NCBI GenBank assembly: GCA_016235045.1
Contig: JACRME010000004.1
Span: 1 to 64,000, forward strand
Direction: 5' to 3'
DNA length: 64,000 nucleotides
DNA from: Nitrosomonadales bacterium
Lineage (GTDB): Bacteria; Pseudomonadota; Gammaproteobacteria; Burkholderiales; Gallionellaceae
Shown here in pieces: positions 1 to 64,000 of this stretch. The notes under the pieces were generated by a model. The model had not been told where the DNA came from. It saw only the letters and a list, made by a program, of their open reading frames with translations, and made no database searches. A program made the translations under genes and the position numbers. Numbering within the stretch: position 1 is the stretch's first letter; every line of letters starts with the position of its first letter.

Positions 1-158
1 GTCAGGATAGGCTCGGCGACGCGGCGCAGTTCCTTGGCCTTCGGCAGGGTGGTCTTGATGACTTCGTGACGCAGCAGCGAAACGGTCATGTTGCGCAACA
101 TCGCCAGACGGTGGCTGCTGGTGCGGTTGAGTTTTCTAAGTCCTAAACGGTGACGCAT
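1..158 (-). CDS. rplQ: 50S ribosomal protein L17 (partial, 3' end outside window)
   Basis: The first residues read from the start at 158 are [17 protein letters not shown], the typical L17 N-terminus. L17 belongs to the large ribosomal subunit and is the last gene of the alpha operon. Only about 52 codons are inside the window; the rest runs off the left edge. It follows rpoA on the same strand, as in most proteobacteria. Confidence 0.95.
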
Positions 159-198
159 GATTTTCCTCTCTTACTTCCAGCCTCACGGCTGAAGAAGT

Positions 199-1162
199 TT
201 ATTTCTCGGACATTGCCGTCCAGTTTTCCAACTTCATGCCCAGCGACAGGCCGTGTTCGGCCAGCACTTGCTTGATCTCGTTGAGCGACTTGCGGCCCAG
301 GTTCGGGGTGCGCAGCAGGTCTGCTTCGGTGTTCTGGATCAGGTCGCCGATGTAATGGATGCTCTGAGCCTTCAAGCAGTTCGAAGAGCGCGGTGTCAGT
401 TCCAGATCGTCGACCGGACGCAGCAGCATCGGATCGACCTTCGGTGCTGCAGGCTTCTCGACCGGAGCCGGTGTGCCTTCCAGCGCGGCGAACACGGACA
501 ATTGATCCATCAGCACGCGTGCGGAGTAGCGAATGGCTTCTTCCGGATCGATGGCGCTGTTGGTCTCGATGTCCATGATCAGTTTGTCGAGGTCGGTGCG
601 CTGCTCGACGCGGGCGCTCTCGACTGCATAGCTAGATCGGGCTGAACGATGCGTCCAGGGCGATATGACCGACCGGGCGGGTCGCGCCGGGTTGCATGCG
701 CGAGATGGCGGAAACGTAACCGCGACCTTGCTCGACCTTGATCTCCATGTCCAGCTTGCCGCCTGCAGTCAGGTGGGCGATGACATGGGTCGGATTGATG
801 ACTTCGGTGTCGGCAGTGACCTCGATGTCGGCAGCCGTCACGACGCCGGCGCCGGACTTGCGCAGGTGCAGGGTCACTTCGCGGGCATTGTGCAGTTTGA
901 GCACCAGACCTTTGAGGTTCAGCAGGATCTCGACCACGTCTTCCTGGACGCCGTCGATGGACGAGTACTCGTGCAGCACGCCGGCGATCTTCACTTCAGT
1001 CACGGCATAGCCGGGCATGGAGGACAGCAGGACGCGACGCAGCGCGTTGCCCAGCGTGTGACCGTAGCCGCGCTCGAACGGCTCCATCACGACCTTCGCC
1101 TGGGTGGCGGAGATGCGTTGAACGTCGATGATGCGAGGCTTCAACAGACTATTGTTAGGCAT
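199..1162 (-). pseudogene. rpoA: RNA polymerase alpha subunit, frameshifted in this sequence
   Basis: Alpha is the assembly platform of RNA polymerase; its C-terminal domain binds UP elements and activators. Codons from 1162 down to 632 encode a normal alpha N-terminal domain (residues 1-176, to ALDASFSPI) and then meet TAG at 632-634. Reading resumes in another frame at about 633 with [18 protein letters not shown] and runs to the stop at 199, including a complete alpha C-terminal domain ([28 protein letters not shown]). Family alignment from memory predicts about three extra codons (R-R-V) at the junction, so about 8 nt seem to be missing. Alpha is essential, so an assembly or sequencing error is the likeliest cause; two separate polypeptides are possible but unlikely. 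Its place between rpsD and rplQ is standard. Confidence 0.9.
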
Positions 1163-1179
1163 ATTCGACTCCGCGTGGA

Positions 1180-1776
1180 TTACTTGGAATACAACTCGAC
1201 CACGAGATGCTCGTTGATCGTGGCTGGCAATTCAGAACGCTGGGGAACGGCTTTGAAGGTTCCCTTGAGTCCCTTGGCATCCACTTCGAGCCATTCCGGG
1301 AAGCCGCGTTGTTCGGCGGCTTGCAGGGCGGACTTGATGCGCAGCTGGTTCTTGGCGCGGTCAGCCACTTCCACCACGTCGCCGGGGCGAACGATGAAGG
1401 ACGGGATGTTGACGCGCTTGCCGTTGACCAGTACACCATTGTGACGTACGGTCTGACGCGCTTCAGCACGGGAACCGCCGAAGCCCATACGATAGGCGAC
1501 GTTGTCGAGGCGGGATTCCAGATTCTGCAGCAGTGTTCCGCCGGTGATGCCCTTGGAAACGGCAGCCTTCTCGTAGATCAGACGGAACTGACGCTCCAGC
1601 AAGCCGTAGATACGACGCAGCTTTTGCTTCTCACGCAGCTGACCACCGTACTCGGACAGACGGGTGTTCTTCTTCTGACCGTGCTGGCCGGGCGGATAGG
1701 CGCGGCGCTCAACGGCGCACAGCTTTTCGCCTTCGCGGCGGCACTTGCGGCACTTTGCATCGAGATTTCTAGCCAA
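1180..1776 (-). CDS. rpsD: 30S ribosomal protein S4 (with internal 11-residue gap)
   Basis: S4 nucleates assembly of the 30S body and binds 16S rRNA. The protein (198 aa) has the N-terminal [19 protein letters not shown], the S4 RNA-binding domain around residues 90-150 ([20 protein letters not shown]) and the conserved end [11 protein letters not shown]. Related betaproteobacterial S4 proteins of the zinc-binding type are about 209 aa and carry roughly FLKGEKCFTDK between EKL and CAVERR. That block is absent here in frame, leaving only three of the usual four N-terminal cysteines. It lies between rpsK and rpoA as usual. Confidence 0.95.
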
Positions 1777-1788
1777 GATCTATGCTCC

Positions 1789-2178
<390 letters not shown>

Positions 2179-2198
2179 TTCTCTGTTCCTCTACTAGA

Positions 2199-2564
2199 TT
2201 ACTTCTTCGCGCCTGCGATGGACTTACGCGGACCTTTGCGGGTGCGTGCGTTGGTGCGTGTGCGCTGGCCACGGCACGGCAAGCCGCGACGATGGCGCAG
2301 ACCACGATAGCAACCCAGGTCCATCAATCGCTTGATGTTCATGGTCACTTCGCGACGCAGGTCACCTTCCACCGTGAACTTGGCGACTTCGTCGCGCAGC
2401 TTTTCCATATCGGAATCGCTGATGTCCTTGCTCTTGGTGGTCGTGGCCACACCGGCTGCAGCACAGATCTGCTGCGAGCGTGTGAGCCCGATACCGTAAA
2501 TCGCGGTCAACGCGATAACGGCGTGTTGATGATTTGGAATGTTTACACCGGCAATACGAGCCAT
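2199..2564 (-). CDS. rpsM: 30S ribosomal protein S13
   Basis: S13 (121 aa) lies in the 30S head and contacts the P-site tRNA and the 50S bridge. The start [20 protein letters not shown] and the basic end [19 protein letters not shown] are diagnostic. It follows rpmJ and precedes rpsK, the standard order. Confidence 0.97.
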
Positions 2565-2625
2565 GCAGCTACCCTATTTATTCAAAAGTCGTAAATTGTA
2601 CCATCCAGCGGCGATTTGTCTCAAA

Positions 2626-2742
2626 TCAACCCTGGCGCTGTTTGTGACGCGGATCGCTACTGCAGATCACTCGAACCACGCGATTGCGCCGCACGATCTT
2701 GCAGTTACGGCACACTTTCTTCACGGATGCTTGCACTTTCAT
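2626..2742 (-). CDS. rpmJ: 50S ribosomal protein L36 (zinc-binding form)
   Basis: A 38-residue protein read by hand: [17 protein letters not shown], then the end RHKQRQG. It has the Cx2C...C...H zinc set of the C+ type of L36. There is one extra serine (CSSDP) compared with the common 37-residue form. It lies between infA and rpsM, its usual position. A purine-rich stretch precedes the ATG. Confidence 0.93.
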
Positions 2743-2766
2743 TTGCTTCTCCTTGCTTCTCTCAAC

Positions 2767-2985
2767 TCACTTGGCGCGGAAAACAATACGCGCTTTGCTC
2801 AAATCGTAGGGCGATACCTCCACCGTCACCTTGTCGCCCGGCAGGATGCGGATGTAGTGCATGCGCATCTTGCCCGAAATATGCCCCAACACGGAAAATC
2901 CGTTTTCCAGCTTGACCTTGAAGGTCGCATTGGGCAGGGACTCTTCAACCTCACCCTGCATCTGGATGACGTCTTCTTTCGCCAT
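2767..2985 (-). CDS. infA: translation initiation factor IF-1
   Basis: IF-1 (72 aa) is a single OB-fold protein that occupies the 30S A site during initiation. [20 protein letters not shown] and [18 protein letters not shown] match the family end to end. The ATG directly abuts the secY stop codon (no intergenic base), suggesting translational coupling with secY. Confidence 0.97.
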
Positions 2986-4293
2986 CTATCGCGTCAACCC
3001 GGCCTTAAAGTTGGCCTTTTTCAACAGGTTCTCATACTGGTGCGTCATCAGATACGACTGCACCTGCGCCATGAAATCCATCGTCACCACCACCAGAATC
3101 AGCAGCGATGTGCCGCCGAAATAGAACGGCACGTTCTTCCACACCACCAGGAACTCGGGCAACAAGCACACCAGGGTGATGTACACCGCACCGACCATGG
3201 TCAGGCGCAGCATGATCTTCTCCACATACTTCGCAGTCTGTTCGCCGGGACGGATACCGGGCAGGAACGCGCCGCTCTTTTTCAGATTCTCCGCCGTCTC
3301 CTTCGGGCTGAACACCAGCGCCGTGTAGAAGAAGCAGAAGAACACAATCGCCGATGCATAGAACAGCACATACACCGGCTGTCCGGGCGACAGCATGTCG
3401 CTCACATCCTTCAGCCAGGTCATGCTCTGACCCGACCCGAAAAAGCCTGCCAGCGTCGCCGGGAACAGGATGATGCTGGAAGCGAAGATCGGCGGGATGA
3501 CCCCGGCCATATTCAGCTTCAGCGGCAGATGCGAACTCTGGCCGCCATACACCTTGTTGCCCACTTGCCGTTTGGCATAGTTCACCAAAATCTTCCGTTG
3601 CCCGCGTTCGACGAACACCACCAGGGCCGTTACCGCGATTGCGCCGAAGAACAGCAGCAATACGAACGGGATGGAAAAAGCGCCGGTACGCGCCATCTCC
3701 AGCGTATTGCCGATCGCATTCGGCAAACCGGCCGCGATACCCGCGAAGATGATCAGCGAGATGCCGTTGCCCAAACCGCGCTCGGTGATCTGCTCACCCA
3801 GCCACATCAGGAACATGGTCCCGGTGACCAGCGTGATCACCGTGGTCATCTGGAACAACATGCCCGGATGCAACACCAGATCCTTTTGCGACTGCAACAT
3901 CACCGCGATTCCGAACGACTGGAACAGCGCCAGCACCAGCGTACCGTAACGCGTGTACTGCGTGATCTTGCGGCGGCCTGCTTCGCCTTCTTTCTTCAAC
4001 TGCTCCAGATGCGGCACGGCAATCGCTGCCAGTTGCATGATGATCGACGCCGAGATGTACGGCATGATCCCCAGCGCCAGAATGGTAAAACGCTCCAGCG
4101 CGCCGCCCGAGAACATGTTGAACATGCCCAGGATGCCGCCTTTTTGCGACTTGAACAACTCCGCCAGCACGTTCGGGTCGATGCCCGGCACCGGGATATG
4201 CGCACCGATGCGGTAAACGACCAGCGCGCCCAGCAAAAACCACAGGCGCTTGCTCAGATCGCCGTACTTATTTTTGCTGACCGGGGTGCTCAC
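2986..4293 (-). CDS. secY: preprotein translocase subunit SecY
   Basis: SecY (435 aa) forms the Sec protein-conducting channel in the inner membrane with SecE and SecG. The order of hydrophobic segments is that of the ten-helix SecY, beginning [20 protein letters not shown] (first helix and plug region) and including the conserved [16 protein letters not shown] segment. Cytoplasmic loops carry [14 protein letters not shown] and [16 protein letters not shown], which are typical. Located at the end of the spc operon before infA and rpmJ. Confidence 0.97.
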
Positions 4294-4304
4294 TGACTCT
4301 ACCC

Positions 4305-4739
4305 TTACTCAGCGATGCTGCCACCGGCAGCTTCCACTGCGGCGCGTGCACCTTTGGTCAACAACAAACCCTGCAACTTGACTGCGCGCTTGATCTCGCC
4401 GGCCAGGATCACCTTGGCAGTCATTGCGTTGGCATGCACGATGCCAGCTTGCTTCAGCGCCAACAGGTCGATGGTGTCGATCGGCATCGCTTGCAGGTCG
4501 GACAGGCGCACTTGCGCGGTGTCGTTGCGAGTCAGCGAAACGAAGCCGCGCTTGGGCAGGCGACGTTGCAAAGGCATCTGGCCGCCTTCGAAACCGACTT
4601 TATGGAAACCGCCGGAACGGGACTTCTGTCCTTTGTGACCGCGACCTGCAGTCTTGCCCAGACCGGAACCGATGCCGCGACCGACGCGGCGCTTGGCATG
4701 CTTGGAGCCTTCAGCAGATTTGATTTGATTGAGTTGCAT
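4305..4739 (-). CDS. rplO: 50S ribosomal protein L15
   Basis: L15 (144 aa) is a late-assembly large-subunit protein. The glycine- and arginine-rich N-terminus ([20 protein letters not shown]) and the [18 protein letters not shown] segment are diagnostic. It starts exactly where rpmD ends and precedes secY, the standard spc-operon order. Confidence 0.97.
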
Positions 4740-4940
4740 TTACGCCTCGCACTTGACCAGGTAATACACTTTGTTAATCATGCCGCGCACTGCCGGAGTG
4801 TCTTCCACTTCAACGCTGTGGTGCATGCGACGCAGCCCCAGACCGCGCACGCATGCACGATGGGATTCCTTTGTTCCGATGACGCTCTTGACCAGAGTCA
4901 CCTTCAATGTTTTTTTGGCTTGCGCCTTCTTGGTTGCCAT
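4740..4940 (-). CDS. rpmD: 50S ribosomal protein L30
   Basis: L30 (66 aa) is a small large-subunit protein. The core [20 protein letters not shown] and [19 protein letters not shown] match the family. It has a slightly longer lysine-rich N-terminus ([10 protein letters not shown]) than the common 60-residue form. Lies between rpsE and rplO with a 3-nt gap to rpsE. Confidence 0.96.
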
Positions 4941-4943
4941 GGC

Positions 4944-5468
4944 TTACCCCGTGATTTCTTCTACGCTCTTGCCGCGCTTGGCAGCGATCTCCGACGGCGA
5001 ATTCAGCGCCTGCAGGCCGTTCAGCGTGGCACGCACCACGTTGTAAGGGTTGCTGGAGCCGATGCACTTGGCCAGCACGTTACGCACGCCAGCCGCTTCG
5101 AACACGGCGCGCATCGCGCCGCCCGCGATAATGCCGGTACCTTCGGAGGCCGGCTGCATGTACACCTTGGCAGCGCCGTGACGGCCGATCACTGCATGGT
5201 GCAGCGTGCCTTCCTTTAGATTCACTTTGACCAGCTTGCGGCGCGATTCTTCCATCGCCTTCTGCACGGCCACCGGCACTTCCTTGGATTTGCCCTTGCC
5301 CATGCCGATGCGGCCATCGCCATCGCCCACCACGGTCAATGCGGCAAAGCCCATGATACGGCCACCCTTCACCACCTTGGTCACGCGGTTGACGTGGATC
5401 ATCTTTTCGATGAGGCCGTCGCCCTTGTCTTCCTGTTGCTGATTCTTGCCTTGTTTAGCTTGTGCCAT
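4944..5468 (-). CDS. rpsE: 30S ribosomal protein S5
   Basis: S5 (174 aa) takes part in decoding accuracy in the 30S body. The double-stranded-RNA-binding-like N domain ([17 protein letters not shown]) and the C domain ([20 protein letters not shown]) are both present. The extreme N-terminus is glutamine-rich ([13 protein letters not shown]). Standard position between rplR and rpmD. Confidence 0.97.
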
Positions 5469-5481
5469 GGTTCACCCCAGA

Positions 5482-5838
5482 TTAGAACTGCAAGCCATGT
5501 TCGCGCGCGGCATCTGCCAGCGCCTTGATGCGACCATGGTACTTGTTGCCGGAACGGTCGAATGCCACGGCGGTTACACCTGCGCTCTTGGCCTTTTCGG
5601 CAATGCGTTTGCCGACCACTGCTGCCGCCGCGGCGTTTCCGCCGTTGCCGATGCTCTTGCGCACTTCCGCTTCCAGCGTGGAGGCGCTAGCCAGCACCTT
5701 GCCGCCGTCGGCAGAGATCACTTGTGCATAGATATGCAGGTTGGTGCGGTGGATCGCCAGACGCACAGTCTTTTGTTCAGCAATGCGTGCACGGGTTTTT
5801 CGTGCTCTGCGCTGACGCGCTTCATTCTTGTTCAACAT
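5482..5838 (-). CDS. rplR: 50S ribosomal protein L18
   Basis: L18 (118 aa) binds 5S rRNA with L5 and L25. The basic start [20 protein letters not shown] and the end [20 protein letters not shown] are diagnostic. It lies between rplF and rpsE with short gaps. Confidence 0.97.
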
Positions 5839-5849
5839 ATCAACCTCGA

Positions 5850-6383
5850 TTATTTCTTCTTGGTTTCTTTCAGGATCACCACTTCGTCGGAATAACGCAC
5901 ACCTTTGCCCTTGTAGGGTTCTGGCTCGCGGTATGCACGAATCTCGGCGGCAACTTGACCGACTTGCTGCTTGTCCGGGCCGGTCAACACGATTTCGGTC
6001 TGGCTCGGCGTAGCAACCTTCACCCCCTTGGGCATCTTGTGCACCACGGGATGCGAGAAGCCCAGCGTAAGGTTCAGCGCATCGCCGGCAGCCTGTGCGC
6101 GGTAACCCACGCCAACCAGCATCAGCTTGCGCTCGAAACCTTTGCTCACGCCTACCACCATGTTCGCCAGCAGGGCGCGCACGGTGCCGGACATCGCATC
6201 GGCCTGGGCACTTTCGTCAGTAGCCTTGCACAACAGCTTGTCGCCCTCGCGCTCAACCTTGACGCTACCCTTCAACGCCTGGCTCAGGGTACCCAACGGG
6301 CCCTTCATGGAAATTTTGTCAGCCGCCACCGTCACTTCGACGCCGGATGGAACGACCACTGGATTTTTAGCAACTCTGGACAT
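5850..6383 (-). CDS. rplF: 50S ribosomal protein L6
   Basis: L6 (177 aa) is a two-domain protein near the factor-binding centre of the 50S subunit. [19 protein letters not shown] at the N-terminus and the signature [20 protein letters not shown] at the C-terminus identify it. Standard spc-operon position between rpsH and rplR. Confidence 0.97.
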
Positions 6384-6392
6384 GTCTCCCCC

Positions 6393-6788
6393 TTACGCCA
6401 CGATGCAGAGCACTTCGCCGCCGATGCCGTTGGCGCGTGCTTTGCGGTCTGTCATCAGACCTTTGGAGGTGGAAACAATCGCGATGCCCAGTCCGTTCAT
6501 TACGCGCGGAATGTCTTCGCTGCCCTTGTACACGCGCAGGCCTGGACGGCTCACGCGCTGGATCTTTTCGATCACCGGACGATCGGCGTAATACTTCAGG
6601 CCGATTTCCAGCGTGGGCTTGCCGTCGTTCGCCACGACCTTGAAGCCCTCCACATAACCTTCGTCCTGCAATACCTTGGCGATTGCCGCCTTGATCTTGG
6701 AAGAAGGCATAGCCACCATTGTTTTTTCCGCCATTTGCGCGTTGCGAATACGCGTCAACATGTCGGAGATCGGATCACTCATGCTCAT
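6393..6788 (-). CDS. rpsH: 30S ribosomal protein S8
   Basis: S8 (131 aa) binds the central domain of 16S rRNA; in E. coli it is also the spc-operon translational repressor (known for E. coli, not shown here). [16 protein letters not shown] and the C-terminal signature [18 protein letters not shown] are present. A second in-frame ATG two codons in could also be used. Confidence 0.97.
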
Positions 6789-6798
6789 AGATTCACCC

Positions 6799-7104
6799 TT
6801 ACCAGCTTGCCTTGACTACACCGGGAATTTCGCCACGCATTGCGTATTCGCGCAATTTTGTGCGGCCCAAACCGAACTTACGGAACGTACCGCGCGGACG
6901 ACCGGTCAGCGCGCAACGATTGCGCAAACGTACCGGGCTGGAATTGCGCGGCAACGCTTGCAGTTTTTGACGCGCCGCAAAGCGCTCTTCATCGCTCAGC
7001 GACATATTGGTCACGATCGAATTCAGTTCAGCGCGCTTGGCAGCAAATTTCTTCACAGTGTCGCGGCGCTTCTGTTCGCGGTTAATCAAAGCGGTCTTAG
7101 CCAT
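6799..7104 (-). CDS. rpsN: 30S ribosomal protein S14 (zinc-free type)
   Basis: S14 (101 aa) is the long form without a CxxC zinc motif. The start [20 protein letters not shown] and the signature [20 protein letters not shown] are diagnostic. It lies between rplE and rpsH. Confidence 0.97.
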
Positions 7105-7111
7105 ATCGCCC

Positions 7112-7651
7112 TCAGTTCTTCAATGGGAATTTGAATGCCAACAGCAGCGCCTTGGCTTCTTCATCGGTCTTCGCCGTGGTCGTGATCGTGATGTTCATGC
7201 CACGCAATGCGTCGATCTTGTCGTACTCGATTTCCGGAAAAATGATCTGTTCCTTGACGCCCATGTTGTAGTTGCCACGGCCATCGAAGGACTTGCCGGA
7301 AATACCGCGGAAGTCACGGATACGCGGAATCGCAACCGTCACCAGGCGATCCAGGAATTCATACATGCGCTCGCGGCGCAGGGTCACTTTGCAGCCGACC
7401 GGATAGTTCTCGCGAATCTTGAAACCGGCGATGGACTTCTTGGACTTTGTCACCACCGGCTTCTGACCGGCAATCTTCTGCATGTCGCCAACCGCATGAT
7501 CCATCACCTTCTTGTCCGCAACCGCTTCGCCCACCCCCATGTTCAGGGTGATCTTCTCGATGCGCGGCACTTCCATGACGGACTTGTAGCCGAACTGCTT
7601 CATCAGCTGTTCTGTTACGTTCTTTTTGTAGTAGTCGTATAAACGAGCCAT
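7112..7651 (-). CDS. rplE: 50S ribosomal protein L5
   Basis: L5 (179 aa) binds 5S rRNA and contacts the P-site tRNA. The motifs [15 protein letters not shown] and [15 protein letters not shown], and the end [14 protein letters not shown], fit the family over its whole length. Standard order between rplX and rpsN. Confidence 0.97.
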
Positions 7652-7661
7652 GTCTTACCCC

Positions 7662-7976
7662 TTACGCAATCATTTCACCGTTGGACTTGAACACGCGCAC
7701 TTTGCTGCCGTCCTCCAACTGCTTGACGCCCACGCGATCCGCCTTCTTGGTGGTTGCGTTGTAGATGGCGATATTGGAAATATGAATGGGCTTCTCGATT
7801 TCCACGATACCGCCCGATGTACCTTTTACCGGATTCGGCTTCTGGTGTTTTTTGACCTTGTTGATGCCGCTCACCAGCACACGATCATTGTCCAGCACGC
7901 TCAACACGTTGCCGCGACTGCCTTTGTCCTTGCCGGTGATGACGATCACATCGTCGTTCTTTTTAATCTTGCGCAT
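7662..7976 (-). CDS. rplX: 50S ribosomal protein L24
   Basis: L24 (104 aa) is a KOW-domain assembly initiator of the 50S subunit. The KOW motif [20 protein letters not shown] lies near the N-terminus and HIGNVAI-type residues ([19 protein letters not shown]) follow. It sits between rplN and rplE. Confidence 0.97.
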
Positions 7977-7996
7977 GATTTATCCTCGCCTGCCGC

Positions 7997-8365
7997 TTAC
8001 AGCACTTCCGGTGCCAGAGAAACGATCTTCATGAAGCGCTCATTGCGCAGTTCACGAGTGACCGGTCCGAAAATACGGGTGCCGATCGGCTCCAGCTTGT
8101 TATTCAGCAACACGGCTGCGTTGCCATCGAACTTGATCAGGGAACCGTCGGAACGGCGCACGCCCTTGGCGGTACGCACCACGACAGCGCTGTACACTTC
8201 GCCCTTCTTGACGCGCGAACGCGGAGCCGCATCCCGGATGCTGACCTTGATCACATCGCCAACGCTGGCATAGCGACGCTTGGAACCGCCCAGCACCTTG
8301 ATGCACATGACGGAACGCGCGCCGGTATTGTCGGCCACATTCAAAACAGACTGCATTTGTATCAT
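7997..8365 (-). CDS. rplN: 50S ribosomal protein L14
   Basis: L14 (122 aa) forms an intersubunit bridge. The start [20 protein letters not shown] and the end [17 protein letters not shown] are diagnostic. It is separated from rpsQ by 136 nt, the largest gap between the ribosomal-protein genes of the S10-spc region, and that gap holds two hairpins. Confidence 0.97.
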
Positions 8366-8408
8366 TTTTCAATCTCCAACTTTTTCCGCCTGCGGCGGCT
8401 AGTTTTGG

Positions 8409-8441
8409 AACCCGTTCGGGTTAGGCCGTCGCAAGCGACGG
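8409..8441. promoter_or_regulatory. Two tandem hairpins between rpsQ and rplN
   Basis: Two perfect short inverted repeats lie in the 136-nt gap between rpsQ and rplN: a 6-bp stem AACCCG/CGGGTT (8409-8422) and a 7-bp stem CCGTCGC/GCGACGG (8426-8441). Neither is followed by a long T-run on the minus strand. The gap falls at the S10/spc operon boundary, so the hairpins may attenuate, process or separate the two transcripts. The function is inferred. Confidence 0.45.
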
Positions 8442-8501
8442 TGAAACGAAGCCGCGCATTCTATTCAAACTTGCACAAATGCACAAGCTTTAATTTAACA
8501 A

Positions 8502-8765
8502 TCAGGCTTCGTTAGCCTTTTCCAGCAACTTGGTTACGCGCCAGGTCTTGGTCTTTGACAGCGGACGGGTCTCCTCGATCGTCACCACGTCGCCCTGATT
8601 GAACTCGTTGTTCTCATCATGCGCATGGTATTTCTTGGAAACACGCACCACCTTGCCCAACACCGGGTGCTTGACCTTGCGCTCGACCAGTACCGTGACC
8701 GTCTTGTCCATCTTGTTGCTGACGACAGTCCCGCTCAACGCACGTTTCAGATTCGTAGCACTCAT
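8502..8765 (-). CDS. rpsQ: 30S ribosomal protein S17
   Basis: S17 (87 aa) is an OB-fold primary binder of 16S r[23 protein letters not shown] and [20 protein letters not shown] are diagnostic. Its start overlaps the end of rpmC by 4 nt; it is the last gene of the S10 operon block. Confidence 0.97.
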
Positions 8766-8962
8766 TGCTGCACACCCTTCTCGGTCAATACCGTTTTCAC
8801 ACGCGCGATGTTGCGGCGCACCTTGGTCAATTGGCTGGTATTGCTCAATTGCTGGGTCGCCACTTGCATACGCAGGCCGAATTGTTCCTTGCTCAGGGAC
8901 ACCAGCTCTTGCTGCAGATCGGCCACCGATTTGTTTTTCAGTTCGCTTGCCTTCATGGTCAT
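8762..8962 (-). CDS. rpmC: 50S ribosomal protein L29
   Basis: L29 (66 aa) lies at the exit-tunnel rim near the trigger-factor and SRP docking site. [20 protein letters not shown] and [20 protein letters not shown] match the family. It overlaps both rplP and rpsQ by 4 nt, showing tight translational coupling. Confidence 0.96.
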
Positions 8963-9375
8963 GCCCCTACCTGTCTTACGACGAATGTTGTTTCAATCGG
9001 CAATTTGGCAGAAGCCAGCTTGAATGCCTCACGTGCCAACACTTCATCCACACCGTCCATTTCGTACAGCATCTTGCCCGGTTGAATCTCGGCGACGTAG
9101 TACTCGGGACTCCCCTTGCCGTTACCCATACGGACTTCGGCCGGTTTCTTGGAGATCGGCTTGTCCGGGAAAATACGGATCCAGATACGTCCACCGCGCT
9201 TGATGTGACGCGTCATGGCGCGGCGTGCCGCTTCGATCTGGCGTGCAGTCAGACGACCGCGACCGACGGCCTTGAGGCCGAACTCGCCGAAACTGACCTT
9301 GTTGCCGCGGGTTGCAACGCCGGTATTACGGCCCTTTTGCTCCTTGCGGTACTTTCTTCTAGCTGGCTGTAGCAT
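8959..9375 (-). CDS. rplP: 50S ribosomal protein L16
   Basis: L16 (138 aa) supports A-site tRNA binding. [19 protein letters not shown] at the start and the central signature [20 protein letters not shown] identify it. Its start overlaps the end of rpsC by 17 nt in another frame. Confidence 0.97.
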
Positions 9376-10078
9376 GCTTAGCTCCCGACGACTTTCTTAC
9401 TTTCTTTTCCGGCTCAGCAACGGCTGGCGCAGCAACTTCCTGCTGCCCTGCCTGATGATCGCCCTTATAAACCCAAACCTTGACGCCGATCAGACCATAG
9501 GTGGTCAGCGCTTCGGATGTACCGTAATCGATTTCCGCGCGCAGGGTATGCAACGGCACACGGCCTTCGCGATACCACTCGGTACGTGCGATCTCGATCC
9601 CGTTCAAACGACCCGAACTCATGATCTTGATGCCTTGCGCGCCCAGGCGCATTGCATTCTGCATGGCGCGTTTCATGGCGCGGCGGAACATGATGCGCTT
9701 TTCGAGCTGCTGGGTGATGGAGTCGGCGATCAGTTGCGCGTCCACTTCCGGCTTGCGCACTTCCTCGATGTTCAGACCCACATCGGGCAAGCCCATGCGT
9801 TTTTTCAGTTCGTTGCGCAGGGACTCGATATCCTCGCCCTTCTTGCCGATCACCACGCCCGGACGGGCCGTGTAAATGGTGATTTTGGCGTTCTTCGCGG
9901 GACGCTCGATGACGATCTTGGAAACGCCGGCACCCGCCAGTTTCTTCTTCAGATAGTCGCGCACTTCGATGTCTTTCAGCAGCAACTCGGAGAAGTGCTT
10001 GCTGTTGGAATACCACTTCGATGTCCAGTTCTTCTGAACGCTCAGGCGGAATCCAATTGGATGAATTTTCTGACCCAT
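9359..10078 (-). CDS. rpsC: 30S ribosomal protein S3
   Basis: S3 (239 aa) forms part of the mRNA entry channel. The KH-domain motif [20 protein letters not shown] is at about residues 75-95 and [20 protein letters not shown] is in the C-terminal domain. The tail ([20 protein letters not shown]) is low-complexity, as is common. Lies between rplV and rplP. Confidence 0.97.
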
Positions 10079-10081
10079 GCT

Positions 10082-10414
10082 TTAGCTCCCGACGGTGATC
10101 GTAATGTGGCAGGTTTGCTTCTCGATGCCCGTACCACGACCCTTGGCGCGAGGAATCATGCGTTTCAGGGAAGTACCCTTGTCCACGTAGATGGTGGCGA
10201 CCTTCAACTCGTCGATGTCGGCGCCGTCGTTATGCTCGGCGTTGGCAATCGCGGAATCCAGCGCCTTCTTGATGATGCCACCGCCTTTTTTCGGGCTGAA
10301 AGCGAGAATGTTCAGCGCTTGCGCGACAGGCAGGCCGCGAATCTGGTCGGCGACCAGACGGGCTTTCTGTGCCGACAGGCGAACACCACGGATGACTGCT
10401 GTTGTACTCATCAT
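10082..10414 (-). CDS. rplV: 50S ribosomal protein L22
   Basis: L22 (110 aa) lines the exit tunnel. [20 protein letters not shown] and the C-terminal hairpin signature [20 protein letters not shown] are present. Two adjacent ATG codons begin the gene and either may be used. Standard position between rpsS and rpsC. Confidence 0.97.
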
Positions 10415-10420
10415 GTCTCC

Positions 10421-10702
10421 TTATTTCTTGGCGACTGCTTTTTTATCGGCAGCGTGACCTTTGAAGGTGCGGGTCAAGGAAAATTCGCCAAGCTTGTGTC
10501 CAACCATGTTCTCGGAAACGTATACCGGGACATGCTGCTTGCCGTTATGCACCGCGATCGTCAGACCGACGAACTCGGGCAGCACGGTAGAGCGACGCGA
10601 CCAGGTTTTCACCGGACGCTTGTCGTTGGTTGCGCGTACCGCTTCTACCTTTTTCAGCAGATGCAGGTCGACGAATGGGCCTTTTTTGATTGAACGTGCC
10701 AT
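10421..10702 (-). CDS. rpsS: 30S ribosomal protein S19
   Basis: S19 (93 aa) sits in the 30S head. [20 protein letters not shown] and the signature [20 protein letters not shown] are diagnostic. It lies between rplB and rplV. Confidence 0.97.
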
Positions 10703-10715
10703 ATCTTGTTACCCC

Positions 10716-11543
10716 TTAAACCTGAAAGCGACGGCGCACGATCATGCCGCTAGTCCGCTTGTTGCGACGTGTACGGAAGCCCTTGGCCGGCACACCCCAT
10801 GGGCTGACCGGATGACGGCCTGCCGCAGTCTTTCCTTCGCCACCGCCGTGCGGGTGGTCAACCGGGTTCATTACCACGCCGCGCACCGTCGGGCGGATAC
10901 CGCGCCAACGGTTCGCACCGGCCTTGCCGATGGAACGCAGTGAATGTTCGCCGTTGCCGACTTCGCCGATGGTCGCGCGGCAGTCGATATGCACCTTGCG
11001 GATTTCGCCGGAACGCAGACGCAATTGGGCATAGCTGCCTTCGCGCGCCAGCAATTGCACCGAGGCACCTGCCGAACGCGCCAGTTGCGCGCCCTTGCCG
11101 GGCAGCATTTCAATGGCGTGAATGGTGGAACCCACCGGAATGTTGCGCAGCGGCAGGGCATTGCCCGCCTTGATCGGCGCTTCCGACCCGCTGATCAATT
11201 GCGCACCCGCGAATATTCCTTTCGGCGCGATGATGTAGCGGCGCTCGCCGTCCGCGTATACCAGCAATGCCAGATGGGCGCTGCGGTTCGGGTCGTATTC
11301 CAGGCGCTCCACTGTTGCCGGAATGGCGTCCTTGTCGCGCTTGAAGTCGACGATACGATAATGCTTCTTGTGCCCGCCGCCCATGTGCCGCGTGGTGATA
11401 TGGCCGTTATTGTTACGCCCGGCGGTTCTGGTCTTTTTCTCCAGCAACGATGCCTCGGGCTTGCCCTTGTGCAACTCCGGAGTGACCACACGCACAACGG
11501 CGCGCGTTCCCGGGGATGTCGGTTTCAGTTTGATCAGTGCCAT
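10716..11543 (-). CDS. rplB: 50S ribosomal protein L2
   Basis: L2 (275 aa) is a primary 23S rRNA binder needed for subunit association and peptidyl-transferase structure. The signature [20 protein letters not shown] includes the conserved histidine of the family. Full length, between rplW and rpsS. Confidence 0.97.
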
Positions 11544-11546
11544 GAT

Positions 11547-11864
11547 TTACCCCTGCTCGCTTGCAGCAAAGTTGATTTCCTGACCGGCAGCCAGGCACAC
11601 ATAAGCCTTCTTCCAGTCCTTGCGGCTGCCCATGTAGCGGCCGAAACGTTTTTGTTTGCCTTTGACGTTGCTGATCTGCACGCTGTCCACGGTAACGTTG
11701 AACAGCTTCTCGACCGCCGCCTTGACTTCGGGCTTGGTGGCATCGGATGCCACGCGGAAGATCACCTGCTCGTTCTTCTCCGCGACAAAAGTCGCCTTTT
11801 CGGAGATTTGCGGAGCCAGCAGAATGTTCAGCAAACGTTCTTCATTGATTTTTTGTGCGCTCAT
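11547..11864 (-). CDS. rplW: 50S ribosomal protein L23
   Basis: L23 (105 aa) is at the tunnel exit and docks trigger factor and [23 protein letters not shown] and [20 protein letters not shown] match the family. It overlaps the rplD stop by 4 nt. Confidence 0.96.
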
Positions 11865-12481
11865 GCCAGCATCTCCTCGATTTTAGCGATCGCGCCGCGG
11901 GTCACCAGCACTTGCGGGAAACGCACCAGGCTGACCGGGTCGGCCTGATGCGCCTCGACCACCAGCACATTCGGCAGGTTGCGCGAAGACAGGTACAGGT
12001 TCTCGTCCATGCTGTCGGTGATGATCAGTACGCGATCCAGGCCCATGGCCTTGATCTTCTGCGCCAGCAATTTGGTCTTGGGCGCATCAACCGACAGTGC
12101 ATCGACCACGCTCAGGCGTCCATCTCGCACCAGTTGCGAGAAGATGGAAGCCATGCCTGCGCGATGCATCTTGCGGTTGATCTTCTGGGTGTAGTTCTGG
12201 TCGGGCGAGTTCGGGAAAATCTTGCCGCCGCCGCGCCACAATGGGCTGGATGCCATACCAGCACGCGCGCGGCCGGTACCCTTCTGGGCGAACGGCTTGC
12301 GTGTGGACTTGGCGATCTCGCTGCGGCCTTTTTGCTTGCTGTTGGCAGAGCGGGCGTTGGCCTGATAAGCCGTCACCAGTTGATGCACCAGCGTCTCGTT
12401 GTACTCGCGACCGAACAGGTCGTCGGAGGCGTTGATGCTCTTGCCCGCCTTGCCGTTTTCGTTGATGACTTTCAGTTCCAT
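11861..12481 (-). CDS. rplD: 50S ribosomal protein L4
   Basis: L4 (206 aa) projects a loop into the exit tunnel; in E. coli it also represses the S10 operon (known there, not shown here). The loop signature [20 protein letters not shown] and [13 protein letters not shown] are present. Shares one nucleotide with the end of rplC. Confidence 0.97.
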
Positions 12482-13125
12482 TATGCCCCCGCTTTCACTG
12501 CCGGACGCACGATCACGTCGCCGCCGGGAGCGCCCGGAACAGCGCCCATCACCAGCAACAACTGACGATCAGCATCGATACGAACGATTTTGAGATTCTG
12601 CACGGTGCGCTGCACGTCACCGAGGTGGCCGGTCATGCGCTTGCCGGGGAACACGCGACCCGGATCCTGCGCCATACCGATGGAACCCGGAACGTTGTGC
12701 GACTTTGAGTTACCGTGGCTGGCGCGGCCGGATTTGAAGTGGTGACGCTTGATGGTACCGGCGTAACCCTTACCGATGGTGACGCCTGTCACGTCGACTT
12801 TTTGGCCGACCTGGAACAGGTCCACGCCGACTTGGCCGCCGACCGCGAGGCTGGCAAGCTGTTCTGGCGTGGCGGTGAATTCTTTCAGCACGCTGCCGGC
12901 TTCGACGCCGGCTTTGGCGAAATGCCCCGCCGCGGCTTTGGTCACACGGCTGGCGCGGCGCGTACCGTACGCGACCTGCACTGCACTGTAACCATCCGTG
13001 GGAGCGGTTTTGATCTGGGTGACACGATTGTTGGACACGTCCAGCACTGTCACCGGCAACGATGTACCGTCGTCGGTAAAGATGCGGGTCATGCCAATCT
13101 TGCGACCGACAAGTCCTAAGCTCAT
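12481..13125 (-). CDS. rplC: 50S ribosomal protein L3
   Basis: L3 (214 aa) is one of the two assembly-initiator proteins of the 50S subunit. [20 protein letters not shown] and the signature [20 protein letters not shown] are diagnostic. It is preceded by a 72-nt gap after rpsJ that contains a 7-bp hairpin (13146-13167). Confidence 0.97.
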
Positions 13126-13197
13126 TTTATTTCCTTTTATTAAGGGGCTGACTTCAATTGGTCAGCCGATCCGTGCTGCTTAAACTACAAAAAACAA

Positions 13198-13509
13198 CTA
13201 TTGCAACTTGATTTCCACATCCACGCCAGCCGGCAGATCCAGCTTCATCAGCGCATCCACGGTCTTGTCCGTCGGATCCACGATGTCCATCAGGCGCAGA
13301 TGGGTGCGAATTTCGAATTGATCGCGCGAAGTCTTATTCACGTGCGGGGAACGCAACACATCGAAACGTTCGATCTTGGTCGGCAACGGAACCGGCCCCT
13401 TGACCACTGCGCCGGTACGTTTGGCCGTATCCACGATTTGCAGCGCGGATTGGTCGATCAAACGATAGTCGAACGCCTTCAGGCGAATGCGAATTTTTTG
13501 ACTTTGCAT
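13198..13509 (-). CDS. rpsJ: 30S ribosomal protein S10 (NusE)
   Basis: S10 (103 aa) is a 30S head protein that also acts as NusE in antitermination. [20 protein letters not shown] and the signature [20 protein letters not shown] are present. It is the first ribosomal gene of the S10 operon, downstream of tuf with an 88-nt gap. Confidence 0.97.
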
Positions 13510-13547
13510 AATCTTCTCTGGCTTCTACGCGGCATTGCCGCTGGTTT

Positions 13548-13579
13548 AAAGAACGAAAACGCGTGGCCGCAGCCACGCG
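13548..13579 (-). terminator. Terminator-like hairpin between tuf and rpsJ
   Basis: An 8-bp perfect stem CGCGTGGC/GCCACGCG (13560-13579) is followed on the minus strand by GTTTTCGTTC. It lies just after the tuf stop codon, so it may partly terminate tuf transcription before rpsJ. The T-run is interrupted, so its strength is uncertain. Confidence 0.5.
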
Positions 13580-13597
13580 AGGGCGCGCATTGTATGC

Positions 13598-14788
<1,191 letters not shown>

Positions 14789-14841
14789 GATATTCCCCCA
14801 TCAACCCGAATTAACGATAAAGAATTAACAATAAAAAACTT

Positions 14842-14916
<75 letters not shown>

Positions 14917-14924
14917 ATACACTT

Positions 14925-14998
14925 TGGAGCGGGTGAAGGGAATCGAACCCTCGTCATAAGCTTGGAAGGCTTCTGCTCTACCATTGAGCTACACCCGC
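14925..14998 (-). tRNA. tRNA-Gly (TCC)
   Basis: Acceptor stem GCGGGTG/CACCCGC, anticodon loop TTCCAAG (anticodon TCC, glycine), T-loop GGTTCGATTCC and an encoded CCA end at 14925-14927. Second tRNA of the Tyr-Gly-Thr-tuf transcript. Confidence 0.97.
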
Positions 14999-15047
14999 AA
15001 AACCCAACACCAGCCCACTAATTAATAAACAGCAAACTGCAAACATC

Positions 15048-15132
15048 TGGTGGAGGGGGAAGGATTCGAACCTTCGTACTCTGAGAGGGCAGATTTACAG
15101 TCTGCTGCCTTTAACCACTCGGCCACCCCTCC
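15048..15132 (-). tRNA. tRNA-Tyr (GTA)
   Basis: Acceptor stem GGAGGGG/CCCCCTCC, anticodon loop CTGTAAA (anticodon GTA, tyrosine), a long variable arm expected of a class II tRNA, and an encoded CCA end. First gene of the Tyr-Gly-Thr-tuf transcript. Confidence 0.97.
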
Positions 15133-15147
15133 ATTAAAGAGCGCGCG

Positions 15148-15176
15148 ATTATCCAGATAACCGCCTGCCTTGTCAA
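15148..15176 (-). promoter_or_regulatory. Strong sigma-70 promoter for the tRNA-tuf transcript
   Basis: On the minus strand a consensus -35 TTGACA (15171-15176) is separated by exactly 17 nt from the -10 GATAAT (15148-15153). A GC-rich CGCGCGC discriminator follows before tRNA-Tyr. That discriminator is typical of stable-RNA promoters under stringent control; the regulation itself is inferred. Confidence 0.75.
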
Positions 15177-15246
15177 AGGGAATCTAGAGATTTTCAGCAA
15201 GAACCAGGCCAATCCAAAGCAATCGCACCGGATCGGCGCCGGAAGT

Positions 15247-16824
15247 TCAGGACAGCACGTGCAATTCGTCCAGCAGATTCAGCAGTTCCGAGGCCGAATA
15301 ACGCTGCTCCCGGTCCTTGGACATCATCCGGTCCAGGAAAAATTGCAGGTGGCGGTAGCGCAACGGCAGCTTGGGCACGGGCGCATGCAGATGCTGCTGC
15401 ACAATTTCTTCCAGCGTATCGCCCCGAAAGGGTTTTTCGCCGGTGAGCATGTTGAAAAATACGGCCCCCATACTATATACATCGGTGCGCTCATCCTCGT
15501 CTTCGCCCAGTGCCTGCTCCGGGCTCATGAAATAAGGCGTTCCGACGATGTATTCCAGTTGGTCGTAATGGCGCACCTTATAGATACGCCGCGCCACGCC
15601 AAAGTCCCCCAGAACTGCGGTGCCGTCCTTGCGCAGCATGATGTTCTCCGGCTTGATGTCGCGATGGATGATGCCCATGCGGTGGATCTCCACCAGCGCC
15701 TGCACCATCTCGCGCAGTACAGTCCACGCCCGCTCCGGCTCCATCCCCTTGCCGCCGATATGTTGCTTGAGCGTACCGCCGGGCAAGTGTTCCATCACGA
15801 TGAACAGCACATCGTCGGTCACGCCCTGGTCGAAAATCTGCAGCACATTGGGATGATGCACCTGCTCCAGCAAGCCGTATTCCTCGACAAAGCGATACAA
15901 CACATCGCTGTCCTCCGACACGCTGCCATCGGCGAATTTCAAGGCCAGATGCGCGCCATCGCGCAAGCGTTCCACCAGAAACACGCGCGACATGCCGCCC
16001 TGACCGATGGGACGCAGGCAGCGGTAGCCGGGTATGGCCGGAAAGTCCGCCGCGTCCGCACTCTCCCCGGCTGCATACCGCGCCGGATCGAACACCGGAA
16101 AACGCCCGGAACGCGTGCCGCGATCCATATCCAGCGTGGTATCCAGTATCCTGCCCGGCGCGGCCTCGTTGACCTCCTCCGCCGTCTCCCCATCGCGAAC
16201 CACCACCACTTCCGCCACGCTCACCGGAGATTTCAGCCACTCCGCCCCGATCAGGGCCCGCCGCCGTATCTGCACCCCCTGGCCGGCGGCGGCCAGCGAT
16301 TGCTCGCTGCACACCACATTCCAATCCAGCTCCTTGGACTTGACCGCAAGCAGGGAGGCCACGGACACCGCATGCCCGTTCGCCACCTGTTGTATCTGGG
16401 GCGCCAGGCCGAATTCGGCCAGTATCAACTCGCCGCTATGTATGCCGATGCCGACGCCGAACTTGTCCAGCCCCTGTTCCGGAAAGGCCTGCCGTATCCA
16501 GAAGCGCGTCTGGTAGGCGATCATCGCGATGGCCAGCGCACAGCGCAAAGCCCGGCGCGCATGCGCGTCCTCGCCCTCCACCCCGGCAAAAGTCACCACC
16601 ATGCTGTGATTGCTGATCGAGGTGAGCACGCCATCCTGCTGCTCAACCTGGATGCACACCTTTTCGTAGTAATCGCCCATCAGGTCGGTCAGGCTGATCG
16701 CGGAAAGGCGCTCGGTCAGGTGGATAAAGTCGCGGATGATGACGCTCACCACCGTCGCCTCGATCGGGCCGTTTCTTTTCAATTCGGCCGAGATACCCTG
16801 CACAGATGACTTTGCGTCCTTCAA
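15247..16824 (-). CDS. Serine/threonine protein kinase with N-terminal degenerate cyclase-like domain
   Basis: A 525-aa cytoplasmic fusion. Residues ~24-208 resemble a class III nucleotide cyclase domain ([12 protein letters not shown] is well preserved). The positions of the two metal-binding aspartates appear to be Ile29 and Asn72, and the nucleotide-contact Asn/Arg motif is also changed, so cyclase activity is unlikely. Residues ~266-525 are a complete Hanks-type kinase: glycine loop GQGGMSRV, Lys296 in [12 protein letters not shown] with Asp389, DFG at 407, TPYFMSPE. No membrane segment is seen. The start overlaps radC by 4 nt on the same strand, suggesting co-transcription. The pseudo-cyclase may act as a ligand or dimerisation module for the kinase (inference). 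Confidence 0.88.
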
Positions 16825-17495
16825 AGCATGCCCTTTTCCGCAAACGACAGGCAGCCGGCGCCCGCCACGATGAAATGATCCAATACCCTTACATCGACTA
16901 ATTGTAACGATTTCTTTAACTCATGCGTCAGCAAACGATCCGAATCGCTCGGTTCCGCTACGCCGGAGGGATGGTTGTGCGCAAAGATCAGCGCCGCTGC
17001 ATTGTGATGCAGCGCCCGCTTCACCACTTCGCGCGGATACACACTGGTCTGCGTCAAGGTACCCTGGAACAATTCCTCCGCGGCAACGACCCGATGCTGG
17101 GCATCCAGGAAGATCGCCACAAACACCTCCTGCCGCCGCGAGCGCAACAGCAACTGCAGATAGTCGCGCACCGCGCGCGGCGAATTCAGCGCATCGCCCG
17201 ACTGCATCTCTTCCTGCAAGGCCCGCCGCGACATCTCCAGCACCGCCTGCAACTGCACGAATTTCGCCTGCCCCATGCCGTGGATATCGCAGAATTCCTT
17301 TTCCCCTGCTGCAAACAAACCGGTCAGGCTGCCGAAGCGCTCGACCAGGTCCCGCGCCAGATCCACTGCGCTCTTGCCCGTCACGCCGGTGCGCAGGAAG
17401 ATTGCCAGCAACTCGGCATCGGACAAAGCCGGCGCGCCACGCTGTAACAATTTCTCGCGCGGACGCTCGTCGGCGGGCCAGTCAGTGATGCTCAT
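16821..17495 (-). CDS. radC: RadC family JAMM-domain protein
   Basis: A 224-aa protein with an N-terminal helix-hairpin-helix region ([20 protein letters not shown], about residues 55-75) and a C-terminal JAB/MPN+ domain with the metal motif [15 protein letters not shown]. RadC proteins are widespread; the old DNA-repair assignment is doubtful. It is divergent from coaBC across about 200 nt and precedes the kinase gene with a 4-nt overlap. Confidence 0.92.
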
Positions 17496-17701
17496 GCTTC
17501 ACCTCGCTTTCCTTATTCAATGCAGAGGGAGTGCCACCATTTTCATTGACCGTGCCATAAGGCGGAGTGGCTCATGCACGCACGCTAACCCGCCCTTGAT
17601 GCAGGGTCAATATGCCAAACGGCCTAGATACACCTCTGTCCACACGCTTTTCCTGCATGCCATGCCATCGCGCACGCTTTCTTGCTAAGATGCGCGGCAC
17701 T

Positions 17702-18928
17702 ATGGAGCAAGCCCAGACAAAACGCATCGTACTCGGCATTACCGGCGGCATCGCGGCCTACAAGGCGGCGGAACTGGCACGTTTGCTGGTGAAGCAAAAC
17801 ATTGAGGTACAGGTGGCGATGACGGAGGCGGCGACGCACTTCATCACACCCGCCACCATGCAGGCGCTGACCGGCAACCCGGTGCTGGTCAACCAGTGGC
17901 AGGACGACAAGGGCATGGCGCATATCCAGACCAGCCGCGTCGCCGATGCCATCGTGATCGCGCCCGCCACGGCGGACTTTATCGCCAAGCTGGCAAACGG
18001 GCTGGCCAACGATTTGCTCTCCTCCCTGTGCCTAGCGCGCGATTGTCCCTTGCTGGTGGCGCCTGCGATGAACAGGCAGATGTGGGCGAATGCGGCGACG
18101 CAGCGGAATGTGCAGCAGCTTGCTGATGACGGCGTGATGCTGTTGGGGCCGGCCAGCGGAGCGCAGGCTTGCGGCGAGGAAGGTATGGGGCGGATGGTGG
18201 AGGCGGAGGAGTTGGCGCGGGATATTGTTGCGGCGCTGCGAAATCCGGCCCTCTCCCCTACCCTCTCCCGCCCGCGGGAGAGGGAGTTAAGCGGGGTGAG
18301 GGTACTCATTACTGCAGGACCGACTTATGAAGCCATTGACGCGGTGCGCGGCATTACCAACCGTAGTAGCGGCAAGATGGGTTATGCCATTGCGCAGGCG
18401 GCGGTGGAGATGGGCGCCGAGGTGTTGCTGGTGTCTGGGCCGACGTCGCTGACCAAGCCGCTAGGTGTGCAGGTCGTGAACGTCACCAGTGCCGCCGAGA
18501 TGTTTGAGGCGGTAAAACAACAGGTGGCGAATGCGGATATATTTATCGGTGTCGCCGCGGTGGCAGATTACCGCGTTGCGCAGCCGAGCGAACAGAAGAT
18601 CAAGAAGAGCGATGCCGCGCTGACGCTAGAGCTCATTCCCAACCCGGACATACTGGCCTACGTTGCCAGCCTGCCCAGGCCCCCTTTCTGCGTAGGCTTC
18701 GCGGCAGAGAGCGAGAAGCTGCGCGAACACGCTGCAGCCAAACGCAAGAAAAAGAACATTCCGCTGCTTGCCGCCAATCTGGCGCAGAACGCCATCGGCA
18801 GCGACGACAATGAACTGGTATTGTTCGACGCTGCGGGCGAGCATGTGTTGCCGCGCGCCGATAAACTCGTTTTGGCTCGGGCGCTGTTGCGTCACGCCGC
18901 GGTTCTTTACAAGAAAGGAAGCAAGTAA
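17702..18928 (+). CDS. coaBC: Bifunctional phosphopantothenoylcysteine decarboxylase / phosphopantothenate-cysteine ligase
   Basis: CoaBC (408 aa) makes 4'-phosphopantetheine precursors in coenzyme A synthesis. The N-terminal flavoprotein decarboxylase has [18 protein letters not shown], the substrate segment PAMNRQMW and the active-site lid region with Cys ([14 protein letters not shown]). The C-terminal ligase has [21 protein letters not shown] chose ATG 17702 over an in-frame codon 90 nt upstream because homology starts there. The linker (residues ~182-200) is encoded by a GC-rich palindrome (18247-18300). It overlaps the dut start by 1 nt. Confidence 0.95.
18247..18300. repeat. Palindromic REP-like element inside coaBC
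   Basis: A perfect 10-bp stem CCCTCTCCCG (18261-18270) / CGGGAGAGGG (18275-18284) is surrounded by outer arms CCCTCTCCCCTA and GCGGGGTGAGGGT that also partly pair. The element is read in frame as the linker between CoaC and CoaB. The reverse complement resembles the element at 48685-48756 in addA. Confidence 0.8.
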
Positions 18929-19377
18929 TGAAAAAAGTGGATGTGAAGGTGCTGGACCCCCGCTTGCATGAACACCCGCCCGCTTATGCCACGCCCGGAT
19001 CGGCCGGCATCGACCTGCGCGCCTGCATCGACACCAGCATGACCATCCAGCCGGGCCAGTGCGAACTCATCCCCAGCGGCATCGCGCTGCACCTGAACGA
19101 CCCGCATTATGCGGCGATGATCCTGCCGCGCTCGGGCCTGGGTCACAAGCACGGCATCGTGCTCGGCAATCTGGTCGGGCTGATCGATTCGGATTACCAG
19201 GGACAGATTTTCATCTCGATCTGGAACCGCGGCCATCATCCGTTTGCGCTGATGCCGATGGAACGCATCGCACAGTTGATCATCGTGCCGGTGGCCCAAG
19301 TGCAGTTCAATATCGTGGAAGAGTTCCCGATGAGCCAGCGCGGAGCCAACGGTTTCGGCAGCACCGGCAAGCATTAG
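18928..19377 (+). CDS. dut: dUTP diphosphatase
   Basis: Trimeric dUTPase (149 aa) hydrolyses dUTP to dUMP, limiting uracil in DNA. The five motifs are visible: [43 protein letters not shown] and the C-terminal arm [10 protein letters not shown]. It follows coaBC (1-nt overlap, TAATG), a common pairing, and ends before a strong terminator. Confidence 0.97.
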
Positions 19378-19393
19378 CAATCCTTCCAATAAG

Positions 19394-19422
19394 AAAAAAA
19401 GCCCGCAATCGCGGGCTTTTTT
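19394..19422. terminator. Bidirectional intrinsic terminator after dut
   Basis: A perfect stem GCCCGC (19401-19406) / GCGGGC (19411-19416) with a 4-nt loop, flanked by seven A on the left and six T on the right. It serves dut on the plus strand and the convergent lipoprotein gene on the minus strand. Confidence 0.9.
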
Positions 19423-19439
19423 GTTGATCATGTTGAGCC

Positions 19440-20381
19440 TTATTTCTCCAGTTGGAATTCCAGTTCCGTGAGAGCCCCGGTGCGAACAGCAACTTTTTCG
19501 GAGGCGCGCTTGTACCCTTTCAGCTTGACCTCCACCACGCGGATGCCAGCCGCGGACTCAATGTTCAAGGGTGACAATCCAAAATACACCCCATCCAGAT
19601 AGACTTTGGCGCGCGCTGGCTCCGTCCTCACCACCAAAGTGCCCGGCGCTTCGTGCATAGGGTTGAGCATGGCGGTATCCGGGGCTGCTGACCCTTGTCC
19701 GTTCGGCGCAACAAAGACCTCCACCCCCGGAATCGCCTTGGTTCCCGGCGTCAGATTGAACAAGTCGGGCCGCGTCGCCATCAGAACGGAGCTGACCGCC
19801 TCGGCGGTCTTTCCTGCAACCACGCCGAGTTCCTTGTGCAGGTAATTCGCGATGTCTTCCTTGTTGTTTCCCGAAACCCCCGCAAAGCGGTCGCTCTTCT
19901 GCACCACTTCGCCCGACCAGACCACCTTGCCGGTGGCGATCTCCTTCAACGTCGAATCCACCGAGATCGACACAAAGTCGCGCTCCTTGACGTCGTAACT
20001 CAACTCCTTGATCGCTCCGCTCAACTCGAACATGGCGCTTTGGTCCTCGCGCCCCAGCATCGGGAAGCCTGCATCATCCAGTTGTTTGCGGATCGAATCC
20101 GCAACGACTGCGGAAGCATCGCGATCCAGCCGGATTTCGGAGCCGCTCAAGCCCATCACCCGAACCTTCGCAACCCCGATCTTGCGCGCATCGCCGGCCT
20201 TGCGTTCGTCGGCATAGCCCGCAATGCGGATCGAAGCCGCGTATTTCGATTTTCCTGCATCGGGGCCGGGGTTCCGGCTTTCGCGCACGCTGATCTCGTT
20301 GCTGCCGTCCATCAGGCTGGAACAGGCAACCGTGCCGAACATCAGCAATCCGGAGAGAATGCAATAAAGCGAACGTCTCAT
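19440..20381 (-). CDS. Lipoprotein with C-terminal PEGA domain
   Basis: A protein of 313 aa from ATG 20381 with a lipoprotein signal (MRRSLYCILSGLLMFGTVAC, lipobox ending at Cys). The central region (about residues 45-210) contains a periplasmic lipoprotein-like fold with segments such as DSIRKQLDDAGFPM and STLKEIATGKVVWSGEVVQK. Residues ~245-310 form a PEGA domain (GTLVVRTEPARAKVYLDGVY). PEGA domains are found in surface and envelope proteins; no enzymatic role is evident. An upstream in-frame ATG at 20396 is an alternative start. Single gene, convergent with dut. Confidence 0.8.
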   Translation of the reverse strand: MRRSLYCILSGLLMFGTVACSSLMDGSNEISVRESRNPGPDAGKSKYAASIRIAGYADERKAGDARKIGVAKVRVMGLSGSEIRLDRDASAVVADSIRKQLDDAGFPMLGREDQSAMFELSGAIKELSYDVKERDFVSISVDSTLKEIATGKVVWSGEVVQKSDRFAGVSGNNKEDIANYLHKELGVVAGKTAEAVSSVLMATRPDLFNLTPGTKAIPGVEVFVAPNGQGSAAPDTAMLNPMHEAPGTLVVRTEPARAKVYLDGVYFGLSPLNIESAAGIRVVEVKLKGYKRASEKVAVRTGALTELEFQLEK

Positions 20382-20420
20382 TGGAATCCAATCCATTGTT
20401 GAAGTGTATCTACCGAACGC

Positions 20421-21017
20421 CTATTGCGCACCCGCCAAAGCCTCGATCTCGGCGAACACTTTGGCGGCTTCAGCCGTGTTGACCTGCAAGCCCAACTGCC
20501 GCGCAATTTGCGTCGTGGAGAACATGCCGCGCACAGTCTGGCTGCCGTCCGCATTTTCTTCGACTACCGTGGCATGCTGCCGCTTGTGCGCCTTCAAGGT
20601 GGCGAGGATGTCGCCCACCCTGGCTTTGGCCACATCCTGCAGCATCAACACTTCAAGGTCGCGCTGCATTGTCATCACGTCCCGCACCAGAATATCGGCA
20701 TGCGTTCCGCCCATCTGTTGCAGGAAGCGCACCGGCTTTTCGCCCAGCACGTCGGTCGCCGTCAGCAGTCCGACAACCTTGTCGGTATCGTCCAGCACCA
20801 GCAGCGTGCGGACGCCGTTGCGTATCATCTTGGCATTCGCCTTATCCATGGTTGTCATGGCGCGCACATTGACGACCGAGACATTGCGCAAGTCGGTCAT
20901 CACGCTGGTCGCCGGATCGTCCAGTTTGACATTCTGCGGCAACGCCTGGGTCGGTTTGGCAAAACCCGCACCGGCCTTGAACGGGTGACTGGTCAACGCT
21001 GCATAGCTCTTGTTCAT
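20421..21017 (-). CDS. CBS-domain protein
   Basis: A 198-aa protein with two CBS repeats. The first spans about residues 42-100 (VSVVNVRAMTTMDKANAKMI, LLVLDDTDKVVGLLTATDV) and the second about 108-185 (MTMQRDLEVLMLQDVAKARV, TVVEENADGSQTVRGMFSTT). CBS pairs bind adenine nucleotides and regulate partner proteins; there is no fused effector domain here. It lies between the PEGA lipoprotein and rppH on the same strand but with gaps of about 30-40 nt. Function unknown beyond likely nucleotide sensing. Confidence 0.85.
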   Translation of the reverse strand: MNKSYAALTSHPFKAGAGFAKPTQALPQNVKLDDPATSVMTDLRNVSVVNVRAMTTMDKANAKMIRNGVRTLLVLDDTDKVVGLLTATDVLGEKPVRFLQQMGGTHADILVRDVMTMQRDLEVLMLQDVAKARVGDILATLKAHKRQHATVVEENADGSQTVRGMFSTTQIARQLGLQVNTAEAAKVFAEIEALAGAQ

Positions 21018-21046
21018 AACTACCCTCCCTGAGTTAACTGCTTCGT

Positions 21047-21574
21047 TTATTCGGCGTGGTTACCGCTGTTCTCTTTCGGCATTCCCCTGCGCGCGCCGGT
21101 CTTGGTTGGCAGAAAACGCGACAACTCGTTCAGTGCCATACGGTACACGTCACGCTTGAACTCGATTACGCTTTCCAGTTCAACCCAATATTCGGTCCAG
21201 CGCCAGGCGTCGAACTCGGGATGCCCGGAAGCGCGCAGCGAAACATCGCAATCGCGCCCGACCAGTCGCAACAGGAACCATATCTGCTTCTGTCCTTTGT
21301 AGTTGCTGCGCGATTCGCGCTTGACCCAACTATGCGGCACCTCATAACGCATCCAATCGCGGGTACGTCCCAAAATCTGGACGTGACAGGATTGCAGTCC
21401 GACTTCTTCCTGCAACTCGCGGTACATCGCCTGTTCCGGCGTCTCGCCGTGCTGGATGCCGCCTTGCGGAAATTGCCATGCATCCTGCCTGATGCGTTTC
21501 CCCCAAAACACCTGATTCTTTGCGTTAGTCAGAATAATGCCGACGTTCGGGCGATAACCTTCTCGGTCTATCAT
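21047..21574 (-). CDS. rppH: RNA pyrophosphohydrolase
   Basis: RppH (175 aa) removes pyrophosphate from 5'-triphosphate mRNA and starts RNA decay. The start [15 protein letters not shown] and the Nudix box [20 protein letters not shown] (continuing VGL) are diagnostic, as is the downstream WLRYEVP-like segment ([20 protein letters not shown]). ATG 21574 was chosen from homology; the longer in-frame ORF upstream has no support. Divergent from proS, a frequent arrangement in betaproteobacteria. Confidence 0.95.
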
Positions 21575-21710
21575 GATTCGCCCCATACTGTTTTTCGATG
21601 ACCCGATTGTTCCACATTTCCGCACCCCTGAAAAGAACAAAGGCGGAAGCGCCGCGCCAGACGGGGTTATTTCGCTGTAAAATCCGCGCCTCATCAAACA
21701 AGGAAGCATC

Positions 21711-23420
21711 ATGCGCGTTTCAAAATTCTTCATCTCCACCCTGAAAGAAGCCCCGTCCGAAGCCGAATTGCCCAGTCACCGCCTGATGCTGCGCGCGGGC
21801 TACATCCGCAAACTCGCCAGCGGGCTCTATACCTGGATGCCCTTGGGGCTGCGCGTGTTGCGCAAGGTCGAGAACGTGGTGCGCGAGGAGATGGACAGGA
21901 GCGGCGGCATCGAACTGCTGATGCCGGCCGTGCAGCCTGCCGAGCTGTGGCAGGAAACCGGACGCTGGGAAGTGTTCGGCCCGCAGATGCTCAAGATCAA
22001 GGACCGGCACAACAACCAGTTCTGCTTCGGCCCCACGCACGAAGAGGTCATCACCGACATCGCACGGCGCGAGGTGAAGAGCTACAGGCAGTTGCCGCTG
22101 AACTTCTACCAGATCCAGACCAAGTTCCGCGACGAGGTGCGTCCCCGTTTCGGCGTGATGCGCGCGCGCGAGTTCGTGATGAAGGACGCCTATTCCTTCC
22201 ACAGCAGCTTTGACAGTCTGGAACAGACCTACCGCGTGATGTACGAGACCTACTCGCGCATCTTCACCCGTTTGGGCTTGCAGTTCCGCGCCGTCGCGGC
22301 GGACACCGGCGCCATCGGCGGTTCCGGTTCGCACGAGTTCCATGTGCTGGCCGATTCCGGCGAAGACGGCTTGGCGTTCTGCCCCAACTCGGATTACGCC
22401 GCCAACGTGGAGCTGGCCGAAGCCGTCGCGCCGACCACGGCTCGCGCCGCCGCCGCCGAGACCATACGCGATGTCTCCACCCCCAGCCAGACCACTTGCG
22501 AGGAAGTCGCCGATTTGCTAGGCATTCCGCTGAATCGCACGGTCAAACTGCTGGCCGTCATCGCCGACGAAAAACTCGTCATCCTGCTGCTGCGCGGCGA
22601 TCACAACCTGAACGAAGTGAAAGTCGGCAAGCTGGCCGGACTCACCGATTTCCGTTTCGCACGCGAAGACGAGATACGCGCCTTCTTCAACTGCCCGCCC
22701 GGCTTCCTCGGCCCGGTCGGACTGGACCGCAGCAAGACGCGCGTGATCGCCGACCGAACGGTCGCCGCGATGAGCGACTTCGTGGCGGGCAGCAACAAGC
22801 CCAAGTTCCACACCGCCGGGATCAACTGGGGGCGCGACCTGCCGGAACCCGACCTGGTCGCCGACATCCGCAACGTCGTGACCGGCGATCCCTCGCCCGA
22901 CGGCAAAGGCGCGCTGGAACTCTGCCGCGGCATCGAGGTGGGACACATCTTCCAGTTGCGCACCAAGTACTCCGAGGCGCTGCAAGCCACCTACCTGGAC
23001 GAGAACGGCAAGGCGCAGATCATGGAGATGGGTTGCTACGGCATCGGCGTGTCGCGCATCGTGGCGGCCGCCATCGAGCAGAACTTCGACGAACGCGGCA
23101 TCGCACTGCCCGCCGGCATGGCACCGTTCCTGGTTGCCATCGCGCCCATCGGTTACAAGAAGAGCGAAGCCGTGCGCACCGCCGCAGACAAGCTGTATGC
23201 CGACCTTGCAGCGGCAGGCATCGAGGTGTTGCTGGACGACCGCGACGAACGTCCCGGCGTGATGTTCGCCGACCTGGAACTGATCGGCATCCCGCACCGC
23301 ATCGTGATCGGCGATCGCGGGCTAAAGGACAGCAATGTGGAATATCAGGGACGCAAGGACGATGCCGCCCAAGTTGTCCCATTGCAAGATGTGAAAAAGC
23401 TCGTACAATCCAAGCTATGA
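21711..23420 (+). CDS. proS: prolyl-tRNA synthetase (bacterial type)
   Basis: ProRS (569 aa) is a class II synthetase. Motif 1 region is in the first 100 residues ([20 protein letters not shown]), motif 2 is [20 protein letters not shown], the editing INS domain spans about 230-380, and motif 3 is [17 protein letters not shown]. The C-terminal anticodon-binding domain includes [20 protein letters not shown]. Its stop overlaps the start of the lytic transglycosylase gene by 3 nt. Confidence 0.97.
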
Positions 23421-24049
23421 GACTGAAAACACTTCACAAATCCGTGATCTCGCTGGCAGTGGCCGGTTTATGCGTCGCCTTCAGCGCGCAGGCCGGCACC
23501 CAAAAAGAGGAGAAGCTTTCCGCCAGCGTGCGCAGCATGATGCAGCGCGCGGTATCGGATCAGGCGGCACCCAAGCTGGCGTTTTCCTCGCAGCAGGAAG
23601 CGCAGTTGTGGCTGGACGAGATGTCGCAACGATTGGCCAAACGCATGCCGGACGCGAATTACCGCTTCGATTTCCTGAGCACCGTGCATTACGAAGCGAC
23701 CCGCGCCGGGCTCGACCCCCATCTGGTGCTGGGGTTGATCGAGGTGGAAAGCGGTTTCAGGAAATATGCGATCTCGAAATCCGGAGCGCGCGGCTTTATG
23801 CAGGTGATGCCGTTCTGGACCAAGGCTATCGGCGCCAAGGATCAGAACCTGTTCCACCTGCGCACCAACCTGCGTTACGGCTGCACCATATTGCGCCACT
23901 ACCTGGGCCAGGAAAAAGGCGATCTGTACCGCGCACTGGGGCGCTATAACGGCAGCCTGGGCAAGCCGGAATATCCCAACATGGTCAAGGCGGCCTGGCA
24001 CAAGCACTGGACCAAACCGCAGCGCGACACCGAGCGCCGCACCAGTTGA
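23417..24049 (+). CDS. Secreted lytic transglycosylase (SLT family)
   Basis: A 210-aa exported protein. An N-terminal signal peptide ([20 protein letters not shown], cleavage after AFSAQA) precedes an SLT domain at about residues 90-190 with catalytic Glu in [20 protein letters not shown], then GFMQVMPFW and GRYNGSLG. Such enzymes cleave peptidoglycan between MurNAc and GlcNAc. ATGA overlap with proS makes co-translation likely. This position next to proS is seen in other betaproteobacteria. Confidence 0.92.
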
Positions 24050-24055
24050 CCGCTT

Positions 24056-24523
24056 CTATTTCCCGCCCTTGCTCTTGATGTAGGACTCGACGCTGGCCCG
24101 CGTCACCATCCCTTGCTGATAGCTCACCAGTTTGCCGGTCGGATCGTACAGGTAGGAAGTCGGCAGCGCTTCCACTTCGCCCACTTGCCCTGCCATTTCG
24201 TAATTGCCGAACACGATGGGGTAGCCGACTTTCTTCTTTGCCACAAACTCGTCGACTGACTCCCTGGTGGAATCCAGCGCGACGCCGATCACCACCAGAT
24301 CCGATTTCTTGTGCGCCTCGTGCAATTCCATCAAATCCGGAATTTCTTCCAGGCAGGGCGGACACCAGGTCGCCCAGAAATTGACCAGCACCCACTTGCC
24401 GCGGTAATCGGACAGACGTTGCGTCTGTCCCTGCAAGTCTTTGAAGACAAAACCCTGCGCTGCCGCACCACCTGTCGCCAGCAACAGAACCGCAGCAGCC
24501 AGCACCAGGCGCCGCAGCTTCAT
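24056..24523 (-). CDS. TlpA-like periplasmic thioredoxin
   Basis: A 155-aa protein with a signal peptide (MKLRRLVLAAAVLLLATGGA) and a thioredoxin fold bearing CPPC in WATWCPPCLEEIPDLM. The cis-Pro loop is EALPTSYLYDPTGK. Likely a periplasmic thiol-disulfide reductase of the TlpA/ResA group; the target is unknown. Its start codon overlaps the stop of the upstream YqhA-family gene. Confidence 0.9.
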   Translation of the reverse strand: MKLRRLVLAAAVLLLATGGAAAQGFVFKDLQGQTQRLSDYRGKWVLVNFWATWCPPCLEEIPDLMELHEAHKKSDLVVIGVALDSTRESVDEFVAKKKVGYPIVFGNYEMAGQVGEVEALPTSYLYDPTGKLVSYQQGMVTRASVESYIKSKGGK

Positions 24524-25098
24524 CAGTGCTTTCCTTCCGGCTCGTCGGATGTTTCCTTGCCACCATGGCCGGAGCCGTCGGCGGCATGCGTCCAGTACAG
24601 CGCCAGCGCGATCAGAGCGATGGCCGCACCGAAATACACCAGGTCGATCGGCGCGGTAATGTGCATATTCAGCGCCTCCTCAAACAGGGTCACGATCATG
24701 ATCATCAGGATCACCTTGGCCAGGCGCGACTTCAGGTCATCCAGGTCGCTGATCACCAGGATCTTGCTGGAGGCCTTGCTGCCGTGCGCCTGATCGATGT
24801 CGCTAATGAACAACTCATACAGGCCCAGCGAGAAGATCAGCATCACGGTTGCGAGCAGGTAGCCGTCCACCACTTCGACGATATGCGATACCGTGGAGTC
24901 ATGCAGTACCTTGCGCGCCTCATCGGTCAAGCTCGAATCGGCATAGTGCAGCGCATGCTGGAACAGGTAGATCACATCCACCGTTGCAATGTAAAAGATG
25001 GCGAAACCCGCAAGCAGGCTGCCCACCACGGCCGTCAGGATGACGAAGCGGCTGTTCCACAGCGCGCCTTCGAACAGTCCTTCAAAGAATTTGATCAT
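24523..25098 (-). CDS. YqhA/UPF0114 family membrane protein
   Basis: A 191-aa inner-membrane protein with four hydrophobic segments (near residues 15-40, 70-95, 125-145 and 155-175). It has the family traits SRFVILTAVVGSLLAGFAIF and a cytosolic loop with LGLYELFISDIDQAHGSK. The last 20 residues are charged and histidine/glycine-rich. A good Shine-Dalgarno (GGAGGAAAA) precedes ATG 25098. The function of this family is not established. Confidence 0.85.
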   Translation of the reverse strand: MIKFFEGLFEGALWNSRFVILTAVVGSLLAGFAIFYIATVDVIYLFQHALHYADSSLTDEARKVLHDSTVSHIVEVVDGYLLATVMLIFSLGLYELFISDIDQAHGSKASSKILVISDLDDLKSRLAKVILMIMIVTLFEEALNMHITAPIDLVYFGAAIALIALALYWTHAADGSGHGGKETSDEPEGKH

Positions 25099-25165
25099 TT
25101 TTCCTCCAAATCAAGCAACGCGAAAGGCGCGCATTAGAACGTAAAAGCGCATGGGCGGCAATACT

Positions 25166-26413
25166 TCATGCGGTCTTATTCCACAGGTCGTACAGGGTTG
25201 TCCCGCGCGGTTCGTTCATGCGGTTCTCCAGCGCGGCGAACCACGCCCTGATGTCGGTGTCGCCGCTGCGTTTCGGCAGGGTCGCGGTGTCCAGCATGAA
25301 CAATTTCAGCAGGTCGCTCAGTTGCACCGCTTCCGGCGCGCGCACCATGCTCCAGCCCACCCCCGACAATTTGCCCACGATTTTGGCTGCGGTCAGCTTG
25401 TCCAGCAGGCGCTCGACATCGTCGTAGCCGATGTGCAGTTGGCGCGACAATCCCTGCAGGGTCTGCACCTCGCCCTTGCCCAGGCCCTTATGCATGAGTT
25501 TGAGGATGCTCACCGCGTAATACAGCTTGGCCGCCTGATCCAGCCGCAGCGAATGCGTGCTGCGCCAGTGCGAGAGCGAGGCGGTGATGATCGCGCCGAA
25601 CAACACCGTGAGCCAGGAAAAATAGACCCACATCAGGAAGATCGGGAAGCTGGCAAACGCGCCGTATACCAATTTATAGGTGGGGAAGTGCGAAATGTAG
25701 AACGCGAAGGCCCGGTTCATCGACTCGAACGCTACCGCCGCAATCAAGCCGCCGAGGATGGCGTGCCGCATCGGCACAAAGCGATTGGGCACGACGCGGA
25801 ACAGCAGGGTAAACGCGGTGGTCGTCATCAAAACCGGCATGAGCTTCAGCACGTCCATGCTGACCGAAGGAATCCGCCTCCCGTATTCCGCCGAGAATCC
25901 GACCAGCCAGGAGGTAAGCGACAGGCTGCCGCCGACCAGCAGCGGCGCCAGCGTGATCACCGCCCAGTACACCAGCACGCGCTGCAACAAACTGCGCGGA
26001 CGCGACACGCGCCAGATCATGTTGAAGGCGTTGTCGATGGTAAGCATCAGCAGCATCGAAGTGACCGCCAGAAACACCAGGCCGATTGCCGTCAGACGAG
26101 ATGCGTTTTCGGTGAATTGCTCCATATAGCCCGTAATGATCCTGCCGCCGGTCTCCGGCACCATGTTCATCAGGATGAATTCCTTGATCGGCGTGGAGTA
26201 CTCGCTGAACACCGGGAAGGCAGAGAACAGGGTCAGCGCGATGGTGATCAGCGGCACGACCGACAACAACGTGGTAAAGGTCAGGCTCGCCGCCATTTGC
26301 GTGCAGCGGTCTTCCTTCAGCCGAACCGCGACGTAGCGCAGGAAACGGAAAGAATCGACGATGCCGAAATTCGGACGCTTCAAATTCGAGAATTTCAACT
26401 CTGAAAGTTTCAT
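25166..26413 (-). CDS. YihY/BrkB (UPF0761) family inner-membrane protein
   Basis: A 414-aa protein with six predicted membrane segments in residues ~30-290 and a C-terminal winged-helix-like cytoplasmic region (YYAVSILKLMHKGLGKGEVQ onward). Family motifs are CTQMAASLTFTTLLSVVPLI and GAFASFPIFLMWVYFSWL. ATG 26413 starts MKLSELKFSNLKRPNFG and fits the family; 18 extra upstream codons are not supported. Divergent from the HugZ-like gene. Once called ribonuclease BN by error; function unknown. Confidence 0.9.
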   Translation of the reverse strand: MKLSELKFSNLKRPNFGIVDSFRFLRYVAVRLKEDRCTQMAASLTFTTLLSVVPLITIALTLFSAFPVFSEYSTPIKEFILMNMVPETGGRIITGYMEQFTENASRLTAIGLVFLAVTSMLLMLTIDNAFNMIWRVSRPRSLLQRVLVYWAVITLAPLLVGGSLSLTSWLVGFSAEYGRRIPSVSMDVLKLMPVLMTTTAFTLLFRVVPNRFVPMRHAILGGLIAAVAFESMNRAFAFYISHFPTYKLVYGAFASFPIFLMWVYFSWLTVLFGAIITASLSHWRSTHSLRLDQAAKLYYAVSILKLMHKGLGKGEVQTLQGLSRQLHIGYDDVERLLDKLTAAKIVGKLSGVGWSMVRAPEAVQLSDLLKLFMLDTATLPKRSGDTDIRAWFAALENRMNEPRGTTLYDLWNKTA

Positions 26414-26442
26414 ATACCCCGATAACTGAATACAATGCCCAC

Positions 26443-27102
26443 ATGATACCCGACAAAACAACAGCACAAGACACCGCCGTCGCCGCCCGCCAGTTGCTGC
26501 GCGCGCACCGCTACGGCGCGCTGTGCACCCTGTCGAAAAAATTCGACGGCCACCCGTTCGGCTCCATTACGCCGTATCTGGTGGATCACGACGGCAGCCT
26601 GCTCATCCTCATCAGCGCGTTGGCGGAACACACCAAGAACATCATGCACGATCCGCGTGTCAGCCTGATTACGCACAATCAGGACGACCCGCACATCCAG
26701 ACGCAGGGCCGTCTCACCGTGGTCGGCACCGCGTCGCTGGAGACAGAACGCGAACAGGCCGGCAAGCGCTACCTGCGCTATTTCCCTGAGGCTCAGACCT
26801 ACTATGACATGCCGGATTTCCAGTTCTACCGCATCGTGCCGCAGGCGCTGCGCTACATCGGCGGCTTCGGCGACATCCATTGGGTGAAGGCTGAAAGATA
26901 CCGGGTTCCGCCCAATTCGCTCGCCGCAGACGAGGACAGCTTGCTTGCCAAAATCAATGCCACCCGCTCCGCCGAACAAGGCCTGGTGATCGGCATAGAC
27001 TGCGACGGCTACGACTTGCACCTGAACGAGCGCACCGTGCGCCGCGACTTCCCCCGCATAGCAACCGATGGCGCCCAGGCGCTGGCCTTGCTGCAAAAAT
27101 AG
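26443..27102 (+). CDS. HugZ-like FMN-binding split-barrel protein
   Basis: A 219-aa protein of the pyridoxamine 5'-phosphate oxidase-like split-barrel fold (residues ~12-150: RYGALCTLSKKFDGHPFGSI, DPRVSLITHNQ). A C-terminal DUF2470-type domain (GIDCDGYDLHLNERTVRRDF) follows. Members of this two-domain group include HugZ-type haem-degrading enzymes; activity here is not provable from sequence. Single gene divergent from the YihY-family gene. Confidence 0.8.
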   Translation: MIPDKTTAQDTAVAARQLLRAHRYGALCTLSKKFDGHPFGSITPYLVDHDGSLLILISALAEHTKNIMHDPRVSLITHNQDDPHIQTQGRLTVVGTASLETEREQAGKRYLRYFPEAQTYYDMPDFQFYRIVPQALRYIGGFGDIHWVKAERYRVPPNSLAADEDSLLAKINATRSAEQGLVIGIDCDGYDLHLNERTVRRDFPRIATDGAQALALLQK

Positions 27103-27105
27103 TTC

Positions 27106-27133
27106 GATAAAAAGGGCATCGCGAAGGATGCCC
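27106..27133 (-). terminator. Intrinsic terminator after the small secreted protein gene
   Basis: On the minus strand a perfect 7-bp stem GGGCATC/GATGCCC (27114-27133, 6-nt loop) is followed by TTTTTATC. It is placed just after the minus-strand stop at 27161 and just after the convergent HugZ-like gene. Confidence 0.75.
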
Positions 27134-27160
27134 TGCACAGGATCATCGGCACGCCGGAAA

Positions 27161-27454
27161 CTACCCGCGCACCCCCCTCACCCGCACGGACTCTTCCGCC
27201 GCTGCGGGCGGCGTTTCCGTCAGGGTTTCCCGCTTGCTCTTTGCATTCTGATCAGTCAGTTCGGCCCCCACCTTCTTGTCTGCGGGATTCGCCTTTTTGT
27301 TCCGCACAGCTTTGTTGCGCCTGGCTGTCGGGGGCGCCGCCTGGACGGTTGAATCCTCGCTCAGCGAGGGTGCGGCAGGCGCACCCGTCGCAGCCGCCTG
27401 TGCGCTGCCTGCCAGCATGGCACCCAATAGCATTACCCCCGCTGCAAGTTTCAT
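27161..27454 (-). CDS. Small secreted protein, unknown function
   Basis: A 97-aa protein with a clear signal peptide (MKLAAGVMLLGAMLAGSAQA) and a hydrophilic mature part that is rich in Ala, Pro, Lys and Arg with no cysteine. No domain is recognised. It lies between leuA and the HugZ-like gene and has its own terminator. Composition looks intrinsically disordered. Could be a periplasmic filler or binding peptide; nothing more can be said. Confidence 0.6.
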   Translation of the reverse strand: MKLAAGVMLLGAMLAGSAQAAATGAPAAPSLSEDSTVQAAPPTARRNKAVRNKKANPADKKVGAELTDQNAKSKRETLTETPPAAAEESVRVRGVRG

Positions 27455-27479
27455 CTTAAGCCCTTTTCAACCAAGACCT

Positions 27480-29015
27480 TCACAGTTGGGGATGCGCCCG
27501 GTTTGCCCCGGTGTCCAGCTTGTTCAAGGCGTTCAGGTAAGCTTTGGCCGAAGCCACCACGATATCGGTATCCGCGCCCAGCCCGTTGACCACCCTGCCG
27601 CCTTTGGCCAGACGTACCGTCACTTCGCCCTGCGCATCGGTACCGCTGGTAATGTTGTTCACCGAATACAGCAACAACTCGGTGCCGCTGTGCACGATCT
27701 GCTCGATAGCCTGGAACGTCGCATCCACCGGCCCGCCGCGCTGCGCTTCGGCCTGCTGTTCCTTGCCGCCGACACTCAGCGTAACCTGCGCCGTGGGCAA
27801 GGTGCCCGTCTCGGAATGGGCGCGCATGGAAACCAGCCGGAAGTGTTCGCTCACATGGGTGACGCCCTCATCGCTCATCAGCGCCTGGATATCCTCGTCG
27901 AATATCTCGCTCTTGCGGTCGGCCAGATCCTTGAAGCGCGCGAACGCGGCGTTCAACACATCTTCGCTCTCCACCACGATGCCCAACTCCTGCAACCGCG
28001 TGCGGAAAGCGTTGCGCCCGGAAAGCTTGCCCAGAGACAACTTGTTCGCCCCCCAGCCCACATCCTCGGCGCGCATGATCTCGTAAGTCTCGCGGTGTTT
28101 GAGCACGCCGTCCTGGTGGATGCCGGACTCGTGCGCGAACGCGTTGGCGCCGACGATGGACTTGTTCGGTTGCACCGGATAGCCGGTGATGCTGGAAACC
28201 AGCTTGGAAGTCGGCACGATCTGCGTCGTGTCGATGTTCGTGTCGCAGGTGAAGATGTCGCGGCGCGTCTTGATCGACATCACCACTTCTTCCAGCGCCG
28301 CATTGCCCGCCCGCTCGCCCAAGCCGTTGATGGTGCATTCCACCTGACGCGCGCCGTTCATCACCGCCGCCAGCGAGTTGGCCGAAGCCATGCCCAAGTC
28401 GTTGTGGCAATGCGTGGACCAGATCACCTTGTCGCTGTCCGGCACGCGCGCGATCAACTGCTTGAAGCGCTCGCCCCACAACACCGGGATGCTGTAGCCC
28501 ACGGTATCCGGCACGTTCAGGGTTGTCGCCCCCGCCTTGATGACCGCATCGAAGATGCGCACCAGAAAATCCATATCCGAGCGCACCGCATCTTCGGCGG
28601 AAAATTCCACATCGTCGGTGTATTCGCGCGCCCATTTCACCGCCTGCACCGCGCGCTCCACCACCTGATCCTCGGTCATGCGCAACTTGTGCTGCATGTG
28701 GATGGGTGAAGTGGCGATGAAAGTATGGATACGCCCGTGCTTGGCCGGTTTGATCGCTTCGCCCGCCGCGCGCACATCCTTTTCGCCGGCGCGTGCCAGC
28801 GAGCACACTGTAGAACGCTCGATCACCTTGGCGATGCTGTGGATCGCGTCGGCATCGCCGGGGCTGGCGGCGGCGAAGCCCGCCTCGATCACATCCACGC
28901 CCAGTTTTTCCAGTTGGCGCGCAATGCGCAATTTCTCGTCTTTGGTCATGGACGCGCCGGGGCTTTGCTCGCCGTCGCGCAAGGTCGTGTCGAATATGAT
29001 TAATTTGTCGGTCAT
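27480..29015 (-). CDS. leuA: 2-isopropylmalate synthase
   Basis: LeuA (511 aa) condenses acetyl-CoA and 2-ketoisovalerate, the first committed step of leucine synthesis. The TIM-barrel N-terminal part has [16 protein letters not shown] and the metal motif [19 protein letters not shown]. The C-terminal regulatory domain (about 390-505), containing [20 protein letters not shown], confers leucine feedback in the family. Stands alone here, away from other leu genes. Confidence 0.96.
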
Positions 29016-29254
29016 TTATTTCTCCAAATGCAATTGTACATCCACGGCTCGCACCAACCGAGCCGCCTGCTTTGATACTTGTGGGGTGGGTTTAGTTTGC
29101 GCGCGAGCGCAGCTTCAGCGCCGCCAGCAGACTGAAGGTGGAGTGCAGTTGCGAGATGTGTCTAGAGAAGTGCATGGGCAGGAATATAGCGGCTTTTATT
29201 TGGGGGCGCAACCGTTGCCGGGTATCGATACCCCCAAGCATGGACAGACTGCAC

Positions 29255-29986
29255 TCACTCTGCCCCTTCCCGCCGGATTTCTTCTGCTTTTTCCCGCGTT
29301 GTTGCCTCAATGAAACCACCGGCAATGATGCTGGTTGGAATCGCAATCAGGGCGACACCGACGAAAACCAGCAAACCGCTTACCACCTTGCCCAGCGTGG
29401 TTACGGGAACAATATCGCCGTATCCGATGGTGGTGATGCTAACGACCGCCCACCACAAGGAAGCCGGTATGCTGCTGAACACCTGCGGCTGAGCTTCATT
29501 TTCGATCACGTACAGAATCACTGCAGAAATGAATATGTACAAGCAAATCAGCAACCCGCATACCGAGAGTTCCGGACCCTTCGATTTCAACACCCCGCCG
29601 ATCAGTCGGAAGGCTTTCTGATAGCGCAGCAGTTTGGCCAGTCTGAACAGGGTCAGAACCCGCATGATTCTCAGCAACGACGCATTGCTGTCTGTTCCGA
29701 TAAGGAATGCCAGGAAGTAAGGGGCAATGGCAAAGAAATCAATCAGGGCAAACCCGGTGAACAGGTAGCGGATTCGCCCGTTCTTGCCGGAATATTGTTC
29801 CAGTGTGGGGGCTTTGTACAAGCGCATCGCGTACTCGACAACAAATACGGTCACACAAAAACCCTCGAATATATACAGCCAGGCTCCGATATCGGAATAG
29901 ATCGTCTTTACCGTCCCCAGGGTAATTGCGGTCACATTCAATATGACGAGGACAATCAGGAACCATTCAACTTTCTGGCTAAACAT
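29255..29986 (-). CDS. Voltage-gated-type potassium channel
   Basis: A 243-aa membrane protein of the six-helix ion-transport family. An S4-like segment with spaced arginines (SLLRIMRVLTLFRLAKLLRY) is at about 95-115 and the selectivity filter TTIGYGD is at about 192-198 in a pore loop. Likely forms tetrameric K+ channels in the inner membrane. The C-terminal tail is short and charged with no RCK domain. Single gene. Confidence 0.9.
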   Translation of the reverse strand: MFSQKVEWFLIVLVILNVTAITLGTVKTIYSDIGAWLYIFEGFCVTVFVVEYAMRLYKAPTLEQYSGKNGRIRYLFTGFALIDFFAIAPYFLAFLIGTDSNASLLRIMRVLTLFRLAKLLRYQKAFRLIGGVLKSKGPELSVCGLLICLYIFISAVILYVIENEAQPQVFSSIPASLWWAVVSITTIGYGDIVPVTTLGKVVSGLLVFVGVALIAIPTSIIAGGFIEATTREKAEEIRREGAE

Positions 29987-30037
29987 GAGAACCTCTATTG
30001 GTTTGAAGATGCCGCGCCTGGCGATACGGCACCAAGC

Positions 30038-31156
30038 TCAACCATCACGATACTTGCGCACCAACTCCACCCGCTTCAGGTAAGCCTCGCGCGCAATCTG
30101 CACGTCTTCCAGGAAATGCGGCAACTCCTTCAGCAACAGCGCCTGCGGGCCATCCACCAGCGCTTGCGGCGGGGCGGGATGGAAATCCACCAGCACCATG
30201 TTCGCCCCGGCCAGCACGCCCTGCGCGGTGGCGTGCATGATGTCGAGGATGCCGTCGGGCGAGGCGGCACGGGTGCCGACCGAATGCGAAGGGTCGACGC
30301 ACACCGGCATGCGCGTCAGGCGTTTCACCACCGGCACATGGGCGAAATCGACCAGGTTGCGGTGCGGATCGCCCATGTTGGTTTTCATGCCGCGCAGGCC
30401 GAACACCACGTTGCGGTTGCCTTCGGAGGCCAGGTATTCGGCGGCGTTCAGCGACTCGTCCAGGGTGATGCCGAAGCCGCGCTTGAGCAGCACGGGGAAT
30501 TGCTGCTGGCGGCCGACGATCTTGAGCAGTTCGAAGTTTTGCGTGTTGCGCGTGCCGATCTGCAGCATCACGCCGGTCGGGTTGCCGGTCAGTTGCAGTG
30601 TCTCGGCGATCTCGTTCAGGTGCGATTCGTGCGTAATCTCCATGGCGATCACCTTGATGCCGTATTTTCCGGCCAGCTCGAACACGTACGGCAGGCAACT
30701 CTTGCCGTGTCCCTGGAAGGCATAAGGACTGGTGCGCGGTTTGTAGGCGCCCATGCGGGTGCAGACCTGTCCGTTGTCGCGCAAGGCACGCAGCATGATC
30801 TCCACATGTTCGGCGTTGTCCACCGCGCACAGCCCGGCAAAGACGTTGAGCGTGTCCTGCCCGAAACGCACGCCGTTGTAGTCAAAATGGGAGGGACGGG
30901 TGTCGTCCTTGTGCCGCCCGAGGATGCGGTATTCCTGCGACACGCGCACCACGCGTTCGACGCAGGGCAGGCTCTGCATGTCTTCGATATCCAGCGCCTT
31001 GGTGTTGCCGATGAGGTAGATTTCGGTGAGGGTCTGTTCCGCGCCGCGTTCGGTATGCACCCGCGTGTGCACGCCCTGCAGGCCGGCCAGATGCCCCATC
31101 AATTGCCGGTACTCGGCACTGTGCTCTTGCGTGTTCGCATCCAGTATGAGGATCAT
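30038..31156 (-). CDS. DAHP synthase-like protein (type I-beta, divergent)
   Basis: A 372-aa protein with a ferredoxin-like N-terminal domain (residues ~1-75) and a TIM barrel matching the AroF/AroA-beta family: MGAYKPRTSPYAFQGHGK, VLLKRGFG, VCVDPSHSVG and VDGPQALLLKE. DAHP synthase makes the first shikimate-pathway intermediate. Several usually strict positions differ: AGPCSVES reads AGLCAVDN and the EVHP motif reads DFHP. Metal-binding Cys and His are kept. It could be a DAHP synthase variant or a related aldolase. It is upstream of the potassium channel gene on the same strand. Confidence 0.75.
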   Translation of the reverse strand: MILILDANTQEHSAEYRQLMGHLAGLQGVHTRVHTERGAEQTLTEIYLIGNTKALDIEDMQSLPCVERVVRVSQEYRILGRHKDDTRPSHFDYNGVRFGQDTLNVFAGLCAVDNAEHVEIMLRALRDNGQVCTRMGAYKPRTSPYAFQGHGKSCLPYVFELAGKYGIKVIAMEITHESHLNEIAETLQLTGNPTGVMLQIGTRNTQNFELLKIVGRQQQFPVLLKRGFGITLDESLNAAEYLASEGNRNVVFGLRGMKTNMGDPHRNLVDFAHVPVVKRLTRMPVCVDPSHSVGTRAASPDGILDIMHATAQGVLAGANMVLVDFHPAPPQALVDGPQALLLKELPHFLEDVQIAREAYLKRVELVRKYRDG

Positions 31157-31216
31157 GCGCCTTCCTTCGACATCGGATCAACGGCAGCGGCCTGAACCCT
31201 TGACCGCATCACAAAA

Positions 31217-31804
31217 TCACTTGAACTGCGAGCGGAGAATTCCCCACTGTTGCGGCCACTGCGCCATCGGGTCGCGCATGAAACCGCTCTTGCCAAACTG
31301 GTTCCAGCGCCCGACGACGTAGCACAACAGCAGGTTGGCATGCGCGCCGATGTCGTCGCCGGCAGCCAGTTTGCCCTGGGTGTCGGCAATGCGCAGCGCT
31401 TGCTTTAACGTGGTCTCGATGCGGTCGAGGAACTGGTTGATGCGCAGTTGCAGGCGCTCGTCTTCGTTCACCAGCGCATCGCCGATGAGCACGCGCGTCA
31501 TGCCGCGATTCTTCTGGGCAAATCCTAGCAGCAGCGCGAGGATGCCTTCCACCTGCTTCAACCCGTCCTGCTCTTCGGTGGCGATCTTGTTGACCAGCCC
31601 GAACACGGTCTGCTCGATGAAATCGATCAGGCCTTCGAACATCTGCGCCTTGCTGGCAAAGTGGCGGTAAAGCGCCGCCTCGGACAAATCCAGCCGCGCG
31701 GCCAACGCCGCCGTGGTGATTTTTTCGCCCTTGGGCTGCTCCAGCATCTCGGCGACGGTTTGCAGGATCTGCAATTTTCTTTCGCCCGGTTGTTTGGTTG
31801 CCAT
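31217..31804 (-). CDS. slmA: TetR-family nucleoid occlusion factor SlmA
   Basis: A 195-aa TetR-fold protein with an N-terminal HTH (KITTAALAARLDLSEAALYR, about 28-47) that continues into HFASKAQMFEGLIDFIEQTV. SlmA blocks FtsZ assembly over the nucleoid in gammaproteobacteria; betaproteobacterial homologues at this locus carry the same name. It directly follows the HAD nucleotidase gene and argB on the same strand (12-nt gap), forming a conserved block. Confidence 0.85.
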   Translation of the reverse strand: MATKQPGERKLQILQTVAEMLEQPKGEKITTAALAARLDLSEAALYRHFASKAQMFEGLIDFIEQTVFGLVNKIATEEQDGLKQVEGILALLLGFAQKNRGMTRVLIGDALVNEDERLQLRINQFLDRIETTLKQALRIADTQGKLAAGDDIGAHANLLLCYVVGRWNQFGKSGFMRDPMAQWPQQWGILRSQFK

Positions 31805-31816
31805 GATCTTTCCCTC

Positions 31817-32454
31817 CTAAAGTTTGGACACTGCACGCGGCAGTTCCAGCACGTCGCGAATCTTTACATCCACATAAGCGGGCGCACGCGGCGCGGCACT
31901 TACCCACACGGTGAGCATCCCCAGGCGCTTGGCGGTCTGCAGGTTCTCTGCGCTGTCTTCCACCATCACGCAGCGGGACGCCTGCAAGCGGTGCTTGCGC
32001 AACAGGCGCCGGAAACCTTCAGCTTGCGGCTTGGGCTTGTAGCGCGAATGCTCGATGGAAAACACGTCGTCGAACATATCGTCAATGCGCAACAGCTTCA
32101 GCACGGCCCGCGCATAATGCAGCGGCGCATTGGAGAATACCACCTTGCGGCCCGGCAAATTCCTCAGCGCCTGGCGCAGACGCGGCTCGCGCAGCACCAT
32201 GTTGGGCAGATCCGGAAACTGGTGCGTGTGCCACAAAAAATGATCCGGGTCGGTGCCGTGGTGTTTCATCAGCCCGGTGAGCGTCGCGCCGTAGCGCTGC
32301 CAATAATCAACGCGCAATGCGTTCGCCTCGTCCTCGTTCAACTGCAGGTGTTCCTGCAGGTACGCCGTCATGCTGCGGTTGATGTGCGGGAACACATGCG
32401 CCGTGGCGTTGTGCAGCGTGTTATCGAGATCGAATATCCAGACGCGCGCCTCCA

Positions 32455-32455
<1 letters not shown>
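31817..32455 (-). CDS. Pyrimidine 5'-nucleotidase (HAD family)
   Basis: A 212-aa HAD hydrolase of the SDT1/pyrimidine 5'-nucleotidase type. Motif I is WIFDLDNTLHNA, motif II GRKVVFSNAP, and motifs III-IV are KPKPQAEGF and CVMVEDSAENLQTAK. It likely removes phosphate from UMP/CMP or related nucleotides. ATG 32455 overlaps the argB stop by one base (TGATG). A longer in-frame extension into argB is a shadow and is rejected. Confidence 0.88.
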
Positions 32456-33429
<974 letters not shown>

Positions 33430-33852
33430 TTACTGGATTACCAGCTTTCTGGAAGAGGCAGCCTTCTTCTTGGGCAGCGTCAGTTCCAGCACCCCTTCGT
33501 TATATTTCGCCTGGGCGGAGCCTTCGTCCACATCCTGGGCCAGCGAAAAAGCGCGGGATACGCTGCCGTAATAGCGCTCGCTGCGCAGCAGTTTCTCGCC
33601 TTCTTTCACTTCCTTCTCGTTCTTCACTTCGGCGCTGATCGACACCTGGTTGCCTTCGATATTCACATGAATATCCTCTTTCTTCACGCCGGGAATTTCG
33701 GCATGAACGGTGTAAGCCTTGTCGTCCTCGCTCACATCCATCCTGATCTGCACATCCGGTTGCCCCTCGAAGCGCACCGGTCGCATGAAGAAACCCCGAA
33801 ATAAATCATCCAGGACATCGCTGTTCGGGTTGAACCTGGTGATGTTGGCCAT
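33430..33852 (-). CDS. Hsp20/alpha-crystallin small heat shock protein
   Basis: A 140-aa protein whose alpha-crystallin domain spans about residues 38-130: MDVSEDDKAYTVHAEIPGVK, GNQVSISAEVKNE, and the A-x-Y-x-n-G-V-L signature AKYNEGVLELTLPKK. Small heat-shock chaperones hold unfolding proteins without ATP. ATG 33852 (MANITRFNP) was chosen over a longer reading because an SD-like GGAAAGGAGAAA precedes it. Flanked by terminators on both sides, so it is a single-gene unit. Confidence 0.93.
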   Translation of the reverse strand: MANITRFNPNSDVLDDLFRGFFMRPVRFEGQPDVQIRMDVSEDDKAYTVHAEIPGVKKEDIHVNIEGNQVSISAEVKNEKEVKEGEKLLRSERYYGSVSRAFSLAQDVDEGSAQAKYNEGVLELTLPKKKAASSRKLVIQ

Positions 33853-33933
33853 TTCTTTCTCCTTTCCTTGAAGTTGGGCGGGATACTCCCCGCGTGGAAG
33901 CAATCTGTGGGCGAGACAGCTTTTTTCAAGGGC

Positions 33934-33966
33934 GAAAAAAAGGGTGGCAGATCGCCACCCTTTTTG
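33934..33966. terminator. Bidirectional intrinsic terminator
   Basis: Stem GGGTGGC (33942-33948) / GCCACCC (33954-33960) flanked by seven A and five T. On the minus strand it ends transcription of the PCu(A)C genes ending at 33984. Confidence 0.85.
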
Positions 33967-33983
33967 GTCAACATTGGCATTGC

Positions 33984-34457
33984 TTAGCGATGATCCTTGA
34001 CGTTCGGATCGTTGAAGTGCTGATAGCTCAATTCCAGCGCCCTTACTTCCGCCTCGACTTCAACGGTGCGCGATTTGCCTGCCACTTCCACCTCCAGCAT
34101 GATCGGCACCCGGTCGCCGACATTCAGCGGTTGCTTCAGCCCAACCAGCGCCAGATAAACGCCGCGCGTGCCAAACAGCGTGGTGCTGTGCGCCGCAAGC
34201 TTCATACTGTCGACGGCGCCGGTCTGCGGCTTGCCGCGGTGCATTACCACCCCTTGTATCTCGCCCCGCTCGGCAACCGGACTGCTCACCGACAGCAAGC
34301 GCCCTGCCTTGGTGACGCTGAGGTTGAGCATCACCGTGGCCGACTTCTGGCCCGGCACGCTTTCACGCATCCAGACCTTGTCCACCATCACATCATTCGC
34401 TCCGGCCCAGGCATTGCCTGCCAGCAAAAGACTCATGCAAAACAGTATGCGCCGCAT
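33984..34457 (-). CDS. PCu(A)C-like protein without canonical copper ligands
   Basis: A 157-aa protein with a signal peptide (MRRILFCMSLLLAGNAWA) and the fold of periplasmic PCu(A)C copper chaperones. Aligned with its upstream neighbour, the copper-binding pattern H-M-x10-M-x21-H-x-M is lost: the positions read Gln68, Val70, Tyr101 and Ala103. A nearby Met-His (VVMHRG, 72-73) might be an alternative ligand set. It is second in a two-gene unit (9-nt gap) and ends at a strong terminator. Possibly a structural or regulatory paralogue. Confidence 0.82.
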   Translation of the reverse strand: MRRILFCMSLLLAGNAWAGANDVMVDKVWMRESVPGQKSATVMLNLSVTKAGRLLSVSSPVAERGEIQGVVMHRGKPQTGAVDSMKLAAHSTTLFGTRGVYLALVGLKQPLNVGDRVPIMLEVEVAGKSRTVEVEAEVRALELSYQHFNDPNVKDHR

Positions 34458-34466
34458 GGCTGCCTC

Positions 34467-34994
34467 CTATTGATGATGATGCTCATGTTGCTGCGCTTCT
34501 GCCTGGGGCTGTGCCGGCGGTTGCGCCGCCGGCTGCGTGTTCATTGGCTCCGCCATGCCGGTTGTTTCCAGCGGTTTGATCTGGGCCAGCGCCCTGACAA
34601 AGGATGTGCGTCCGTTGGAGAATTTCACTTTTATTGCAAATGGAAGTTTGCGTCCCGCCTTGAGCGGGGTTTTCAACCCGATCAGCATCAGATGATTGCC
34701 GTCCGCGCCCAATGTAACCGGCGTGTTGGCAGGCAGGGGCAACGATTCGATCGCACGCATCTTCATTACGCCGTCTTCCACAACCATGGAATGCAACTCC
34801 CCGCTTTGCGCGGAACCGCTCGCCGCGCCGACCAGGGTTGCATCGTTCTTGCTGGTGATGGTCAGTTGCACGGATGCGCTGTCTTGCCCGGGTGCAGTGG
34901 CCCGCGTCCAGGCTTTGGTCACTTTGACATCATCTGCATATGCCGGAGCAACCGCCATCATTGCCAACAAACCCGCGCACAAAATTCCCTTCAT
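34467..34994 (-). CDS. PCu(A)C copper chaperone with histidine-rich tail
   Basis: A 175-aa periplasmic protein. After a signal peptide (MKGILCAGLLAMMAVAPAYA) the domain carries the full copper motif: His68, Met70, Met79, His101 and Met103 match H(M)x10Mx21HxM exactly. The C-terminus is Pro/Gln-rich and ends HEHHHQ, an additional probable metal site. PCu(A)C proteins deliver Cu(I) to cytochrome oxidase or other cuproenzymes. Downstream of the OprC-like receptor on the same strand, which supports a copper acquisition role. Confidence 0.9.
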   Translation of the reverse strand: MKGILCAGLLAMMAVAPAYADDVKVTKAWTRATAPGQDSASVQLTITSKNDATLVGAASGSAQSGELHSMVVEDGVMKMRAIESLPLPANTPVTLGADGNHLMLIGLKTPLKAGRKLPFAIKVKFSNGRTSFVRALAQIKPLETTGMAEPMNTQPAAQPPAQPQAEAQQHEHHHQ

Positions 34995-35180
34995 CTTCTT
35001 CTCCTGGTGAATAAATAATCAAGCGTCACATTGAAGTGTGGCGCATCATTTTAGCCTCATTCCGGAAATCGGACAGCGCCGATTGCCTTCATCGACCTGT
35101 TCATCCCGACCAGCCTTGTCGCTTTTTCCCTGCCAACTTGTTGAATCGGATATTAACTTGTTCAAACATCGGGCGAAAAA

Positions 35181-35211
35181 ACAAAGCCGCCGAAAACTTC
35201 GGCGGCTTTAT
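35181..35211 (-). terminator. Intrinsic terminator after the TonB receptor
   Basis: A perfect 11-bp stem AAAGCCGCCGA (35183-35193) / TCGGCGGCTTT (35199-35209) with a 5-nt loop, followed on the minus strand by a short T-rich stretch. Placed 20 nt beyond the receptor stop codon. Confidence 0.8.
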
Positions 35212-35228
35212 CGGCTGCATCGGGATTG

Positions 35229-37529
35229 CTAGAACTTGACCGTCATTGCCGTATTGATGGAGCGCCCCATTCCCGGCACGGCAGTACCCCACTGCGGATA
35301 ATTGGGCAGCGCCGGGTTGGTCATGGTCGTACCTTGACCGGTATAGGCACCGCCGGTCGGCAGATAATAGAACTTGTTGAACAGGTTCTCTACGCCAAAA
35401 TCGACGCGAACCTGCGTCCACGAATAGCTGCCGCGCAGATTGACCAGACTGTAGCCCGGCGTTTTGGTCTCATTGCGCATGTCGGAGACATTATTCTTGG
35501 CTTGCACCATCACCAGTTCTGCACTGTTGTCCCAGCCGCCCATTTTCTGGGACAGCGCTAATCTGCCGTTGAGCGGCATGATGTTGTACAGATCATCACC
35601 GGTGTCCTGATTGGTGCCCTTGGTATAGTTGATCAACCCCGTCACACCCCACGCCCCCCAGGCACTTTCGGCAAGCAACATGCGGCCCGAAAGATCGATA
35701 CCGTAGAGCCGCGCCGACTGGTTGGCGTATTTGAGTACGCTAAACTGGTTCGTCACCAGCGTCGTGGCGGGCAGGTTGGTGGTGCCGTTCCACTGCACGG
35801 CATCGATGTAATCGCTTACCCGTGTGTAGTAAGGCGTGGCCTTGACCCCCCAGTTACTGTCGGCGGCATGCCAGTCGAAAGTGGCGGACAGGGTGTTGGC
35901 TTTTTCCGGCTTCAGGTTGACATCGCCCAGATACCCGTTGCCGTCACCGACAAAGTTGTTCATCAGCGCGGCCATCTGCCAGGTAGACCAGGTGTAACGC
36001 TCGTACACATTGGGCGAGCGAACCTTGTGGGCGAAGCCAAACTCCATGTCGTTGCTAACGTTGGCGGTGTAGCGCGCCAGTGCGGTCAGGTCCAGGTTGT
36101 TGTCGGTCTTGTTGCGGTCTGCATTGTTGAAGTTTGCCGCATCCCTGATCTGGTTATTCATTCCTGCAGTTGCCGCTGTCGGAAAGGTGTCCTGATTGTA
36201 GCCGTGCACGGTGTCGGCTTTCATCCCGATCCTTTCGAGGCGCACACCAACAAGGCTCAGCCACTGCGGGCTGGTACGCTTTTCCCACTCGCCGAACAGC
36301 GCCGAGCGGTTGCGTTCTCCATTGCGGATGTTCCAGAAGGTGCTGGGAAACATCATGGCGCCGGAGGCTGTCCAGTAATCGTTGAGCCGGTACTGCTGGA
36401 CTTCAGCGCCCACGCGCAACAGGTCTTGCGGGGTGAGAGAGATGTCAGCCTTGACGCTACCCCCCGTGGTTTTGCCGTCGGTGTACATCGGCATGCCCGC
36501 CGCACAGGTTGCGCTGATCGGGCTGCAGGGTGTGCCGTTAAGCGCTGTGCTGCCGCCCGACGCGGTACCATACCAGTAGCGCTTGTCGGCGCCGAAATCC
36601 ATGAAGTGATCCACCGTCTCGCGATAGGCGCGCGCCTCCAGCGAACCCCAGTCGAGCTGACCGAGGTAGCGCAGGTTCAGACTCTTCTGGTCGTTATTGA
36701 GCATGTCCATGCGCTGATTCGGATAGAGCTGGTAGGGCATGTCCTGCACGCCGAATTTGGCTTCAATCAGGTGGCTGTCGCTCTTGAAAGCGAGCCCCAT
36801 AATGTGATTGCGGGTGTGATAAGCGGTAGAGCCGACTTCGTCGAGCGGCAGGGTGTGCCCAACGCGTCCGGTGAAGTCATATGTTTTGAAATTTCCGCCT
36901 GCGGTGTAGTTGTCGGCTTTGCTGGTCGCACCGCTATAGTTGATGTTGAATTGCTGCGTGGCATAGGTGGCTCCCACATTTCCGCCTCTCGCCTTGTTGT
37001 TGCTCCGGTAGAAAACCCCGGCCTCGCCTTTGGCGATATTTTCCTGTCCTTGCGCGGCAAATTCGGGCGCGCGCGACTCGACGACGATGGTGCCGCCTAT
37101 GCTGTCGCCGCCGACGCTAACCGGCGCGATGCCAGCATAAACCTTGAGCTCCCCGACATTGCTCGGATCCACATAGGAAAGGGGCGGGTTCATGTGGTTG
37201 GGGCAGGAGGCGATCAAATCCATGCCATCCAGCTTGGTGCGGATGCGGTCATCGGCTAGGCCGTGGATCGACGGCAGGCTTGATACGCCCCCCGCGCCAT
37301 TAAGACTCACGCCCGGCTGCCCGTCCAACATGCTCGCCGTATCGCTGGTATTCGCCCGCTTTGATGCAATGCCTTGCTCGCCGATAGTGCTATCGCCCAA
37401 TGGCGGCAATGACTGCAGCTTGTCTGCCGTGACGACAACTTCCTGCAGCGTGGCCATTTCTTCGGCAAAACCGCCATGCGTGAATGTCAACGCCATTGCC
37501 ACAACACTCATTTTCAACTTGGAATTCAC
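35229..37529 (-). CDS. TonB-dependent copper receptor (OprC/NosA type)
   Basis: A 766-aa outer-membrane receptor. It has a signal peptide, a TonB-box-like QEVVVTA at ~29-35, a plug domain (~45-165) and a beta-barrel ending in aromatic-type residues (NTAMTVKF). The plug contains CPNHM at 109-113 followed by NPPLSYVDPSNV, the Cys/Met/His copper site known in OprC and NosA receptors. The receptor likely imports copper for downstream cuproproteins, consistent with the PCu(A)C genes just downstream. It is divergent from regB across 122 nt. Confidence 0.92.
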   Translation of the reverse strand: MNSKLKMSVVAMALTFTHGGFAEEMATLQEVVVTADKLQSLPPLGDSTIGEQGIASKRANTSDTASMLDGQPGVSLNGAGGVSSLPSIHGLADDRIRTKLDGMDLIASCPNHMNPPLSYVDPSNVGELKVYAGIAPVSVGGDSIGGTIVVESRAPEFAAQGQENIAKGEAGVFYRSNNKARGGNVGATYATQQFNINYSGATSKADNYTAGGNFKTYDFTGRVGHTLPLDEVGSTAYHTRNHIMGLAFKSDSHLIEAKFGVQDMPYQLYPNQRMDMLNNDQKSLNLRYLGQLDWGSLEARAYRETVDHFMDFGADKRYWYGTASGGSTALNGTPCSPISATCAAGMPMYTDGKTTGGSVKADISLTPQDLLRVGAEVQQYRLNDYWTASGAMMFPSTFWNIRNGERNRSALFGEWEKRTSPQWLSLVGVRLERIGMKADTVHGYNQDTFPTAATAGMNNQIRDAANFNNADRNKTDNNLDLTALARYTANVSNDMEFGFAHKVRSPNVYERYTWSTWQMAALMNNFVGDGNGYLGDVNLKPEKANTLSATFDWHAADSNWGVKATPYYTRVSDYIDAVQWNGTTNLPATTLVTNQFSVLKYANQSARLYGIDLSGRMLLAESAWGAWGVTGLINYTKGTNQDTGDDLYNIMPLNGRLALSQKMGGWDNSAELVMVQAKNNVSDMRNETKTPGYSLVNLRGSYSWTQVRVDFGVENLFNKFYYLPTGGAYTGQGTTMTNPALPNYPQWGTAVPGMGRSINTAMTVKF

Positions 37530-37651
37530 TGCAAAACCCTCCTGAATTGACCGAAATAAAACCGGCCCGGATTGTAAATATTATTCACGCACCACCCCTG
37601 CGACATATTGCCGCACCCCTTGCGCAGAGCGACTCCGGTAGAATCCGGCCT

Positions 37652-38992
37652 ATGAATTCGTCCCTGCTCGCCACCCAGACCGGTCATTCGCATTTGCGCA
37701 GATTGTTCCTGTTGCGCTGTGGCACCATCCTTGCGCAGTTTGCGACCCTGATCCTGGTGCACCGTTTTCTCAGTCCCGATTTCGCCTGGATGCCGATGCT
37801 GGGTGCCGTAGGATTTTTGGCACTGGTGAATTTGCTGACCTGGTGGAGGCTTTCGCTTGATTTTCCGGTGGGAAGCCTGGAGTTGTTTCTGCAGTTAAGC
37901 GTCGATGCGCTGCAATTGACGGTGCTGCTCTATTACGGCGGCGGCTCGACCAATCCTTTTGTGTCGCTTTACCTGCTGCCGCTGGTGATCGCTGCCGCCA
38001 CGCTGCCGCGCCGCCTGACCTGGGGCATGGCCGCTCTGACGCTGACATGCTACAGCCTGCTGATGGTGTGGTATGTGCCGCTGCCGAACAGCCACGCGCA
38101 ACATGCCCCCGCCGCCATGCAGCAAATGGATCATTCGCATCACGACATGGCCATCCCCGCCGCACCGGCCACCGTTGTAATCACCTCTCCGCTGGAAGAG
38201 GCGTTCAACACGCATGTGCTCGGCATGTGGCTTGGGTTCCTGATCAGCGCGGTGGTGGTGGCCTACTTCGCCGTGGAAATGGCACGCGAGGTGCGCGTCC
38301 GCGATGCGCAACTCAACCGGGTGCGAGAGGAAATTTTGCGCAATGAACGCATCGTGGCACTGGGCACCCAGGCTGCCGGTGCTGCGCACGAACTGGGAAC
38401 GCCGCTTTCCACCATGTCGGTCATCATCGGCGAGATGCGTCGCGATTGCAGCGACCCGGAACACCAGGACAACCTGAACATCCTCAACGACCAGGTGCGC
38501 AACTGCAAACGCATCCTCGATTCGCTGCTCGCGCACGCGCAGGAAACCAGCAGCGAATTGTCGCTGGAAGAATTCATCCGCAACGTGCTGGACGAATGGC
38601 AGTTGCTGCGACCGACCGTGCATTACCGCTTTCGGGTCAAGGGGCTGCAGCCCTCCCCGCGCATGCGCGCCGATCTTGCGCTGCGTTCCGCCTTGCTGAA
38701 CCTGCTGAACAATGCTGCCGATGCCTCGCCGGACGAAATGGAAATTCAACTGGACTGGGACGCGGCCACCCTCACGCTGGAAATTCACGATCACGGCCCC
38801 GGCCTCACCTCGGAGGCCGCTTCCCGTGCCGGCTCGGCATTTTTCACCACCAAGCAGGAAGGGCGCGGCCTGGGCTTGTTCCTCGCCAACGCCACCATGG
38901 AAAGGCTGGGCGGCAGCGTACGGCTGACCAACCGCGAAGGCGGCGGCGCAACCACCGAAGTGAAGCTGCCGTTAAGGAGCGTATCGGCATGA
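37652..38992 (+). CDS. regB: Redox sensor histidine kinase RegB/PrrB type
   Basis: A 446-aa membrane kinase with about six N-terminal hydrophobic segments (residues ~20-215). The loop YYGGGSTNPFVSLYLLPL carries the GGxxNPF quinone-binding motif of RegB. The H-box GAAHELGTPLSTM has phosphoacceptor His246; the ATPase has LLNLLNNAADAS (N), HDHGPGL (G1) and GRGLGLFLANA (G2). RegB senses the quinone pool and redox state. ATG 37652 was chosen because homology begins there. ATGA overlap with regA. Confidence 0.92.
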   Translation: MNSSLLATQTGHSHLRRLFLLRCGTILAQFATLILVHRFLSPDFAWMPMLGAVGFLALVNLLTWWRLSLDFPVGSLELFLQLSVDALQLTVLLYYGGGSTNPFVSLYLLPLVIAAATLPRRLTWGMAALTLTCYSLLMVWYVPLPNSHAQHAPAAMQQMDHSHHDMAIPAAPATVVITSPLEEAFNTHVLGMWLGFLISAVVVAYFAVEMAREVRVRDAQLNRVREEILRNERIVALGTQAAGAAHELGTPLSTMSVIIGEMRRDCSDPEHQDNLNILNDQVRNCKRILDSLLAHAQETSSELSLEEFIRNVLDEWQLLRPTVHYRFRVKGLQPSPRMRADLALRSALLNLLNNAADASPDEMEIQLDWDAATLTLEIHDHGPGLTSEAASRAGSAFFTTKQEGRGLGLFLANATMERLGGSVRLTNREGGGATTEVKLPLRSVSA

Positions 38993-39528
38993 TACCGACC
39001 GAAAAGCCCTCTCTGCTGCTGGTGGACGATGATGCGACCTTCAGGACAGTGCTGTCGCGCGCGCTGGAGAAACGCGGATTCGCAGTTACCGCGGCAAGCA
39101 GCGTCGAACAGGCGCTGCCGCTCGCCAACGCCAACCCGCCGGAATATGCCGTGCTGGACCTGAAAATGGACGGCGCTTCGGGGCTGGTGCTGGTGCAAAA
39201 GCTGCGGGAACTCGACGCGGCCACGCGCATCGTGATGCTGACCGGCTACGCCAGCATCGCGACTGCGGTGGAAGCGATCAAGCTGGGCGCGACGCAATAT
39301 CTTTCCAAACCGGCCAATGCCGACGAAATCGTCGCCGCCTTCGGCCACAATGCCAGCGCCGATGTGCCGCTCGAAGCGCAACCCGCCACGGTGGAACGGC
39401 TGGAATGGGAGCATATCCAGCGCGTGCTGCACGAGCACGGCGACAACATTTCCGCCACTGCGCGCGTACTCAACATGCACCGCCGCACCCTGCAGCGCAA
39501 ACTGGCAAAACGACCCTCCGGACTCTAG
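38989..39528 (+). CDS. regA: Response regulator RegA/PrrA type
   Basis: A 179-aa regulator. The receiver domain (residues 7-120) has Asp57 as phosphoacceptor (AVLDLKMDGASG) with acidic pocket VDDD and Thr/Lys in TGYASIATAVEA and YLSKPA. The C-terminal Fis-type HTH is NISATARVLNMHRRTLQRKL, as in RegA. It partners with the upstream kinase (4-nt overlap). RegA homologues control respiration and redox genes; a copper-receptor link here is only positional. Confidence 0.93.
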   Translation: MIPTEKPSLLLVDDDATFRTVLSRALEKRGFAVTAASSVEQALPLANANPPEYAVLDLKMDGASGLVLVQKLRELDAATRIVMLTGYASIATAVEAIKLGATQYLSKPANADEIVAAFGHNASADVPLEAQPATVERLEWEHIQRVLHEHGDNISATARVLNMHRRTLQRKLAKRPSGL

Positions 39529-39599
39529 GGGCACACGGCACGCCGCTGTCGGCCTTCGGTTCGGGTTAGAATGCCCGAAACCAGACTCCATCGCACAAT

Positions 39600-40463
39600 A
39601 TGAGCTCACCCGTCGATTTGCGGCAAGCCGTCCGCAACCTGAATTCCCTTCCCGCCTTACCCGTCATCGCACAAAAATTATTGGCACTCAAGCTGGACAG
39701 CGAGGAGGGCGAGCGGCAAATGCTGTTGTTGATTGCGCAAGATCCCATGATTTCGGCCAAGATCATCGGTCTGGCAAATTCCCCACTGCTCGGCACAACG
39801 CGCCATATCTCCGCAGTCAAGGATGCCGCCATGCTGCTCGGGTTGACCCGGGTAAAGTCAGTCGCAACCGGTATTGCCGTCATTTCACTGGTGAGCAAAC
39901 CCATCGGACGTTTCAACCCGCAGGAATTGTGGATGCACAGCATGGGAGTGGCTTTTGCCATGCTGGCAGTAGTGCGCGCGATGCCCGTCAAGAAGCGCCC
40001 GCCCGACGACATCATTTTTCTATCGGGTATGTTGCACGATATCGGCTATCTCGCACTCGCGCATCTTGATACCCGGAGCAGCGACGATTTGCACACCCGC
40101 CTAGTTATCGAACCAGACAGGCTGGCGATTGAAGTGGAACGGGAACTGCATGAAGTGACGCATGACGAGTTGGGGGCGGAACTGGCCAAGTACTGGAATT
40201 TGCCGAGCGAGATCGTCGCCGTGATACGTTACCACCATACACCGGATGCGCCGCAGTCTGCAGAAGGGCAACCGCTGGCCCGCATCATCAACGTCACCGA
40301 AAAGTTGCTGCCTACACTGGGTTTGCGTGAATTCGTCGGCAACACGGTCACCCCGGAAGAATGGATCGAACTGGGAATAGAGCCGGATCGGGCGGCGGAA
40401 ATCGCGGAGCAGGCCGTCGAACAGGCCAATCAGGCCGCCCAGTTTGCCGATTCATTCAACTGA
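39600..40463 (+). CDS. HDOD domain protein
   Basis: A 287-aa cytoplasmic protein whose HDOD domain covers about residues 10-210: LNSLPALPVIAQKLLALK, DPMISAKIIGLANSPLLGT, and MLHDIGYLALAHLDTRSSDD. HDOD proteins act in signalling without the complete HD phosphodiesterase metal set; the exact role is unknown. No GGDEF or EAL domain is attached. The 3' end overlaps the convergent CZB gene by 8 nt. Confidence 0.88.
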   Translation: MSSPVDLRQAVRNLNSLPALPVIAQKLLALKLDSEEGERQMLLLIAQDPMISAKIIGLANSPLLGTTRHISAVKDAAMLLGLTRVKSVATGIAVISLVSKPIGRFNPQELWMHSMGVAFAMLAVVRAMPVKKRPPDDIIFLSGMLHDIGYLALAHLDTRSSDDLHTRLVIEPDRLAIEVERELHEVTHDELGAELAKYWNLPSEIVAVIRYHHTPDAPQSAEGQPLARIINVTEKLLPTLGLREFVGNTVTPEEWIELGIEPDRAAEIAEQAVEQANQAAQFADSFN

Positions 40464-40911
40464 CACTAAATTCCTGCTTGTTGATCGACTCATTCAGCTC
40501 TGTGAGCGTGATCAACACACGCCGCAAGGCTTGGGATAATTCGCTTTTACGCATGTGTTCGGCGGAAATCCAGCTTCCCGCATGAATCTTCGCCAACACT
40601 TCCGAGGCGTGACGGTGAAATTCAACGTGCGCATCGTGCAGCCGGCTGAAAGAACGTAACTGCCCGAATCGGGAAGCACCGGCACCCTTCAACCAATCTT
40701 CCAGTTCGCAGGCTTGCTTGAACTCCGAAAGATCCTCTTTGGATTCAGGCAATTCGCCATGCACGAAATCCTTTACTCGCCCGAAAAAAAGCACATGCGA
40801 TTCAGCCACCCCCACAAAATCGATGCCGATATCCGTGGGGTTCTGTGTTTGATCGATCCGGTTCGGCAACCTGCCGATTTCCTGTCCCAATTTTTCGCTG
40901 ATCAGTTGCAT
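40456..40911 (-). CDS. Stand-alone chemoreceptor zinc-binding (CZB) domain protein
   Basis: A 151-aa protein resembling the CZB domain. The 3His/1Cys zinc set is visible: His in ESHVLFFGRVKDFV, Cys in KQACELEDWLKG, and two His in RLHDAHVEFHRHA. CZB domains sense zinc or hypochlorite, usually at the end of chemoreceptors or diguanylate cyclases. No transmembrane or output domain is seen. It lies opposite the HDOD gene, with an 8-nt 3' overlap. Confidence 0.82.
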   Translation of the reverse strand: MQLISEKLGQEIGRLPNRIDQTQNPTDIGIDFVGVAESHVLFFGRVKDFVHGELPESKEDLSEFKQACELEDWLKGAGASRFGQLRSFSRLHDAHVEFHRHASEVLAKIHAGSWISAEHMRKSELSQALRRVLITLTELNESINKQEFSVS

Positions 40912-41098
40912 CGCAGTCTCCTTAAAAACGTTTCCCCTGAGGTTGGCTTTGTATCCCCTAAAACAGGCGGAAACAATATGCCTAAAGGACTAGACCGTGC
41001 CTATAACTACCTGTCCGCCGTCTATACCTTCCCGCGCCCCGTCGCCCGGCGAGCCCCGTCCTTGCTATAATTCGCGCGTCACCAACCCGTATATATCC

Positions 41099-42232
41099 AT
41101 GAAGTCAGCACTGATATTCCTGTTTACCCTGTTCCCCTCGTTCGCATTTTCGCAAGAGCAAGTCCCTCCCCCCCCTGTCCTTGCCGCCAGTTCGCACGCT
41201 TTGTACGACTTCACCAGCGAGCAGTTCCTGCTTGAGCAAAACGCCAACGCCCATATCCCGCCTGCCCACCTGACCAAGCTGATGACGGCCTACGTCGTGT
41301 TCGGCGCCATCAAACAGGGCAAGTTATCGCTCACCCAGCGCATCATCCCTTCGGCCTATGCCACGCGCATGCAGACCGACGAATCGCGCATGTTCCTGAA
41401 TGCAGGCAAGGAAGTGACCGTGGAAGAACTGCTGCGCGGCCTGATCGTGCAATCCGCCAACGATGCGGCGCGGGTACTGGCGGAAGTGCTTGCCAATCAC
41501 GAAATGGCGCTTGCCGATACGATGAACAGCGAAGCCGTGCGGCTGGGATTGAAAGACACGCATTTCGTCAACGCCACCGGAGTGCCCGATGCGCAGCACT
41601 TCAGCAGCGCGCATGATCTGGCTTTGACCGCCGCCGCGCTGGTGCGCGATTTCCCGCAGTTTTACTACATCTACGCACAGCGCGAGTACCAATACAACGG
41701 CATCAACCAGTTCAACCGCAACCGCCTGCTGTGGCTGGATCCATTTGTGGACGGCATGGCGACGGGTTACAGCGAAACCGGCGAATTCTCCCTGATCGCC
41801 TCGGCCAAGCGCGACGAACACCGCCTGATCGCGGTGGTAATCGGCACCGCAACGGAAAAACTGCGCAGCAGCGAAAGCCAGCGCCTGCTGAACTACGGCT
41901 TCCAGAACTTCGAGACCATCAAACTCTATTCCAGGGAACAAGCGGTCAGCACCAAGCGTATTTGGAAAGGCACCTCGAAACGGCTCAACATCGGCTTCCG
42001 CACGGATCGTTACATCACCATCCCCAAAGGACAGCGCGACGCGCTCAAGGCCACGCTGGAGACGCGGCAACCGATGCTCGCGCCGGTTGGCCGTAACCAG
42101 CAGATCGGCACCTTGCACCTGATGCTGAACGACAAACCTTATCTCGACCTTCCCGTGGTCGCGCTGGACGATATACCATTGGCGAACGTATTCTCGCGCG
42201 GCGTGGACAACATCCGACTGCTGTTCCAATAA
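41099..42232 (+). CDS. DacA-family protein (penicillin-binding protein 5 fold) lacking catalytic residues
   Basis: A 377-aa exported protein (signal peptide MKSALIFLFTLFPSFAFS) with the D-Ala-D-Ala carboxypeptidase domain (~30-265) and the C-terminal beta-sandwich of PBP5. The SxxK motif reads HLTK, with His57 replacing the catalytic serine and Lys60 kept. The SxN motif is intact (SAN, 119-121). The KTG motif reads ATG (Ala221). Loss of both Ser and the KTG lysine predicts no carboxypeptidase activity. It sits at the conserved dacA-dat-ybeD-lipB locus. A structural peptidoglycan-binding role is possible. ATG 41099 begins the signal peptide. Confidence 0.88.
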   Translation: MKSALIFLFTLFPSFAFSQEQVPPPPVLAASSHALYDFTSEQFLLEQNANAHIPPAHLTKLMTAYVVFGAIKQGKLSLTQRIIPSAYATRMQTDESRMFLNAGKEVTVEELLRGLIVQSANDAARVLAEVLANHEMALADTMNSEAVRLGLKDTHFVNATGVPDAQHFSSAHDLALTAAALVRDFPQFYYIYAQREYQYNGINQFNRNRLLWLDPFVDGMATGYSETGEFSLIASAKRDEHRLIAVVIGTATEKLRSSESQRLLNYGFQNFETIKLYSREQAVSTKRIWKGTSKRLNIGFRTDRYITIPKGQRDALKATLETRQPMLAPVGRNQQIGTLHLMLNDKPYLDLPVVALDDIPLANVFSRGVDNIRLLFQ

Positions 42233-42242
42233 GGAGCAAGTG

Positions 42243-43097
42243 ATGACGATTTATTTGAATGGCGCCTTCATGCCGATTGAAGAGGCCAGGGTATCGGTAC
42301 TGGATCGCGGCTTCATCTTCGGCGACGGCGTTTACGAAGTCATCCCCGTCTATTCGCGCCGCGCCTTCCGCATGCCGGAACACCTCAAACGCCTGCAACA
42401 CAGCCTGGACGGCATCAAACTGCCGAATCCGCATAACGAGAGCGAATGGGCGGGCATCCTCAACGAAATCATCAAACTCAATACGCCGGAAGACCAATAC
42501 CTCTACCTGCATATCACGCGCGGCGTCGCCAAACGCGACCATGCCTTCCCCGTTCCTCCGGTGCCGCCCACCGTATTCGTACTGAGCAACCCGCTTCCCG
42601 TGCCGCCCGCCGAGTTGCTGCAGAGCGGCATCGCCTGCATCACCGTTGCCGACAACCGCTGGCTGCGTTGCGACATCAAATCCATCGCGCTGCTCCCGAA
42701 TGTGCTGTTGCGTCAGGCTGCCGTCGAAGCGGGTTGTGCCGAGGCCATCCTGATCCGCGACGATGCTTTCCTCACCGAGGGCGCGGCCAGCAACATCTTC
42801 GTGGTAAAGAACGGCAAACTGCTCGCGCCGCCCAAGGACAACCTCATGCTGCCCGGCATCACCTACGACGTCATCCTCGAACTCGCCGCCGCCAACGGCA
42901 TCCCGCATGAAGTGCGGCGCATATCGAATGCCGAAGTATTCGGCGCCGACGAACTGCTGCTCACCTCCAGCACCCGGGAAGTGCTCGCCATCACCACGCT
43001 GGACGGCAAGCCGGTGGGCAACGGCAAGCCCGGCCCGATGTTCGCCAAATTGCATCCGCTGTACCAGACCTTCAAACGCGAAGTGATGCGCAAATGA
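42243..43097 (+). CDS. dat: D-amino-acid transaminase (fold-type IV PLP enzyme)
   Basis: A 284-aa class IV aminotransferase. The PLP lysine lies in RCDIKSIALLPNVLLRQAA and the phosphate-binding residues in LTEGAASNIFVV and LTSSTREVLAI. D-amino-acid transaminase interconverts D-Ala and D-Glu for cell wall synthesis; a branched-chain or 4-amino-4-deoxychorismate lyase role cannot be fully excluded. AAGGAG is 6 nt before ATG 42243; an in-frame GTG precedes it by one codon. Between the DacA homologue and ybeD. Confidence 0.88.
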   Translation: MTIYLNGAFMPIEEARVSVLDRGFIFGDGVYEVIPVYSRRAFRMPEHLKRLQHSLDGIKLPNPHNESEWAGILNEIIKLNTPEDQYLYLHITRGVAKRDHAFPVPPVPPTVFVLSNPLPVPPAELLQSGIACITVADNRWLRCDIKSIALLPNVLLRQAAVEAGCAEAILIRDDAFLTEGAASNIFVVKNGKLLAPPKDNLMLPGITYDVILELAAANGIPHEVRRISNAEVFGADELLLTSSTREVLAITTLDGKPVGNGKPGPMFAKLHPLYQTFKREVMRK

Positions 43098-43363
43098 CCA
43101 CCCCGAAAGATTCGCTCATCGAATACCCGTGCGACTTTCCCATCAAGGTATTCGGCGAAGCCGGGCCGGATTTTGCGCAGGCCATTGCCGTCGTGGTACA
43201 AGTACATGCGCCGGACTTCGACGCCGCCTCCATCGAGATGCGCAGCAGCAGCAACGCGAAATACATCAGCCTCACCTGCACCATCCGCGCCACCTCGCGC
43301 GAGCAGCTCGACAACCTGTACCGCGACCTGACTTCGCACCCGATGGTTAAAATGGTGCTGTAA
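43094..43363 (+). CDS. ybeD: YbeD/DUF493 family protein
   Basis: An 89-aa small protein with an ACT-like fold: SLIEYPCDFPIKVFGEAGPD near the start and the family end LDNLYRDLTSHPMVKMVL. YbeD is a conserved neighbour of lipB and is thought to link to lipoate metabolism, though its biochemical role is not settled. It overlaps the dat stop by 4 nt. Confidence 0.93.
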   Translation: MTTPKDSLIEYPCDFPIKVFGEAGPDFAQAIAVVVQVHAPDFDAASIEMRSSSNAKYISLTCTIRATSREQLDNLYRDLTSHPMVKMVL

Positions 43364-43385
43364 TAAGCATTGCCTTCCTCGTTCG

Positions 43386-43431
43386 CCCCCTCTCCCGCAA
43401 CGCCGGGGAGGGTTTGGGAGGGGGTTAAAGA
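43386..43431. repeat. GC-rich palindromic element between ybeD and lipB
   Basis: An imperfect inverted repeat built of CCCCCTCTCCCGC and GCCGGGGAGGG, with an outer GGGAGGGGGTT arm pairing back to CCCCCTCTCCC. It is related to the palindromes in coaBC and addA but lies in a non-coding gap, directly before the lipB ribosome-binding site (AGAGGAGAAA). Confidence 0.65.
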
Positions 43432-43444
43432 GGAGAAACGCTCC

Positions 43445-44095
43445 ATGCAACACCCACCCATACACATCAGGGCACTGGGCATGGTCGAATACGAACCGAC
43501 CTGGCGCGCCATGCAGCGCTTCACCGCCGAGCGCACCGCCGACACCGTGGACGAAATCTGGCTGGTGCAGCATCCCCCCACCTACACGCAAGGCCAGGCC
43601 GGCAAACCGGAACACCTGCTGAATCCAACCTCCATCCCCGTGGTAAAGATCGACCGCGGCGGCCAGATCACCTACCACGGCCCCGGCCAGATCGTCGCCT
43701 ACCTGCTGCTCGACCTGCGCCGCTGGAAGATCAACGTGCGCGAACTGGTGCGCCTGATGGAACAGGCCGTCATCGACCTGCTTGCGGAATACGGCGTGAA
43801 GGCGGAAGGTCGCGAAGAGGCGCCCGGCGTGTATGTCGGTGACGCCAAGATCGCCGCGCTCGGGTTAAAGATCAAAAACAGTTGCAGCTACCATGGACTT
43901 GCGTTCAACGTTGACATGGACCTGTCGCCCTTCGACAACATCAACCCGTGCGGTTACGAAGGACTTGAAGTCACGCAATGCATTGGGCAAGGCGTCACCG
44001 TGCCGCTGGAAGAACTGCAAGCCGAACTCACGCAGAATCTGGTGCATGGCCTGCAGCGGCATCTGGAAAGAAAGCGATTGCTTCAACCGCAATAA
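43445..44095 (+). CDS. lipB: octanoyl-[ACP]:protein N-octanoyltransferase
   Basis: LipB (216 aa) transfers octanoate from acyl-carrier protein to lipoyl domains. The catalytic Cys is in [11 protein letters not shown] and the essential Lys in [31 protein letters not shown] is the family signature. ATG 43445 with GAGGAG upstream is preferred over an in-frame start inside the palindrome at 43370. In many genomes lipA follows directly; here it does not. Confidence 0.96.
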
Positions 44096-44156
44096 GCTGT
44101 TCTATTGCCGGCATCAACTCGACCAGGCTCCTCTGAACATTCAACAGGAGGTGAAC

Positions 44157-44585
44157 GTGAGTGAACAAGACATCCACGACGACATTTACGCAGGCCTACG
44201 CCAACTGGCAGACTCGGCCTTCCCGAAGCGCTGCAAATTCTGCGGTCGCGAATACCTGAACTCCGCCGAATTCCTGGCTGCCACGCAGCCCTTGCGTGCG
44301 AATGCCAGCGGATTGAAGCAAAGCCGCGACGACGAAGGTCACGCTATCGTGGAACTGTTCCGCAACTGCGTGTGCGGCTCAACCCTGCTCGAGAGTTACT
44401 GGAACCGCCGCGACCTCAGCGAGGCCGGAATCATGCGCCGCAAGCGATTCCAGGACATGGTCGGCAAACTGGTCGCAACAGGCTGCCCCGCCGAAACGGC
44501 ACGCGGCGAACTGCTTAAATTCATGCACGGACAACCGAACGACCTGATGAATCTGGCGAAGCGCCATAGAACTGAAGAGAAGTGA
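44157..44585 (+). CDS. Conserved protein with two CxxC-type zinc knuckles, unknown function
   Basis: A 142-aa cytoplasmic protein translated from GTG 44157 (AGGAGG 5 nt upstream); another in-frame GTG lies 6 nt earlier. Cysteines lie in RCKFCGREY and NCVCGST, consistent with a zinc-ribbon. The C-terminal half is helical and charged (MRRKRFQDMVGKLVATGCPA). I do not recognise the family. It occupies the place usually held by lipA after lipB, but it does not resemble a radical SAM enzyme. Confidence 0.65.
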   Translation: MSEQDIHDDIYAGLRQLADSAFPKRCKFCGREYLNSAEFLAATQPLRANASGLKQSRDDEGHAIVELFRNCVCGSTLLESYWNRRDLSEAGIMRRKRFQDMVGKLVATGCPAETARGELLKFMHGQPNDLMNLAKRHRTEEK

Positions 44586-44921
44586 TACTTTGCCGATACC
44601 TTTTCACTTGCAAACCTGAAGCGCTGCCCCAGCGAACTGGTTCATAAGACATTTCAGCGAAAGCACTCGCGAGACTTTCCGGCTGCGGCTGTTCGGCCTC
44701 CTGCCGTCATAAGTGATGAACTGGTGGCCAGGTTCAAGCTGTCGATTTCGTTGAAGAGGCGAGCATGAAATTCGAGGTCTGCTCCTCGGCCGGAACCGCC
44801 CTTCACGAACGGCAGCTTTAGCGAAGGCAATTTCGCAACTTGAGTTACTGCAATGTGCCAGTAGGAGACATTCGCGCCTGCCCATACTATTATTACGAAC
44901 CGGTGGGTTCATCCATCTACT
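44586..44921. other. Non-coding, probably degenerate accessory stretch
   Basis: 336 nt with no convincing gene. The minus strand carries a 102-codon ORF (44604-44912) of unusual composition without a plausible start context or recognisable domain. A small inverted repeat GAACC/GGTTC (44897-44910) lies just before the GTTAGGT core at 44922. This is where base composition starts to differ from the flanking genes, which suggests a remnant of inserted DNA. Confidence 0.5.
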
Positions 44922-44935
44922 GTTAGGTGCCAGCT

Positions 44936-45457
44936 ATGTACGATATTTACTCGAATGCCAAAAATGATCATTGGCGCTTTACGTTGGGCAAGTCAGGGAG
45001 TCGGAATCTCATCACGATTGGGCTAAATCCAAGCACCGCGACAAAGGAGAAGTCCGACACCACAATCGCTAAAGTTGAAGGGGCTGCAAGGCAAGCTGGC
45101 TTTAATGGTTTCATCATGCTCAACCTCTACCCAGTTCGCTCGACAGACTTCAACGCTTTGCCCGAGGAGGTGAATGCTGAAGCATTCACAGAGAACCTGG
45201 CGAAAATCGAGGTAGTTGTGGCCGCCGAGTCTAAACCGGTGGTCTGGGCAGCATGGGGAGAGAATATCGTTGCAAGAACGTTTTTCATTGCTGCGGGTAA
45301 AGAATTGTTTGGTCGCTTGGAAAAGTATGGCACTTTGTGGCAACAGTTTGGTTCACTAACGCAGTCTGGGCATCCGCGTCACCCATCACGTTTGCATTAC
45401 GCATGGGAATTTTCGACGTTTGACACGAAAAACTATGCACAAAAACTCAGCACCTAA
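44936..45457 (+). CDS. DUF1643 family protein, possible integron cassette gene
   Basis: A 173-aa protein (176 from GTG 44927) with the DUF1643 pattern: LITIGLNPSTATKEKSDTTI, GFNGFIMLNLYPVRSTD and VVWAAWGE. Family function is not established; members are often carried on mobile DNA. The gene begins 8 nt after GTTAGGT (44922-44928), and its TAA stop lies inside ACCTAAC (45452-45458). Both match integron att-site consensus ends (GTTRRRY, RYYYAAC). GC content is lower than that of flanking housekeeping genes. No integrase gene is in the window. Confidence 0.75.
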   Translation: MYDIYSNAKNDHWRFTLGKSGSRNLITIGLNPSTATKEKSDTTIAKVEGAARQAGFNGFIMLNLYPVRSTDFNALPEEVNAEAFTENLAKIEVVVAAESKPVVWAAWGENIVARTFFIAAGKELFGRLEKYGTLWQQFGSLTQSGHPRHPSRLHYAWEFSTFDTKNYAQKLST

Positions 45458-45522
45458 CGCGGCAGTCGAGTGGGCATAGCGACGCGGCTGTGCGACGCCA
45501 TTGATGTCTGCTTTGGTTAAGC
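45452..45522 (+). other. Possible attC-like recombination site
   Basis: Starts with ACCTAAC, overlapping the DUF1643 stop codon, and may end with GTTAAGC (45516-45522); inner boxes GGCAGTC and GTCTGCT pair imperfectly. The length (71 nt) is in the range of attC sites, but the outer boxes have two mismatches, so the call is weak. Confidence 0.3.
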
Positions 45523-45666
45523 TGCCAGATCCAATGCGTGATGCGTTGGCTGCTAAGGCCGAGCTTGTGATGGTCTGAAATTCGTACATTTCGTAGGCCT
45601 GTGAATGTTTCGAATCTGGTAGTTGTGTTTTAGTGCCACATCAACGAATTACTATATGAGACCAGT

Positions 45667-47019
45667 ATGAATCTAAAGGAAACAGCCGACTTTTTTGAAA
45701 AGCTTTGGTTTGAAAAAAGAGGGCTAGTAGCAGCAACTATCATTTCTACTGCGGGAATATTTGCAATATTGATAGGTCAGGTTGGTCTGGTCTGGAGTCT
45801 CGTATGTACAGTATTCGTGGGATTTGCAATTGCAATATCGTGGTGGTGGTCAAGACAACCCCCAGTTACTGATTTCAACAGAATAGGGTTTTTAATATGC
45901 ATTAGTTGCAGCGACGACAACGAAAGTCAAAAGCTCGAGGAAGACTTCATCCGTCCACTCTCCGAACTTTTAAAATCGGGAAGAGCGGGAGATACTATTC
46001 AAGTTATTGAAATGCCGCAGCATATAGCAGCCACCATAAAAAGTACTGAACAGGCGACTGCCCTTCGCATTAAATGCCGCGCTCATTTTATTATTCATGG
46101 GCGCGCCCGCGTTAGACTAATAAATGGCAAAGAAGTCCATGTCCTCGATCTAGAGGGCGGGGTATCTCACTCGCCCGTAACAACCACCTTTTCAAAAACA
46201 TTCGCACAAGAATTCACCGAGTTGATGCCAAGGAAATTACAACTCGCAAAAGAGAATGATCTATTAACTTTCCAATTCACATCAGAATGGGCAGACGTTG
46301 TTGCACGTTACATTATTGGCATTGCATCTTCAATTTCGGGGGATTTGGATTACGCAGAAAAGTTATTTTTGGATGTAAAAGATCGTCTGCATAGTAAAGA
46401 TTCAAAATTTCCCATATACATGAAACTCAAGGAGCGGACACCTCAAAGGCTGTTTGAGATTACCCTATCTCGAATTCGTGGTATGTATTTCGAATGGGCT
46501 GAAACCAAGGACTCTAGCTACTTGTCGCAGGCAGAAAACTGTATTAATCACTTGGCGCCCGAGTATATTAGAACCAAAGATGTATTAAATTTTCGAGCAA
46601 TTATCGCGTTTGTGTTAAGACATGACGTTGATGAAGCAGTCTCTCTAATCAAGGCAATAGGAGCCAGCGGGCAACCTCAATGGCATTTGAATTTAGCATT
46701 CCTGCTTGCCTATAAAGGTCAATTTAAAAATGCAATTAGACATTACCGGATGGCAGCAGAATTACCTGATATACCACCAGAAATTCTTGCTCAAATTGAA
46801 GACTTCATTGTCTGGATTTTGACGAAAGAACCAGATAAGTATCAACTCTATTATTGCCTTGGTTACTTTAACTGGAAAATAAAAGGTGATTTGGCAGGTG
46901 CAGCCAAAGACTTTGAATGTTTCCTTGCAAATGCCCCGGCAATTCCAATGGAGAAGGAGAAACAATTAGCCCAAAGCTGGATCGAAGAAATCCAAGAACA
47001 GCTAGCTATTGCCCCGTAA
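45667..47019 (+). CDS. Low-GC membrane-anchored protein with helical repeats, unknown function
   Basis: A 450-aa protein. Residues ~17-62 form two hydrophobic segments (AATIISTAGIFAILIGQVGL; FVGFAIAISWWW). A soluble part of about 385 residues follows, with a mixed alpha/beta region (~75-190) and a C-terminal helical region of TPR type (AFLLAYKGQFKNAIRHYRMA; CLGYFNWKIKGDLAGAAKDF). No catalytic motif is recognised. Codon use is AT-rich compared with neighbours, pointing to horizontal transfer. It could be an effector or scaffold of an accessory system; there is no clear partner. Confidence 0.6.
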   Translation: MNLKETADFFEKLWFEKRGLVAATIISTAGIFAILIGQVGLVWSLVCTVFVGFAIAISWWWSRQPPVTDFNRIGFLICISCSDDNESQKLEEDFIRPLSELLKSGRAGDTIQVIEMPQHIAATIKSTEQATALRIKCRAHFIIHGRARVRLINGKEVHVLDLEGGVSHSPVTTTFSKTFAQEFTELMPRKLQLAKENDLLTFQFTSEWADVVARYIIGIASSISGDLDYAEKLFLDVKDRLHSKDSKFPIYMKLKERTPQRLFEITLSRIRGMYFEWAETKDSSYLSQAENCINHLAPEYIRTKDVLNFRAIIAFVLRHDVDEAVSLIKAIGASGQPQWHLNLAFLLAYKGQFKNAIRHYRMAAELPDIPPEILAQIEDFIVWILTKEPDKYQLYYCLGYFNWKIKGDLAGAAKDFECFLANAPAIPMEKEKQLAQSWIEEIQEQLAIAP

Positions 47020-47385
47020 AACATGTGGCCCAAATTTCTCCATTTGGAACCGTACCCCACCCCCTAAGCAATGCCTAGCAGCAAGTGTAGTCAGCATTGG
47101 ATGCCAAAGCAGATAAAAATCCTGGTAGTTGAAGCGATCGCTATGGCCGAGAAATGTGCCTTCATTGAAATTCTCTTGACAGTCTGCTACGGGTCGGAAG
47201 TGTGAGTTCGCCAGCGTCCGGTTTGCGGCAACGAATTCGTTAAGAGCTATAACTGGAGTGGCCAACAAGCAGAAGTCACAGCACGCCTGACGTCGATATG
47301 GGGTCGGAATAAATTTACAAGCCTTGTCGCAGTGCCATTGGGGTCAACATCACAAATCACCTGCGAAATAGCTTGCATGGTGGCG
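47020..47385. other. Non-coding stretch in the accessory island
   Basis: 366 nt without a supported gene; short ORFs here have no recognisable features. A phrase CTGCTACGGGTCGGAAGTG (47182-47200) resembles repeat-like sequence common in intergenic DNA of proteobacteria, but this rests on memory only. It separates the low-GC membrane protein from the toxin-antitoxin pair. Confidence 0.4.
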
Positions 47386-47754
47386 TCACGCAGCCAGCGA
47401 GTCCCCCGTCAATGAAACATTCAGCACCACATCTTTCCACGGCACATAGACTTTCCCGTCTTCATCACGCGCCAGGAGTTCAAGCTCCAGCAGTTTGTTC
47501 ACGTCGCGATGCACGTTCGAGTAGTTGCGCCCCAGCGCCTTGGCTAAAGCATAAACACTGAGCGCACCGAGTTGCTTGGAGGTTTCGATCACCTGCATTC
47601 GCGCGGGGGTGATGTCCGAGAAAAGACTCGCCATTGAATCAAAATCGAGGTGGTAATCGGCCGAGACAGGCTTGCCTGCGTCGGCTCTTTTGGCTGCGCG
47701 CACGGCACGCGCCTGGGTAGTTTTCCAACTGGTCAGTTCAATGATCGCTTTCAT
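47386..47754 (-). CDS. Winged-helix antitoxin/regulator (TumA-like)
   Basis: A 122-aa DNA-binding protein. Residues ~45-110 form a winged helix: TPARMQVIETSKQLGALSVY, AKALGRNYSNVHRDVNKLLE (recognition helix region) and ARDEDGKVYVPW (wing). It is encoded immediately after the TumE-like gene with a 17-nt overlap and an SD AGGAGG before ATG 47754. In this family the regulator acts as antitoxin and autorepressor (known for related pairs; inferred here). Confidence 0.8.
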   Translation of the reverse strand: MKAIIELTSWKTTQARAVRAAKRADAGKPVSADYHLDFDSMASLFSDITPARMQVIETSKQLGALSVYALAKALGRNYSNVHRDVNKLLELELLARDEDGKVYVPWKDVVLNVSLTGDSLAA

Positions 47755-48043
47755 CTTTTCCTCCTAACAGGCGGATGACATCCGCCTCAAAATCCAAAAT
47801 CAGTTGTTCCAGCGTGGTGAACAGGTAGGCTTGCTGGCGTTCATTCTTGCCCAGATGTCGATGATCGCCTTTGCCGGATTCATTGTCATAGCGCACCACG
47901 GTTGCGCCATTCTGCCCGCAGTACAGCCGGTACTTGAAGCGGTGCGAACAACCCCTCACAGGAGCGGGAACCACCCAGACAACCCGCTCGATGAGCGCAT
48001 CGCCTTTGCGTACTCTGTCCTTGATGACGAGTTGCGTTTCCAT
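47738..48043 (-). CDS. TumE-family toxin (DUF6516)
   Basis: A 101-aa protein from ATG 48043 (METQLVIKDRVRKGDAL); in-frame starts at 48052 or 48124 are alternatives. The family motif is RYDNESGKGDHRH, with HRFKYRLYCGQ before it. TumE-type proteins are toxins of a type II-like toxin-antitoxin pair with a MarR/HTH partner. It is upstream of and overlaps the TumA-like gene on the same strand, which is the expected order. Start choice is uncertain because no strong SD is visible. Confidence 0.75.
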   Translation of the reverse strand: METQLVIKDRVRKGDALIERVVWVVPAPVRGCSHRFKYRLYCGQNGATVVRYDNESGKGDHRHLGKNERQQAYLFTTLEQLILDFEADVIRLLGGKDESDH

Positions 48044-48306
48044 ATATGGCATTCTAGCAATATATTGCCGGGAGGCAATAGCCTGGATAATCACTTCGGG
48101 GTTAATAAGGGGGCTGGCTTGCAAGCGATATGCGATATGAGACTGGGCGATATGGGCATCGCAATGGTCTTGAGCAACGGCCTGTTGGGGCTGAAAGAAG
48201 AAGTAGCGCTTCTGGGATTAAAGTGGCTGAAATGGCCGAATGGCAGTCATGCATAACTCGCACTGCAACCGTCTCTCATGGGTCAAGCAGTCATTCAGAT
48301 TTACCA

Positions 48307-51300
48307 CTAAACCACCTCACTCAACGCCCCCTCCGCAAACACCAGCGCGCACCTGACGATCTTGCTTGCATGCACCGTCTGCATCGCAGTTCGATATTCC
48401 TGCATCTGCGCACGATAACGCGCTGCATCTTCCGAATCGCCCAGCTTGTAATCCAGCACCCACACTTCGTCATCGAATTCGACCAAGCGGTCGATGCGTT
48501 TCAGTTCGCCTTTGGCGTTGACGTAGGGCATCTCGTTGCAGGCGGTGCGGTATTGCCTGGCGTCGAAGAAACGGGCGAGTTGGGGCGTGGTGAGCAGGCT
48601 TTGGGCTTGTTGCCAGAGGGGGTCGAACGCTTCGGCGGGGATGACCAGGCGGTGCTGGAGTTCGGCGCGCTGGATTGTCGAGTACGCCCTCACCCCCAGC
48701 CCCGTGAGAACTCCCTCTCCCTTCGGGAGAGGGCATGGGGTGAGGGGCGGGAGAGGGGAGTCTGAGGCGGTGAGGTGTTGCAGCAACGCGTGCAGCCAGA
48801 TGCCGCGCTGTTGTTGCGGGGTGTTGCGGGGGGCGCGCTTTCCGGTTGGGGTAATGGTCGGCAGCACAAAGTTCCCTCCCCCATGCAGGGGGAGGGCCAG
48901 GGTGGGGGGAGCGTCGGTGAGGGCCAGCGATTCAACCCCCATCCCAGCCTTCCCCCTGAGAGGGGGAAGGGGTTGATCGGCGTTGCGAGGGATCGCCACC
49001 GCCGCGATACGCCCGTACCAGGTGAGTTGTTTGGTTTCCCTTGCCCCCTGGTTGCCGCTGACGATGAGCGCCTGCTGCGCGCGGGTCATGGCGACATAAA
49101 GCAGGTTCATCTCTTCGCGGGCTTGCTGGGCAGCGTCTTGCTCGAACAGCGGCGCGCGTCTCTTGCCGCGCGAGGCCTGGTCGGTGTAGAGAGAGAAATG
49201 CAGCGGGCGTTCTTCGTGGGTCGGCCAGTCGAGCAACACGTCGTTGCCATCCCGGTTCTTCTTTTCTTCATTCGCATCCAGCAGCCAGACGATGGGGGCT
49301 TCCAGACCTTTCGATTCATGCACGGTGAAGATGCGCACCGCGTCGCCTGCGGCGCCAAGCTTGCCTTCATCCGGCGCGTCGTCACTGCTGTCGCGCAACT
49401 CGCGCAGTTCCTGCAGGAAGCGCGGCAGGCTGGGATAACGACCGGCATCGACGCTCAGCGCGATCTCCATGAAGGCGTGCAGGTTGGCGGTGACCTTGGC
49501 GCGCATCTCGGGCGGCAGCACAGCACTGTAGCGCGCGATTACGTCGCCCTCGAAATAGATGCGGTCGAGCAGGTCGTGCACGGGAAGTTTGTCGGCGAGG
49601 GCTAGCCAGCGCTGCAACAGTTCGGCGGCGCGCTGCAGGGCGGGAGAGGGATGCTCCAGATTTTGCAGGCAAGACCACCAGCTTCTACCCCCACCCCATC
49701 CCTCCCCCTGCAAGGGGGAGGGAGTGGTTGCGGTGAGGCGCATCAAATCGGCATCGCTGCACGCGAAGACGGGCGTGCGCAGCACTTGCGCCAGCGCGAG
49801 ATCGGCGAAAGGGGTGATGAGGAACAGCAGCAGCGCCTGTATGTCCTCCGCTTCCAGCGTATCGAGCAGCCCGCCGCGGCGCGAACTGATGAAGGGGATA
49901 TGTCTTGCGCGCAGGGCCTCCTCATATACCGCAAGGTGGGTGCGGGTGCGCACCAGCGCCATGATGTCGCCCCAGGTGGCGCGGCGCGGATTTCCATCAT
50001 TGTTCACCGACCAGTCGCGGGTGATGGTTTGCAGTTGTGCGGCGAACTGTTCGGCTTCCTTGTGGCGCGCGCCCTCGCCTGCTTCTTCTCTTTTGGTGGT
50101 GAGGGGATTGCGGAGTTGCAGCACTTTCTCAGAACCCTCTCCCCCAGCCCCTCCCCCGCCTGCGGGGGAGGGGAGTTCATCGGTGACCGCCAGCGGTAGC
50201 ACCAGCACATGGCCGGGCAGTTCCTTGTGATGGGTCTGGTGCTCGATAAACTCGAAGCCGTCCGGCTGTTCCCTGAACACGGCATTTACCGCATCGACGA
50301 CAGCTTGCGAGTTGCGGCGCGTGAGGCTGTTGCCCAAGGTCTCGGCCAGGAAGTGTTCTTGCAGGTATTCGCGCGCCACGCCGAACAGGCGCGCGTCGGC
50401 ACGGCGGAAGCGGTAGATGGATTGCTTGGGGTCGCCGACGACGAACACGGTCGGCTGCGATTCCACCGCCACCGCCGCATCGAACCATGCGCGCAGTATC
50501 TGCCATTGCAGCGGGTTGGTGTCCTGGAACTCGTCCAGCAGCACATGGCGATAGCGGCTGTCGAGCTTGTACTGCATGGTCTCGGCGTGTTCGCTCTGCT
50601 GCAGCAGGCGGCACAGTTGCCATTCCAGGTCGGAGAAATCCATCTGCTGCTTCTGCGCCTTGAGCGACTGATAGCGCTCAAGCAAGGCGACACCGCAATG
50701 CAGCACGGCGATGTTGAGGCGATAGGCCTGTTGATCGGCCAGAATATCGCGCACCATCTGCATGTTGGCGTGCAGCAGGGAAAGCGCCCTGGTAAAGATG
50801 CCCGCATCCTGGCTCCTGGTCGGCTTGAACTTGCGCGGCTCGTTCTTCTGCGTGAACAACAGCGGCCAGATCGCGTTGAAGCGCTCTCCGGGAGCAGTAT
50901 CCGTCCAGGAGCGTTCCAGCTCGGCGGCATTCGCCTTCTGGGTATCGGTGCCCTTGCTGCCGAGATGGTGCATGAAGGCGAACAGCGATTCTTCGCTGAT
51001 GCCGCACATCCCCCAGTCTTCCACCGGGTCGAACTCCAGGTCGACGTCGAGATAGGTATGCAGTCCCTCCAGCACGGACTTCAGTGCATCCTGCCTCCCC
51101 TGTGTATACGCCCACCATTCGGCGCGCTTGCCAAGGAAGTTGAACAGCAGCTTGCGCGTGGTGAACAGGCCGCACTCGCCGAACAGCCATTGCATGTGGC
51201 CGGCTTCGGCGCTGTCCGGTTGCTTGCGCATCTGCTCCAGCAACTCTTCCCAGGCTTCCTCCTGCTCGCTGCCCGCGCGTTCCAGCAGAGACGAGCCCTG

Positions 51301-51705
51301 CATCGCGTCGGCATTCAACGGCGCACGCTGCATGACTTGCATGAACCAGCCGTGGAAAGTGCTGATGGTGATGCCGGGCTGGGCCAGCAATACGCTGCTG
51401 TAGAGACTGCGGGCGCGCTGCAATTGCCCGGCGCTCATTTCCGGAATGCCGCGTTCGGCGAAGAACTTGCGCACAGCGGCCTCGTCGCCCCTCGCCAGAT
51501 AACATAGCCACTGCTGCAGACGGAACTGCATCTCCTGCGCCGCCTTGCGCGTGAAGGTGATGGCAAGTATCTGCGACGGCTGTGCGCCGTCCAGCAACAA
51601 CCGCACGATGCGCGACACCAGCAGCCAGGTCTTGCCGCTGCCGGCGCAGGCTTCGACGACGACGCTGCGTTTGGGATCGAGGGCGATGTGGTTGGTCACA
51701 ACCAT
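48307..51705 (-). CDS. addA: AddA-type helicase-nuclease (double-strand break repair)
   Basis: A UvrD/RecB-superfamily protein of 1132 aa. Helicase motifs: Walker A EACAGSGKTWLL, Ia AITFTRKAAQEM, II LLDEFQDTNPLQW, III VVGDPKQSIYRFRRAD, V TVHESKGLEAPIVWLLD, VI YVAMTRAQQALIVSG. The C-terminal PD-(D/E)XK nuclease has RIDRLVEFDDEVWVLDYKLG. With AddB it would resect broken DNA ends for RecA. Four GC-rich palindromic inserts interrupt the protein at about residues 511-523, 662-674, 912-944 and 984-1007. ATG 51705 overlaps the addB end by 10 nt. Confidence 0.88.
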   Translation of the reverse strand: MVVTNHIALDPKRSVVVEACAGSGKTWLLVSRIVRLLLDGAQPSQILAITFTRKAAQEMQFRLQQWLCYLARGDEAAVRKFFAERGIPEMSAGQLQRARSLYSSVLLAQPGITISTFHGWFMQVMQRAPLNADAMQGSSLLERAGSEQEEAWEELLEQMRKQPDSAEAGHMQWLFGECGLFTTRKLLFNFLGKRAEWWAYTQGRQDALKSVLEGLHTYLDVDLEFDPVEDWGMCGISEESLFAFMHHLGSKGTDTQKANAAELERSWTDTAPGERFNAIWPLLFTQKNEPRKFKPTRSQDAGIFTRALSLLHANMQMVRDILADQQAYRLNIAVLHCGVALLERYQSLKAQKQQMDFSDLEWQLCRLLQQSEHAETMQYKLDSRYRHVLLDEFQDTNPLQWQILRAWFDAAVAVESQPTVFVVGDPKQSIYRFRRADARLFGVAREYLQEHFLAETLGNSLTRRNSQAVVDAVNAVFREQPDGFEFIEHQTHHKELPGHVLVLPLAVTDELPSPAGGGGAGGEGSEKVLQLRNPLTTKREEAGEGARHKEAEQFAAQLQTITRDWSVNNDGNPRRATWGDIMALVRTRTHLAVYEEALRARHIPFISSRRGGLLDTLEAEDIQALLLFLITPFADLALAQVLRTPVFACSDADLMRLTATTPSPLQGEGWGGGRSWWSCLQNLEHPSPALQRAAELLQRWLALADKLPVHDLLDRIYFEGDVIARYSAVLPPEMRAKVTANLHAFMEIALSVDAGRYPSLPRFLQELRELRDSSDDAPDEGKLGAAGDAVRIFTVHESKGLEAPIVWLLDANEEKKNRDGNDVLLDWPTHEERPLHFSLYTDQASRGKRRAPLFEQDAAQQAREEMNLLYVAMTRAQQALIVSGNQGARETKQLTWYGRIAAVAIPRNADQPLPPLRGKAGMGVESLALTDAPPTLALPLHGGGNFVLPTITPTGKRAPRNTPQQQRGIWLHALLQHLTASDSPLPPLTPCPLPKGEGVLTGLGVRAYSTIQRAELQHRLVIPAEAFDPLWQQAQSLLTTPQLARFFDARQYRTACNEMPYVNAKGELKRIDRLVEFDDEVWVLDYKLGDSEDAARYRAQMQEYRTAMQTVHASKIVRCALVFAEGALSEVV
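48685..48756. repeat. Palindromic element B inside addA
   Basis: Inner perfect 9-bp stem CCCTCTCCC (48713-48721) / GGGAGAGGG (48725-48733) within outer arms CCCTCACCCCCA and ATGGGGTGAGGGG. Read in frame on the minus strand as a Pro/Gly-rich peptide (TPCPLPKGEG). Closely related to the reverse complement of the coaBC element. Confidence 0.8.
48874..48970. repeat. 97-bp composite palindromic element, copy 1 (inside addA)
   Basis: Two hairpins in inverted orientation: CCCTCCCCC-5nt-GGGGGAGGG (48874-48896) and CCTTCCCCC-5nt-GGGGGAAGG (48948-48970). Each has a 14-nt tail (CCAGGGTGGGGGGA and its partner AACCCCCATCCCAG), and a 23-nt spacer lies between the tails. Read on the minus strand it gives LPPLRGKAGMGVES... 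ending ALPLHGGG. Confidence 0.88.
49686..49722. repeat. Single 37-bp REP-like half element inside addA
   Basis: TACCCCCACCCCAT followed by hairpin CCCTCCCCC-5nt-GGGGGAGGG. It equals one half of the 97-bp composite in reverse orientation. In frame it encodes [12 protein letters not shown] in AddA. Confidence 0.82.
50134..50173. repeat. Palindromic element inside addA (variant)
   Basis: Perfect 10-bp stem CCCCTCCCCC (50148-50157) / GGGGGAGGGG (50164-50173), preceded by ACCCTCTCCCCCAG. In frame it encodes SPAGGGGAGGEGSE. Confidence 0.78.
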
Positions 51706-54437
51706 TCTCCCTTGCGGCACACACCGCGCATCTCGCAATGCGCGCATGCCGCATCGATGCCGTTCGCGGGCAACCCTGCCCCGGCACGAATACTGGCCAT
51801 CGCGTGCTCTAGGCGCTCGGCATTGAGCTGGGCCAGCAACGGTACATCATCCTTGGGCGCGACCAGTTTCACCTTGCCGTTATCGATGCTGACGAATGCC
51901 GCATCGGCTGCTTCATGCGCGTAGGCGTAGCAGGCAAGTTGCACATCCTCGCCCGGCTCTTTCAGCTTATTGCGCAATAGTTGCTCATTTTGCGTCTTGT
52001 AATCGAGCACAAGCTTTTCATCCGCTTTCACATCCAGCCGGTCGATGCGTCCGCGCAGGCGGATGCCTTCCAGCGGCCATTCGAATTTCTGTTCGGATCC
52101 GGCATAACGCCACCCCCCGGCTTCCCATTCCGTTTGCCATTCGAGATACGCAGGCACGGACTTGTTCCACTGCGCCAACCAGGCACGCGCCGCGAAATCC
52201 TGCGCCAGCAGGTCAGCAAATTCTTCTTCGCCGATGCTGCGCAGAGCAGCCGCCATCTCCTCCGCAGCGTGTCCGCTCACTTGCGGATAACGCTCGTGGA
52301 AGCGCTGCAGGATGCCGTGCACGCGCTCGCCGTAGTCGCGTTTCTCGATGACCTCCTGCACCTCGTCCAGTTCATTCAGGCGCAGGATGTGGCGCGCATA
52401 AAACTGGTAGGGGCAGGCCACCAGCGAGTTGTAGCCGCTGATGGAGACGCTTGCGGGCACGGTTTCCGCCGATACACTCGGTGCGGGCAGCGCCGCCAGC
52501 GGTAATGCCACGCTGCGTTCGTCTTCTATTTCCAGCAAAGCTATTAATTCGACCTCACCCCCTCCCCCTTGCAGGGGGAGGGCTGGGGTGGGGGTAGAGT
52601 CGTTCCCTACCTCGGCGTCTACCCCCATCCCAACCTTCCCCCTGCATGGGGGAAGGAGTAAAGACGCCGCAGCTATTTCATCACGCAGTATCTGCAGGAA
52701 CGGACTCAGCAAGCGCGCTTCGCCGTCCTTGTCCTTCTGCCAGGTGACCAGTACGCAATCGTTCAGCGCAAGCAGCGCACGCAGGTCATCGTGCTGACGT
52801 GCAGCGTGGGTGCTGCGCGTGGGCAGGTTAAGCGCGGAGCGTACCGCATCGTTGAACCAGCGCCCGCCGTTTGCAGCACTCGGCAGGTGGTCGGCATCGC
52901 AACCGAGCAGCAGCACCGCATCGAAGGCGCGCCAGCGCGTGGCCGCCAGATGGGTGAAGCGCACTGTACTGTCGATGCTGCTGTCGCGGAACGTCTCGGT
53001 GTCCAGTTGTTGCGCCAGCCAGCGGCGCCATTCGGCGAAACGGTAGCGGCCCTCGTCCCCTCGCAGCTCCTGCTGCCAGTTGTCGAGCGCACGCAGCAAT
53101 TGCTGGCCCGCGTCGTCTTGCTGCAATCCCCTGTCGATACCCAGTACCTCCAGGCTCTGCCGCAATGCGGAGAGCCACTCCGCCAGGGTGTGTTTCCTAT
53201 TCTGTTCCAGCAGCGCCGCCGCCTGGCGCAGGCGCGCCAGCGGCTGGTGCAATGCCACTTCATGCGCGGCGAGTGCGACGAATTTCTCCAGCCCCGCCAC
53301 AACGCCCTGCTTGCGCAGCAACTGCTCCAGTTGATACACCGCCGACTTGCGCTCGCCCGCCGTCATGTCGGCGAAGATGAACGGCGACTTGAGCAGGTCG
53401 AGCAGGTCGACATGGTAGAAATCGCTTTGCAGCGCGGTGAGCCAGCGGTCCAGCACGGTGCTCACCGACAGCGTGGCGAAGGTCCAGCCGGTCTCGTCCG
53501 CCACCAGCACTTCGGCGCGTTCCAGCAAAGCGCGCGCGCGCCTTGCCACCACGCGATCCTGCGCCACGATGGCGATGTCGCGCTTGCCCGCGGCGAGCCA
53601 GCGGCGCACTTGCATGGCGGCGGCGCGGGCTTCTTGTTCGAGAGAGGTGGCGGCGAAGAACTTAATCTTCCCTCCCCCTTGCAGGGAGAGGGCTGGGGAG
53701 GGGGTAGGCTCGGTGATGTTTCCCGACTCTACCCCCATCCCACCCTTCCCCCTGCAAGGGGGAAGGAACTGACTTTGTACCATCTCTCTCAGGTCGAATA
53801 TCTTCACCGCCGCACGCTGCTCATATTCATCCAGAAAGCGCTGCTCCAGCGCCGTCCATTCCGAAGTTCGCAGCACATACAAGGGCTGCTGTGCCTTTGC
53901 GGCCAGTTGCGCCAGCCGCTGCTGATAAGCGCGCGCCGTATCCAGTTCTGCTCCGCTCTGCATGGCGTTCCACAGCTCGAACACCAGCCGCGCTTCCAGT
54001 TGCAGCGTGCTGTTCTGCCGCGCCTGATAGGCTTTCTGCACGGCGGCAGCGAAGGCTTCCGCGTTGTCGGGCAAGCCGGTGAGCGAATGCGTCAGTTCGT
54101 CGAACAGCGTCAGCAGTTCCTGCGTCATGCTCCACAGGTCGGCATGCTCGAACCATTGCAGTTTGTGCAACTGCTGGTACAGCAATGCGCTGCGCTGGCT
54201 GTCGGTGACGACGGGCGCCTCCAGTGCAACGCTTTGCGCCCATCCGTTCAGGGTTACCATCTGCGGCAGCAGCAATGCGGGACGTCGCGCACCGCGCATC
54301 AGCGCCTGTGCCAGCGGCTGCGCCGCATGGTAGTTGGGCAGGAGGACGGTGATGCCGCGCAGATCGGGAAGTGCGGCCGCGTGGGCAGTCAGGATGCGCT
54401 GCGCGACGCGGTCGAAGAAATCGGCAGCCTGGCTCAC
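51696..54437 (-). CDS. addB: AddB-type nuclease subunit with predicted 4Fe-4S cluster
   Basis: A 913-aa protein from GTG 54437, which forms a GTGA overlap with the ferredoxin stop. The N-terminal half is an inactivated helicase fold ([20 protein letters not shown], no Walker A lysine). The C-terminal PD-(D/E)XK nuclease has [20 protein letters not shown]. The iron-sulfur staple cysteines are visible: one in [13 protein letters not shown] and three in [11 protein letters not shown]. Two 97-bp palindromic elements add inserts at about residues 224-257 and 594-627. Partner of addA. Confidence 0.88.
52560..52656. repeat. 97-bp composite palindromic element, copy 2 (inside addB)
   Basis: Hairpins CCCTCCCCC-TTGCA-GGGGGAGGG (52560-52582) and CCTTCCCCC-TGCAT-GGGGGAAGG (52634-52656), each with a 14-nt tail (CTGGGGTGGGGGTA / TACCCCCATCCCAA), around a 23-nt spacer. 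In frame on the minus strand: [12 protein letters not shown] ... [12 protein letters not shown]. Confidence 0.9.
53670..53766. repeat. 97-bp composite palindromic element, copy 3 (inside addB)
   Basis: Hairpins CCCTCCCCC-TTGCA-GGGAGAGGG (53670-53692, one mismatch) and CCTTCCCCC-TGCAA-GGGGGAAGG (53744-53766), tails CTGGGGAGGGGGTA / TACCCCCATCCCAC, and a 23-nt spacer. In frame on the minus strand: [14 protein letters not shown] ... [11 protein letters not shown]. Confidence 0.9.
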
Positions 54438-54757
54438 CGCTTCAACAGATGGAGTTTGTCTTTCACGTTCAGCCACGCGTCCGCATCGTCGGGAGCGGCT
54501 TTCTTTTCGACGATGGGCTTCCACTTTTTGGCAAGCTCGGCGTTCAGCGCAAGGAACTGGTGCTGGTTTTCCGGCAGGTCTTCCTCGGCAAAGATCGCGC
54601 CTGCCGGGCATTCGGGCACGCACAGTGCGCAATCGATGCATTCGTCGGGATCGATTACGAGAAAATTTTCGCCCTCGCGGAAGCAGTCCACCGGACACAC
54701 CTCGACGCAATCGGTGTATTTGCAGCGAATGCAGTTTTCAGCAACGACGTAAGTCAT
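54434..54757 (-). CDS. fdxA: 7Fe ferredoxin (3Fe-4S/4Fe-4S, FdxA type)
   Basis: A 107-aa ferredoxin similar to Azotobacter ferredoxin I. Cysteines lie in [20 protein letters not shown] and [16 protein letters not shown], giving one 3Fe-4S and one 4Fe-4S cluster in the family. A conserved C-terminal extension of about 45 residues follows. It is upstream of addB on the same strand with a 4-nt overlap, so electron or cluster supply to the Fe-S AddB is conceivable (inference). SD GAGGTGCTCC precedes the ATG. Confidence 0.95.
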
Positions 54758-54766
54758 GGAGCACCT

Positions 54767-55474
54767 CTAATTTGCCAAACCGTGCAGCCAGTGCCGGTAA
54801 AGCCGGTCAGCCACGCGATGCAATTCGTCCAACTTGTCATGCATCTGATCCTGCATCGCCTGGGCCGATTGTACCGCCGGACTGGCGGCGTGGGCAGCAA
54901 GTTCTGCCGCTCCGACCTGGCACCATTCGCGGATCATGGACTCGGTCATTTCGACATGGCATTGCAAGGCCAGATGTTTGCCGATGGCAAAGGCCTGGTT
55001 GGCACAGTGCGCGCTGGAGAGCAGGTGCACCGCATCCTGCGGCAGGCTGAAGGTTTCGCCGTGCCAGTGGAAAGAATCGAATGCGCGGATGTCGCCGAAC
55101 CACTCGCGCGCTGCGGCGTTGGCGGCAACTTCGGTCCGGCCCCAACCCAGTTCCTTCACCGGGTTCTTGGTCACCACGCCGCCCAGCGCCTTGGACATGA
55201 GCTGACCGCCGAGGCAGTGGCCGAGCAGCGGAATATCCTTGGCATACGCATCGCGGATCAGCGCCAGCGCCTTGGGTATCCACGGCAAGTCATCGTTCAC
55301 GCTCATCGTCCCGCCCATGAACACAAGGCCGGAATATTCGCGCACGTCGAATGGCACCGCCTCGCCCTCGTCGATGCGAATCAGCACCCACGGGACCGAG
55401 TGCTCATTGAGAAAGGCCGCGAAGTAGCCGGAGCCTTCGGTGGGAGAGTGACGGAAGATGGCGATGGGTTTCAT
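54767..55474 (-). CDS. Class I glutamine amidotransferase-like protein
   Basis: A 235-aa GATase-1 domain protein. The nucleophile elbow is LLGHCLGGQLMSKALGG (catalytic Cys), with His in SFHWHGETFSLP. It resembles the GMP-synthase-like/gamma-glutamyl-type hydrolases that act as stand-alone amidotransferases or peptidases. No synthetase partner is fused. Nine nt upstream of the ferredoxin gene on the same strand; may be co-transcribed. Confidence 0.88.
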   Translation of the reverse strand: MKPIAIFRHSPTEGSGYFAAFLNEHSVPWVLIRIDEGEAVPFDVREYSGLVFMGGTMSVNDDLPWIPKALALIRDAYAKDIPLLGHCLGGQLMSKALGGVVTKNPVKELGWGRTEVAANAAAREWFGDIRAFDSFHWHGETFSLPQDAVHLLSSAHCANQAFAIGKHLALQCHVEMTESMIREWCQVGAAELAAHAASPAVQSAQAMQDQMHDKLDELHRVADRLYRHWLHGLAN

Positions 55475-55597
55475 GGTGAAGGCAAGTGGAAGTTGGCTTT
55501 CCTTATTTTAATGGGCTTTGAAAGTTGCCGCCATTGAAGGCTATTTTTCGAGCACGCGAGATGGGTATCGCCACGCCCATCCTGCCGCGCTGAAGAA

Positions 55598-56266
55598 TCA
55601 ATAGGTGCTGAACACCTGGCCGTAGAACGGCGGCCTGCGATGGTTCATCCATTCCAGCATGATGAGTTCATCATCGGTATGGTTTATGGGTTGGGCGACA
55701 GCCATGGCAGGCATACCCTTATCGGCATGAATAAAAATAGGGTGGTCGTGATGCCGGGTCGAAATGCGCTCCATACGCCCCGGTTCGGCAACAGGTTCAA
55801 TCTCGGCAGTGCCATAGCAGAGACAGAAATACACTTTCCTGGGTTCAGCCTCGATGTAGCAAGCGGTGCCGCGAATGCCGATGGTAGCGGTGGGCACAAC
55901 CAACCGCTTGCTGCCGGGTTCGAACACCGAAAGGATGCGACCGGTGACCACACGAAAGAATTCCTTTGCCGCCTCCTTGCCGAACTCCACCACACTGTTA
56001 CTGCGCTGCAGAAATGCGTTCCGGTCGATGACATAGATGGCCTCGCCATCCGTGCCAGTCGTGACCTTGTCGCCCGGCAGCACGGCTTGTCTTTCACGCG
56101 CCGGTTTGCCATTGATGCGGACATCGCCCTTGATCTTGTGCATACCCTGCACGGAAGGATAGTTGCCCGCCGCGAGCGCGGAACGGATCAAGCCAGGGAT
56201 GCCCGGACCGGACAGCAAACCCAGAACGGAAAGTTGCTTCAGCAAACGTCGGCGTGATTTGTTCAT
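55598..56266 (-). CDS. FecR-domain protein with export signal
   Basis: A 222-aa protein from ATG 56266 with a basic N-terminus (MNKSRRRLLKQL) and a hydrophobic stretch (SVLGLLSGPGIPGLIRSALA) acting as a signal or anchor. A FecR-type domain spans ~55-165: QAVLPGDKVTTGTDGEAIYV, RILSVFEPGSKRLVVPTATI and GIRGTACYIEAEP. No sigma-factor gene is adjacent, so it is not a typical FecI/FecR pair. Role unknown, probably envelope or polysaccharide-related. Confidence 0.82.
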   Translation of the reverse strand: MNKSRRRLLKQLSVLGLLSGPGIPGLIRSALAAGNYPSVQGMHKIKGDVRINGKPARERQAVLPGDKVTTGTDGEAIYVIDRNAFLQRSNSVVEFGKEAAKEFFRVVTGRILSVFEPGSKRLVVPTATIGIRGTACYIEAEPRKVYFCLCYGTAEIEPVAEPGRMERISTRHHDHPIFIHADKGMPAMAVAQPINHTDDELIMLEWMNHRRPPFYGQVFSTY

Positions 56267-56362
56267 TGCGCATACTCCCTTTCCATGATCGGAAGACCCC
56301 GGTAACAATGATAGTCCGCGTGATACTGTTTTCTCCGTCAACCGGGACAAATGAATTTGGCT

Positions 56363-56425
56363 GGAAGCGCCGACGTCCCGTCGGCCTTGGCGCGCAACCC
56401 TGCCGACGAGGACGTCGGCGCTCCC
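56363..56425. repeat. Long imperfect inverted repeat (about 23 bp arms)
   Basis: Left arm GGAAGCGCCGACGTCCCGTC and right arm ending GGACGTCGGCGCTCCC are near-perfect reverse complements (arms 56363-56385 and 56402-56425, loop 16 nt), differing by one substitution-type and one indel position. It lies between the 3' end of htpG and the start of the FecR-like gene. It may act as a terminator-like structure or be a MITE/REP-type repeat. Confidence 0.8.
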
Positions 56426-56450
56426 ATTACTTCAGTCCATATAGATACTG

Positions 56451-58352
56451 TTATTTTCCCATCTCCAGCATCAACTGGTTCACCCGCTTCACAAACCCTG
56501 CGGGATCGTCGAGCTGGCCACCCTCGGCCAGCAATGCCTGGTCGAACAACACCGCCGCCCAGTCGTCGAAGCGTTTCTCCTCATTCTTGAGTCGCTGCAC
56601 CACGGGGTGCGAGGGATTGATCTCGAGGATGGGTTGCGAGGTCGGGGCTTTTTGTCCGGCGGCTTTCATCAGGCGCGCGAGGTTGCCGCTCATGTCGTGC
56701 TTGTCCGCAACCAGGCAGGCGGGTGAATCGGTGAGGCGGTGGGTGACACGCACTTCCTTCACCTTGTCGGCCAGACTGATCTTGATCTTGTCGGTCAGCC
56801 CCTTGAACTCGTTGGCCTGCTTTTCCTGCTCCTGCTTCTCGGCTGCATCTTCCAACGCGCCCAGATCAAGGCCTCCCTTGGCGACGGACACCAGTTGCTT
56901 GCCTTCGAATTCGTGCAAGTTGCTCACCACCCATTCGTCCACGCGGTCGGACAGCAGCAGCACTTCGATGCCTTTCTTGCGGAACACTTCGAGGTGCGGG
57001 CTGTTTTTGGCGGCGTTGAAGCTGTCGGCGGTGACGTAGTAGATCTTTTCCTGGCCGTCTTTCATGCGCGCGATGTATTCCTTCAGCGAGACGATCTGCT
57101 CGACCGTGTCGGCCTTGGTGGTGGCGAAGCGCATGAGCGCGGCGATCTTGTCCTTGTTGGCGAAGTCTTCGCCTACGCCCTCTTTCAGCACCTGGCCGAA
57201 CTCGCCCCAGAACTTGGCGTACTTCTCCTTGTCGTTCTCGGCCAGATCAGCCAAGAGGCCCAGCACCTTGCCGGTGCAGCCTTTGCGGATGGCTTCGATA
57301 TCCTTGGACTCTTGCAGAATTTCACGCGAGACGTTGAGCGGCAGGTCGGCCGAGTCCACCACGCCGCGCACGAAACGCATGTATTGCGGCATCAGTTGTT
57401 CGGCATCGTCCATGATGAACACGCGGCGCACATAGAGCTTGATGCCGTGGCGTGCCTGACGGTCGTACATATCAAATGGAGCGCGGCCCGGGATGTACAG
57501 CAGTTGGGTGTATTCCTGCTTGCCTTCGACGCGCGCATGCGTCCACGCCAGCGGATCGTCGAAGTCGTGGCCGACGTGTTTGTAGAATTCCTTGTACTGC
57601 TCTTCGGTGATTTCGTTCTTGCTGCGCGCCCACAGCGCGGATGCCTGGTTGACGGTCTCGTCTTCGTCCAGCGTTTCGTACTTGCCGTCCTTCCACTCTT
57701 CCTTCTGCATCAGGATGGGTTGCACGATGTGGTTGGAATATTTCTTGATGATCTCGCGCAGCTTGTAGCCTGCCAGCAGGTCGTCCTGGCCTTCGCGCAG
57801 GTGCAACGTGATCTCGGTACCGCGCACGGCCCTGTCCACCATCTCGATGGAGAACTCGCCGCCGCCGTCGGATTCCCAGCGCACGCCCTGATCGGCCTTT
57901 TCGCCCGCTCGGCGCGTCAGCACCGACACCTTGTCGGCCACGATGAAGGCGGAATAGAAACCCACGCCGAACTGGCCGATGAGGTGCGCGTCCTTTTGCT
58001 GGTCGCCGGACAGTTTGGTGAAAAACTCGCGCGTGCCGGATTTGGCGATGGTGCCGAGGTTGGCGATCACCTCGTCGCGGCTCATGCCGATGCCGCTGTC
58101 GGCAATGGTCAGCGTGCGCGCTTCCTTGTTGAAGCTCACGCGGATGTTCAGGTCCGATGCATTCTCGTACAGCGCGTCGTTGTGCAGCGCCTCGAAGCGC
58201 AGCTTGTCGCAGGCGTCGGACGCGTTGGAAACCAGTTCTCTCAGGAATATCTCGCGGTTGGAATACAGCGAGTGGATCATCAGATGTAGCAGTTGTTTGA
58301 CTTCGGTCTGGAATCCCAGCGTTTCGCGGCTGGCGGTGGTGCTTGCGGTCAT
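56451..58352 (-). CDS. htpG: Hsp90 chaperone HtpG
   Basis: A 633-aa Hsp90 homologue. The N-terminal GHKL ATPase has [28 protein letters not shown] and [11 protein letters not shown]; the middle domain has the catalytic-loop Arg ([10 protein letters not shown]); a C-terminal dimerisation domain follows. HtpG helps fold clients in an ATP-driven cycle. ATG 58352 is preceded by GGAGG at 8 nt; the upstream codons in the same frame are less likely. Single gene between two inverted repeats. Confidence 0.97.
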
Positions 58353-58435
58353 AGGAGCCTCCATGGAAAAAGTGTGCAGGCTATTTGAGGATGGAAGGCT
58401 GTTTTTCAAGCGGCGCGATACTGGAAAAAAACCTT

Positions 58436-58546
58436 TTTGTCCGCAGATTACGCAGATTTCACAGATTTAGAAACAAATCATTCTGGAATTGCGACTTGTC
58501 TGTTGCGCCTGAAAATCAGCGTAATCTGTGTAATCTGCGGATGAAG
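58436..58546. repeat. Inverted repeat of CCGCAGATTACxCAGATT type
   Basis: Left arm (58441-58470) CCGCAGATTACGCAGATTTC and right arm (58513-58540), whose reverse complement starts CCGCAGATTACACAGATTAC, face each other across about 40 nt between folE2 and htpG. Similar CCGCAGATTACGCAGATT phrases are common dispersed sequences in bacteria (from memory). It is likely a small non-autonomous repeat. Confidence 0.75.
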
Positions 58547-58556
58547 CATTTTCCTT

Positions 58557-59354
58557 TTATTCTTTCGTTTTGTCCCGCTCAATCAGCGCATAAGCCGAAT
58601 GGTTGTGGATCGACTCGAAATTCTCCGACTCGACGATATAGGCCTCGATACGGTCGTCCGCATTCAGCACGGCCGCCACGTCGCGCACCATGTCTTCGAC
58701 GAACTTGGGGTTGTCGTAAGCGCGTTCGGTGATGAATTTCTCGTCGGGACGTTTCAGCAGGCCGTACAACTCGCTGGACGCCTGCTCTTCGGCAAAGCGC
58801 ACCACCTCTTCGATCCAGACCGAGCGCTTGGTGCGCACGGTGATGGTGACGTGCGAACGCTGGTTGTGGGCGCCGCGGTCCGAAATCTCCTTGGAGCAGG
58901 GGCACAGGCTGGTTACCGGCACCAATACCTTCATATTGAATCGGTAGACGCCGTCCACGATCTCGCCGATGAAGGTGACGTCGTAATCCAACAGGCTCTG
59001 CACGCCGGAGACCGGCGCGGTTTTGTTGACGAAGTAGGGAAACGTCATCTCGATGTAGCCGGATTGCGCTTCGAGTTTGTCCACCATATCGCGCAGGATG
59101 CTTTCGAAGGACTCGACCGATATTTCCCTTCCGTGCTGGTTCAGAATCTGCACGAAGCGCGACATGTGCGTGCCTTTGAAGTTGTGCGGCAAATGCACAT
59201 ACATGTTGAAAGTGGCAATGGTGTGCTGCACGCCCACGCTCTTGTCCCTGACCACAACGGGATGGCGAATGCTCTTGATGCCGACCTTGTTGATCGCCAG
59301 TTGGCGGGTATCGGCACTGCTTTGCACGTCGGCGATGGGTGTGACGGAATTCAT
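58557..59354 (-). CDS. folE2: GTP cyclohydrolase FolE2 (type IB)
   Basis: A 265-aa protein of the FolE2/MptA group. LFPCSK-type motif [20 protein letters not shown] contains the metal-binding Cys and the family-specific residues; KPNFVED-like [16 protein letters not shown] is at the C-terminus. It converts GTP to dihydroneopterin triphosphate for folate; the IB type works with several metals and often supports growth under zinc limitation. Single gene upstream of htpG. Confidence 0.94.
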
Positions 59355-59424
59355 GGCGAACTCTCTGTAATAATGTTTGTAAACGAATTATACCAAATTA
59401 CCCGACAATTATTGTCTGGTAATT

Positions 59425-61269
59425 TCAATTGACCGATCTCTCCTGGATGGCACGCGCGATGCCAGCCCCGTCCAGGCCGCAATCGGCCAGCATTTGCGCC
59501 GGATTGCCCTGCTCCAGGAACTCGTCCGGCAGCCCCAGGTGCAACATGGTGATATGCAGGCCATGGCGCGCCAGGCACTCGGCCACGGCGCTGCCCGCCC
59601 CGCCCTGCACGACGTTTTCTTCCACCGTGACCAGCAGCGCATGCTCGCGCGCGAGCTTCAGTACCAGTTCCTCATCCAGCGGCTTGACAAAGCGCATGTT
59701 GGCGACGGTGGCATCAAGCTGGTCGGCGGCTTGCAGCGCCGGCGCCAGCATGGAACCAAACGCGAGGATGGCGACATGGTGTCCCTCGCGCCGCACTTCG
59801 CCTTTGCCTATGGGCAAGTCCTGCAAATTCGGTTGAATTGCCACGCCGGGGCCGGTGCCGCGCGGGTAACGCACCGCGCTCGGCGTGCCGAGCCGGAACG
59901 CGGTACTTAACATTTGCCGGCATTCGTTTTCGTCTGCCGGTGCCATCACCGTCAGGTTGGGAATGCAGCGCAAATAGGAAAGATCGAAACTGCCGGCATG
60001 GGTCGCACCATCCGCGCCGACCAGGCCGCCACGGTCGATGGCCAGCATGACCGGCAGGTTCTGGATAGCGATGTCGTGGATGAGTTGGTCGTAGGCGCGC
60101 TGCAGGAAAGTGGAATAGATCGCCACTACGGGTTTATAGCCCTCGCACGCCAGACCGGCGGCAAAAGTGAGCGCGTGCTGCTCGGCGATGCCGACATCGA
60201 AATACCGATCGGGAAATTTCTCCGCGAATTCGACCATGCCCGAGCCTTCGCACATGGCGGGGGTGATGCCAACCAGTTTCTCGTCCTGCCCCGCCATGTC
60301 GCACAACCAGTTGCCGAACACTTCGGTATAGGTCGGGTGCGTGCCGGGCTTGGACACAATGCCGTTGCTGCGGTCGAACTTGCCGACGCCGTGATACAAC
60401 TGGCAATCCTCTTCCGCCAGCGGATAGCCCTTGCCCTTCTGCGTGACGATATGCAGGAACTGTGGGCCTTCCAGTTTGCGGATGTTGCTCAGGGTATCCA
60501 GCAGCACATCGATATCGTGCCCGTCGATGGGACCGATGTAGTTGAAGCCGAACTCTTCGAACATCGTGCCGGGCGTGACCATGCCTTTAATATGCTCTTC
60601 GGCACGTTTGGTGAATTCCAGCATGGGCGGCATGCCCTTCAGCATCTTTTCGCTGCCGCGCCGCATCGCCGCGTAGAAACGGCCCGACATCAATTTCGCC
60701 AGGTAGTTGTTCAGCGCGCCGACCGGGCGCGAGATGGACATGTCGTTGTCGTTGAGGATCACCAGCAGGTTCGCGTCGATCGCGCCCGCGTTGTTCAAGG
60801 CCTCGAACGCCATGCCGCCGGTCATCGCACCGTCGCCGATGATGGCCACCGCACGCTCGTCCGAGCCGCGCAGCTTGGCGGCGACCGCCATGCCGAGCGC
60901 CGCGGAAATGGAGGTGCTGGAATGGCCGGTGCCGAACGTGTCGTAGGGACTCTCGTCGCGCTTGGGAAATCCGGCAATGCCGCCTTTCATGCGCAGGCCG
61001 CTCATTGCGGCGCGGCGTCCGGTCAGCATTTTGTGCACGTAGGTCTGGTGGCCCACATCCCACACCAGTTTGTCTTCCGGCGTGTTGAAAATAGTGTGCA
61101 GCGCGATGGTCAGTTCGACCGTGCCAAGATTGGACGAAAGATGTCCGCCGGTCTTGCTCACCGATTCGATCAGGAATTCGCGCAGTTCGGCCGCCAGTTG
61201 CGGCAACTGGTCGCGCTCCAGCTTGCGCAGGTCGTCGGGGGAATTGATGGTTTCCAGCAGTTTGAACAT
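59425..61269 (-). CDS. dxs: 1-deoxy-D-xylulose-5-phosphate synthase
   Basis: DXS (614 aa) condenses pyruvate and glyceraldehyde 3-phosphate, the first step of the MEP pathway. ThDP binding: [11 protein letters not shown] (His), [18 protein letters not shown] and NDNDMSIS. The transketolase-like central domain has [15 protein letters not shown] and the C-terminal domain is complete. Its ATG overlaps the ispA stop (TAATG). Last gene of xseB-ispA-dxs. Confidence 0.97.
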
Positions 61270-62174
61270 TAATACTTTCTCATCACGATGAAGTCGGCCA
61301 ACTCTCGCAAGCGCCGGGCGGCCGCTCCGAATTCAGTCAAAGCGTCCAGCGCATCGCGGTGCAGTTCCGCCGCCATCTTTTTCGCCTCAGCCACCCCGAG
61401 CAGGGTGACATAGGTCGGCTTGTTGTTGTCGGCATCCTTGCCCGCCGTCTTGCCCAGCGTGGCCGTATCCGCTTCGCTGTCCAGCACGTCGTCCACCACC
61501 TGGAACGCCAGTCCCATGCATTTGCCGAAGCGGTCGAGCTTGTCGAGTTGCGCCTGGGTCAAATTGCCGCGATTATTTTCGGCACCACACTGGGCGCCGA
61601 GCAAAACGGCGGCGCGAATCAAGGCGCCGGTCTTGTGGATATGCATCTGCTCCAGTTCCGGCAGCGAGAGCTGTTTGCCCACACTGGCGAGGTCGATGGC
61701 CTGTCCGCCGGCCATGCCGCGCGAACCGCTGGCCACGGCCAATAATTTGACCATTTGCAACTGTCTGGCGGCATCGTCGTTCAGGCGGTGCTCGGACAAC
61801 AACTGGAACGCCAGACTTTGCAGCGCATCGCCCACCAGCAGTGCAGTGGCTTCGTCGTATTCGACATGGCAGGTCGGTTTGCCGCGGCGCAGCACATCGT
61901 CGTCCATGCAGGGCATGTCGTCATGCACCAGCGAATAGGCGTGGATAAGCTCCACGGCAGCGGCGGCGATCTCGACGCGCTCGACCGGAGCTCCGCTCAG
62001 TTCGCCAGCAGCATAAGCCAGCAACGGGCGCACGCGCTTGCCGCCATCGAGCACGCTGTAACGCATCGCGGCATGCAGGCGTTGCGGCATGGCATCGGCC
62101 TGCGGCAGCAGGCGCTTCAACACTTCTTCAAAACGGGATTGATGGGTGGATACCCAGGAAATAAAGTCGGACAT
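61269..62174 (-). CDS. ispA: Farnesyl/geranyl diphosphate synthase
   Basis: A 301-aa short-chain prenyl synthase. First aspartate-rich motif [18 protein letters not shown], second motif [13 protein letters not shown], and the KT segment in [17 protein letters not shown]. Produces FPP (or GPP) for ubiquinone and undecaprenyl precursors. ATG 62174 (MSDFISW) is 3 nt below the xseB stop; the longer ORF is a shadow of xseB. Cluster order xseB-ispA-dxs is conserved in proteobacteria. Confidence 0.96.
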
Positions 62175-62176
62175 CG

Positions 62177-62413
62177 TTAATTCGCATCGCCCGATGCGGA
62201 AAAATCCTTCAGCACACCTTCTTCCAGCACGCGCACCTGCTGCTGCGCATCGTCCAGACGGGAACGGCAAAACGACAACAGTTCCGCACCGCGCTTGTAG
62301 GCTGCCAGCGAATCCTCAAGGGCCAGCTTGCCGGACTCCATGTCCGCCACCACCTGCTCCAGCTCGGCCAGCGCCGTTTCGAAACTCTGCGTCTTGTTGG
62401 TTTTCGCAACCAT
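62177..62413 (-). CDS. xseB: Exodeoxyribonuclease VII small subunit
   Basis: XseB (78 aa) forms exonuclease VII with XseA. FETALAELEQVVADMESGKL and LEDSLAAYKRGAELLSFCRS are diagnostic of this small helical subunit. It starts the isoprenoid operon, as in E. coli. XseA is not in the window. Confidence 0.95.
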   Translation of the reverse strand: MVAKTNKTQSFETALAELEQVVADMESGKLALEDSLAAYKRGAELLSFCRSRLDDAQQQVRVLEEGVLKDFSASGDAN

Positions 62414-62555
62414 TTAGATTCCCTTGTGCGCCAATTCCAGCGTAAGGGCGGCATTTTACCCAAGCGCCCGACACAGAGCCAATTTTTGTTGCCCCTGCTT
62501 TTGATTTCGGGGACAATCCCAGCCCCCTAAAACCGTATTCACAGAAAGAGTGGGT

Positions 62556-63662
62556 ATGTCCGAAATCGCCAAACCACAGCAATTCAACTCGATATCTGCA
62601 CAACCGCCCCTGCGCTGGTATTTCGATCCGAAAGTTCTGGAGATCGAACAGCGCGTGCTGCTCGATGCGGGGCCGCAATACGTTGGCCACGAATTGATGG
62701 TGCCCAATCTTGGCGATTACCACGTGATCGAGTGGATGGACAAAGCCAAGATGCTGGTGCGCAACGAAAATGGCGTCGAACTGCTGTCCAACATCTGCCG
62801 CCACCGCCAGGCCACCATGCTGGAAGGTCGCGGCACTGCCAAAAATATCGTGTGCCCGCTGCACCGCTGGACTTACAAGAACGACGGCGAACTGATCGGC
62901 GCGCCGCATTTCCCCGACAACCCCTGCCTGCACCTGAACAAGACGCCGCTGCAAAACTGGAACGGCCTGTTGTTCGCGGGCAAGCGCGACATCGCCAGGG
63001 ATCTGGAGAACATGCCCGCGTTCAACGAGATCGACTTTTCCGGCTACATGCTGGATCGCGTGGAGATCGACGAATACAACTTCAACTGGAAGACCTTCAT
63101 CGAGGTCTACCAGGAGGACTACCACGTCGTGCCTTTCCACCCCGGGCTGGGCCAATTGGTCAATTGCGACGACCTCAAGTGGACCTTCGGCGAGCAGTTC
63201 AGCGTGCAGACCGTGGGCATCAACGACCTGCACAAGAAGGCGGGCAGCCCGGTCTACGAACAATGGGCCAAACAGATCCACCGCTACAGCAAGGGCGAGA
63301 TGCCGAAGTACGGCGCGATCTGGCTGACCTACTACCCCAACATCACGGTCGAGTGGTACCCGAACACGCTGGTGGTGAGCACCGTCGTGCCGCGCGGCGT
63401 CGATGCCTGCACCAACATCGTGGAGTTCTACTATCCGGAAGACATCGTGCTGTTCGAGCGCGAGTACATCGAAGCCGAAAAGAAGGCCTACCGCGAAACG
63501 GCGATAGAAGACGACGTCATCTGCCTGCGCATGCACCAGGGCCGCCGCGCCCTGTACAAGCAGGGCGTCGAGGAAGTCGGCCCGTACCAGTCGCCGACCG
63601 AGGACGGCATGCTGCACTACCACGAGTTCCTGCGCCGCAACCTCGAACCGCACCTGAAATAA
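62556..63662 (+). CDS. Rieske-type non-heme iron oxygenase, alpha subunit-like
   Basis: A 368-aa oxygenase from ATG 62556 (MSEIAKPQQF); GTG 62550 is a less likely start. The Rieske 2Fe-2S motif is CRHRQATML...CPLHRWTY (C-x-H and C-x2-H). The catalytic iron site is EDYHVVPFH with a downstream Asp in IEDDVICLR. Similar proteins are aromatic-ring-hydroxylating dioxygenase alpha subunits or choline monooxygenase-like enzymes; substrate unknown. No reductase gene is adjacent. Divergent from xseB. Confidence 0.9.
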   Translation: MSEIAKPQQFNSISAQPPLRWYFDPKVLEIEQRVLLDAGPQYVGHELMVPNLGDYHVIEWMDKAKMLVRNENGVELLSNICRHRQATMLEGRGTAKNIVCPLHRWTYKNDGELIGAPHFPDNPCLHLNKTPLQNWNGLLFAGKRDIARDLENMPAFNEIDFSGYMLDRVEIDEYNFNWKTFIEVYQEDYHVVPFHPGLGQLVNCDDLKWTFGEQFSVQTVGINDLHKKAGSPVYEQWAKQIHRYSKGEMPKYGAIWLTYYPNITVEWYPNTLVVSTVVPRGVDACTNIVEFYYPEDIVLFEREYIEAEKKAYRETAIEDDVICLRMHQGRRALYKQGVEEVGPYQSPTEDGMLHYHEFLRRNLEPHLK

Positions 63663-63668
63663 CCGAAG

Positions 63669-64000
63669 TGGGTGCATTGTGGATGCTGGTCGCAGGCCTG
63701 CTGTTTGCCTGCATGGGGGTGCTCGTCAAGCTCGGCGGCCCCCATTTCTCCACCAGCGAGCTCGTTTTCTACCGCTCCCTGTTCGGGCTGTTCATCGTAT
63801 TTGCGATGCAGCACCGCCAGCAAGTCCCGCTCGCCACCGCGCTTTGGCAGGGGCATTTATGGCGCGGCTTGTCCGGCACCTTCGCCATGATGCTGTTCTT
63901 CTATTGCATCAGCGTCCTGCCGCTGGCCACCGCCATCACGCTCAACTATACCTCTTCGCTGTTCCTCACCATCCTCACCCTGGTCGTGTACAAGGACCGC
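63669..64000 (+). CDS. DMT/EamA family transporter (partial, 5' part)
   Basis: The N-terminal 110 residues of an inner-membrane transporter, read from GTG 63669 (VGALWMLVAGLLFACMGVLV); ATG 63684 is an alternative. Hydrophobic segments match the first EamA repeat, including ELVFYRSLFGLFIVF and TAITLNYTSSLFLTILTL. Substrate is not predictable. It follows the Rieske gene by 6 nt on the same strand, suggesting one operon. The 3' end is outside the window. Confidence 0.88.

Follow-up and report, generated by a model that had tools for sequence, protein, structure and literature searches.

The palindromic inserts in the addA and addB genes of a Gallionellaceae bacterium are, with a probability that we put at about 80%, inverted pairs of triplex-type repeats that are mobile and survive where AddA and AddB have tolerant loops, provided that the reading frame is restored. 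They lie in a 64,000-nucleotide stretch of contig JACRME010000004.1 (assembly GCA_016235045.1), here called the window, where three 97-bp composites stand beside smaller relatives; halves are called G type or K type according to their stems.

48307..51747, minus strand: addA, helicase-nuclease subunit, host gene (open reading frame; the true start is likely a few codons inside)
48713..48733: GGGAGAGGG-type hairpin in addA, encoding LTPCPLPKGEG, in a loop occupied in 7 of 20 AddA genes
48874..48970: 97-bp heterotypic inverted pair in addA; G-type half 48874-48910 (plus), spacer 48911-48933, K-type half 48934-48970 (minus)
49686..49722 (approximate), minus strand: lone G-type half in addA; hairpin 49700-49722, third strand 49688-49696
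50149..50172: hairpin CCCTCCCCC-GCCTGC-GGGGGAGGG in addA, in a loop with REP-type hairpins in 7 of 20 AddA genes
51696..54440, minus strand: addB, nuclease subunit, host gene (open reading frame)
52560..52656: 97-bp pair at addB site B2; G half 52560-52596 (plus), K half 52620-52656 (minus)
52560..52594: parts of the G half of the B2 pair; stem arms 52560-52568 and 52574-52582, third strand 52586-52594
53670..53766: 97-bp pair at addB site B1; G half 53670-53706 (plus), K half 53730-53766 (minus)

Inserts in addA and addB

The addA product matches TIGR02784 (addA_alphas, E = 8.8e-131, below the curated cut-off) and the Pfam families UvrD-helicase, UvrD_C and PDDEXK_1, and the addB product matches TIGR02786 (addB_alphas, E = 2.1e-39, again below the curated cut-off), with Pfam PDDEXK_1 at residues 664-908. 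The original prediction, made from the window alone, had placed three 97-bp inverted pairs in frame in these genes, and we confirm all three: copies 2 and 3 are 77% and 81% identical to copy 1 in a 99-nt register, and as single-stranded DNA each copy folds better than 200 of 200 dinucleotide shuffles (z = -4.67, -7.49 and -5.96). The identical architecture with compensated stems that it ascribed to them is borne out in that three pairs are present, but the left stem of copy 3 is imperfect (CCCTCCCCC with GGGAGAGGG). Beyond its 97-bp pair, addA holds three further inserts of the same kind, a single half and two hairpins.

Composition of the halves

Judged by sequence, the halves of the 97-bp pairs fit the intrastrand-triplex motif known as BoxC, PIT or TM_ECO, and probably form a triple helix. 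The motif is given, in the accessible part of Holder et al. (2015, PMC4666352), as CCCTCNCCC-N3-6-GGGNGAGGG-N3-GGGNGAGGG. Across the sampled stretches, 101 of 104 perfect-stem hairpins have a G-rich 9-mer three bases past the purine arm, and these 101 halves divide by stem into 45 GGGGGAAGG (K), 43 GGGGGAGGG (G) and 13 GGGAGAGGG. The third strand tracks the stem, being GGATGGGGG with K, GGGTGGGGG or GGGAGGGGG with G, and GGGAGAGGG with the third type. When third strand is set against purine arm by the triad rule, 878 of 909 triads are canonical and none of 500 third-strand reassignments is as good; the strand of each half was chosen as the one whose following 9-mer is more G-rich, which fixes composition and not the shuffled association. 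At third-strand position 3, G accompanies a stem G in 54 of 56 cases and A a stem A in 45 of 45, and at position 6 the corresponding counts are 84 of 88 and 10 of 13, a covariation that, because the three stem types are mutually related, represents only about two independent compensated changes. Since the third strand matches the stem by this rule, the 14-nt 'tail' comprises a loop, the third strand and the start of GTAG; the earlier view of each half as a hairpin with a tail was thus right about the hairpin and missed that the tail supplies the third strand in a triplex motif already described.

The TM_ECO pattern Y9-loop-R9-N3-R9, with one mismatch permitted, takes in 51 of the 101 halves (9 exact, 42 with one mismatch). 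The remaining 50, mainly K-type, exceed one mismatch (two halves with 2, two with 3, 44 with 4 and two with 5) and keep the triad rules; 45 K-type halves have at least three mismatches, mostly compensated in all three strands. The second loop is TTA in 29 of the 101, and GTAG lies 3' of the third strand in 70, the halves mostly ending GTAGA. Among 24 adjacent inverted pairs, 21 combine K with G, against 9.2 expected (0 of 20,000 samplings reached 21), and none is K+K or G+G.

As far as the accessible part of Holder et al. describes BoxC/PIT/TM_ECO elements, the family here shares their three-block design, their dispersed high copy number, the frequent TTA of the second loop and heterotypic inverted pairing (type A with type B in five of five E. 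coli BoxC inverted pairs), but has CCCTCCCCC and CCTTCCCCC as its principal stems, and its third strand is altered to match. Whereas the same text counts 23 BoxC/TM_ECO copies in E. coli K-12, all intergenic, 24 of the 90 clusters that we sampled lie in frame in 17 genes; it also states that no associated mobile element was found and argues by NMR against TM_ECO as a G-quadruplex (PMC4666352).

The family across the genome

The repeat extends, as the original prediction required, well beyond the window. Searches of the 3.15-Mb genome placed the hairpin (at most one mismatch) at 105 sites and the 35-nt half (at most three mismatches) at 118 (57 + 61), and reversed-pattern controls returned 0 in both cases, which rejects a chance origin of the repeats. 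Among named genomes, the closest relatives of this one are metagenome-derived members of the Gallionellaceae that carry the labels Sideroxydans, Sideroxyarcus and Gallionella. Among 20 strictly defined pairs length ranges from 91 to 121 bp, so that 97 bp, offered earlier as an exact length, is only the commonest (8 of 20). Two pair copies at different loci (L127 3003-3106 and L149 3052-3155) are 98% identical, spacer included, which suggests that the unit was recently copied as a whole.

The three window copies do share frame and direction, as claimed, but frame 1 is the sole usually open frame of a pair in either orientation: it is open in 14 of the 20 pairs read K first and in 17 read G first, against 7, 4, 3 and 0 for the remaining four frames, and closed frames are mostly ended by a TAG at the third-strand end. 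With frame 1 inherently open, the shared frame is a requirement for surviving in a gene. We therefore rejected frame and direction as a sign of targeting, the open frame being intrinsic to the element.

Empty and refilled sites

Orthologues with empty sites prove that insertion occurred. From anchor to anchor, B1 spans 180 bp in the window and L099 and 84 bp in the empty L106, L103, L085 and L084 (+96 bp), and B2 spans 183 bp in the window, L099 and L106 and 93 bp in the empty L103, L085 and L084 (+90 bp). These net gains, measured in loops that also diverge, so that the exact ends are approximate and any target duplication conjectural, do not agree with the 99-bp, 33-codon unit first proposed. 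In the AddB tree (37 rows) the window groups with L099 (support 100/96) and both with L106 (95/90), which implies one entry at B2 in the line of all three and one at B1 in that of the window and L099. The same insert at the same position in distant genera, which would have spoken against recent insertion, was absent from 16 genomes of other families of the order.

In relatives, the same loops of AddA and AddB have been filled anew in independent events, some of them involving unrelated dRS3-like pairs. At B2, L083 carries an independent pair with a small repeat inside (+108 bp over L093, L086 and L102, its sister L093 being empty), and L096 has a hairpin there (+81 over its sister L095). Hairpins in 34 AddB and 20 AddA genes fall at three AddB sites, one of them the C terminus, and at seven or eight AddA positions; by parsimony the AddB tree calls for 3 changes at B1, 4 at B2 and 2 at the C terminus, and for 6 and 5 at two AddA loops (19 of 20 rows). 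Of two neighbouring AddA positions where the window has its 97-bp pair, both hold dRS3-like hairpins in L087, L095 and L104, and one does in L103. In these four genes the inverted pair ATTCCCGC...GCGGGAAT lies in frame at AddA core positions 891-911 and encodes PAQAGIQ...LDSRLRGND; we take it to be dRS3-like and unrelated to the 97-bp family. It is the loop that recurs, then, and not the element, and with several such loops in AddA and AddB, repeats of several families collect there repeatedly. AlphaFold models of AddA and AddB have mean pLDDT of 40.8 and 40.3, and the exposed position of the loops is accordingly judged from length variation and domain borders.

Several further inserts were seen in AddB. 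In G038, from another family of the order, L079 has a different REP hairpin (2 mismatches) at B1 (residue 312), so that this loop has been struck beyond the Gallionellaceae. A second short repeat (TTCGACAAGCTCAGGACAGG-like, encoding CPEPVEG or CPELVEG) is nested at the same internal place in the B2 pair of L083 and in an HrpA copy (L152 2951-3072). In-frame inserts of another kind, about 34-38 residues long and each in one species only, follow residue 49 of L102 AddB and the sequence GRIDRLDVR of L093 AddB, the latter adjoining the nuclease motif.

Other host genes

A census of the bacterium's own genome covered 54 stretches (470,606 bp, the window included) around the matches listed, and found 90 element clusters with a half pattern broad enough to pick up weak matches too. 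Seventeen genes with Pfam support together hold 24 of these clusters in frame: four in AddA, two each in AddB, HrpA, PurL and an adhesin-like protein, and one each in CoaBC, RecG, MnmC, MiaA, CysS, a glutamyl-tRNA-synthetase-like protein, a PepA-like protein, a U32 peptidase, an MFS transporter and NifE/N-like, GlpC-like and FadB-like proteins. This count excludes three open reading frames with no Pfam family (L108:2895-3914, L116:1471-4284 and window:42866-43864) and N-terminal cases in DRAT, IF-2B and a methyltransferase (L125, L133 and L138), whose true start may lie downstream. Several inserts fall between domains: that of CysS, at residue 336, sits in the interval from the end of one domain (319) to the start of the next (372), and the GGGAGAGGG-type REP hairpin of CoaBC (window 18250-18284, residue 216, in an open reading frame at 17600-18925, plus strand) occupies the linker between Flavoprotein (41-210) and DFP (230-408). 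Those of MiaA and the NifE/N-like protein lie within a single Pfam match. The RecG of this genome bears a K-type half at residue 414 (L132 5984-6028), and several genomes elsewhere in the genus have a RecG-like protein whose match to the mfd profile is broken near profile positions 575-583, which suggests another candidate hot loop.

Of the six gene families compared across the genus sample, AddA is the one most densely occupied by inserts. Sites per kb number 0.263 in AddA (12 of 24 genes), 0.134 in AddB (6 of 23), 0.090 in Mfd (7 of 23), 0.087 in PurL (6 of 26 loci from 24 genomes, fragments included), and 0 in UvrA (0 of 24, being 23 loci over the cut-off and one fragment, none from the own genome) and in CarB (0 of 25). 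AddA, with 21 sites in 79.9 kb, exceeds PurL and Mfd together, with 15 in 169.5 kb (p = 0.0018; when PurL was adopted as a control, the two elements that it carries in this genome were already known), and AddB shows no significant excess over them (p = 0.35). A general rule that repair genes are struck is rejected here by the insert-free UvrA and by metabolic PurL, which is struck as often as Mfd.

The AddA excess favours a reading that we hold to be unlikely overall, that the inserts are retained for a role in AddAB, whether through the protein (altered nuclease or recombination activity, mutator-type) or as DNA structure in cis; the freedom of UvrA and CarB from inserts and the similar rates of PurL and Mfd count against it, as does the patchy presence and type of the inserts across species and their absence from most orthologues. 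Survival of mobile pairs in tolerant loops, by comparison, is compatible with the way in which inserts follow the repeat content of genomes. Nine genomes without a half-pattern match yielded no REP-type hairpin in the AddA or AddB genes recovered from them (G008 has a dRS3-like one), and 13 of 17 genomes with a match have such a hairpin, a comparison in which genomes with one or two copies may count the same sites twice; this fits an insertion load.

Constraint on host proteins and conservation of insert DNA

Both host proteins are constrained, perhaps slightly relaxed in the insert-bearing clade: for the AddB core the window clade has dN/dS values of 0.131, 0.144 and 0.143, and six other pairs range over 0.084-0.124, while for AddA it has 0.198, 0.235 and 0.211 against 0.102-0.197 in four other pairs. 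These values bear on a reading that we find scarcely credible, in which splicing or some other process takes the inserts out, or the genes are pseudogenes in decay or artefacts of assembly. The genomes are metagenome assemblies and the inserts low-complexity and G/C-rich, as such a reading would have it, but independent assemblies (window, L099 and L106) share inserts by descent, the aligned genes are always in frame, helicase and nuclease motifs are kept and dN/dS is well below 1.

The insert DNA behaves differently from its host genes. Between the window and L099 synonymous divergence is 0.089 in the inserts against 0.855 in the core, and insert dN (0.21, 0.14 and 0.05) exceeds dS (0.09, 0.04 and 0), so the peptide is not conserved as a protein, which further weakens retention for a protein-level role. 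In the B2 copy of the three species, no three-strand position varies (0 of 54) against 9 of 43 in loop and spacer (p = 0.0004), and at fourfold sites in the B1 and B2 arms none of 31 has changed between window and L099 (about 12 expected; 132 of 349 changed in the rest of AddB). This conservation, a point for a retained DNA structure, concerns few sites, and in B1 3 of 54 three-strand positions differ, while the B2 spacer is nearly unchanged as well between L099 and L106 (1 of 23). Conservation at silent sites rules out protein-level selection as its cause; selection on DNA structure or gene conversion among copies can explain it, and the latter counts against functional retention.

RAYT genes

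A REP-associated tyrosine transposase (RAYT) that moves REP doublets, some of which became trapped in coding sequence, would also account for such inserts, and the inverted hairpin pair, the variable spacer sequence, the more than 100 halves per genome and eight RAYT-like genes are all in keeping with that origin. In E. coli REPs, GTAG stands at the 5' foot of the hairpin. Here GTAG follows the third strand in most halves, which recalls REPs, but it sits 3' of hairpin and third strand, unlike in E. coli. All eight matches to RAYT family NF047646 were inspected, in a genome about 95% complete that leaves room for a missing RAYT: none is flanked on both sides by the triplex repeat, the nearest approach of a G5-type copy to any of them is about 1.5 kb, and several carry other inverted repeats, such as GTCGGGTTA...TAACCCGAC. 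Both-side flanking was likewise absent among 30 RAYT loci of the genus and 12 stretches from further genomes. Five RAYT genes of the genus (L271, L272, L286, L287 and L300) have terminal repeats of their own, GTCGGGTTAGCGCAGCGTAACCCGAC, from a different REP family.

A cognate RAYT for the family is therefore rejected among the eight, no transposase tied to the triplex repeat was found, and we regard RAYT mobilization as improbable. The REPIN-like, mobile character first proposed survives in the dispersed inverted doublets, the in-frame coding inserts and the empty sites, but not in the sense of a RAYT-type REPIN, and the search for a RAYT (TnpA_REP) gene ended in genes unconnected with the repeat by flanking. 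In the accessible text of Bertels and Rainey (2011, PMC3116915), REPINs with RAYTs resemble the present family in their inverted REP doublet, spacer, hairpins and copy population; the family differs from them in having no flanked RAYT, a third-strand block, a spacer of variable length and an often intragenic position.

Discussion

The preferred reading, mobile triplex-type pairs surviving in tolerant loops, would work as follows. The 97-bp unit would join two different BoxC/PIT/TM_ECO-type elements in inverted orientation, each half running from pyrimidine arm through loop, purine arm and 3-nt loop to a purine-rich third strand that mirrors the purine arm, and a single strand of a half may fold, also in the cell, into a hairpin plus third strand, that is, a purine-motif intrastrand triplex. 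As a mobile repeat the family would have spread by transposition via some enzyme, with small changes of target length at insertion. Within genes, the survivors would be insertions into exposed, length-variable loops with the frame restored; each orientation offers one frame that avoids the stop at the third-strand end (GTAG), and survivors would be read in it, presumably adding some 30 Pro/Gly-rich residues to the protein. By inference, the inserts are not useful but simply tolerated.

Against the original supposition that the phenomenon had no prior description, in-gene REPs, recBCD included, were published in 2013. As presented in the accessible part of Di Nocera et al. (2013, PMC3733652), intragenic GTAG/CGTC REPs lie in frame, mostly as dimers, add 20-30 residues and occur in many replication and repair genes including recBCD; two Xanthomonas species have different REPs at about the same recB site, and a mutator effect is proposed for in-gene REPs. 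The inserts described here are likewise in-frame palindromic repeats in repair genes, but differ in their triplex motif and lineage, and in the tree-based site re-use, empty sites, family controls and insert-free UvrA documented for them. The same portion of that paper describes Rickettsia palindromic elements (RPE), CGTC-tagged, as palindromes in frame in many proteins, a behaviour that the 97-bp family shares; its unrelated sequence and lineage set it apart from RPE as so described (PMC3733652).

Among the open-licence papers searched we found no report of this triplex repeat as in-frame inserts, nor of re-used AddAB loops, and the literature on AddAB, Gallionellaceae repeats and RPE structure offered no direct precedent beyond PMC3733652 and PMC4666352. 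What is apparently new is that coding inserts are of triplex type, that loops are re-used and that three-strand positions are conserved inside coding sequence.

One testable case joins three literatures, those on REPINs, coding palindromes and triplex BoxC repeats, and it provides a natural map of where a large helicase-nuclease tolerates 30-residue inserts. Triplex-forming repeats stall replication and provoke breaks. A more speculative reading, to which we give still less credence than to the role in AddAB considered above, goes beyond tolerance: the addAB elements would be kept by selection as DNA structures, and the refilling of loops would come from repeat load and break repair feeding back on each other. 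If that were true, break-provoking repeats would persist inside the gene of the enzyme that processes breaks. The inserts are in any event a rare case of a DNA-structure motif conserved at synonymous sites within coding sequence, and if that conservation is due to selection rather than conversion, the motif would have a function, which has been missing since BoxC was first described.
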